Positions 1 to 37,498 of a stretch of DNA of 37,498 nucleotides are shown here, piece by piece (the first letter of the stretch is position 1; every line of letters begins with the position of its first letter). The DNA comes from Archaeoglobi archaeon JdFR-42 (GTDB taxonomy: Archaea > Halobacteriota > Archaeoglobi > Archaeoglobales > JdFR-42). The position numbers and the translations under genes are program-made. The stretch covers positions 20,200 to 57,697 of the forward strand of contig MTND01000004.1 of assembly GCA_002010305.1 (NCBI GenBank). Direction: 5' to 3'. The notes beneath the pieces were generated by a model. It ran no database searches. It was not told where the DNA came from and saw nothing but the letters and a program-made list of their open reading frames with translations.

Positions 1-324
1 CACAGGAAGACTCCCAATATCATTCTCTACCATCAATCTGGCAGCTTTATCGATTTCAATCTCTGGAGAGATGGTGACCGGATCTCGTGACATAACCACC
101 TGGACAGGTACGTTATTAAGTGGTCTGTTTTTCCAGGTTGGATTAGCTTTATACAGTCTGTTGGATAGGTCTGATTTAGATAAAATGCCTCTCAGATCCC
201 CACTCTCATCCATTACCACCAGCCGACCTATTTTATATCGTATGAGTAGATTTCTTGCAGTCGCAACAGAATCTCTTGGGCTTACTGCATAAACAGGTGT
301 ATTCATATAGTCCTTGACTTTCAT
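1..324 (-). CDS. CBS-domain protein (partial, C-terminus outside window)
   Basis: Open minus-strand frame of 108 codons running off the left edge. It begins with ATG at 324 after a good ribosome site (GGTGA, 7 bases before), nine bases after the stop of the preceding CBS gene. The N-terminus (MKVKDYMNTPVYAVSPRDSV) is a classic CBS opening, followed by a variable-residue/GRLVVMDESGDLRGILSKSDL core, then a second CBS repeat starting VVMSRDPVTISPEIEIDKAA. CBS pairs (Bateman modules) bind adenosyl ligands such as AMP, ATP or SAM and usually regulate a partner; no catalytic domain is visible in this part. It is the last seen member of a run of four same-strand CBS genes, probably one transcript. 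Family assignment is secure, ligand and partner unknown. Confidence 0.88.
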   Translation of the reverse strand, partial: MKVKDYMNTPVYAVSPRDSVATARNLLIRYKIGRLVVMDESGDLRGILSKSDLSNRLYKANPTWKNRPLNNVPVQVVMSRDPVTISPEIEIDKAARLMVENDIGSLPV

Positions 325-332
325 GCTTTCAC

Positions 333-1262
333 CTACACAAGGGTTTTCAATAAGTCTCTTTCTGTGATGATACCATGCAGTTCTCCATCAGAAATAACAG
401 GAAAACCACCAACTCGCTTTTCCACCATCAATCGTGCCACAATTCCAACCGACTCATCTGGACTTACTGACAGTACATTCCGCGTCATTATGTTTTTGAT
501 GGGACAGCTAAAAGCCTCATGAACATTCCCTGTAATTAGTTTACCAAAGACTTCCCCACTACCTAGATATCTAACAATATCGGTTGCCGTAATAATGCCT
601 ATCAGAATACCTTCTTTTATCACAGGTAGTCTTCTAAATCCATTTTTAACCATGGTCTCTGAAGCCTTCTCAATAGAGATTTTCGGTTCTACTGCCATGA
701 CATCTCTGGTCATATAATCCTGAACAAGACCATCCACATTCAATTCAACCACATATCTCATGAAATCCCTTTCAGCAACAATACCCATCACACAATCCTC
801 ATCATCTACAACAGGGATGCCTCCGAGTCCGTGTTCTAACATTACATACAGAACATCCTCTATATCATCATCAAAATGAGCCACTACCACATCTTTTTCC
901 ATGATTTCTTTAACTTCTTCATTAATGGCAATAAGCAGATTATTGTCATATTTTTCTTCAACAAGTTTATGTTTATCTCCTCCACCCAGAAAGTCAATAA
1001 TGTCTACACTGGTCACTATTCCCTGAATCCTATTGGTTCCTGGATCTGCCACAGGAATCCTCCGATAGCCATACTGAACCATGGTCTTTACGAGACTCAT
1101 GATAGTAGTAGTTGGGGGCATGACCACTACTTTTGTGTTGGCTATTTCCATTATGGTTCCCTCATCCTTTCTTATTCGTGTTTTAAACTCTCTTGGTCCT
1201 CTGTCGAGACGGCCTTTCACATGATCGATACTTTCCCTCTTAACATTCGCCACACGTTTCAT
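333..1262 (-). CDS. Four-CBS-domain protein
   Basis: 309-residue protein made of four CBS repeats (two Bateman modules) after a basic N-terminal stretch of about 35 residues. Repeat hallmarks are seen as PVADPGTNRIQGIVTSVDII, IPVVDDEDCVMGIVAERDF, LPVIKEGILIGIITATDIV and FPVISDGELHGIITERDLL. I use ATG at 1262: it overlaps the upstream stop as TAATG and has GGAGGG five bases before it; an in-frame TTG at 1283 would lie inside the previous gene. No enzyme domain, membrane segment or zinc site is visible. CBS-only proteins of this kind in archaea are thought to sense adenine nucleotides and act on other proteins, but the target cannot be told from sequence. Translationally coupled to the gene upstream. 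Confidence 0.9.
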   Translation of the reverse strand: MKRVANVKRESIDHVKGRLDRGPREFKTRIRKDEGTIMEIANTKVVVMPPTTTIMSLVKTMVQYGYRRIPVADPGTNRIQGIVTSVDIIDFLGGGDKHKLVEEKYDNNLLIAINEEVKEIMEKDVVVAHFDDDIEDVLYVMLEHGLGGIPVVDDEDCVMGIVAERDFMRYVVELNVDGLVQDYMTRDVMAVEPKISIEKASETMVKNGFRRLPVIKEGILIGIITATDIVRYLGSGEVFGKLITGNVHEAFSCPIKNIMTRNVLSVSPDESVGIVARLMVEKRVGGFPVISDGELHGIITERDLLKTLV

Positions 1263-2044
1263 TACATCCCTCCGATTACACAACCTAAAATATCATATCT
1301 GTCCACGATTCCAACTAGTTTACCATTTTCTACCACAGGCAATCTGCCAATATCCTTCTCCAGCATTATTCTATAGGCTTCAGAAACTGATGTATTCTTA
1401 TCTACCGTAATAACATCCCTCGTCATGAATTTTTCTACCTTAGCATTAGGTATAGCTTTCTTTCTGATGATGTCAGCTCGGGTGACAATACCAACAAGAT
1501 TTTTAGATCCATCTACCACAGGTATTGCAGAAAATTCAAAATCCCTCATATATGCCAGAACTTTTGAAATTCGATCATCTTTACTACACACGACTACTCT
1601 TTCCGTCATTACATCTCTTACTGGGACTCTAATGTTTCTATCCGGATTAACATGTTTAAATATGTCTACGATACTGATCATCCCAATAACCTTTCCATTA
1701 TCAACCACTGGTAAACGACCGACTTCAGATCTTATCATTATTTCAGCCACTGTCACTAAATCCATTTCCGGTGAAACCGAAAGGGTCTCCTCTATGAACC
1801 CATCAACAGTGACATCAGATTTAGAATCAATTACCTTCACCACATCTCTTTCTTTAACCACTCCCAGCAGTTTCCCTTTCTCATCCACTACAGGTATGGT
1901 TCTGTAGCCACTCTCTCTCATTATGCTTCTGACTCTTGTCAGGAATTCGCCTTTTCTTACGTATACAGTATCCCGGTTCATGATATCTTTAACTCTCAAA
2001 ATTGTCACCCGGGGATTATTGAAAGTTATCTGCACAGCTACCAC
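1262..2044 (-). CDS. Four-CBS-domain protein
   Basis: About 260 residues, almost entirely four CBS repeats; each opens with a V+DIM/VRDVMTERV/VEKFMTRDV-type motif and closes with a GIVTRADII-like strand. A paralogue of the genes on either side. Start uncertain: GTG at 2044 overlaps the upstream gene by 29 bases, GTG at 2008 would begin just before the first repeat (VTILRVKDIM) and lies after the upstream stop; neither has a convincing ribosome site, so coupling to upstream translation is likely. It ends in a TAATG overlap with the next gene. Probably an adenosyl-ligand sensor; no effector domain is present. Confidence 0.88.
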   Translation of the reverse strand: MVAVQITFNNPRVTILRVKDIMNRDTVYVRKGEFLTRVRSIMRESGYRTIPVVDEKGKLLGVVKERDVVKVIDSKSDVTVDGFIEETLSVSPEMDLVTVAEIMIRSEVGRLPVVDNGKVIGMISIVDIFKHVNPDRNIRVPVRDVMTERVVVCSKDDRISKVLAYMRDFEFSAIPVVDGSKNLVGIVTRADIIRKKAIPNAKVEKFMTRDVITVDKNTSVSEAYRIMLEKDIGRLPVVENGKLVGIVDRYDILGCVIGGM

Positions 2045-2555
2045 AGAGGAGCATCCCTTCTACTTCAAACAGCTCTTCCACAAGCTGACCACATTTATCA
2101 CATAGACCTTGGAGACCCTCAGAAGAGATCCCTTCTTCTTGAGGACCGATGACAGCATATAACACTTCATTTAGATCCAAAGAAACAGAGATTAGGTCTG
2201 TATCTGTGACAATCCCTACAAGGCGTCCATTCTCGACAACAGGCAATCTTCGTATATTCCTCCTAACCATTTGATCAGCAGCAACTCGAACGCTAATATT
2301 GGGAGAAATGGAAAAAACTGGGGTAGACATCACATCTTTCAAATATACTTCCTTCGATTTCAAATTCTTTGCTACGACCTTTTCAAGTATATCTCTTTCC
2401 GTCACTATTCCAACGGGTTTATCATCCTGAACTACCACAATGCTCCCCACTTCTTTCTCTACCATTTTCGTGGCAGCATCGAAAAGAGTCTCATATTCGG
2501 ATCCAACCACAACATCCCTTGTCATAATTTCTTTCACTGGAAGGTCTGCTTCCAT
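2016..2555 (-). CDS. CBS-pair protein with C-terminal zinc ribbon
   Basis: 179 residues: two CBS repeats (about residues 7-60 and 74-125) followed by a four-cysteine treble near the C-terminus (CDKCG about residue 152 and CGSC about residue 172), a small zinc ribbon. This CBS plus zinc-ribbon layout is a known archaeal architecture and suggests nucleic-acid or protein binding controlled by ligand binding to the CBS pair; that role is inference. ATG at 2555 has AGGGTGA upstream; a TATA-like element (minus TTTTATATTG, 2596-2605) gives a short leader. First gene of the CBS run, divergent from arvA. Confidence 0.88.
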   Translation of the reverse strand: MEADLPVKEIMTRDVVVGSEYETLFDAATKMVEKEVGSIVVVQDDKPVGIVTERDILEKVVAKNLKSKEVYLKDVMSTPVFSISPNISVRVAADQMVRRNIRRLPVVENGRLVGIVTDTDLISVSLDLNEVLYAVIGPQEEGISSEGLQGLCDKCGQLVEELFEVEGMLLCGSCADNFQ

Positions 2556-2595
2556 TTACGATCACCCTGCAACATCAATTAGTGGGATTCCGTAC

Positions 2596-2703
2596 AATAT
2601 AAAACCATCGATTGGAGAAAATATCATTAGAGTTTCTATTATATCCTTAGAGAATTGTAAAGACTATCAAACCCAAAAGCTTAAATTAAAGACTATAATA
2701 TAA
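2596..2703. promoter_or_regulatory. Divergent promoters between the CBS run and arvA
   Basis: The 181-base gap between two divergent operons carries a minus-strand TATA-like element at 2596-2605 for the CBS genes and a plus-strand one (TATAATATAA, 2694-2703) for arvA. The latter puts the arvA start about 2722-2727, just before a GAGGGAGA ribosome site at 2726-2733. No inverted repeat stands out between them. Confidence 0.5.
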
Positions 2704-2736
2704 GTTTGACCATACAGGGACAGAAGAGGGAGACAG

Positions 2737-3372
2737 ATGGGACTCATGCTAAAAATCAGGAAAAAATTTGCTACATGGTTCAGAAAAATTTTCAAAAAAA
2801 GTAAGATGCGGATAGGGATCTACGGTCCACCCAATGCCGGTAAAACTACTCTGGCCAATCGTATATTAAGGGATTGGACAGGAGATATCATTGGGGCCTC
2901 TTCTCATATCCCTCATGAAACTCGAAGGGCTCGCCTTAGAGAAGGGATAACAATAGAGGTTGATGGTACTTCAGTGACCATAGATATAGTAGATACTCCA
3001 GGACTTGCGACAAAAATCGATTTTCATGATTTTATGGAATATGGTCTTGATGAAGATGAAGCAAAAAGAAGGGCTAAAGAAGCTACTGAAGGAGTTATAG
3101 AAGCCATAAAATGGCTTGATGATCTGGATGGGGTCCTCCTTGTCATGGATGCCTGTGAAGATCCATTCACACAGGTAAATGTGACCGTTATTGGAAACAT
3201 GGAGGCTAGAGGGCTTCCTCTACTAATTGTAGCCAATAAAATCGATCTTCCATACGCCTCCCCTGCAAGAATCAAGAGTGCTTTTCCTCAACATCCTGTT
3301 ATCCCAATATCAGCTCTTGAAGGTCTCAACATCGACAGCCTGTACAAGGCTATAGCTAAGCATTTCGGGTGA
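2737..3372 (+). CDS. arvA: ArvA/OapA-like small GTPase (Era-like)
   Basis: 211-residue GTPase with all G motifs: P-loop GPPNAGKT (30-37), DTPG (86-89), NKID (167-170) and SAL (192-194). The first 23 residues form a strongly basic amphipathic helix (KIRKKFATWFRKIFKKSK), suited to membrane attachment. It is followed within five bases by the DUF2073 gene and then the DUF2072 zinc-ribbon gene, the constant partners of the euryarchaeal GTPase called OapA (orc1-associated protein) and, in Haloferax, ArvA, which drives extracellular vesicle formation. That functional transfer rests on family and gene order from memory, not on an alignment. ATG at 2737 has GAGGGAGA upstream. The switch I region contains SSHIPHETRRARLREG before the DTPG strand. 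Confidence 0.88.
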   Translation: MGLMLKIRKKFATWFRKIFKKSKMRIGIYGPPNAGKTTLANRILRDWTGDIIGASSHIPHETRRARLREGITIEVDGTSVTIDIVDTPGLATKIDFHDFMEYGLDEDEAKRRAKEATEGVIEAIKWLDDLDGVLLVMDACEDPFTQVNVTVIGNMEARGLPLLIVANKIDLPYASPARIKSAFPQHPVIPISALEGLNIDSLYKAIAKHFG

Positions 3373-3376
3373 TACT

Positions 3377-3742
3377 ATGTCAGGAGTACAGGTTGACTTG
3401 ATTTCAAAGGAGAGGCTGGAAAAGATGACATCGATGGAAAAAATACGGATGATACTAGATCAGGTTAAGAATGGAGTTATAGTGGTCCTTGAAAAGGGAT
3501 TAACTCCCGAAGAGCAGGCTAAACTGATCGAGATGACCATGCTCGAAATTGATCAGGAAGAATTTGTTGGCATCGAAATTGAGAGCTATATGAGAGAGAG
3601 ACAAAAACCTGGATTGCTTGATCGCTTGTTTGGAAGATCCCCATTTGAAGGACGGCTTACTATGATTGGGCCGGCAAATCAGCTTAAGACCATTAAAAAA
3701 GAAGAAGATCTGATTTCAGCTCTAATATCTGCAGGTAATTGA
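3377..3742 (+). CDS. arvB: ArvB/OapB family protein (DUF2073)
   Basis: 121-residue soluble protein, start ATG 3377 with GGTGATA overlapping the end of arvA. The sequence (MTSMEKIRMILDQVKNGVIV, then a GLTPEEQAKLIEMTM helix and a GLLDRLFGRSPFEGRLTMIG loop) is that of the archaeal DUF2073 family that always accompanies the ArvA/OapA GTPase. No enzyme motif is visible. Its close coupling with the GTPase suggests an accessory or regulator of the vesicle-forming GTPase; biochemical function is unknown. Two bases separate it from arvC, so all three are surely one transcript. Confidence 0.85.
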   Translation: MSGVQVDLISKERLEKMTSMEKIRMILDQVKNGVIVVLEKGLTPEEQAKLIEMTMLEIDQEEFVGIEIESYMRERQKPGLLDRLFGRSPFEGRLTMIGPANQLKTIKKEEDLISALISAGN

Positions 3743-3743
3743 A

Positions 3744-4085
3744 ATGCCCCATAAGTGTACCCGATGTGAAAAGATCTTTAGAGATGGCGATCCTGTAATC
3801 CTTTCTGGATGCCCTGAATGCGGATGGAATAAATTTCTGTACATCCGGCCAGATGTAGATAAAAAGGAAGAGATAGTCCTGGACGAGTCCAAACAGGAGA
3901 TCATCAGTAGCATTGAGAAAGAGAAAAAGATTGAGAGTGTTAAAATACTATCTCCAGGACAGTACGAACTAAATCTTGAGGCTCTGCTTACGAGGGATGA
4001 GATAATCGTCGCTTTAAAAGAAGATGGGACCTATATTATCCACCTCCCATCTGTTTTTGGAAAACGTAGAGAGCGAAAATCTTAG
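3744..4085 (+). CDS. arvC: ArvC/OapC family zinc-ribbon protein (DUF2072)
   Basis: 113 residues. The N-terminus holds a zinc ribbon, CTRC (residues 5-8) and CPEC (about 27-30), followed by a charged linker (about 40-75) and a small C-terminal beta domain ending GTYIIHLPSVFGKRRERKS. This is the DUF2072 family, partner of ArvA and ArvB. The C-terminal domain with an ILSPGQYELNLEALL segment resembles a nucleic-acid or protein binding fold but no function can be read from it. Last gene of the arv transcript: the next gene has its own promoter at 4120-4129. Confidence 0.85.
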   Translation: MPHKCTRCEKIFRDGDPVILSGCPECGWNKFLYIRPDVDKKEEIVLDESKQEIISSIEKEKKIESVKILSPGQYELNLEALLTRDEIIVALKEDGTYIIHLPSVFGKRRERKS

Positions 4086-4119
4086 TTATTCGTTTTATGT
4101 CGAATTGTGTTTCGTTAAA

Positions 4120-4152
4120 TTTATAAAAGATGAACTATCATTATCTACCATG
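4120..4152 (+). promoter_or_regulatory. Promoter of the mevalonate-entry operon, probably leaderless
   Basis: TATA box TTTATAAAAG at 4120-4129 preceded by a purine-poor GTTAAA (possible BRE). The ATG of the regulator gene lies at 4150, 26 bases from the TATA centre, the spacing expected when transcription begins at the start codon. No ribosome site precedes this ATG, which fits a leaderless mRNA and separates this operon from arvABC. Confidence 0.6.
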
Positions 4153-4863
4153 CATGGGCTTGATGACCTGAAAGTCAGATTATGCGAGAAAATTGCCGGG
4201 GAAATAGCCCTTTCCGATAATCCCGGAGAGACTATTCGAAAATGGAGGGAGACTTTTGGTGTGTCTCAATCCGAACTTTCAGCTTTTATACGCATATCTC
4301 CTTCAGTCATAAGTGATTATGAAAGCGGTCGGAGAAGGTCTCCTGGAATCCATCTGGTCAAGAAACTTGTGTCTGCTCTGGTTGAACTAGACAGTAAAAA
4401 AGGATATACTGTCTTAAAATCCTACCAAGATATGCTAGAGGGTGGGTTTAACCTTAATGTCATTATAGACATGAGAGAATACGATAAGCCCCTTCATGTA
4501 TCAGAATTTGCTGAACTGATCGAAGGTAACCTGATTACGTATTACAATCGCATGCTGAATGGTCATACCATCATAGATAGTCTCAGAGCAATCCTAGAAC
4601 TGAACTCTTTTGATTTTTATAAACTGTATGGCTGGAATAGTGAGAGAGCTCTGATGTTCACTCAAGTATCAACAGGTCGCTCTCCTATGGTAGCCGTAAG
4701 AGTTGCCAGCCTTAAACCTGCTGCAGTTGTCCTCCATGGCATAAAAAAAGAAGATATCGACAGGATAGCAGTAAAAATTTCTGAGATTGAGCGAATCCCT
4801 TTGATATGCTCAAACCTACCAATTAAACAGCTTATAGAAAAACTAAGGAGTGATGCTGTATGA
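4150..4863 (+). CDS. XRE-type helix-turn-helix transcriptional regulator
   Basis: 237 residues from ATG 4150 (chosen over an in-frame ATG at 4024 inside arvC because a TATA box sits 26 bases before 4150). Residues about 29-75 form an XRE/Cro helix-turn-helix ([20 protein letters not shown] then [14 protein letters not shown]). The larger C-terminal part, about 150 residues, is an unassigned alpha/beta sensor-like domain (ending in [20 protein letters not shown]). It overlaps the HMG-CoA synthase start by four bases (ATGA), and this regulator-plus-HMG-CoA-synthase pairing recurs in euryarchaea, so control of isoprenoid synthesis in response to a small molecule is a reasonable inference. Confidence 0.88.
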
Positions 4864-5906
4864 GTGAGAAAGTGGGAATTATATCTTATGGCGCGTATGT
4901 TCCAAAATACAGAATAAAAGTCGAAGAAATAGCGAAAGTATGGGGAGATGATGCAGAATCAATAAAAAAAGGGCTTAACATTTTTCAGAAATCCGTACCT
5001 GATATGGATGAAGACACAGTCACTATAGCAGTTGAAGCAGCAAGACTTGCCCTTAAAAGGAGAGATAACCTAGATCCTCGCGATATTGGTGCTATCTACG
5101 TTGGTTCTGAGAGCCATCCATATATTGTCAAACCCTCAGGTACAATTATCGCTGCAGCCATAAATGCGGGAAATACTCTTACCGTATCAGACTTTGAATT
5201 TGCATGTAAAGCTGGGACAGCAGCTATCCAAGTATGTATGGGCCTAGTAAAATCTGGAATGATCAAATTCGGACTCGCTATTGGAGCTGATGTTTCTCAG
5301 GGTGCTCCTGGAGATGCCCTTGAGTACACTGCTGCTGCTGGAGGTGCTGCTTTTATTATAGGGGGTGAGAATATCATCACTGAGATCGAAGACACCTTTT
5401 CATTCACCTCGGACACCCCTGATTTCTGGAGAAGAGAAGGACAGGATTATCCCAGACATGGAGGGAGATTTACAGGAGAACCTGCCTATTTCAGACATAT
5501 TATCTCTGCATCCAAGGGATTGATGGAGAAAATGGGGACTGAGCCTAAAGATTATGATTATGCAGTATTCCACCAACCAAATGGGAAATTTCCAGTCAGG
5601 GTTGCAAAGATCCTTGGATTCACAAAGGAACAGATCGAACCAGGGTTGCTGGTACCATGGATCGGTAACACTTACTCAGGATCTTCCATGCTTGGTCTCG
5701 CAGCCACTCTGGATGTGGCAAAACCCGGGGAAAGGATATTTCTTACATCATTCGGCTCAGGAGCAGGAAGTGACGCATTTAGCATGATAGTAACAGATGA
5801 AATCGAATCTATAGAAAGGAATCCAAAGCTGAGAGATATGATCGAAAATGTACGGTATGTTGACTATGGGATCTACACTAAGCATAAAAGAAAGCTAAAG
5901 GTGTGA
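4860..5906 (+). CDS. Hydroxymethylglutaryl-CoA synthase
   Basis: 348-residue archaeal HMG-CoA synthase: condenses acetyl-CoA with acetoacetyl-CoA, the second step of the mevalonate route to archaeal lipids. The thiolase-fold catalytic triad is visible: Glu84 (VGSESHP), Cys116 (FEFACKAGT) and His238 ([10 protein letters not shown]). Length is typical of the archaeal form. Translation is coupled to the regulator upstream (ATGA) and it runs directly into the thiolase gene. In methanogens this enzyme, the thiolase and a DUF35 protein form one complex that channels acetoacetyl-CoA; the same three genes occur here in the same order. Confidence 0.95.
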
Positions 5907-5908
5907 AT

Positions 5909-7075
5909 ATGAGGGAAGTAGCTGTTATAGGTGTTGGATCAACCAAGTTTGGAGAAATGTGGGAAAGAAGTTTCAGAGATATCATGATTGAGGCAGGATT
6001 GGAGGCAATTCAGGATGCTGGCATTGAAGGAAGGGAAATAGAGGCCATGTATGTTGGAAATATGAGTGCTGGAAGATTCATCTCTCAAGAGCATATCGGA
6101 GCTCTCATAGTAGACTATTCAGGTTTTTCAAAGGATACTCATATCCCAAGCACCAGAGTAGAGGCTGCTTGCGCTTCGGGGGGGCTAGCTGTAAGAGAAG
6201 CATATCTTTCTATCGCTTCAGGAATGCACGACATAGTGGTAGCTGCTGGAGTGGAGAAAATGACAGATATTGGTACAGAAATTACAGTGGACGTTTTGGC
6301 TTCAGCAGCTGATAGAGAATGGGAAGGATTTGTGGGAGCTACATTTCCTGGGTTGTACGCCCTGATGGCTACGTATCACATGAATAAATTTGGAACAACT
6401 CGTGAAGATTTGGCAGAAGTAAGTGTGAAGAATCATTATAATGGTAGTTTAAATCCAAAAGCCCAGTTTAATAACAGAATTACTATAGACACTGTTTTGA
6501 ATTCATCTCTGGTTGCAGATCCTCTCAGAATATTTGATTGCAGCCCTATCACCGATGGTGCTTCTGCAGTTATACTTGCAGCAGGTTCAATCGCCCGAAA
6601 ATACACAGACACACCTGTTTACATTAAGGCATCCAGTCAAGCAAGTGATACCATCTCCCTCCACGATAGGAGAGATGTTGCAACTCTGGATTCAACTGTG
6701 TTTGCTGCAAAAAGAGCTTACAAAATGGCAGGCATCACTCCGAAAGAGGTGGATGTGGCAGAAGTCCATGACTGCTTCACTATAGCTGAAATTATGGCCT
6801 ATGAAGACCTAGGTTTCTGTAAAAAAGGAGAAGGAGGAAAACTCATCAGAGAAGGTGTAACAGCTCTGGATGGTGATCTGCCTGTCAATCCATCTGGAGG
6901 ATTGAAAGCCTGTGGGCATCCTGTAGGTGCTACTGGGGTAAAACAGGTAGTAGAGATAGTAACTCAGCTGAGAGGAGAAGCTGGAAAACGCCAAGTAGAT
7001 GGAGCGGAAGTCGGGCTTACTCATAATGTTGGGGGAACAGGAGCTACTGCAGTTGTTCATATTTTGACGAGGTGA
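5909..7075 (+). CDS. Acetyl-CoA C-acetyltransferase (archaeal thiolase)
   Basis: 388-residue thiolase making acetoacetyl-CoA from two acetyl-CoA. The acylated cysteine is Cys88 (VEAACASGG); the C-terminal HDCFTIAE and [13 protein letters not shown] motifs supply the other active-site histidines and cysteine. This is the SCP2-like thiolase found beside HMG-CoA synthase in archaea. I place the start at ATG 5909 (MREVAVIG), with GGTG six bases upstream, rather than GTG 5903, which overlaps the HMG-CoA synthase stop. Product passes to HMG-CoA synthase, probably through the DUF35 bridge encoded next. Confidence 0.94.
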
Positions 7076-7079
7076 TACA

Positions 7080-7469
7080 ATGCCTGTGCCAAGATTCTGG
7101 AGAAAAATAAAACACAGATACAACCTTATCGGGACAAAGTGTAATACCTGCGGTACCTATTACTACCCTCCAAGGTATCTTTGCCCAAAATGCAGGAGAG
7201 AAGGTGAAATAGAAGAATATCAGTTTAAAGGAGAGGGGACGGTAGTAACTTACACCATTATAAGAACTCCACCAGATCAGTTTCAAAATTTAAAACCGTA
7301 TGTACTGGCCATCATAGATCTTGACGAAGGGACAAGAGTAACTTCTCAGATTGTCTGTGAGCCTAATGAAGTGCATATTGGCATGCGTGTTAGAGCAGTT
7401 TTCAGGAAATACTCAGAAGATGGAGACGATGGAGTGATATATTACGGTACTAAATTCGTTCCTGCGTGA
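7080..7469 (+). CDS. DUF35 zinc-ribbon/OB-fold protein (acyl-CoA bridge)
   Basis: 129 residues: N-terminal rubredoxin-like zinc ribbon (CNTC and CPKC, about residues 21-39) followed by an OB-fold (FKGEGTVVTYTII to YYGTKFVPA). DUF35 proteins bind CoA and, in archaea, hold thiolase and HMG-CoA synthase in one complex so that acetoacetyl-CoA moves between them. Being the third gene after those two enzymes strongly supports that role. ATG 7080 follows the thiolase stop by four bases, with GGTGAT overlapping that stop. Confidence 0.92.
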   Translation: MPVPRFWRKIKHRYNLIGTKCNTCGTYYYPPRYLCPKCRREGEIEEYQFKGEGTVVTYTIIRTPPDQFQNLKPYVLAIIDLDEGTRVTSQIVCEPNEVHIGMRVRAVFRKYSEDGDDGVIYYGTKFVPA

Positions 7470-7476
7470 GAGTGCT

Positions 7477-7968
7477 ATGAAACGCATTGGAATAATTTCC
7501 GACTCTCATGACAACATAGATGCCATTGATGCAGCAGTAGAATTTCTAAATTCTTTGAAAGTAGATGCCGTAATTCACGCTGGTGATTTTATAGCTCCTT
7601 TCACAGTACCTAGGTTTGCCAAGCTAAAAGCACCGTTTTATTGTGTATTTGGCAACAACGATGGAGAAAAAGAAGGACTAAAAAAGAAATTCTCTGAAAT
7701 AGGAGTTGAGCTCAAAGAGATACTTGAGTTAGAGTTCATGGGAAAGAAGATAGTAGTGTACCATGGGACTGAGCCATCTATATTGAAGGCACTCAAGAAT
7801 AGCAATGAGTATTCCATTATTATAACCGGCCACACTCACAAACCCCTTGTCGAAGAGGGAGAGCCTGTTATTATAAACCCTGGTGAATTGTGTGGTTACC
7901 TGACTGGAACCCGAACCCTCGCTCTGATAGATGAGAGCTTATCTCCTCAAATCATAACTCTCAAATGA
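7477..7968 (+). CDS. YfcE/MJ0936-type metallophosphoesterase
   Basis: 163-residue calcineurin-like phosphoesterase of the MJ0936/YfcE family. Metal ligands: Asp9 and His11 (SDSHDN), Asp38 (HAGDF), GNND (60-63), His97 (YHG), His120 and His122 (GHTHKP). Enzymes of this family hydrolyse phosphodiesters with two divalent metals; the natural substrate is not known. Seven bases follow the DUF35 stop, so it probably rides on the mevalonate transcript. Its last eight bases overlap the convergent DedA-like gene. Confidence 0.92.
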   Translation: MKRIGIISDSHDNIDAIDAAVEFLNSLKVDAVIHAGDFIAPFTVPRFAKLKAPFYCVFGNNDGEKEGLKKKFSEIGVELKEILELEFMGKKIVVYHGTEPSILKALKNSNEYSIIITGHTHKPLVEEGEPVIINPGELCGYLTGTRTLALIDESLSPQIITLK

Positions 7969-8551
7969 TGCCAATCACTTTCCCAAAAAAAGACCCCATA
8001 TAGGCGAACAGAGTGAATTGGACCATTCTAGTGGAGAAGCTAATCGCCCAGAAAGTTGAGAGGGGCATCTCAAAAAATCCACAGATAAATGCTAGTAAAT
8101 CTACTGGAAGTCCGGGAACTAAGCCAAAGATTACATATGTTAATGCACCATATCTACCCCACCATCGCACCATCTGGTCCATTTTTTCAGGCCCTATACG
8201 TTTTGATATATATGTTCTACCGTATATTTTCGAAAGATAATAATTGATAGTAACACCTAAAGTAAAGCCTATGGAAGCTATAAAAGAGACCAGCAATGGT
8301 TGCATGCCGAATCCAGTAGCATAAGCTACAAGAGCTGGAACACCCATGGGTAGAATTGTCCCGCCCAGAAAAGCGGCTATGAACAATCCAAGAATGCCGT
8401 AATCCTGAAGAGTGGATTTCATCAACTCTATCCTTTCTGGAGCGTTAATGACCACATCTTCCAGAACAAAAATACCAGCTAAAAGCAATACCAACCCCAC
8501 AATGGATAAAATGATGATGGAATATTTGAGATATCTGGAATCTCCGTCCAT
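7961..8551 (-). CDS. DedA/VTT-domain membrane protein
   Basis: 196 residues with about five hydrophobic segments (roughly 10-30, 50-78, 85-103, 133-155, 165-190). The central part (FLGGTILPMGVPALVAYATG, then RYGALTYVIFGLVPGLPVDL) matches the SNARE-associated/VTT fold of DedA proteins, which include lipid scramblases and polyprenyl-phosphate flippases. Exact substrate unknown. A TATA-like TATTAAATA at 8575-8583 lies about 28 bases before the ATG, so the message is probably leaderless. Convergent with the phosphoesterase. Confidence 0.82.
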   Translation of the reverse strand: MDGDSRYLKYSIIILSIVGLVLLLAGIFVLEDVVINAPERIELMKSTLQDYGILGLFIAAFLGGTILPMGVPALVAYATGFGMQPLLVSFIASIGFTLGVTINYYLSKIYGRTYISKRIGPEKMDQMVRWWGRYGALTYVIFGLVPGLPVDLLAFICGFFEMPLSTFWAISFSTRMVQFTLFAYMGSFFGKVIGII

Positions 8552-8619
8552 TGAACCAGGATTGTTATGATTGCTATTTAATAGTATTGATAAATGGCCT
8601 ACTAATCCATCAAATGAAT

Positions 8620-9456
8620 TTAAATGCTGGCAGCTCCAGCAAATTTTCCATTCTTAAGTATAACGACTGTCAGATGATCTTTCTCCTTGAGCACACCATT
8701 CTTTAAGTTTATATATCCAATTTCTCCTTCTTCCCAGTAATCCCCTGAAAATCCATTTCCACCTATGTACTGATATCCTAAATGATTGGTGAAGTCGAAT
8801 TCTCTGGCCCTTAGAGATGATATGGGAAACGGATACTCAACTCCGTTGATATAGATTCTCGCCTCAAGCCCGGCAATCTCAACTCTGTCGGGAGAAAGAA
8901 GAGTTAGATACACTACCCCATCACTGTTCGAACTGTTATCCACTTCTAAACCGGTTATCCTGATTCTGAAGTCTCCAGTATTATTAACATCTACTGCAAT
9001 AACATTTATTCCGTGATAGGTCGACTCTCTTACAGAAAACCTGATGTAGGAGTCACTTCCACTCACTAAGAAACCATTGAAAGGATAAAGATATTCAATC
9101 TTGTTTTCAGATTCATATCCAGCAACCACATACACATCATCATACCACTTACTAAATATATCCCCATTTTCAAAATTTATCACCACCAGAGTTCCAACTC
9201 TAGTATCTGGAATGAACTCAACTCCGGAAACATCTTTGGGAAGTTGTACTCTTTTTTCGAATATTCTTTTATCAGGCATTTCAGAAAAGAGGCGCAGGTA
9301 TTCCATTAACTGATCCAGTTCTCGTTCAACCACAGTTTTTCCATGAGCTTTTTCTATATCATACGTTCCTTTAATGGCTATACTGATGAATACAGCTACC
9401 AGGATTATGTACACCATCAATCTGAATTGAGATTCTACGATCCCTCTGGAATCCAT
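8620..9456 (-). CDS. Membrane-anchored pilin-like extracytoplasmic protein
   Basis: 278 residues. The N-terminus is MDSRG followed by a polar IVESQFR and a hydrophobic helix (about 13-30, MVYIILVAVFISIAIKG), resembling archaeal class III (type IV pilin-like) signal peptides cleaved after Gly; the match is loose because Glu/Gln rather than a continuous hydrophobic run follow. The rest is beta-rich with no cysteines or enzyme motifs (YINGVEYPFPIS, YIGGNGFSGDYWEEGE), as in archaeal pilins and archaellum accessory proteins. No prepilin peptidase or assembly ATPase is nearby. ATG 9456 lies about 25 bases after an AT-rich promoter shared with the divergent hydrolase. Confidence 0.7.
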   Translation of the reverse strand: MDSRGIVESQFRLMVYIILVAVFISIAIKGTYDIEKAHGKTVVERELDQLMEYLRLFSEMPDKRIFEKRVQLPKDVSGVEFIPDTRVGTLVVINFENGDIFSKWYDDVYVVAGYESENKIEYLYPFNGFLVSGSDSYIRFSVRESTYHGINVIAVDVNNTGDFRIRITGLEVDNSSNSDGVVYLTLLSPDRVEIAGLEARIYINGVEYPFPISSLRAREFDFTNHLGYQYIGGNGFSGDYWEEGEIGYINLKNGVLKEKDHLTVVILKNGKFAGAASI

Positions 9457-9472
9457 ACTCGATTACCGGGAA

Positions 9473-9490
9473 ATATTTATCTTAAAATCT
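9473..9490. promoter_or_regulatory. Shared AT-rich divergent promoter
   Basis: The 50-base gap between two divergent ATGs (9456 minus, 9507 plus) has a single AT-rich core, AAATATTTATCTTAAAATC region 9470-9490, lying about 25 bases from each start. It can serve as the TATA box in both directions, giving two leaderless transcripts from one short region. Confidence 0.4.
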
Positions 9491-9506
9491 TTCCTAATTA
9501 ACTGTC

Positions 9507-10052
9507 ATGATAACCATTTTGAAAGAGGGGAATATTTGCCGTTATGAAGATTCCATCATTCATGCTTCAAGCACTGTGACTCTGATAGAGGAAGAGGATA
9601 CTCTGATCCTTGTGGATACAGGCAACTTTTCTGATGCATACAGAATACAGAGATCCTTGTCCAGGTTTAATCTAACTCCTCTAGAAATAAACGTAGTTAT
9701 CAATACCCATAACCACCTGGATCATACAGGGAATAACCACTTATTCAAGAATGCTCTATTGTTGACATGGGAGAATTCAAACCTTTCCCAAGATGTATTA
9801 CCTAAGGGAATATACATTCTTCCAACTCCTGGTCATACATCTGATCATATTTCTGTGGTTGTATGTAAGAGAAGAACTTTAATAATCGCAGGAGATGCGA
9901 TTCCTACCCATAATAACCTTTTCAAACGTATTCCTCCTGCTATTTCTCAAAATAGAAGTGAGGCTTTTGAAAGCATGAAAAAAATTGTTCAAATCGCAGA
10001 CTGGATAATCCCTGGTCATGATGGGATGGTAAGAAACCCCTTCAAAAAATAA
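9507..10052 (+). CDS. Metallo-beta-lactamase-fold hydrolase
   Basis: 181 residues with the family's metal motif THNHLDH (67-73), then PTPGHTSDH (about 110), AGDAIP (about 132) and PGHDG near the C-terminus. These give a two-zinc or iron hydrolase of the short MBL type (MBLAC1/glyoxalase-II-like), acting on thioesters, phosphodiesters or lactones; the substrate is not predictable. It stands alone, divergent from the pilin-like gene, with a probable leaderless start at ATG 9507. Confidence 0.88.
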   Translation: MITILKEGNICRYEDSIIHASSTVTLIEEEDTLILVDTGNFSDAYRIQRSLSRFNLTPLEINVVINTHNHLDHTGNNHLFKNALLLTWENSNLSQDVLPKGIYILPTPGHTSDHISVVVCKRRTLIIAGDAIPTHNNLFKRIPPAISQNRSEAFESMKKIVQIADWIIPGHDGMVRNPFKK

Positions 10053-10161
10053 ATAGCTCTCTATTGTATTTTGACCTTTTTTTCAATGATCCTAAATACT
10101 TTCGATCTCCAGTCTAATATTTTAAAAATCGACTGTAGAATGAGATACGGGAGGTATTGTA

Positions 10162-10422
10162 ATGAGTAAATTTGTAGATTTTAAGATACACCTGGATGGT
10201 GAATTGGAGGGCAGTACATATGAAGTATCTATCGAGGCTAAAAGTTTTTTGAAAAAAGTGAGTATCATCAGGTCAGGGAATCTTTTTAAGATATGTCTTG
10301 GAGTTGTCGAGATGTCAATTGACGTTGAACTAACTGCAGACCTCATAGGAATTCTCTTCGAAATGTCAGATGATGCTCTTAAAAAGAAGATCTTTCAAGA
10401 ATGGTATTTCAAATCTACGTAA
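10162..10422 (+). CDS. Small protein of unknown function
   Basis: 86 residues, not recognised. ATG 10162 has a strong ribosome site (GGGAGGT, 10149-10155), and TTTTAAAAATC near 10118-10129 is a fair TATA box, so it is very likely expressed. The sequence starts with a beta-rich half (FVDFKIHLDGELEGSTYEVS) and ends with helices (ALKKKIFQEWYFKST); one cysteine, no signal peptide, no membrane segment. It overlaps the end of the convergent winged-helix gene by eight bases. Confidence 0.7.
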   Translation: MSKFVDFKIHLDGELEGSTYEVSIEAKSFLKKVSIIRSGNLFKICLGVVEMSIDVELTADLIGILFEMSDDALKKKIFQEWYFKST

Positions 10423-10708
10423 AATTAGCTTTAAAGATCTTTTCCATCTCCTCTATTTTCCCTAAAATCTTCAAACCAAGATCAGTTATGAAATATACTT
10501 TCTTACCTGTTTTAGTTTCAGAATAATCAAGTTCTGTCCCTATCAGACCACAATCCATAAGTAACTTCAGTTTACGATCTAGATCAGTTCTCGAAAGCTC
10601 TACATTTCTGGCAAGTTCACTCCACATCATCTTTTTAAATTTCAATTGTTTAAGAATTTCTACTGAACCTTTTTTACTTGTAATACGGAGGATGTCCGGC
10701 TCTTTCAC
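10415..10708 (-). CDS. Winged-helix transcriptional regulator
   Basis: 97 residues with an ArsR/MarR-like winged helix: helix-turn-helix about residues 27-60 (MMWSELARNVELSRTDLDRK), wing about 60-78 (TKTGKKVYFITDLG), and a C-terminal helix. Start is GTG 10708; a TATAAAT box at 10731-10737 (minus) lies about 26 bases upstream, so the mRNA is probably leaderless. It is divergent from the 54-residue mini-gene at 10807, a likely target. Ligand unknown. Confidence 0.82.
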   Translation of the reverse strand: MKEPDILRITSKKGSVEILKQLKFKKMMWSELARNVELSRTDLDRKLKLLMDCGLIGTELDYSETKTGKKVYFITDLGLKILGKIEEMEKIFKANFT

Positions 10709-10806
10709 AATATCTTGTTCCCATATAGAGATTTATACGTTGTCTACTTTTTAGATATAATCTAACATAAAAAGTATTAAATAACAAAAAAGTTATCACC
10801 TCAAAT

Positions 10807-10971
10807 ATGTGGTTATGCGAAAACTGTTTAATGAGACACGGTGTGGTATGCAAGGCTTATGGAAGATTAATAACCGAAATTAACACATTAAACTGCATAT
10901 TCAGAATTACTACAGAAAATTCATCTATATTTCAAAAAACTCCAGTTAAAAATAAGAGAAAAATAGGATAG
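10807..10971 (+). CDS. Short Cys-containing protein of 54 residues (candidate)
   Basis: A 54-codon frame (ATG 10807 to TAG 10969) between the winged-helix gene and ftsZ. It begins MWLCENCLMRHGVVCKAYGR: a CxxC pair (Cys4, Cys7) with a His and a third Cys15, like a small metal-binding knuckle; Cys30 follows. A TATA box (TATTAAATA, 10775-10783) sits about 28 bases before the ATG, the leaderless spacing used by neighbours. The frame ends five bases from the convergent ftsZ stop and otherwise explains a 268-base gap. No known family recognised; could be a chance frame. Confidence 0.45.
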   Translation: MWLCENCLMRHGVVCKAYGRLITEINTLNCIFRITTENSSIFQKTPVKNKRKIG

Positions 10972-10976
10972 GGTCG

Positions 10977-12134
10977 CTATTTTATTATGTCTATATTGGC
11001 ATCAATAATCCTAGAAACACTATTCTGTTTAGAGATTCTTCTTGTATCCTGATTTTTATCACCAATTTCTACTTCAGGTTGATATCCACTGTAAATATAT
11101 CTGCTTGGTCCAAGAACCTGAGCTGATTGAACTCCTGTCATAATCGCCATAACCCTAACCTTTCCATCAAAATCTTTGCTGATCCTGGCTCCCCATATCA
11201 CGTTGGCGTCATGATCCAATTCGAAAGTCAACTGTTGAGCAATCTCTTCTGCTTCTTTAAGAGTCAAATCTGGACCTCCAATAATATGAACCAATGCCCC
11301 AGTGGCACCTCTGTAATCCACATCAAGCAAAGGATGAGAAAGACATGCTCTGACGACTTCATCAGACTTCTGCTGTCCTTTTGCCTCACCAACCAGCATA
11401 ACTGCAACCCCTCCACATCCCATGATCGCTCTGACATCAGCGTAATCCAGATTTATAAGAGAAGGCTGGGTAATGGTTTCAGAGATACCTTTTACCGTCT
11501 CAGAAATCAACTGGTCCATCACAGAAAAAGCTTGCTCTATTGGTAGGTTTGGCACATAACTTAACAACCTATTGTTATCTAGCACTATAACTGTATCAGC
11601 CACTGACCTCAGTTCCTCAAGACCTTCTTCCGCCTTAAGAAGCCTAGCCCGCTCCACTCTGAAGGGAGTTGAAACCATACCTATTACAATCGCACCCTGA
11701 CTTTTTGCCACTTCGGCTATAACAGGGGCGCTACCAGTTCCAGTTCCACCACCCATTCCTGCAGTAATGAAGACCAAGTCTGCATCTTTCAAAATTTCTT
11801 CAAGAGTTCCTTTGGCCAGCTCAGCAGCTCTTCTACCTATTTCAGGATAACCTCCTGCTCCGAGACCTCTCGTAAGAGATTTTCCAATCAAAACCTTCTT
11901 ATCTGCTTGTATTTTGTCCAGATGTTGCCTATCTGTGTTAATGGCAATGGTTGTGGCTCCTTCGACACCGATATTATACAGCCTATTGATGGTGTTGTTT
12001 CCAGCACCACCACAACCCACAATCATTATTTGTGGTTGTCCAAACTCATCAAAATCCTCATCTTCATCCGAACTGGCTCTGGCTCTCTTTTCAAGTTCCG
12101 AATATTTTAGAGCATCCTTTATAATCGATTGCAT
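10977..12134 (-). CDS. ftsZ2: Cell division protein FtsZ, FtsZ2 type
   Basis: 385-residue tubulin-like GTPase that polymerises into the division ring. Seen: CGGAGNN (41-47), the tubulin signature [13 protein letters not shown] (126-138), and the T7 catalytic loop NLDYAD (228-233), all intact. The acidic N-terminal tail and phrases such as [20 protein letters not shown] and [14 protein letters not shown] are much closer to the haloarchaeal FtsZ2 than FtsZ1 group, as recalled. A CdrS-like gene 47 bases upstream on the same strand supports this. The start ATG 12134 follows a GGAGGGG ribosome site. The last 40 residues are a variable tail ([18 protein letters not shown]), where FtsZ partners bind. 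Confidence 0.95.
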
Positions 12135-12181
12135 TCATCCATCCCCTCCAGATTCTTCCACACTAACCTGAATCGCCCCTT

Positions 12182-12358
12182 TCAGGAATAGAGGGTCAAA
12201 CGTTCGAACCTCTCAAGGACTTTGGTGCCTTTTCTGTCGATCAAATCCCGTATGGCAGTTCTTATGGCCTCGCTTACTGAAGGGTATTCTCCAGCCTGAA
12301 CCATCATTTCCAGCAAACGATATTGTTCTTCTGTCACTCGAACTGCAACTTTCCTCAT
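12182..12358 (-). CDS. cdrS: CdrS-like ribbon-helix-helix regulator
   Basis: 58-residue ribbon-helix-helix protein from ATG 12358 (GGAGGAG just upstream; a longer in-frame start at 12397 has no ribosome site and would cross the leader). The strand MRKVAVRVTEEQYRLL, the turn GEYPSVSEAIRTAIRDLI and the short basic tail match CdrS, which in haloarchaea is co-transcribed with ftsZ2 and controls division genes. Being directly upstream of an FtsZ2-type ftsZ here strengthens the name. It likely binds its own promoter at the tandem palindrome 12410-12429. Confidence 0.85.
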   Translation of the reverse strand: MRKVAVRVTEEQYRLLEMMVQAGEYPSVSEAIRTAIRDLIDRKGTKVLERFERLTLYS

Positions 12359-12409
12359 ACACTCCTCCATCGGGGGCGACGTCTTATAGACCGACACCCG
12401 TCCGCTTTA

Positions 12410-12455
12410 TGTCAGACAGTTGTCGGACAGATGTATAACACTCATAATATATAAA
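12410..12455 (-). promoter_or_regulatory. cdrS-ftsZ2 promoter with tandem-palindrome operator
   Basis: A strong TATA box (minus TTTATATATTA, 12445-12455) puts the transcription start about 12420-12428. Exactly there are two near-identical 9-base palindromes, TGTCAGACA (12410-12418) and TGTCGGACA (12421-12429), centres 11 bases apart, i.e. one helical turn. Tandem short palindromes one turn apart are what ribbon-helix-helix dimers bind, so autoregulation by CdrS is likely. A leader of about 65 bases with GGAGGAG follows. Confidence 0.6.
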
Positions 12456-12470
12456 GGTTATCAGGATTGA

Positions 12471-12837
12471 CTTCTGACGACACATGAACTATGTTGAATT
12501 GCTTTATAAAAGGTATACAACTTTAACAACAACTCGAGTAAAATAGTTGATTTTTTTCAGACGCCTTTTCATGCGCCATTTTGGTTCAATACCTTTGAAA
12601 AAGGCCATGTTTATCTGGTTTCATGAAGATAACATTTTATTTACCTATACGAAGGTTTGGCTATAATAGAGACGTAAACTCTCTGATAAAGAAAAGGATA
12701 ATAGGACTATTTGGTCTATACTGCTATAGATTATCTGTCAATTTTTCGGTTAGAAAAGCCTTCATACGATCTTTATACTTTCAACCTTCAGAATTGCCTC
12801 AATCACGCTCATGAAGTAAAAGGCTCTCTCCGATAAC
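12471..12837. other. Intergenic region without a supported gene
   Basis: Between the cdrS promoter and the DUF362 stop. A good plus-strand TATA box, TTTATAAAAGG at 12501-12511, has no convincing gene after it; a 63-codon frame at 12623-12814 has no ribosome site and an unusual basic, aromatic composition. A short untranslated RNA starting about 12530 is possible but not shown. Confidence 0.3.
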
Positions 12838-13680
12838 TTAAGTAAACCTATATGTCCATGAAAAAGCTCTTTTAAGCCTTGATAGTTTAAATTCTTTTTT
12901 CACATCATTTATGGAATCTCCAAGAATCTCAATCTCCTCAATATCTCCCATCCCCAACCCTTCTTCATGTGCCATTCTGATATACGGGATTGACATCGGA
13001 TCAAATCCCATTATGGAGGAAGAGACAGCATCAACCGCAACAACATCATCACCACCAATAAGCACTCCGGTTTTTACAGGCCTAGTGAATAACTCATCTC
13101 TTTCACCTCCATAGATACCATCAACAATCGTAAATACAGGTTTAATAGCTCTCAACAGATCTACAAGTTTTCCATGGATATTGTTATGCATGTAAACGGC
13201 CGGTTTAGGGAGCAGTACACCAATAAGGTTCTTAACACCCAGAGTGACACCTGCAATAGTGTGGATTTTGAGTTTTGGGAGAGAAATGATCTCTTTACCA
13301 ACGACTGATTTTGCTATGTTCACTCTTGTCAGATATTTTCCCTTTACCTTAATTTCAACTCCCTCATCCAGATTGAGATTTTTCATGGGTACCTCTAGCC
13401 TGTCCAGACCATATTTTCGAGATATCTTATCAAATGAGTGTTTCCCAATACCCCCATCCCCAACAACAACTCGATCCTCTCCAATCTCTTTAATCAATGT
13501 TTTAATAATTCTTGGATCTGTAATCACTCCTCTTTCAGGTGATGATGCTACGACGAAATTAGGCTTAATGAATACTTTTTCTCCGAAGGATGGTTGCAGT
13601 TCAATTAAAAGCTTCTTAATTCCTTTTTGTATAGACTTTTCAGTATCCTCGACTTTTATAACTGCAACCTTACTTCCCAA
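12838..13680 (-). CDS. DUF362 domain protein
   Basis: 280 residues of the DUF362 family: VFIKPNFV near residue 40, a VVVGDGGIGKHSF motif about 72-84, SLPKLKIHTIAGVTLGVKNL about 133-152 and VAVDAVSSSIMGFDPMSIPY about 215-235. The family is of uncertain function; many members carry ferredoxin clusters, but this one has no cysteine motif. The start is TTG 13680, immediately after the stop of the ACT-domain gene, with GGAGGG six bases before it; no ATG or GTG is better placed. Likely co-transcribed with the two genes upstream. Confidence 0.85.
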   Translation of the reverse strand: MGSKVAVIKVEDTEKSIQKGIKKLLIELQPSFGEKVFIKPNFVVASSPERGVITDPRIIKTLIKEIGEDRVVVGDGGIGKHSFDKISRKYGLDRLEVPMKNLNLDEGVEIKVKGKYLTRVNIAKSVVGKEIISLPKLKIHTIAGVTLGVKNLIGVLLPKPAVYMHNNIHGKLVDLLRAIKPVFTIVDGIYGGERDELFTRPVKTGVLIGGDDVVAVDAVSSSIMGFDPMSIPYIRMAHEEGLGMGDIEEIEILGDSINDVKKEFKLSRLKRAFSWTYRFT

Positions 13681-14349
13681 CTATACCCTCCTTCCCTTAA
13701 CTTTATCCAGATTGAATTTAGCACTAGAAGACACGTGCATTACAGCCAGAGTTCCAGCCTGAATTGGATCGTTGACTACTAGATCAGCCACATCTGGAAC
13801 ACTTCCCACCATGTTCAGGGCTATAACCGGGATCCCTTCACTCTTTAATTTTTTAACTTCCTCTGTAATTTTTCCACCCATCAATGCTCCTGCCAGTATG
13901 AGCATCTTTACACGAGGGAGTCTCCCCACAGCACTCACAGCCTCAGCTATATTTTCTTCACCTACCAGGGGAATGGTATCCACACTTATCCGCTCTCCTC
14001 TCAGATTATGTCTATCTGCTTCATTTATCGCACCCATAGCCACCTGAGCAACTTGGGCTCCACCTCCGATGACAATAATCCTTTTGCCAAAGATATCCTG
14101 GAAAGTGGGATAAACTTCAACCGATTCAACAGAATCAAGCTTGGTTATGTCCTCTTTTATATATTCCATGGATTCGCACTCTACCTCCATATAGAGTGAT
14201 GCGAGACCTCTGTTTTTCCCATGTTCTATGATAAATTGCTGGACATACATCACATTGCCTTCATGGTTCGCTATCACAGTGGTGATATCTCTGAGAACAC
14301 CTATCTTATTCTGGCATATTATATGAAGAGCGTGATATTTACACTCCAT
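13681..14349 (-). CDS. ACT domain plus DUF5612 protein
   Basis: 222 residues. Residues 1-75 form an ACT domain (HALHIICQNKIGVLRDITTV), a fold that binds amino acids allosterically. The C-terminal part begins RIIVIGGGAQVAQVAMGAIN and contains MLILAGALMGGKITEE and IPVIALNMVGSVPDVADLVV, a Rossmann-like domain of the archaeal DUF5612 family. No catalytic residues are identifiable. It overlaps the RAM gene upstream (TAATG) and abuts the DUF362 gene, suggesting a small amino-acid-responsive regulatory operon. Confidence 0.85.
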   Translation of the reverse strand: MECKYHALHIICQNKIGVLRDITTVIANHEGNVMYVQQFIIEHGKNRGLASLYMEVECESMEYIKEDITKLDSVESVEVYPTFQDIFGKRIIVIGGGAQVAQVAMGAINEADRHNLRGERISVDTIPLVGEENIAEAVSAVGRLPRVKMLILAGALMGGKITEEVKKLKSEGIPVIALNMVGSVPDVADLVVNDPIQAGTLAVMHVSSSAKFNLDKVKGRRV

Positions 14350-14582
14350 TAGAACCTAGCTCCGGTTAAGGTCTTGGTACCAACAACACCATTCAGGGTT
14401 CGAATTTTGTTGACAACAAAATCTGAGAGCTCGTCGACATTTTTCACTTCAACCTTGGCAATCAGGTCATATTCACCAAATAAAGGGTATAACTCTCTCA
14501 CCTCTTCAAACTCAGATAAAGCTTCGTATACCTTTTTCTCTTTAGTAGGGGCCACATTAATTAAGACGAATCCAACTGCCAT
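14349..14582 (-). CDS. Stand-alone Lrp/AsnC ligand-binding (RAM) domain protein
   Basis: 77 residues corresponding to only the RAM effector domain of Lrp/AsnC regulators: GFVLINVAPTKEKKVYEALS, then EYDLIAKVEVKNVDELSDFV and GVVGTKTLTGARF. The DNA-binding helix-turn-helix is absent by design, not truncation, since ATG 14582 has a proper ribosome site (GGTGAGA). Stand-alone RAM proteins bind amino acids and assemble with full Lrp proteins. First gene of the RAM-ACT-DUF362 operon. Confidence 0.9.
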   Translation of the reverse strand: MAVGFVLINVAPTKEKKVYEALSEFEEVRELYPLFGEYDLIAKVEVKNVDELSDFVVNKIRTLNGVVGTKTLTGARF

Positions 14583-14699
14583 TTTCTCACCAGAATATAC
14601 TATTAACAGTATTTATTATTAAAACTATCTGCCCTGACCTGTTATCCATACCCCCTTATTAAAAGTGCCTGCTTTTATTCTGGAAGGGGTAAAAATAAC

Positions 14700-15620
14700 T
14701 TATGTTACTTGCTTACATCCACCTTCTTCGACGATAACTGTATGTTCAGCCTGAGATACCAATCCACCAGAAATTTCAGCCAGAACTGGATACTCCTTTA
14801 TAACTTTCTGAGCTACTAGCCTCTTTAAGGCAAAATCAGCCTTTTCAGTTTGTATCCATCGTCTTGCAAAAGGCAATGTCTTGTATTTCTCTATTTCTTT
14901 CAATAACTTTCGTTCAACTGGCATTCGTAAAGGTTTCATTTTCAACAGAGAGTAAATCTCTACTTTGCTTATATCCCCAACTTTTCCAACACCGTTAGTA
15001 GCAAAGGGTTCTATAGCTATAACCATTCCTTCTTCAATCTTCGCACCACGTTCAAGTTTTTTATTGTAGATGGTGGGTGGAGCATGCTGGATGTACGGCA
15101 ATAGACCATGACCCGTCAGATTTACAACCGGGCGAACGTTGAAATCAAGAATGGTAGTCTCTATAATCTCTCCCAGATAAGTAGTTTCAACCCCAGCTTC
15201 TATGGCCTCTATGGCTTTTTTAAGAGCTTCTTCAGCAGCTTTTAATAAATTCTCATTATCCCCGAGGTCTACAGTAACTGCAGTATCAGCAATATACCCA
15301 TCAATGTGGGCACCTATATCCAGCTTTACCAGATCCCCTTCCTTAAAAAGGCTAGAATCATTAACTCCCGGAGTTGCATGTGCTGCCTGCTCATTTATGG
15401 AGACATTGCATGGAAAAGCTGGCATCCCTCCTTTTTCAACGATAGCATTTTCAACAAACTCAGCAATAGAGAGTAGGCTTTCTCCTACCTTAACTTTCTT
15501 AACCGCCTCTTCTCTTACTTCTCTCACTATCTTCCCAGCTTCCAGTGTCTTCGTTATTGCTTCGTTTTCCACATCATCCAAATAGTTTCCATCGTCTTTC
15601 ATTTTCGCCTTTTTACTCAT
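14700..15620 (-). CDS. map: Methionine aminopeptidase, type II
   Basis: 306 residues; removes the initiator methionine from new proteins. All metal ligands are present: Asp101 and Asp112 (LDIGAHIDGYIADTA), His171 (TGHG), Glu204 (IEPFA) and Glu292 (AEHTVIV); His81 is the substrate histidine. The helical insert about 210-285 marks type II, the archaeal/eukaryotic class. ATG 15620 overlaps the stop of the upstream peptidase by eight bases, so the two M24 enzymes are co-translated; a second ATG at residue 7 is also possible. Confidence 0.95.
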   Translation of the reverse strand: MSKKAKMKDDGNYLDDVENEAITKTLEAGKIVREVREEAVKKVKVGESLLSIAEFVENAIVEKGGMPAFPCNVSINEQAAHATPGVNDSSLFKEGDLVKLDIGAHIDGYIADTAVTVDLGDNENLLKAAEEALKKAIEAIEAGVETTYLGEIIETTILDFNVRPVVNLTGHGLLPYIQHAPPTIYNKKLERGAKIEEGMVIAIEPFATNGVGKVGDISKVEIYSLLKMKPLRMPVERKLLKEIEKYKTLPFARRWIQTEKADFALKRLVAQKVIKEYPVLAEISGGLVSQAEHTVIVEEGGCKQVT

Positions 15621-16761
15621 GTCGTATCCACACCTCTTGAGGATATCTCGTTAATACTTGGCAGCCATTTTTCTTAACCACAACCAGATTTTCGAGACGG
15701 ACTCCACCGATCTCAGGATAGTATAAACCCGGCTCTATAGTAATAACGTTCCCTGCTTTAAGTATATAATCATTATCCGCAACTGAGGGCAATTCATGGA
15801 CTTCAAGACCGACTCCATGTCCTGTCGAATGGATAAACCCTTTTTTGGACTCTTTTCTCAGAGTATCATATCCTCTTTCTTCAAACACATCACAAACAGC
15901 GTTATAGATCTCTCTTACACCTATACCCTCTTTAACCATTTTTTCAGCTGTAACGTATGCTTCCCTTACTACATCAAACATTTCTGTGATCTGATCGCTC
16001 ACTTCCCCAAGAAAGATTGTTCGGGTAACATCCGAACAGTAGCCTGTTCTTTTACTTCGAGGGAATATATCCAAGATAATATGAGAGTTCCATTCGATCT
16101 TCCCATTTCCCACTTCATGAGGATTACCTGTTGACACTCCACTGGAAACAATTGTATTTTCTGCCACGTATCCCTGATTAAATAGCTCTACCTCAACCAT
16201 ATTTCTGAGTTTTTCTGAAGTTAACTTTCCTTTCTTGAGTTCTCGCACATGATTCGAAAGGTATTCAACAACCATGGTAATTGCATCAACAGCAACATGA
16301 GAAGACTCAACAATACTGGCAATTTCATACTCAGTTTTAACAGCCCTCATATGAGCGAAGGGATTACTCACAATTTTGACATCAAAATATTCCTCAAAGA
16401 CGAATCCGTATCCTGATGGAAAATTTCCAGGTATACCAAGAGAAGTTGCCCCATATGACTGGAGAAAATTAGTAATAGCCTTAGCCATAGCCTTATCCAT
16501 ATTCTTTTCCTTTTTGTATAACTCTCTCCACCCAAGGTCCTCATATGAATAAACCTCCCTGACTCGGCTTTCTTTAAGGGCCCTGTGGTATTCCATCTGA
16601 GGAACAAGTAAGACATCAGTGTCTATGAATATTAGATAAAAAACAGGATCTGGTGGACGAAAACCTGTAGCATACACCATATTAGCATCTTTAACCCCTC
16701 CATACTGAATAAAGCAATCGAGATCGTTATTGAGGAGGAATTCAATTACAGACTCAGGCAT
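15613..16761 (-). CDS. Xaa-Pro aminopeptidase family (M24) protein
   Basis: 382 residues: creatinase-like N-terminal domain (1-135) and M24 pita-bread domain. The two-metal site is complete: Asp231, Asp244 (CSDVTRTIF), His315 (STGHGVGLEVHE), Glu343 (IEPGLYY) and Glu357 (RLENLV), so it should be an active Xaa-Pro di- or aminopeptidase. A TATA-like ATATATA (16776-16782) lies about 22 bases before the ATG: probably leaderless. It precedes and overlaps map, pairing two proteases of the same fold. Confidence 0.92.
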   Translation of the reverse strand: MPESVIEFLLNNDLDCFIQYGGVKDANMVYATGFRPPDPVFYLIFIDTDVLLVPQMEYHRALKESRVREVYSYEDLGWRELYKKEKNMDKAMAKAITNFLQSYGATSLGIPGNFPSGYGFVFEEYFDVKIVSNPFAHMRAVKTEYEIASIVESSHVAVDAITMVVEYLSNHVRELKKGKLTSEKLRNMVEVELFNQGYVAENTIVSSGVSTGNPHEVGNGKIEWNSHIILDIFPRSKRTGYCSDVTRTIFLGEVSDQITEMFDVVREAYVTAEKMVKEGIGVREIYNAVCDVFEERGYDTLRKESKKGFIHSTGHGVGLEVHELPSVADNDYILKAGNVITIEPGLYYPEIGGVRLENLVVVKKNGCQVLTRYPQEVWIRHE

Positions 16762-16949
16762 GGATAGTGATTCAGATATATACTATTTAACTCTTCAGTT
16801 AGATGTGTGTTCTACTTGAAAATCTACTTACAGTCAGAAGGTACTCATAGCCCGTATTTAACTACATATTTAACTATTTTAACTTTGAGATGGGAAGTTT
16901 TGCAGGTATAATCAGATAATCAGACATCAACCTTATCTGAATCCAATTG

Positions 16950-19586
16950 CTAACTTACTACAGTCTTGTTTAGCTTGCTAAGCACTTCTCCAAGCCTTTT
17001 AATGGCTTCACCAAACTCACTCCAGTTACCAACCTTCGCCTCCTCCAACGCTCTGTTATAAAGCTCAACCGATAGTTCCACAAGATCTTGCATACTTTCC
17101 TCTTCAACAATCCTTTCAGGTTTAACTTCCTTACCAAATACCGCTATCAAAGCTTCGTCGAGTGTTGGTCTCATCACCAGCACATCTTTGTAAACGACTA
17201 TAACACCTATGAGTTCTGGAATCTGCGCATTTTCAGCCCTCAGATAGACCGGCTCAATGTACAGAATAGAGTTTTCTATAGGGATAACAAGCAAATTACC
17301 CCTGATTACCTTCGATCCGACCTGTCCCCAGAGAGTGAATAACTGGGAGATTTCCGGGTCCTGATCGATTCTCGCCTCTATCTGCATAGGGCCATATATC
17401 AACTGGCCTTTCGGAAATTCATACAACCTCAACTCACCGTACTCATTATCACTTCTTGCTGCCATCCAGGCAATAATGTTATCTCTCCCCTTAGGTGTGA
17501 ACGGGAACATTAACAGAAACTCTGACTCATTGTTTTCAGGCAGAGTTAGTATGACATAATAGGGCTCCATTTCTACTCTAGTATCCTCTAAAATCTCCTG
17601 TGGAATTTCCCATACATCCTCACGATTGTAGAATGTCTTAGCATTATCCATGTGGAAAGTTGCGTAAATCTGAGCCTGGATCCCAAACAGATCAACTGGA
17701 TACCTTATGTGGGCTCTCTTTTCGTTGCTCATTTTATCAGACGAAATGAAAAGATTTGGAAATGCTTTCATTAAAACTTTGATGACCGGTTCTTCCTTAA
17801 CAACGTAGAACTCAGTGGTTCCGTTGTATGTGTCGACAAAAACTTTAACTGGATTTCGAATGTAATTGAAGGCTGGGTATCTTGCGGAGTATGGGAATTT
17901 GTCAAGAGTTGTATATGAGTCAATTATCCAGTATAACTTCCCATCAATCACAGCTATATAAGGGTCTCTGTCGTATACAAGGAAGGGTGCAATTGTGGAG
18001 ACCCTATCCAATATATTTCTATGATACATCAAACTGCTCTCTGTTGTGATGTAATCGCTTAACAGAAACTTAACGTCACCAAATTTAATCGAGAAAATAA
18101 GCTTTTTAAAGTATGAATCAAGCTTGACTCCTCCTGAACCATTATAGGTTGTCAAAACGTTTCCCTCACCCAGTGGGTAATCAAATTCCTTTTGTAGTGT
18201 TTTAACGATCACGTAATTGGTTGTCAGCTCACCATAGTAGATTTCAGGACGTTCAACAGCTATTTTTCCCTTTGGGGGAATATCTTCGATTATCAGATCG
18301 GGAAGTCCTTCCTTAGTTATAGAGTTTACTGGCGAAGCAACAACACCGTAACCGTGAGTAAATATCAGATGTTCGTTAAGCCACGTTTTCGCTCTTGGTG
18401 AGAGCAGATCGGTTGAGAGTTCCCTTGGAGTGATCATGACCTGCGTGTACTTACCATCAACATAGTAACGATCCACGTCAACATCATTTATCGAGTAATA
18501 AGTTCTTATCTGCTGCATCTGCCTATAAACGTTGAGAAGAGGACGATGATCCCAGATTCTAACATTATCCATGGTGCCACGATTTCTTCCAATCGTATCA
18601 ACACTGAGATTATCCTCAGCAGAGTAGTACATCTTTTTAATGTCTAAACCGTAGGCAAATCTTGTGAAGTCTATGCCGTACCGTATGTACTCCTCTTCTT
18701 TAACAAGTTCATTCGGCTCAACTTGAAGTTTCTGAACTACAGCAGGCACAGCAACAATAGAAAGGATTATTGCAACTGCCAGAATGATGAAGAGTATAGG
18801 CGTCTTATCGATGTTTCGCTTATAACCGAGATAAACAACTACCACGGCGAAAAGAAGCGATAATACTGTGATTAACTCCATTGCTGGGAGTCTTATGTGT
18901 ACATCTGTATATCCAGCACCCATTACCGCCCCATGTGGAGAGACAAGCAGATTAAATCTTGCGAAGTAGAAGTAGGATGCGATGTAGATAAAAACTCCAG
19001 CCAAGAGCAAAGAGATGTGAATGTATCCCGTTAGAGGGAATTGATCTTTAAGTTCATCGAAACTTTTCACATGTCCAAATATGAAAGTATAATAGGCTGC
19101 TGATATCAAAATTGCAAGTAAAAGCAATACAAGGAAAAAAGAAAGTATAGTTTGGATGAATGGTAATTTGAAAGCGTAGAAAGAGACATCAAATCCAAAA
19201 ATAGGATCTTTAAGATTAAAATCAACCGAGTTCATGAAGTAAACGTATTGCAACCACAAACGAGAGAAAAACAGGGCCACGATCAGAGCTATAGATAGAC
19301 TCGCCAAGAATGGTAATTTGTATGGTTTGCCAAACTCATAGCTCGCTTTTTGAAGAGCATAATGATTGAGGGAAAACAGAGCAAAAGCAACGATAAAAAA
19401 GACTATAAACAAGATAAATTTGTAATACAGCATAGCTATGAAGACAGAATCGAGATTTAAGGATTCAAACCAGAGGAATTCCGTATAAAGACGCAAGACA
19501 ATAGTTATAGAGACCAACAGTGTAACGAATATTGCCAAAAACAGTACTGTTTTCTTATCTGCTCCTATTTCGAATTGTTTTCCCAT
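16950..19586 (-). CDS. UPF0182 family large membrane protein
   Basis: 878 residues, UPF0182 (COG1615). Seven hydrophobic helices lie in the first 280 residues (about 13-33, 45-68, 88-113, 136-166, 182-207, 230-250, 256-278), followed by a large extracytoplasmic domain of about 530 residues containing the family phrases IRYGIDFTRFAYGLD, NVRIWDHRPLL, FTHGYGVVASPVN and FTPKGRDNIIAWMAARSDN. A short charged helical tail ends the protein. Full family length, no break. Function is unknown for the family. A TATA box (minus AAGTATAAATA, 19609-19619) lies about 28 bases before the ATG. It stands alone. Confidence 0.93.
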   Translation of the reverse strand: MGKQFEIGADKKTVLFLAIFVTLLVSITIVLRLYTEFLWFESLNLDSVFIAMLYYKFILFIVFFIVAFALFSLNHYALQKASYEFGKPYKLPFLASLSIALIVALFFSRLWLQYVYFMNSVDFNLKDPIFGFDVSFYAFKLPFIQTILSFFLVLLLLAILISAAYYTFIFGHVKSFDELKDQFPLTGYIHISLLLAGVFIYIASYFYFARFNLLVSPHGAVMGAGYTDVHIRLPAMELITVLSLLFAVVVVYLGYKRNIDKTPILFIILAVAIILSIVAVPAVVQKLQVEPNELVKEEEYIRYGIDFTRFAYGLDIKKMYYSAEDNLSVDTIGRNRGTMDNVRIWDHRPLLNVYRQMQQIRTYYSINDVDVDRYYVDGKYTQVMITPRELSTDLLSPRAKTWLNEHLIFTHGYGVVASPVNSITKEGLPDLIIEDIPPKGKIAVERPEIYYGELTTNYVIVKTLQKEFDYPLGEGNVLTTYNGSGGVKLDSYFKKLIFSIKFGDVKFLLSDYITTESSLMYHRNILDRVSTIAPFLVYDRDPYIAVIDGKLYWIIDSYTTLDKFPYSARYPAFNYIRNPVKVFVDTYNGTTEFYVVKEEPVIKVLMKAFPNLFISSDKMSNEKRAHIRYPVDLFGIQAQIYATFHMDNAKTFYNREDVWEIPQEILEDTRVEMEPYYVILTLPENNESEFLLMFPFTPKGRDNIIAWMAARSDNEYGELRLYEFPKGQLIYGPMQIEARIDQDPEISQLFTLWGQVGSKVIRGNLLVIPIENSILYIEPVYLRAENAQIPELIGVIVVYKDVLVMRPTLDEALIAVFGKEVKPERIVEEESMQDLVELSVELYNRALEEAKVGNWSEFGEAIKRLGEVLSKLNKTVVS

Positions 19587-19619
19587 CTTTTCAGTTTATC
19601 TTCTCGGTATTTATACTTT

Positions 19620-20263
19620 TATGTCTTTATATTCGACTGTGCCTAATAACCCAACCACTTTCTACAACATTGGTAACGAAAGCTGAAAAGTTAAATCTCC
19701 GATTCTACCAATACAATAAGGGGAAACATCTCATAGGAGGTCACTTTATTGTTTTAAGGCTCTTCTCTATCTCAGCTTTCCAAGTCTATTCTATTTCCTC
19801 CTGAAATTAACGGTAGTCGAATAAAAGAAGATTTTAACTCTCTGTTAAATAATAAAGGTGCAGATTAAGTAAAACTCTCTTTTTCAACCCTTTTATGCCT
19901 GAAATGATCTCCAAACACTATAAAGCGTTTAACTTCTTTCTTATGAACTTATTCATTCTAATAATTCCTCTAGGAATCTTATGAGAATGTATCTACGAGT
20001 AAATTAATCTTCTTACAGGTTCGAAAATAAAGAGAATAAATTAGCTCTATATAACTATCATACAGATCCTACTCCCACTTTTAATATTATTGTCTATTAT
20101 CGAATGTCGCAAAACTCTAAAACTCTTTTATGGGTTTTTAGGAAAGAGGAGGAAGATAAAAGCATTTCACATCCTGTTACGTACACTTTAAAACTACTGA
20201 TATTAAAAAGGCATAATCTTTTCACATCATGTAAAACATTCAGTTAATTTTAAAAACCTTTGA
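19620..20263. other. Long intergenic region, no supported gene
   Basis: About 640 AT-rich bases between the divergent UPF0182 and rhomboid genes. A GGAGGT at 19738-19743 is followed within a few codons by stops. A 29-codon hydrophobic frame (ATG near 19896, MPEMISKHYKAF then a membrane-like run) has no ribosome site and is doubtful. A TATA-like AATTTTAAAAAC at about 20246-20257 serves the rhomboid gene. Confidence 0.4.
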
Positions 20264-21100
20264 ATGAAAGGAGTAAAGGTGCGGTCGTGCAAAATATGTG
20301 GAAAATCAGAGGCACTACCTTTTCAATGCAGTTATTGTGGAGGTATATTTTGCTCAGATCATAGACTACCTGAGTATCATGAATGTCCTGGATTGGAAGC
20401 AGGAGTAGTGAAATCACCGGTAGAGAAAAGAAAACTCGAAGCAGAAAAAAGGCATAAGATTCCAGTCAGACGAAGAAGGGGCATTAAACTTAGATTTCCT
20501 AAAACTGGGCTTGGACAATATGGCTACGCTAACATTTTTCTCGGTGTGATAACCCTCACATTCCTACTTCAGAATGTTGTTCCCGGATTTACTAGAGTGT
20601 TTGTCCTTGATCCACTAAATGTTCTGATCAAACCATGGGGTCTGGTGACCAGCATATTCCTCCACGCTAATTTTGCCCATTTTTTCGTAAATGGAATAGT
20701 GCTGCTTTTTTTCGGAAATGAACTGGAGAGAAGAGTTGGTTCCAGGAAGTTCATTGAAATATTCCTTCTTGCGGGGATAATCGGAAATCTTGGATATCTC
20801 ATATTTACGGTACTGACTGGACTCCCTACACCAGCCCTTGGAGCTTCAGGAGCATTGTATGGTATTTTTGCGGTTCTGGCGATAATAGCTCCTGAGATAC
20901 GTGTCATGCTCTTTTTTATACTGCCACTGAACATCAGATCTGCCCTTTTGCTATTCGCTTTATATGATCTACTAACCCTCCCAATAACTTCTATAACTGG
21001 AATTGCTTCAGCCGCTCATCTTGCAGGACTTCTGGTAGGTCTGTATTACGGAAAAAAACTGAAATACACCATATATCCCACGTATGGAACTAGATTTTGA
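20264..21100 (+). CDS. AN1 zinc finger-rhomboid intramembrane protease
   Basis: 278 residues. Residues 9-41 are an AN1-type zinc finger (CKIC, CSYC, CSDH, then His39 and Cys41). After a basic linker come six hydrophobic helices from about 90 on, with rhomboid protease landmarks: His134/His139/Asn143 (HANFAHFFVN), catalytic Ser196 (GASGALYG) and His252 (AAHLAGLLVG). So it should cleave membrane helices. ATG 20264 is used, but GTG 20279 fits better with a TATA box at about 20248-20257 (leaderless) or with GGAG six bases before it; both keep the finger intact. Convergent with the HAD gene. Confidence 0.93.
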   Translation: MKGVKVRSCKICGKSEALPFQCSYCGGIFCSDHRLPEYHECPGLEAGVVKSPVEKRKLEAEKRHKIPVRRRRGIKLRFPKTGLGQYGYANIFLGVITLTFLLQNVVPGFTRVFVLDPLNVLIKPWGLVTSIFLHANFAHFFVNGIVLLFFGNELERRVGSRKFIEIFLLAGIIGNLGYLIFTVLTGLPTPALGASGALYGIFAVLAIIAPEIRVMLFFILPLNIRSALLLFALYDLLTLPITSITGIASAAHLAGLLVGLYYGKKLKYTIYPTYGTRF

Positions 21101-21110
21101 AAAAGATTTC

Positions 21111-21824
21111 TCAATCAAAAATAATCTTTTTCAAATCTCCTAAACTGGAAACATGGTAATCTAATGTAACCTCTTTGTTAGGAAAAAATTTATCTGTATT
21201 AGAATCAGAAATCAGGACAGTCTTCATTCCGATCCGTTTTGCACCTACAATGTCATATTCATACGAATCTCCTACAAAAATTGCATTTTCTGGATGTACT
21301 TTAAGATTCTTTAATGCGAGTTTAAATATCTCTGGATTTGGTTTCGCCACTCCGATCTCGCCGGATATTAGAATAATATCAAAATATTTCTGAATATCTA
21401 ATTTATTTATCTTCTCTTTTTGAACTCTTGCTGGCCCATTGGTGATCAACCCAAGTTTAAATTTACCCATCAATGAATTGAGCAATTCCACAGCACCATT
21501 TTTAAGATAATTCAGATTAAGGACCTGTTTAGAGTATTCTTCAGATACATTTTTTATTAGACTAGGATTGAAGATTCCCCTCTTCTCCAAAATAGTCTTA
21601 AAAATTTCATACCTGCTATCTATAACTCCCTTCTGAATCACTTTCCCATAAGCTCTCAAATATTCATCTCTCGAGATCGCAGGAATATTCATTTTTCTAC
21701 ATATATTCTCCAAAATCCCTTTTCTAGAATGCACTTCACACAGAGTACCATCAAGATCGAACAGTATTGCTTTTAATTCTTGTGGTTTTTTCCAAGAGTC
21801 TCTGTAAGCTCTATTTCCGCTCAT
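21111..21824 (-). CDS. HAD-superfamily phosphatase
   Basis: 237 residues from ATG 21824 (a TTG at 21833 is less likely). HAD motifs: nucleophile Asp23 and Asp25 (LFDLDGTL), motif II ITNGPAR, Lys in GEIGVAKPNPEIF and VGDSYEYDIVGAK. The inserted helical cap is C1 type, as in phosphoglycolate phosphatase-like enzymes. It begins 19 bases after cbiX and is probably the last gene of the cobalamin operon; a role in nucleotide-loop phosphate removal is possible but unsupported beyond position. Confidence 0.88.
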   Translation of the reverse strand: MSGNRAYRDSWKKPQELKAILFDLDGTLCEVHSRKGILENICRKMNIPAISRDEYLRAYGKVIQKGVIDSRYEIFKTILEKRGIFNPSLIKNVSEEYSKQVLNLNYLKNGAVELLNSLMGKFKLGLITNGPARVQKEKINKLDIQKYFDIILISGEIGVAKPNPEIFKLALKNLKVHPENAIFVGDSYEYDIVGAKRIGMKTVLISDSNTDKFFPNKEVTLDYHVSSLGDLKKIIFD

Positions 21825-21843
21825 TTTTATCAAAAAATAAGAG

Positions 21844-22209
21844 TTATTCTTCTTTTTTCTTTTCCACCATTCGGATAATCACCTGTGTAATCATCTCATC
21901 TGTTCCAATCGGGTCACATATCACAATTGTTTTACCATCTATTTCCCCTGTGTCGCTGGATAACCCGAGAGATGCTGGTAAATCCTTTAAGGTGTGAACT
22001 CCATGAGATATGAAGACTGGAACTAGATATATCAACTTGGAGTTCATTTCTTCAATTGTTTCTGAAACTCCTGGCTTTTGATTGATGAAAGCCACTTTAA
22101 CCTCTGAGAACTTTTCCATATTTTTAATCCTAGCGGCGTGATATTCCAGAACCTCTCTGTTGAACGGTAGTCTGCTGCCATGTCCAACCAACACAATTCC
22201 TTTTTTCAT
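21844..22209 (-). CDS. cbiX: Sirohydrochlorin cobaltochelatase, small CbiX
   Basis: 121 residues, the short archaeal CbiX that acts as a homodimer inserting cobalt into sirohydrochlorin, the branch step to cobalamin. Metal-binding histidines are in GIVLVGHGSR (His near residue 9) and VFISHGVH. Start at ATG 22209 overlaps the cbiE stop as ATGA, the coupling used throughout this operon; a longer in-frame start at 22227 would lie inside cbiE. Members of this family can also insert nickel for coenzyme F430, so it may serve both routes. Confidence 0.9.
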   Translation of the reverse strand: MKKGIVLVGHGSRLPFNREVLEYHAARIKNMEKFSEVKVAFINQKPGVSETIEEMNSKLIYLVPVFISHGVHTLKDLPASLGLSSDTGEIDGKTIVICDPIGTDEMITQVIIRMVEKKKEE

Positions 22210-22775
22210 AAGATCACAACCACACATAGAGAGGACTCTATTTTTGGAGGTTTGAAAAGGGACCCCTTTTTAATCTTTTCATCAGAATACCCAAGATTCT
22301 CACATACCCAGCAATCCCTGTTTCCATGACTGTCAAGACTTTTCGTCATATATTCAATATCAAAGTTTTTATCGACAAGAATTATTGCCACTCTTCCGAT
22401 ATTGAGGACTTTTGACACTTCCTGTATGATCGTCGAAGAATCTTTAGCATGACCGTCTATCACGACTGCATCACACAAATCTATTTTAAGCCTTGAGCAA
22501 ACTAGCTGGACAGAACTTATCCCCGGAATTATTTCCCCTTCAAGAAATCCCAGTCCAGAGACCATGGGGTCTCCCGTTGATAATACTACAGCATCATCCG
22601 GTATGACCAATTTGTCAAAACGTGTGATTATTATATAATCTCCATCGATATACTGTTTTACAATATCAATGGCTCTTTTACTCCCATATACTATTTTGGC
22701 TTTTTGAATCTCCTTTTTTGCCTGCTCAGTTATTAATCCTGGAGCAGCGCCTACACCAATTATTTTCATTTTCAC
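22206..22775 (-). CDS. cbiE: Cobalt-precorrin-7 C5-methyltransferase
   Basis: 189 residues, tetrapyrrole-methylase fold: GVGAAPGLITEQA (SAM loop, residues 7-19), VLSTGDPMVSGLG and a IIPGISSVQLVCSRL segment typical of CbiE. It methylates C5 after ring contraction; CbiT, encoded upstream in the operon, carries out the C15 methylation and C12 decarboxylation. In bacteria the two are often fused as CobL; here they are separate. Six bases after cbiD. Confidence 0.92.
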   Translation of the reverse strand: MKMKIIGVGAAPGLITEQAKKEIQKAKIVYGSKRAIDIVKQYIDGDYIIITRFDKLVIPDDAVVLSTGDPMVSGLGFLEGEIIPGISSVQLVCSRLKIDLCDAVVIDGHAKDSSTIIQEVSKVLNIGRVAIILVDKNFDIEYMTKSLDSHGNRDCWVCENLGYSDEKIKKGSLFKPPKIESSLCVVVIL

Positions 22776-22780
22776 ACCTA

Positions 22781-23797
22781 CTACACTTCATATCTCACTA
22801 TCTCCTTTCCAGATTCATCCACTAGGATGACTGATTCTAGTATTCCCCCGGAGGTATTTTTAATCTTTTCAACAATACGTTTGATTCCATTTTTAGCTAT
22901 TTTCTCAGCTGAGTTACCAATGATCTCGTCTTTTCTCTCCTTAATTGCCCATTTAAGTAGTAAAGAGGGCAGCCCAACCACCACAAATCGATTTTTTATA
23001 TACGGCAGGATCTCATTGATGTATCCACCAATCACCACACATGTATACTCAGGGAACTCCTTTCGCCCATACTGCCAGCCCTTTCTTCCGGTTGTGACAA
23101 CAACTCGTTCATAACTCTGGACCAGTTGTCGTTTCATGTCAACAAGTGGATCACACCACGGTTCCACGAATCCAGTCGTGCCCAAAATAGAGATGCCACC
23201 TTTTATTCCGAGTCTTGAGTTTCCTGTCTGTTTTGCCAGCTTTTTCCCATCAGGTACTTCAATCAGAACTCCCGGTTTAAAATCCAGACCTGAACTTTTC
23301 AGCCCTTCTGCATATGCATTCTTAATGGCCTTCATTGCACTTTGACTTACGGCTTTTTCACCTTTTCTGTATTTCAGGTAATCTCTGGTGAAGGTACCAA
23401 TTCCATCCCCAAATTCCAAACCTTCCCTATTTATCACAGTTCCTCTAATTACAACACCATTAGTAACATCGTAAGCATGATCACCTGCATCCTTTATTAC
23501 TTCTGCAACTCCGTTTTCAGCCTCAATGGGAACTTCGACATCAATCCCTGAAGGAGTTGAAACCCTAACTGCTCTGACCGCCTTGGTTGCGGATATCAGA
23601 GCGCCTTTTACTGCTGCTGAAGCGACAGTTCCGGTGGTAAGCCCACGTCTGAGAAAATTCCCACTGGGAAGAATTATGTATTTACCTGAATCTACCATAC
23701 TCTTAAGATCTTTTTCTGGAACACCTGTGGCTTCTATCCATTCTTGTGGATAACAATACTTCTCTAGAGGGTCTTCCAACATACAAGCCCCATTCAT
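22781..23797 (-). CDS. cbiD: Cobalt-precorrin-5B C1-methyltransferase
   Basis: 338 residues. The CbiD landmark RRGLTTGTVASAAVKGAL is at about 50-67, followed by GGDHAYDVTNG-like and GKKLAKQTGNSRLGIKGGIS motifs and GTTGFVEPW. CbiD methylates C1 in the anaerobic pathway, replacing the CobF step of the aerobic one; it is unrelated to the tetrapyrrole-methylase fold. ATG 23797 overlaps the cbiC stop as ATGA. The first 45 residues (LEKYCYPQEWIEATG) are an archaeal-type N-terminal extension. Confidence 0.94.
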   Translation of the reverse strand: MNGACMLEDPLEKYCYPQEWIEATGVPEKDLKSMVDSGKYIILPSGNFLRRGLTTGTVASAAVKGALISATKAVRAVRVSTPSGIDVEVPIEAENGVAEVIKDAGDHAYDVTNGVVIRGTVINREGLEFGDGIGTFTRDYLKYRKGEKAVSQSAMKAIKNAYAEGLKSSGLDFKPGVLIEVPDGKKLAKQTGNSRLGIKGGISILGTTGFVEPWCDPLVDMKRQLVQSYERVVVTTGRKGWQYGRKEFPEYTCVVIGGYINEILPYIKNRFVVVGLPSLLLKWAIKERKDEIIGNSAEKIAKNGIKRIVEKIKNTSGGILESVILVDESGKEIVRYEV

Positions 23798-24414
23798 TTT
23801 TCCATTCTTACAGCTTCCCTGAATGTAACTGCTATAGCATTCATGATTGCCACTGCAACTGTACTACCACCCCTGGTCCCGGTAGAGGTAATGGATGGAA
23901 GTGGAAGTTTCCTGATACATTCTTTCGACTCTGCTGCATTCACAAATCCCACTGGAGTGGCTATTATCAAAGCGGGAAAGATTCCATCCTCTACCATTTC
24001 GCATAAAGTCATAGCTGCTGAGGGAGCGTTTCCAATTATAATTATGGAGTTATTCAACTCATCAGCAAGAGCCTGTAGGCCAGCAGCAGTTCTTGTAGTT
24101 TTAATATCACGAGGTGTAAAGGATAGGACACATTCTATTTTAGAAGATATGTGCCTCCTATTAATACCAGCTTTAACCATCTCCACATCAGTATAAATTG
24201 GAGCTTCTCTTTTTAAAGCCTCCACACCTGCATTTACGGGATCATTTTTGAAAACTATAAGGTCTTTGAAGTTTACATCCCCTGTAGCAATCACCACCCT
24301 CTGTAGAACTCTGTTTTCGGGTGTATCTCCCGGGATATATTCTTCTACAATACTGTAACTCCTATCAACAATCTTTCTGGCCTCTTCAGTATAATCACCC
24401 ATATCAACAGTCAT
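23794..24414 (-). CDS. cbiC: Cobalt-precorrin-8 methylmutase
   Basis: 206 residues from ATG 24414, chosen because GGGAGGAAAT precedes it directly; a TTG at 24444 further in cbiH lacks a site. CbiC moves the C11 methyl to C12, giving cobyrinate. The active-site His lies in INRRHISS and the binding loop in PVGFVNAAESKE, with TRGGSTVAVAIMNA near the C-terminus. Overlaps the cbiH end by 11 bases. Confidence 0.94.
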   Translation of the reverse strand: MTVDMGDYTEEARKIVDRSYSIVEEYIPGDTPENRVLQRVVIATGDVNFKDLIVFKNDPVNAGVEALKREAPIYTDVEMVKAGINRRHISSKIECVLSFTPRDIKTTRTAAGLQALADELNNSIIIIGNAPSAAMTLCEMVEDGIFPALIIATPVGFVNAAESKECIRKLPLPSITSTGTRGGSTVAVAIMNAIAVTFREAVRMEK

Positions 24415-25156
24415 ATTTCCTCCCGTAACCCCTTGGAGTAACAATCATATTATTTTTTATAAAACTTTTCGAATTACCTATAATCAAAATAGTGCTCATA
24501 TCTATTTCATCTAGATATTTTTTTAGCTCACTAACCTTGCATATCGTGAATTGTTCTCCCTCCCTGAAAGCATTTTTTACTATACCTGCAGGATAACCAG
24601 GTCTGTATTCAGATATTAACTCGATAGCTTTTATGAGATTTGGCTTCCTCGTTTTGCTTGAAGGGTTGTAAATGGCTATTACAAAATCTCCTTTTAGGGC
24701 AGAGATTAATCGATTCTCAATCTCTCTCCATGAGACCAAGAGATCGCTTAGACTGACAATAGCACAATCTCCAGAAATTGGGGAACCCAGAATTGAGTTT
24801 GCCGCACTGAAAGCAGTAACACCAGGAATGGCCTCCCACTCAACCGGACTATCATTCTTTGCCATGATTTCAGCCACTAGAGGCAACATACCATACACTC
24901 CGGGGTCTCCTCCGCTTAGCAGCACAACTTTTTTCTCTCTGGCCATAGCAATTGCTTTCTTTACCCTATCGACCTCTTTACCCATTCCACTCATGATCAC
25001 TTCTTTTCCCTGAACCAGTTCCTGAACTCTTTTTACATATGTGGAATGGCCAATCACAACTTCTGAATCCTCGATGATTTTTTTTGCCCTGATAGTGAGA
25101 TGATCAACATTTCCTGGCCCAATTCCTACAACGTACAGTTTACCTTGCGATGGCAA
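24404..25156 (-). CDS. cbiH: Cobalt-precorrin-3 C17-methyltransferase (ring contraction)
   Basis: 250 residues, tetrapyrrole-methylase fold: VVGIGPGNVDHLTIRA (SAM loop, 8-23), LSGGDPGVYGM and IPGVTAFSAANSILG. The motif IYNPSSKTRK is typical of CbiH/CobJ, which methylates C17 and contracts the ring. Start is probably TTG 25156: GGAGGG lies eight bases before and no ATG or GTG precedes the first strand. Overlaps the end of cbiG by 17 bases. Confidence 0.93.
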   Translation of the reverse strand: MPSQGKLYVVGIGPGNVDHLTIRAKKIIEDSEVVIGHSTYVKRVQELVQGKEVIMSGMGKEVDRVKKAIAMAREKKVVLLSGGDPGVYGMLPLVAEIMAKNDSPVEWEAIPGVTAFSAANSILGSPISGDCAIVSLSDLLVSWREIENRLISALKGDFVIAIYNPSSKTRKPNLIKAIELISEYRPGYPAGIVKNAFREGEQFTICKVSELKKYLDEIDMSTILIIGNSKSFIKNNMIVTPRGYGRKYDC

Positions 25157-25841
25157 TAGTTACCCTCCCGACAACAGTCTTAGGAAGAATTAATTCTTTT
25201 TTTCGTGCAAAATACAGTGCTGAGGCCTCTGCCACACTCTTCAACCCAATTTTTTCTGCTTTGGATCTGGAGACCACTTCTACACTATTAAGCTCATCTT
25301 TTTTGAGAAAAATCAGAGGTAGCTTCATTTGATCCACAGCCTTTATCAATCCTAATTCAGACTTCTTAATATCTACAGTCACAATACCCCTAACTTCACT
25401 GATATTTATGCCAGCCAGTTTAAGAGCTCTATCAATTGCTCCTCGAATCTCACTTTCAGTCACTCCTTTCCTTGAACCTATACCAATTATGTACCCTTCT
25501 TCAACTTCAAAAGATGTTGTTACCACAGCCTTTAAACCCAGCCCTTCAAGCTTTTTCGCTACATCATTAGCTCCATGATGACCCCCCAATAGAGGAACCG
25601 CATATCTCATGAGTCTATCCACCAATATAACTCCGGGATCGTCCCACTTATTCTTGAGCAAAGGGCAGATCTCCCTTACCACAATACCAGAGGCCATAAC
25701 AGCTACTATCACATCGAATTCCTCAAATAAATCCTTAAATACACTTTTTCTATAAAAGACCAGTGTTCCACCAAGGAACTCCTGTATCTTCTTTCCTTTA
25801 TTCAAATCCTTTTCAAAAACAACTATAGCTATTTTGAGTAT
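25140..25841 (-). CDS. cbiG: Cobalt-precorrin-5A hydrolase, unusual start
   Basis: CbiG opens the delta-lactone of cobalt-precorrin-5A, releasing acetaldehyde. Recognised by [36 protein letters not shown] and [13 protein letters not shown]. The first ordinary start codon in frame is TTG 25805, but that drops the first beta strand of the family fold, which is encoded upstream as [12 protein letters not shown] and is open to 25841. No ATG, GTG or TTG lies there. AUA at 25841 has GGGAGGT seven bases before it; AUA 25832 overlaps the cbiF stop as ATAG. I give the 233-residue version; the TTG form would be 221 residues. Confidence 0.88.
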
Positions 25842-26533
25842 AGCACAGACCTCCCATAACCAGATTTTAACACATTACCTATAATTATTACAGCAGTTCG
25901 ATCAATCCCTTCTCTCTCAACCTTGTCTGCGATATCTTTTAGCGTACCTCTAATGATCTTTTCATCCTCTCTCGAGGCATGATATACTACAGCCACAGGA
26001 GTGTTCCCAGGCCGCTCAACCTTTTTTACAACTTCTCGAATCTTATGGACACCCAGAAGGATAACAAGTGTTGTGTCCATCTGTGATAATTCAGTTATCT
26101 GATCCTGATCAAGAGTTTTTCCAGAAGGTCTGGTGATCACCACGGTTTGGGAGACCCCAGGTAAAGTAAGTTCCGATTTAAGAGCTGCTGCAGAAGCAAA
26201 GATGGATGACACTCCTGGAACTACTTCCACTTCAATTCCCCTCTTCTCCAATAAATCTATTTGCTCCTGTATGGCTCCATATATACTTGGATCTCCACTC
26301 TGAAGTCTTACGACATTCTTATTTCTCTTAACTGCTTCCTCAATAAGTTCCACAATTTCCTCTAAGGTCATACCATGACTGTTCACTTTATGGCCGGAAA
26401 ACTCTTTCAGCATCTTTTCTTCTATAATGGAGCCAGGGTAAATTATTAGATCAGCTTTTTTCAATAGTTGATATGCCTTTAGGGTCAGCAATTCTTTGCT
26501 TCCCGGTCCTGCTCCCACAAAGTACACCTTCAT
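25829..26533 (-). CDS. cbiF: Cobalt-precorrin-4 C11-methyltransferase
   Basis: 234 residues, tetrapyrrole-methylase fold: [16 protein letters not shown] (5-20), [23 protein letters not shown] and [14 protein letters not shown]. The YPGS motif and the TRPSGKT stretch (about 135-142) mark CbiF/CobM. It methylates C11. ATG 26533 overlaps the cbiL stop as ATGA. The GGGAGGT near its 3' end probably serves translation of cbiG. Confidence 0.95.
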
Positions 26534-27135
26534 CTGAATCCCACCATAATAGAGAGGTAATTTGCTTTATCTGGCACATCTTTTGAGGTGATCTCTCGGA
26601 TTTGCTCACCCTCCATATACAGCTTCTCTGCAATAACGCCTCTTGTTATTCCTTGATTTTCCAATATGTTCATCACTTTTTTTGGAGACGTTGCCTTAAG
26701 TACCACAACATGAGTGACCTCATCAAAACGTGAGGTTGTTACAAGAAAGGGTTTATCCACAAAGATTTTCAGTCTGGAAAATACAGAAGTAAAGCTTGGT
26801 ATCCCGGGAATAATTTCTACCTGCACATCTGGATTAAGTTCACGAACTTTATCAGCCACATGATGAAAAGTGGAAAAAAATACAGGATCTCCGAGGCATG
26901 CAAAAGCTACATCTTCTTTTTCACACCGTTCTGAGAGTTCCTTAGAAAGTGTGTTAACTACCTTTTCACTGTTTCCCATAGGGAACTCTACTAACCTGGG
27001 AGGGCGGATTTCATAAATAAGTTCATATGAAAGACGTCCTGGTACGATGACCTCATCCACTTCCTGAATTACCCTCCTGGCCCTGATCGTCATCAGATCT
27101 GCACTACCTGGCCCCAATCCAACACCATATAACAT
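26530..27135 (-). CDS. cbiL: Cobalt-precorrin-2/cobalt-factor II C20-methyltransferase
   Basis: 201 residues: [20 protein letters not shown] at the N-terminus, then [15 protein letters not shown] and [15 protein letters not shown], the CbiL/CobI signature. It adds the C20 methyl to cobalt-sirohydrochlorin, first of the pathway-specific methylations. Slightly shorter than bacterial CbiL (about 230), as in many archaea. Nine bases after the permease gene. Confidence 0.94.
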
Positions 27136-27144
27136 TTATACCAC

Positions 27145-27780
27145 TTAATCCGCTTCAGCTAAAACCACAATATCATAGAGATTTCTTCTGATTATTTCAC
27201 GTTGTAAATTAAATATATGCGAGATTATACCTACGCCCATAATGACCAGACCTGCAATTAAATCACCCTTATTATGAAAAACCTTCGGTGGACGAACAGT
27301 ATAATATGTCAGATACGTTAACAGCATTATAGTCCCTATGGTGGCAATTGAGAAAGATACTGATACCATTGCAAGCTCACTGGAAGTTTCGGATCCAACA
27401 ACCAGAGGAAGGAGTGGGATACACGGGGACAGTCCCATAATCAGAAGGAGGGCAAGAAGGGATTTCCCTCTAAAATTGTGATGTTTATGGAATAATGACA
27501 ATACAGCATAACTCCCACCAAAAGCTATCAGAGCAATTGGAGAAATTCTCTCAATTATTTCTCCCATTCCTGCAATATCTATTCCGATCCACACTGCCAT
27601 ACCTATTAAAACAGATGAAGTCACATGAATCCCACCTGCTACACCTGACAAGAGCAAAGTTTTTGAAAGAGAGTACCGTTTCACCCGGGAAATCATTACT
27701 ACAGGAAAATAATGATCTGGGGCTATAGAGTGTATCACCGCAATAGAAATCGCCCCAAAAACAAGAAGATTTAAATCCAT
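27145..27780 (-). CDS. NiCoT-like metal permease in the cobalamin operon
   Basis: 211-residue membrane protein from ATG 27780 (GGAGAGA upstream; the frame extends further but into cbiT). Six hydrophobic segments. In the first, HSIAPDH matches the HX4DH signature of nickel/cobalt (NiCoT/NicO) transporters, whose histidines and aspartate bind the metal. A second histidine cluster (FHKHHNF) is in a loop. Lies between cbiT and cbiL, so cobalt transport is the natural reading, import or export undecided. Family assignment rests on the short motif and context. Confidence 0.7.
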   Translation of the reverse strand: MDLNLLVFGAISIAVIHSIAPDHYFPVVMISRVKRYSLSKTLLLSGVAGGIHVTSSVLIGMAVWIGIDIAGMGEIIERISPIALIAFGGSYAVLSLFHKHHNFRGKSLLALLLIMGLSPCIPLLPLVVGSETSSELAMVSVSFSIATIGTIMLLTYLTYYTVRPPKVFHNKGDLIAGLVIMGVGIISHIFNLQREIIRRNLYDIVVLAEAD

Positions 27781-27781
27781 A

Positions 27782-28405
27782 TTATTTCTCTCCTGAATAT
27801 AGAGGGGTGTACAGATCCTCCCAACGTTCATGAATTTTAAAAGTTTCCCACTCACCCTTTAACGAGATCTTATCTACTTTTGATGCATCTCCCACTACCA
27901 TAAACACGGGATTCTCACTTTTGAAAGCGATGTCTCCTGCAAGATCGTAACCTTTCGCGACATTCACCATTATAATTTCCTCAAACATCCCGAGACGAGT
28001 CATAATTTTTATTACTCTTTCAGCAATACCCATCCGTGCAAGGTTTACTACGATTTTGCTTCTAACCTTTATTCCTGCAACCATCAGCATTTTTGCTATA
28101 TCTCTGGTCCCTCCAAAAAAAGCAATATCAATAGCATCTATCGAATTTAAAAAATCAATTCCTGAACCATGGAAGGTCTCTATATTATCTATTCCCTTTT
28201 GTTCAGCTTTTTTCTTAACAAACTGTATGGCATCTTCTTTTACATCAATCGCATACACTTTTCTACAGTACTTTGCCATTTGAAAAGAGACATTTCCAGT
28301 TCCACAACCAATGTCCGCGAATATCTCATCTCCAGATGGAGAAAACTTGATCAGGAGTAAACCAACGATTTCATCTTTGGTATAACATGAAGTCCTGAAT
28401 GTCAT
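27782..28405 (-). CDS. cbiT: Cobalt-precorrin-6B C15-methyltransferase (decarboxylating)
   Basis: 207-residue class I SAM methyltransferase: motif I DIGCGTGN (31-38), then VYAIDVKEDAI and FFGGTRDIAKML. CbiT methylates C15 and decarboxylates the C12 acetate. The N-terminus (RTSCYTKDEIVGLLLIK) corresponds to the family's TKEEVRA region. Starts in an ATGA overlap with cbiO. The C-terminal 45 residues (SLKGEWETFKIHERWEDLY) extend a little beyond the usual domain. Confidence 0.93.
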   Translation of the reverse strand: MTFRTSCYTKDEIVGLLLIKFSPSGDEIFADIGCGTGNVSFQMAKYCRKVYAIDVKEDAIQFVKKKAEQKGIDNIETFHGSGIDFLNSIDAIDIAFFGGTRDIAKMLMVAGIKVRSKIVVNLARMGIAERVIKIMTRLGMFEEIIMVNVAKGYDLAGDIAFKSENPVFMVVGDASKVDKISLKGEWETFKIHERWEDLYTPLYSGEK

Positions 28406-29661
28406 GTAGCAATCTCCTCTTTTTTCCTTTCTGTGCTTGGAACTGTATTAACCCGAACTACAAAATTCCCCTCTACTCCGTAATCCACGATTCTCTTTCT
28501 TGCATGCTCCACCATTCCACCACTGGTAAAGATAAGACAGTTATGGCCTGTAAGAGCTTTTAAGAGAGAATTATTTATCACATTGGAGGAAAAATCGGGT
28601 GTGATTCCCACTTCTTTCAGCAATGCTTTTGCTTTCGTACCCATGGCCCCTATGAAGTGAACATCCATTTCAGAAATTATCTTTCCAATTTCCTGGATCT
28701 CGATACCGTCCACATCGCATACTATGATCTCTCCGGGATTTATACCATCTTTTGAGACTTCCACCACCACATAGCCTGTATCTTTGTGAATGATCCTCCC
28801 CATTTCTTTCCATGGTTGTTTGTAGTATCTTATGGTGGGAATTTCAATGGCGTTCACGAGATCCAAGACATGTCTAGGTACACGACCTGGTTTTGCAAAA
28901 CATCGCTCTCTCAATTCTTTATATATTTGAAGCACTTTGGGTGGCTTGAGTCCCGCATGCTTTAATAACCGGGTATCTCCGAAAACATCCTCAGGCAATC
29001 CATTTCCCAATATCTCTCCTTCGTGCATCACCCAAACTTCATCACCCCATTCATAGGCTATTTCCACATCATGAGTTGATACAACTATGGTTTTTCCTTC
29101 GTACTGCAATTCATTTAGCAAATCTAAGAGCTCGTCTGCACTTCTTGGATCAAGATTGGCCGTGGGTTCATCCAATATTATCACTTCCGGATCCATAGCA
29201 AGGATTCCTGCTATTGCAACTCGCTTTTTCTGGCCAAAACTCAACTGGTGTGGTGGCCTATCAGCCAAGTGTTCAAGCCCAACTGCCAGTAATGCATTCC
29301 TTACTCGCTCCTCAACCTCTTCTTCAGATAAACCAAGATTTAGAGGACCAAAGGCCACATCTTGGCGAACTGTAGGGGCGAGAATCTGATCATCTGGATT
29401 CTGGAATACTAACCCTACTGCCTGGCGTACCCATCTCAAAGACTGCCTGTCATAGGATAAGGGTTTTCCATTAAAAAACACTTGGCCAGCAGATGGTTTC
29501 AACATGCCATTGAAATGTAGCATAAGGGTAGTTTTTCCTGCTCCATTATGTCCAGCTATTATAACTTTCTTTCCTTTTGTTATCTGTATGCTCACTCCTC
29601 TGAGGGCTTTTTCTTCATTTCCATAACTAAATTCAACATCTTTCGTTTCGATGATATTCAT
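28402..29661 (-). CDS. cbiO: Cobalt ECF transporter ATPase CbiO with C-terminal extension
   Basis: 419 residues from ATG 29661 (TGATG overlap with cbiQ, GAGGTG upstream). Residues 1-240 are the ABC ATPase: Walker A GHNGAGKTT (37-45), Q-loop FQNPDDQ, signature LSFGQKKR (about 140-147), Walker B VIILDEPTANLD (about 160-171), switch His in STHD. Usual CbiO proteins end near 270-280 residues; here a further domain of about 140 residues follows, with GYVVVEVSKDGINPGE, MDVHFIGAMGTKAKALLKE and NCLIFTSGGMVEHARKR. I do not recognise that domain; it may regulate cobalt uptake. Confidence 0.93.
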   Translation of the reverse strand: MNIIETKDVEFSYGNEEKALRGVSIQITKGKKVIIAGHNGAGKTTLMLHFNGMLKPSAGQVFFNGKPLSYDRQSLRWVRQAVGLVFQNPDDQILAPTVRQDVAFGPLNLGLSEEEVEERVRNALLAVGLEHLADRPPHQLSFGQKKRVAIAGILAMDPEVIILDEPTANLDPRSADELLDLLNELQYEGKTIVVSTHDVEIAYEWGDEVWVMHEGEILGNGLPEDVFGDTRLLKHAGLKPPKVLQIYKELRERCFAKPGRVPRHVLDLVNAIEIPTIRYYKQPWKEMGRIIHKDTGYVVVEVSKDGINPGEIIVCDVDGIEIQEIGKIISEMDVHFIGAMGTKAKALLKEVGITPDFSSNVINNSLLKALTGHNCLIFTSGGMVEHARKRIVDYGVEGNFVVRVNTVPSTERKKEEIAT

Positions 29662-30431
29662 CAGATCCACCTCATCAAATAATATAGTCCAATCAGCCCC
29701 ATTTCAAAAAGGAAGACAACGAATAGCTCCCAAACACTAAAAAGGGGTTTATTAAGAGACGGGTATCTCCCAGAATAACATCTGGCATCCATAGCAGCCT
29801 GAATGTTCTCACCTCGTTTCCACGTTCTTATAAAAAGCAAACCTCCGATCATAGCAAAGGATCGTAAATGGGCTCTAAAGCCAGCCATTCCAAGTCTCGA
29901 TGATGCAGCGATAACCATCCGTTCCGCCTCTTCTATGGATACGAAGATAAATCGATAAATCATAAGGGATATTTCAACAATGAATTCAGGCAAACCAATA
30001 TTTCTAAGGCCATTGAATAATTCAGCCATAGGAGTAGTAAGAACAAGGAAATACAGACAGGATATACCTCCCATCGCTCTAGCCATGGTTTGTATGGCTG
30101 TCACTATTCCTTCTTTATAGACATTAATTCTAATGGGACCTACAATGATTGTATATAATTCTGTAGGTCCAATGAGAAAAATCAGCACAGCAGTGGCCGG
30201 AACAAGAAAAGAGAAGGGAATAAAAATCAGTTTTTTGTAAACTCTTACTGGAATTTTTGAATAAGAAGTTATGAGGATTGACATAATGATAAACACGGCA
30301 AAAGAAAAAGAGGGTAAGTCAAAGATCATTAACATAATCAATGTTCCTATTGAGAGTATTATTTTGGTCCAAGTGCTCAGCATATAGGCCGGGCTTTTCA
30401 ATGCATAGTGCTCCAGATTAAGAAATTCCAT
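29661..30431 (-). CDS. cbiQ: Cobalt ECF transporter transmembrane subunit CbiQ
   Basis: 256-residue T-component with five to six hydrophobic helices and the T-family coupling motif near the end, AAMDARCYSGR (the usual Ala-Arg-Gly varied to Ala-Arg-Cys), which contacts the ATPase. Together with CbiM, CbiN and CbiO it imports cobalt. ATG 30431 lies eight bases after the cbiN stop; cbiO follows in a TGATG overlap. Confidence 0.93.
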   Translation of the reverse strand: MEFLNLEHYALKSPAYMLSTWTKIILSIGTLIMLMIFDLPSFSFAVFIIMSILITSYSKIPVRVYKKLIFIPFSFLVPATAVLIFLIGPTELYTIIVGPIRINVYKEGIVTAIQTMARAMGGISCLYFLVLTTPMAELFNGLRNIGLPEFIVEISLMIYRFIFVSIEEAERMVIAASSRLGMAGFRAHLRSFAMIGGLLFIRTWKRGENIQAAMDARCYSGRYPSLNKPLFSVWELFVVFLFEMGLIGLYYLMRWI

Positions 30432-30439
30432 GTTCCCCC

Positions 30440-30733
30440 CTACACCTTCTTCGCTTCTTCAATTGCACCTTTCCTACCTTTATAATATCCCAGAAAATAT
30501 CCAATCACAAGAGACCCTATAGCTGCTTGTAAAGCAAACAGGAAAGTTTCGATCTCTCCGCTTGGCGGTTCCCAAATCGGATTAAACCAAGGTACATAAT
30601 CACCACCGGTTAACTCATGGACCTTATCCTGCATTATAGCATCTCCCCCTGCCCATTCTGCTGCTGAGGTTACAGATACCGTCAGCAAGAACCCTACAAA
30701 AACCAGAATCCAAAGCATTCTCCCTCTCCTCAT
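30440..30733 (-). CDS. cbiN: Cobalt transporter accessory subunit CbiN
   Basis: 97 residues: an N-terminal hydrophobic helix (7-24), an extracytoplasmic loop with PWFNPIWEPPSGEIETFLF, and a second helix (about 64-82) followed by a basic tail. That is the complete two-helix layout of CbiN, needed for metal loading of CbiM. ATG 30733 overlaps the cbiM stop as ATGA. Confidence 0.93.
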   Translation of the reverse strand: MRRGRMLWILVFVGFLLTVSVTSAAEWAGGDAIMQDKVHELTGGDYVPWFNPIWEPPSGEIETFLFALQAAIGSLVIGYFLGYYKGRKGAIEEAKKV

Positions 30734-31404
30734 GCTTTCTCACCCCTGGCAAGAATCTTCAGGTCTGACAGGAAATCTGGTTTTACTTGCATCAAGTACT
30801 TGAACAGCAATACAGAGGCAATGCCTTCGATAATAGCCAATGGTAACTGAGTCACCGCAAAAATGGCCATAAATACCTTAAATGATCCTAACACTCCTCC
30901 TACAGAAGCAGGAAACGCTAGAGCCATTTGGGCAGACGTGACCACATAAGTCGTATAATCTGCGACAGTCGACACAATGAATACAGTAAATAAGATATTA
31001 ACTCCTGCTTTTCTAAGAGTCTTATAAACAATCCATCCTACTAGGGGGCCAATAATTCCCATAGAGGTGACATTAGCCCCAAAAGTAGTGATACCCCCAT
31101 GAGCAAGAAGTAACGCCTGATACAAGAGTACAATCGAGGACAGTACTGATGTCACAGCCGGACCAAAAAAAACAACAGCAAGTCCCGTTCCAGTAGGATG
31201 AGAACAGCTTCCTGTAACTGAAGGTATTTTTAGAGAAGATAAGACGAATACAAATGCACCAGCCAGAGCAAGATATGGTTTTAATTCCGGCCTCTTGTCG
31301 ACCAGTTTTTTAAGCATAAAAACCCCATAAGCCAGAATCACCACTGCAACCATCCACCATATCTCCCACCATGGATGGGGTAGGAATCCCTCTGCGATAT
31401 GCAA
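30730..31404 (-). CDS. cbiM: Cobalt-binding ECF substrate component CbiM
   Basis: 224 residues. The metal site of CbiM needs a free N-terminus followed by His2; the frame starting at TTG 31404 reads Met-His-Ile-Ala-Glu-Gly-Phe-Leu-Pro, exactly the conserved start, whereas the TTG at 31422 would bury it. GGTGGTGG lies five bases before 31404. Other landmarks: SVTGSCSHPTGTGLAVVFFGP (about 60) and LLLAHGGITTFGANVTSMG. About six hydrophobic helices. A TTTAAATAAA element near 31452-31463 could begin the operon transcript. Confidence 0.94.
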   Translation of the reverse strand: MHIAEGFLPHPWWEIWWMVAVVILAYGVFMLKKLVDKRPELKPYLALAGAFVFVLSSLKIPSVTGSCSHPTGTGLAVVFFGPAVTSVLSSIVLLYQALLLAHGGITTFGANVTSMGIIGPLVGWIVYKTLRKAGVNILFTVFIVSTVADYTTYVVTSAQMALAFPASVGGVLGSFKVFMAIFAVTQLPLAIIEGIASVLLFKYLMQVKPDFLSDLKILARGEKA

Positions 31405-31521
31405 TATACCACCACCATTCAATATAATTTTACTTTAGTAAGAAAAAATTGATTTTATTTAAAGATTTTCGTTCTACCATTATTTTTCATTAAGTCTTTT
31501 TACACATATAGATGTGAAAAT

Positions 31522-32265
31522 TTATAAATTCATTTCAAGAACGTCCCGAATACCCTCAAAATTGTATCTGTTTGGAATAACAGCCTTTATATCAAATTTT
31601 TCAAGAGTTTTCTGAGTTGGAGGACCTATAGCAATAGTCAAGAGGGAATTAAGTGCCTTAATAACCTCTCCCTCTTTTCCCATTTTTTTTGATAGATTCA
31701 TAAAACTTTGAACCATCATACTGCTTGAAAAAACCACCGCCCATACTTCTCTTTTAATAATCTTCCGGATTAATTTTTCCTGGTCTTTTCCGTGAACAGG
31801 CCCTATGGTGTATAGAACAATTTCCTCCAGATGGCAGTAGTCTCTCAACCTGTAAAGAACCGGATCTCCATAATTGCTCCTCAACAAAAAAACATTCTTA
31901 CCAGATATTCTTTCTTTGATTTCTTCAAACAAATCTTTTGAAGAATATTTCTCAGGTACATATACGTCCAATCCAGCATCTATGAGGACGGAAGCAGTTT
32001 TAGGCCCAATGGCAATTATCTCAAGATTCTTAAGGAGATCACTCTCAACATGCTTTAGCACAATCTTTGCACCAGTTCTGCTTGTGAAAATGCCCACATC
32101 AACTTTTTTGGATTCGAGTGACATCACGAATTTTTCCAGTTCTCCTGATGGATTCTCTTTTAATTCGATAAAAGGGGCTGCAATAACCCTAAATCCACTT
32201 TTTTCAAGAATTTTTCTTGCATCTTCAATGTACTGGGCCGGTCTCATTATGGCAACTACAGGCAT
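31522..32265 (-). CDS. hemD: Uroporphyrinogen-III synthase
   Basis: 247 residues from ATG 32265; an upstream in-frame ATG at 32340 would overlap the promoter. Two-domain HemD fold: AIMRPAQYIEDARKILEKSG at the start, VGIFTSRTGAKIVLKH, EIIAIGPKTASVLIDAGLDV and LLTIAIGPPTQKTLEKF. It cyclises hydroxymethylbilane to uroporphyrinogen III, precursor of sirohydrochlorin and thus of cobalamin, haem and F430. It lies 117 bases upstream of cbiM on the same strand and is probably read together with the cobalt and corrin genes. Confidence 0.88.
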   Translation of the reverse strand: MPVVAIMRPAQYIEDARKILEKSGFRVIAAPFIELKENPSGELEKFVMSLESKKVDVGIFTSRTGAKIVLKHVESDLLKNLEIIAIGPKTASVLIDAGLDVYVPEKYSSKDLFEEIKERISGKNVFLLRSNYGDPVLYRLRDYCHLEEIVLYTIGPVHGKDQEKLIRKIIKREVWAVVFSSSMMVQSFMNLSKKMGKEGEVIKALNSLLTIAIGPPTQKTLEKFDIKAVIPNRYNFEGIRDVLEMNL

Positions 32266-32320
32266 ATAGATCGGGTTCTTACCCTCCCTACATAATCCTT
32301 TTGATGGCATACATAACAGA

Positions 32321-32330
32321 CATATAGTTT
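32321..32330. promoter_or_regulatory. Bidirectional TATA element between hemD and pyrC
   Basis: CATATAGTTT at 32321-32330 lies 24 bases before the pyrC ATG (32349) and reads AAACTATATG on the other strand, giving a hemD start near 32300. pyrC would be leaderless, hemD would have a short leader. Confidence 0.4.
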
Positions 32331-32348
32331 GAAAACCCATAACAAGCG

Positions 32349-33572
32349 ATGTTTGATGTCGTTATAAAGAACGCTAACATTTTCAGAAAAAACCAGTATA
32401 TACAGGCAGAAATTGGAATTATAGGAGAAAAGATAGCTAAAATTGGGAAAACACTGTCTGGAGAGGTGAAAATCAATGCTAAAGGGACCATCGTACTTCC
32501 AGCTGGAATTGATATTCACGTCCATTTCAGAGACTGGAAAGAGAAAGAGAAAGAGACATGGGTAACAGGCTCGATGGCGGCCCTGAGGGGTGGGATAGGA
32601 GTGGTTGTGGATCAGCCTAACACTTTACCTCTCGTTGACAGTATGAATCGGATGGACGAACGGATTGAACTGGCAGAAAAAAAATCTCTAGTTGATTTTC
32701 GTATCAATCTGGGACTCACCAAGAAGAATTTCCATTTACTGAAAGAGACTGAGAACAAAATGCTAAACACTGCCATCGGTGAGGTGTTCCTCCAGCATTC
32801 AAATCCAAATCTACAGATTGACTATAGTATGTTGAAAACGATAAGAGAGAAAGTTAGAGACATTATAACTGTTCATGCAGAGGACCCCAACTTAATACAG
32901 GATAACGAAGGACCATATCACATAGTAAGACCTCCAGAAGCTGAAATCCAAGCGGTAAAAAAATGTCTTCATCTAGGTGTTTTCCATTTCTGTCATATAT
33001 CTACTTTTAACGCTATGAGCACGGTTATTCAGTCTCCTTCAACGTTTGAGGTAACACCACACCACTTATTTCTGGATAATAAAGTTGCCATAACTCCAGA
33101 ATTCAATGTCAATCCTCCGTTAAGGGATAGTACTAATAGAGATAAGATCTTAAAGAATTTCCTAAACATTCCTGTTATCGCATCTGATCATGCACCCCAT
33201 ACTATTGAAGAGAAAAAAGAGGGGGCTCCAGGATTCCCCAATGTCGAATTAACCTATCCTCTTCTGATGTTTATGGTCAAAGAAAAGATATTAACGCTTA
33301 AGGACGTGGTGGACAAGCTGGCGAGAAATCCAGCCAGACTCTTTGGATTTGACGACTATGGATCGATACAACCTGGCAAATACGCAAGTCTTGCCATATT
33401 CAATTTTAAAAAAGTCCAAAAAATTTCAGGGGAAAAGTTGATATCAAAATGCAAATTCACTCCATTCGAGGGCTTTAAAGCAATATTTCCAGAATTTGTG
33501 TTGATACGGGGAAAGATGGCATATTCTGATAATGAATTCTTTATAAAACCAGGTTACGGGAAAGAGGCATGA
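32349..33572 (+). CDS. pyrC: Dihydroorotase
   Basis: 407-residue amidohydrolase of pyrimidine synthesis, closing carbamoyl-aspartate to dihydroorotate. Seen: metal motif DIHVHFRD (55-62), VVVDQPNTLP (substrate loop), ITVHAEDPNL, FHFCHISTF, and VIASDHAPHTIEEK with the catalytic Asp, then GAPGFPNVEL. C-terminal beta domain ends GYGKEA. The carboxylated-lysine position of class I enzymes is replaced by an altered DWKEKEKETW segment. Divergent from hemD, probable leaderless start. No other pyr gene is in the window. Confidence 0.95.
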   Translation: MFDVVIKNANIFRKNQYIQAEIGIIGEKIAKIGKTLSGEVKINAKGTIVLPAGIDIHVHFRDWKEKEKETWVTGSMAALRGGIGVVVDQPNTLPLVDSMNRMDERIELAEKKSLVDFRINLGLTKKNFHLLKETENKMLNTAIGEVFLQHSNPNLQIDYSMLKTIREKVRDIITVHAEDPNLIQDNEGPYHIVRPPEAEIQAVKKCLHLGVFHFCHISTFNAMSTVIQSPSTFEVTPHHLFLDNKVAITPEFNVNPPLRDSTNRDKILKNFLNIPVIASDHAPHTIEEKKEGAPGFPNVELTYPLLMFMVKEKILTLKDVVDKLARNPARLFGFDDYGSIQPGKYASLAIFNFKKVQKISGEKLISKCKFTPFEGFKAIFPEFVLIRGKMAYSDNEFFIKPGYGKEA

Positions 33573-33587
33573 TATTCCCGAGGATAA

Positions 33588-33600
33588 ATTATTTAAAAGA
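33588..33600 (+). promoter_or_regulatory. Promoter of the structured RNA
   Basis: ATTATTTAAAAGA at 33588-33600, just after the pyrC stop, is a good archaeal TATA box; 25 bases on is 33617-33620, where the first base-paired helix of the RNA candidate begins. Confidence 0.5.
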
Positions 33601-33618
33601 TCGTGTCAGTGTATTATA

Positions 33619-33896
33619 GGCCCCTGACGAGGGGGGGCAGAGTGCTCATATGAGCCCCATGAAGCCTACCGCATGAAAGGGGCTACATAAACCATACCCG
33701 ATAGGTCCCCGGACGAGAATGAGCCTGAAGGCAGTCACTGAATCTGGGACAACCCGGGTATGGAACACCCCGGCAAAGGTCAGTCGTCAGAGGTTGCTCA
33801 TGCAATATTGTCAACATACGTTGACAATTTGCAAACCATTTGGTTTGCAATACGATGAAAGACGATGTTAATGCCGGGGAACAAATCTGCTTTTTT
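33619..33896 (+). ncRNA. Structured RNA candidate of unknown family, about 275 nt
   Basis: GC-rich island with a promoter before it and a T-run (33891-33896) after it. Exact helices: 33619-33625 with 33678-33684 (one G-U), inside it GGGGC 33634-33638 with GCCCC 33654-33658; CCATACCCG 33692-33700 with CGGGTATGG 33755-33763, inside it GTCCC 33705-33709 with GGGAC 33746-33750 and a GCC-TGAA-GGC hairpin at 33723-33732; CCCCGGC 33768-33774 with GCCGGGG 33873-33879, enclosing 33783-33788 with 33861-33866 and two abutting 9-pair hairpins, 33807-33828 (loop ATAC) and 33829-33850 (loop ATTT). It lacks the SRP RNA and RNase P core motifs I would expect. No protein fits. Confidence 0.6.
33891..33896 (+). 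terminator. T-tract terminator of the structured RNA
   Basis: Run of six T at 33891-33896 shortly after the closing helix (33873-33879). Archaeal RNA polymerase stops at such T-runs; it marks the probable 3' end. Confidence 0.5.
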
Positions 33897-34214
33897 AAAT
33901 TCAATTTAGACATAAGTTACTAGGAAAAAGCTACTTTTAGAAATCCTTGGTGTTGTATAGCTACCAATAGATAATTTTTAGCTATTTCCACAGATGGAGT
34001 TCTTAACTACAACTGGATTTTATACCCTACACTTTCACAAATTTTATGCTTTTATCTATTATACAGAAATAACGTTCTTTAAAATCAATTTAAAAATGAA
34101 CAAAAACAACACAGAAAAACCAATATTGATTATAAAGAAGTAAGTTCATGAAATACTCGTTACATGCAATCGAGAAAAAGACTTTCTTAGATTTATATAC
34201 AAGGATAATCTACT
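33897..34214. other. AT-rich intergenic stretch
   Basis: No gene seen. The only clear signal is a TATA box, TTTATATA at 34192-34199, for the protease gene that follows. Confidence 0.4.
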
Positions 34215-34826
34215 ATGAATATGAATAAGAACCAAGAAATTGCTATTGTCGCACCTCTGATACTTGTAGTTTTTATGTATTCTATTTTTCAATTGGCAGC
34301 AATGGTATTTGAAGAGCAAATAAGCTGGTATTTTGGATTACTAATATACTGGATAATCTGGGGTATAGCTTTTCCTCTTTGGATTATTGGGAAGAAAAGT
34401 ATACAAAATCTAATTCGACCCCAAAAATTAGATAAAAAAGTGGTTTTACTTGTAATTTTACCTCTTCTAATGGCTTTCATTTTCAAATTTGTATCAGGAA
34501 TGGAATACGAGAAGGCAAGCACCTGGGCATTACTTTTACTCTTATCAACAGCATTCGGTAACGGGTTTTTTGAAGAAGTTTTGTGGCGAGGTGTGTATAT
34601 GGAACTGTTTTCTAATAACATCTTTTATAGAATGATATGGCCTAGTTTCTGTTTCGCAATCTGGCATTATGCACCCGGATCAGTTTCATCAAGCAACAAT
34701 TTGATAGGTTTAATGGTTGGAGCAGGGCTATTTGGGCTATATCTAAGTTATTTGGCAAAAAAGACGAATACAATATGGTGGTCGATAGTATCACATACCT
34801 TAGGTGGAATTATCGTGATTCTTTAA
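34215..34826 (+). CDS. CPBP-family intramembrane metalloprotease
   Basis: 203 residues with about six hydrophobic helices. ABI/CAAX protease motifs: Glu120-Glu121 and Arg125 (FFEEVLWRG), His151 (FAIWHYAPG) and His194 (SHTLGGI). Members process prenylated proteins or confer bacteriocin self-immunity; the target is unknown. ATG 34215 and ATG 34221 are both possible; the second is 26 bases from the TATA box (leaderless spacing). Codon use is more AT-rich than in the cbi operon, in keeping with an accessory region. Confidence 0.88.
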   Translation: MNMNKNQEIAIVAPLILVVFMYSIFQLAAMVFEEQISWYFGLLIYWIIWGIAFPLWIIGKKSIQNLIRPQKLDKKVVLLVILPLLMAFIFKFVSGMEYEKASTWALLLLLSTAFGNGFFEEVLWRGVYMELFSNNIFYRMIWPSFCFAIWHYAPGSVSSSNNLIGLMVGAGLFGLYLSYLAKKTNTIWWSIVSHTLGGIIVIL

Positions 34827-34904
34827 TATTGAGTTATTAGTAAGGATATGACAAACTTTTCTTAACTCTACGGATTCTATTAGTCATTTGCTCCGTTGAC
34901 CTCT

Positions 34905-34998
34905 CGCTATACCACCTTCCGCTCGAAGCGTATAATAGCGGATATGAGGCTTTGCCTTTATAGGCCTCGACCCAACTTGCCTTACAATGTCTCATATC
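34905..34998. repeat. Cluster of nested inverted repeats
   Basis: Within a 334-base gap: CGCTAT 34905-34910 with ATAGCG 34935-34940, a CGCT-CGA-AGCG hairpin at 34920-34930 inside it, then GATATGAG 34941-34948 with CTCATATC 34991-34998, and GAGGC 34946-34950 with GCCTC 34964-34968 as an alternative pairing. The two outer stems abut, as in a folded RNA or a mobile-element end. No promoter-gene relation is clear and no transposase is nearby. Confidence 0.45.
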
Positions 34999-35160
34999 AG
35001 CAAACGTTGTTCGAAATTGAAAAGAGCTACATATATATTAATCTATCCTATATACAATAAAATTGAGAGATGAGTTGTGAGCCATAACCCCCTAGCTGAT
35101 TGATAAGATGCCTTGGATTTGATCGCCACAATAAACCAGCTGTTTGTAGTTCTCTCTCGA

Positions 35161-35907
35161 TTACAAAATGTCAAATTTACTGTATATCTTAATTCCCCTG
35201 GAAGTAATCCTGTACTCTCTTATATCTCTGGAATGATCTGTAAGCCTCATTTTCACGATCCTTATAACATTTACACTCTCTCCTTTCTCCGTTAGAACCA
35301 ATCTCTCAAGCTTGATTATTCCATCGGATAGTATTTCAATTGACGAGAACTCCCTGCTCTCCTCCCTGACTATAAAGCCCGTCGAACCCTTTCCTCGTAT
35401 TATGCTGAGAATGTGGATGGCTCTGCCTCTTCGCTCGATGTCATCGGTAGATAGTAACAGAAACTCTGAAATCGAGTCGATTACATACACATCGGCAGAG
35501 GTCTCTGCAAGAGCCTGAGGAAGTTGTGTTAGGTGATCGGATGTCACCTCGATTTCAAAGGGTATTGGATTTGAGCTTCTTGATGAGGAGATGGCCCTTC
35601 TCGATGGGGCGGATTCTATTCTCACAGGTAGGATGAACTTAAAACTCAATTGTTTCGCATCAATATACTTCTGAAAATCCCATCCAAACATGTTCCCCAT
35701 TCGTATCAGGTATTCTGGACTCTGGCTGGTAGTGATATAAAGACAGCTCAAACCCTGCTGTAAACAGGAGTATGTGAACTGCAGGGCAAAGGTGGTTTTC
35801 CCTCCACCAATTGGACCTGTTAAAGATACCACATGACCCTTGGGGATGCCTGAATTTAACATTTCGTCTAGACCCTCTATACCTGTTTTAATTCTCTCAA
35901 GGATCAT
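35161..35907 (-). CDS. KaiC/RadA-like ATPase
   Basis: 248 residues, single RecA-fold domain of the KaiC-like family common in archaea: TGIEGLDEMLNSGIPKGHVV at the N-terminus, Walker A GPIGGGKTT (31-39), a QGLSCLYITTSQSPEYL strand-helix, and Walker B VYVIDS (140-145). Such proteins act in signalling, often with archaellum or gas-vesicle systems; no partner is adjacent. ATG 35907 has a very strong ribosome site (GGAGGTGA). A TTTAAATTTAAA element about 35983-35996 is the probable TATA box. Confidence 0.88.
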   Translation of the reverse strand: MILERIKTGIEGLDEMLNSGIPKGHVVSLTGPIGGGKTTFALQFTYSCLQQGLSCLYITTSQSPEYLIRMGNMFGWDFQKYIDAKQLSFKFILPVRIESAPSRRAISSSRSSNPIPFEIEVTSDHLTQLPQALAETSADVYVIDSISEFLLLSTDDIERRGRAIHILSIIRGKGSTGFIVREESREFSSIEILSDGIIKLERLVLTEKGESVNVIRIVKMRLTDHSRDIREYRITSRGIKIYSKFDIL

Positions 35908-35929
35908 TTAACTCACCTCCATCTTTAAC

Positions 35930-35941
35930 AGGTACATACCT
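35930..35941. promoter_or_regulatory. Palindrome in the leader of the KaiC-like gene
   Basis: AGGTACATACCT at 35930-35941 is two 5-base inverted arms around CA, lying between the probable transcription start and the ribosome site. It could be an operator or a small mRNA hairpin. Confidence 0.3.
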
Positions 35942-35996
35942 ACCTACTTCTACCCCCCCAACTATGTTCATGATAATTTCTTTTTAAATTTAAAGG

Positions 35997-36446
35997 TTTT
36001 TGAGGAGATTTTATCCTAATCCTTACAAACAATGTATGTCCCTTTACAATAAAGTAAGAAGAGTTAGTTCTAATACTCCTAAGCTATACTATAAACCTGC
36101 AAAGATAATAAAAAGACATATAACCAAATATAGTAAAACTAAGCCGTTATCTGTCATTATTCAACCTATCTTCACCTCCTCCAGCATTTTTTATTTATAT
36201 CAGTTCTAACCCATTTTAAACCCTAAACTACTCTCTATGAGCCTTATTTCAAATTTTCATGTGAAAAGAAATAAAGTCTATTTTTTCTGATTTGTAAAGA
36301 AAAATTATAATATCTAGACTAATACAGTAGGTTAGATGCAAATCAACTCGATAAAACTTCGCTTTAACTTCAATTTGGAAGATTATGCGAATAAAAAGTT
36401 CTTGAAATGCTCGTTAAGTGAAATTATGCCATAGGGGGATAATAGT
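35997..36446. other. AT-rich intergenic stretch
   Basis: About 450 bases without a supported gene. A 69-codon plus-strand frame at 36000 has no ribosome site or TATA box at the right distance and a Lys/Tyr-rich random-looking product. Only the ribosome site GGGGGAT before 36447 is clear. Confidence 0.35.
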
Positions 36447-37115
36447 ATGTCTGTTATTTCTACAGTACTTGCAGTACTTCTTTGGATATCCATTATCCTG
36501 ATAGCTTGGTTTATTTTCGTCGAGGTTGTGATTAGGGTTATACGCCGATATGTCCACTTTCCGATTCCTGCATTCATCGCTCGCCTTATTGATAATTCCA
36601 TTAGAAGACGAATACAGCCACCTGCAAAAATAATTGAGTGGATAGGCATACGAGAAGGTATGAATATTTTGGAAATAGGCCCTGGCCCTGGAACTTTTAC
36701 AACTGAAGCATCAAGATGGGTTGGTAAAAAAGGAAAAGTATTTGCTATAGATATACAGCCTGCTGTAATTTCAAAGCTTAATAGCAGACTACACAGAGAG
36801 GGAGTGCAAAATGTAGTAACAAGAGTAGCATCCGCCTATGAACTTCCATTTCCTGAAAAAACCTTTGATAGAGTTTTTATGATCGCAGTATTGGCAGAAA
36901 TTCCTGATAAGAGAAAGGCGTTAGTTGAAATCAAGCGTGTCCTGAAAGATGATGGCCTATTGGCAATAGGTGAATTCTTGCCAGATCCAGATTACCCTCG
37001 CCGAAAAACTGTAACTCGTTGGTGTGAAGATGTTAGTTTTAAATTGAATGGCGAATATGGAGGTATTCTGCACTATGTACTTACATTTAAGAAGAAAACC
37101 ATAGAGTTAACTTAA
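36447..37115 (+). CDS. Membrane-anchored SAM-dependent methyltransferase
   Basis: 222 residues. One N-terminal membrane helix (about 4-32, TVLAVLLWISIILIAWFIFV) with a basic flank RVIRRYVHF, then a class I methyltransferase: motif I LEIGPGPGTF (75-84), acidic motif VFAIDIQPAVI, motif for ring II FDRVFMIAVLAEI and LKDDGLLAIGEFL. The UbiE/MenG-like sequence and membrane anchor suggest a lipid-soluble acceptor such as a quinone-like or polyprenyl compound, which is inference. ATG 36447 follows GGGGGATAATAGT. Monocistronic. Confidence 0.85.
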   Translation: MSVISTVLAVLLWISIILIAWFIFVEVVIRVIRRYVHFPIPAFIARLIDNSIRRRIQPPAKIIEWIGIREGMNILEIGPGPGTFTTEASRWVGKKGKVFAIDIQPAVISKLNSRLHREGVQNVVTRVASAYELPFPEKTFDRVFMIAVLAEIPDKRKALVEIKRVLKDDGLLAIGEFLPDPDYPRRKTVTRWCEDVSFKLNGEYGGILHYVLTFKKKTIELT

Positions 37116-37167
37116 AAACGCAACATCACTCAAAAAACAGCTCATAAACTCGGTGTGTGGCGTGAGA

Positions 37168-37183
37168 GTATAGAACACTATAC
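37168..37183. repeat. Short perfect hairpin at the antitoxin-like stop codon
   Basis: GTATAG, loop AACA, CTATAC at 37168-37183. It covers the stop codon of the ribbon-helix-helix frame. Possibly a terminator element, though the T-run lies on the wrong side for the minus strand. Confidence 0.35.
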
Positions 37184-37393
37184 AAAAAGTAAGATGCGCC
37201 GACCGGGATTTGAACCCGGGTCGAGGGCTTGGAAGGCCCTAGTCCCTCTTTTTTTGGAGTCTTCTTTACATTCCTCATTCAATTTAAACTCTTCTTTTAG
37301 CTTCTCTTCCAAAAATCTGCTTAAATTAATCTTATTCTCCTTGGCAAGCCTTAATACATTTTTATCCAAATATAAAGATGTTCTTACCTTCAT
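37178..37393 (-). CDS. Ribbon-helix-helix antitoxin-like protein, C-terminus altered by a tRNA fragment
   Basis: 71 residues. Residues 1-36 (VRTSLYLDKNVLRLAKENKI then LSRFLEEKLKEEF) are a CcdA/VapB-type ribbon-helix-helix antitoxin. ATG 37393 has GGTGA upstream and a strong TATA box (minus CTTTATATAAA, about 37411-37421). From about residue 50 the frame reads through the 3' half of a tRNA-Gly gene, so the last 20 residues are translated tRNA sequence. No toxin gene follows; the original C-terminus or the partner was probably lost or lies elsewhere. Confidence 0.65.
   Translation of the reverse strand: MKVRTSLYLDKNVLRLAKENKINLSRFLEEKLKEEFKLNEECKEDSKKRGTRAFQALDPGSNPGRRILLFV
37195..37245 (-). 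tRNA. tRNA-Gly(UCC) 3' fragment
   Basis: Minus strand, 5' to 3': a GGAC matching the 3' strand of a D stem (37242-37245), anticodon stem-loop AGGGC-CTTCCAA-GCCCT (37224-37240, anticodon TCC), variable CGAC, T arm CCGGG-TTCAAAT-CCCGG (37203-37219), acceptor strand TCGGCGC (37196-37202) and discriminator A (37195). The matching 5' acceptor GCGCCGA and the D loop are missing: upstream is the antitoxin-like coding sequence. No CCA encoded. A 3' tRNA fragment is the usual scar of integration at a tRNA gene. Confidence 0.75.
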
Positions 37394-37428
37394 TATTTCA
37401 CCATTAAAATTTATATAAAGTTTTTAAA

Positions 37429-37498
37429 TCAGGGCTCAACCAGCATACCCCTGACTTCGACCAACCCAAGCTCAACCTTAACCCTATCCAAAATTAAC
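37429..37498 (-). CDS. C-terminal end of an unidentified gene (partial)
   Basis: Open minus-strand frame of 22 codons from the right edge to TGA at 37429-37431, reading LILDRVKVELGLVEVRGMLV then Glu-Pro. The alternation of hydrophobic and charged residues looks like real protein, and the stop lies 35 bases before the antitoxin-like start. Too short to identify. Confidence 0.35.
   Translation of the reverse strand, partial: LILDRVKVELGLVEVRGMLVEP

Follow-up and report, generated by a model that had tools for sequence, protein, structure and literature searches.

Among the described archaeal guide RNAs, Pf7 with its stems I-III and Pab40 with its hairpins Pab40.1-Pab40.3 consist of three tandem H/ACA hairpins (PMC4652768, PMC2584109), and transcription in P. 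abyssi starts exactly where the first H/ACA motif begins (PMC4652768). In archaeal H/ACA RNAs, the ACA (or ANA) box lies 14-16 nt from the pocket-closing pair, and the GA stem comprises 8-11 base pairs (PMC4652768). The target of Pab40.1 is P. abyssi U2588, as determined in vitro (PMC6138745; PMC4652768). Pab40.3 targets P. abyssi U2016, and its A. fulgidus relative Af4.3 targets L1970 (PMC4652768); P. abyssi U2016 corresponds to position 1956 in Haloarcula and 1915 in E. coli (PMC2584109). E. coli U2586 is equivalent to the Haloarcula pseudouridine 2621 discussed in PMC2584109. The same arrangement of three tandem hairpins is present in the 37,498-nt stretch of Archaeoglobi archaeon JdFR-42 DNA analysed here (the window). 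The RNA encoded there is a divergent new HgcG/Pab40/Afu4 H/ACA guide, previously unlabelled; guides of this family direct the modification of as many as three rRNA sites, and their biology is established in relatives.

33615..33896, + strand: HgcG/Pab40/Afu4-type H/ACA guide RNA gene (RF00064 and nhmmer; putative transcript ends)

The original prediction had described a compact multi-helix RNA of unknown family, possibly a new archaeal RNA class, and had named a cmscan search against Rfam as the check, with a strong hit to a known family as the outcome that would contradict it. A permissive cmscan of positions 33300-34200 indeed returned such a family: RF00064, HgcG (Pab40), matched 33562-33888 (E = 1.2e-13, 53.8 bits), and the alignment covered positions 1-276 of the 276 in the model, i.e., its full length. 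The score is below the curated cut-off of 77 bits, which is a reporting threshold and not a biological feature. For this reason the default Rfam scan of the whole window came back empty at the gathering level, and the RNA would therefore pass as unnamed. HgcG was the sole match at E ≤ 5 in 33300-34200, without any match to RNase P RNA, SRP RNA, intron or riboswitch models. Elsewhere in the window, a weak tmRNA match (37203-37220, 14.2 bits) was taken as chance.

Across the order Archaeoglobales, 51 of 57 genomes carry the HgcG family, with scores above the cut-off in 43, including the only other genome of the same taxonomic family (G001, 88.9 bits). Sub-threshold scores (49-76 bits) were also obtained for seven further full-length matches across the order, and the window is at the weak-scoring end of the order-wide list. 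An nhmmer profile built from 49 relatives, with the window excluded, recovered the RNA with E = 6e-29 as a match split in two at an insertion. The following shorter, weak second matches to RF00064 (22-34 bits) were seen in five genomes and are perhaps other H/ACA RNAs.

G004:C1:686136-686339: weak second RF00064 match
G036:C214:4884-5053: weak second RF00064 match
G002:C18:94127-94304: weak second RF00064 match
G055:C11:17963-18182: weak second RF00064 match
G022:C1:438959-439091: weak second RF00064 match

We are highly confident that the locus encodes one RNA of about 280 nt, an HgcG/Pab40/Pf7/Afu4 guide with three tandem H/ACA modules, the third of which carries a repeat insertion in its apical loop. 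The helices listed in the original prediction were found again at their positions on re-reading the sequence, and fall into these modules:

33619..33687, + strand: module 1; lower stem 33619-33625/33678-33684, upper stem 33632-33638/33664-33670
33640-33642 and 33660-33662, + strand: module 1 kink-turn GAG and UGA; ACA box 33685-33687
33692..33767, + strand: module 2; lower stem 33692-33700/33755-33763, upper stem 33708-33713/33743-33748
33715-33717 and 33739-33741, + strand: module 2 kink-turn GAG and UGA; ACA box 33765-33767
33768..33883, + strand: module 3; lower stem 33768-33775/33872-33879, upper stem 33784-33788/33861-33865
33790-33792 and 33856-33858, + strand: module 3 kink-turn GAG and UGA; ACA box 33881-33883

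The lower stems are formed by GGCCCCT (33619-33625) and AGGGGCT (33678-33684) in module 1, CCATACCCG (33692-33700) and CGGGTATGG (33755-33763) in module 2, and CCCCGGCA (33768-33775) and TGCCGGGG (33872-33879) in module 3. Each module of the window has the GAG and UGA kink-turn elements. The ACA box lies 14 nt from the pocket in module 1, 16 nt in module 2 and 15 nt in module 3, all within the published range, and the GA stems, whose 5' strands span 10, 9 and 8 positions, agree with the 8-11 bp rule. The fold of 33600-33920 has an energy of −117.9 kcal/mol, compared with −87.2 ± 4.8 kcal/mol for shuffled sequences (z = −6.35), and most of this excess is due to module 3 together with the inserted hairpins. 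The z-scores of the individual modules are −2.2 for module 1, −3.8 for module 2, and −8.0 for module 3 (−5.4 without the insert).

We aligned 50 sequences, the window and 49 relatives, all with three tandem modules, and ran the pair test on the window's own structure (47 pairs). Double changes were found in 36 of the 47 pairs, versus 24.6 in shuffles and 13-23 when the partners were slid; 84.7% of the alignment cells were paired, versus 33-54% after sliding. None of 500 shuffles reached the observed covariation on any measure. Homologues with compensatory changes, proposed as a further check of the original prediction, are present, and the helices covary far beyond the controls: helices 1-3 in module 1, 4-6 in module 2, and 7-8 in module 3. 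The lower stem of module 3 (helix 7) scored low (61.5% paired) because the alignment slips there; RNAalifold, using its own register, recovered this helix with strong covariation. The kink-turn core was found in 48, 49 and 48 of the 50 sequences for modules 1, 2 and 3, respectively, and the ACA box of module 2 in all 50.

The surroundings of the RNA were as had been predicted: a GC-rich island (GC 0.56 at the centre) in AT-rich sequence (0.24-0.40 in most of the flanks), with a TATA-like element 22-31 nt upstream of the first helix and a run of T at the end.

33589..33598, + strand: TATA box-like promoter element TTATTTAAAA (aligned upstream regions)
33891..33896, + strand: run of six T, the likely transcription end (sequence)

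In the 49 aligned upstream regions, the A/T fraction at −29 to −25 was 0.92-1.00. The T-run was not called as an intrinsic terminator in a simple scan, which was not designed for archaea. Scans for sigma-70 promoters and intrinsic terminators gave nothing relevant to an archaeon. The conserved promoter position, the covariation and the occurrence across the order support the proposal of a structured, independently transcribed housekeeping RNA gene.

The genome encodes Nop10 and a TruB_N/Cbf5 protein. L7Ae would bind the kink-turn in each module, and Cbf5-Nop10-Gar1 would bind the pocket and the ACA box. Each pocket would pair with 23S rRNA on either side of one uridine, which Cbf5 would convert to pseudouridine. 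Module 1 is predicted to target the equivalent of P. abyssi U2588, module 2 that of E. coli U2586 or U2555, and module 3 that of E. coli U1915.

33626..33632, + strand: module 1 5' guide strand (target scan; CGAGG at 33628-33632 pairs with 23S CCUCG)
33671..33677, + strand: module 1 3' guide strand (target scan; changes together with its target in G008)

Since the organism's own 23S rRNA was not found in the assembly, pairing was assessed on that of a relative: the pockets were scanned against the A. fulgidus 23S rRNA using a simple pairing score, with 200 shuffled pockets as controls. The organism's own 16S rRNA (G000:C25:24383-25253) is cut near a contig end. The module 1 site GGGCUUGC[U]ACCUCGAU ranked first for 40 of the 50 guides and for 6 of the 200 shuffled pockets, and the module 3 site GGGGUAAC[U]AUGACC for 42 of the 50 guides and for 1 of the 200 shuffled pockets. 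For modules 1 and 3 of the window itself, the expected sites were top-ranked. The two sites are 572 nt apart in the A. fulgidus 23S rRNA, which equals 2588 − 2016. The target of module 2 is ambiguous, as its pocket fits two 23S sites, E. coli U2586 and U2555; judged from the parts of module 2 that are most conserved (AACCC in all sequences and GGUC in all except the G008 group), U2586 would be slightly favoured. The E. coli site numbers 2496 and 2555 were obtained by counting from conserved motifs.

Guide and target also vary together in relatives, and this concerted change helps to back the published target assignments. In G008, the 23S rRNA has GUUUGC for GCUUGC and the guide has GCGAAC for GCRAGC, both having changed together. 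In G003 (23S L104; L032), a G replaces the module 1 target U and the match of the module 1 3' guide is lost. Against the consensus target, the module 1 3' guide of the window shows one U-U mismatch (GCAUG), also seen in G038, G015 and G007.

The two abutting 9-pair hairpins of the original prediction, also confirmed on re-reading, belong to an insertion that was missing from all 49 aligned relatives. The term lineage-specific therefore applies to these hairpins only and not to the RNA as a whole.

33801..33845 (or equivalent register), + strand: 45-nt insert with two abutting 9-bp hairpins, within the module 3 apical loop
33807-33815/33820-33828 and 33829-33837/33842-33850, + strand: the two abutting hairpins
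C3, C6, C8, C13, C17, C18, C19, C21 and C30: contigs with repeat copies in the organism's own genome

The insertion is flanked on both sides by TGCAATA or, equally, by TA. Based on BLAST hits, the genome contains about 30 partial matches to it elsewhere, and in the 17 hairpin copies that we read the repeat unit is approximately TA-TTGTCAACATANGTTGACAA-NTTGTAAAGCAATACTTTACAA-TA, i.e., two abutting hairpins that occur singly or chained in tandem. The repeat was not seen in 39 relatives at the sensitivity of that search, among viral contigs the inserted hairpin matched one unrelated single palindrome, and the literature searched yielded no report of such elements within RNA genes. Two to three chained copies (G000:C17:30661-30751, L100) lie just downstream of cbf5 (ORF L100:1333-2316), which encodes the enzyme of the H/ACA RNP; this is probably a coincidence.

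When one copy of the flanking repeat is removed, the apical hairpin of module 3 takes the short form that is normal for the family, and the insert makes no difference to how module 3 folds. The insert is located beyond the kink-turn, on the far side from the pocket, and the guide should therefore stay usable. In the favoured explanation, a dispersed repeat has inserted in this lineage and extends the distal stem of module 3, leaving the pocket untouched. On balance we favour the view that a dispersed, probably mobile double-hairpin repeat sits in the loop of the guide RNA and is transcribed within a working guide, the loop past the kink-turn being a free insertion site.

The insertion of a dispersed repeat and the low RF00064 score would also fit a degraded HgcG, in which the repeat inactivated module 3 and a functional copy exists elsewhere or was lost. 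We consider this improbable: the search of the organism's own genome, which is 99.6% complete, revealed a single HgcG locus (E 6.9e-14), none of the three kink-turns or ACA boxes is disrupted, the fold of module 3 is unaffected by the insert, and the lower stems are perfect, their differences from relatives being compensatory. An unrelated new archaeal RNA class, as originally suggested, could be read from the score below the curated cut-off and the lack of a gathering-level match in the window. The significant full-length HgcG match, the orthology that runs without a break to relatives scoring above the cut-off, and the three H/ACA modules with published targets speak against it, and this candidate is ruled out by the match and the relatives, leaving it a negligible probability.

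Finally, since the RNA lies between two same-strand genes, an amidohydrolase upstream and an Rce1-like protease downstream, it could be a regulatory leader or 3' element of these neighbours. Yet other genes flank the RNA in G001 and A. fulgidus, and a TATA position upstream of the RNA itself is conserved; in the absence of synteny we rejected a leader or regulator role as extremely unlikely. Elsewhere in the window, the minus strand carries the cobalt transport genes CbiM, CbiN and CbiQ and a uroporphyrinogen-III synthase gene (29661-32340).

Identification of the locus as HgcG removes a candidate new RNA class, and shows that the Rfam cut-off misses genuine HgcG genes in Archaeoglobales. The 50-sequence alignment, with three modules and three kink-turns, could improve RF00064. 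The only unusual feature is the lineage-specific repeat in an outer loop, and the local novelty is small; it provides a natural example of a repeat within a structured housekeeping RNA.

Short dispersed palindromic repeats include REP-like and MITE-like elements and the Rickettsia palindromic elements. As these are generally described, the repeat found here shares with them a short palindrome, many copies and the ability to enter genes, whereas it differs in consisting of two abutting hairpins, bounded by TA, that can be chained in tandem. With HgcG/Pab40/Pf7/Afu4, the RNA of the window has in common three modules in the same order, kink-turns, ACA boxes, pockets matching 23S rRNA and a match to the full length of the model. 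It differs from them by the score below the cut-off, the 45-nt double-hairpin insertion and one mismatch in the 3' guide of module 1.
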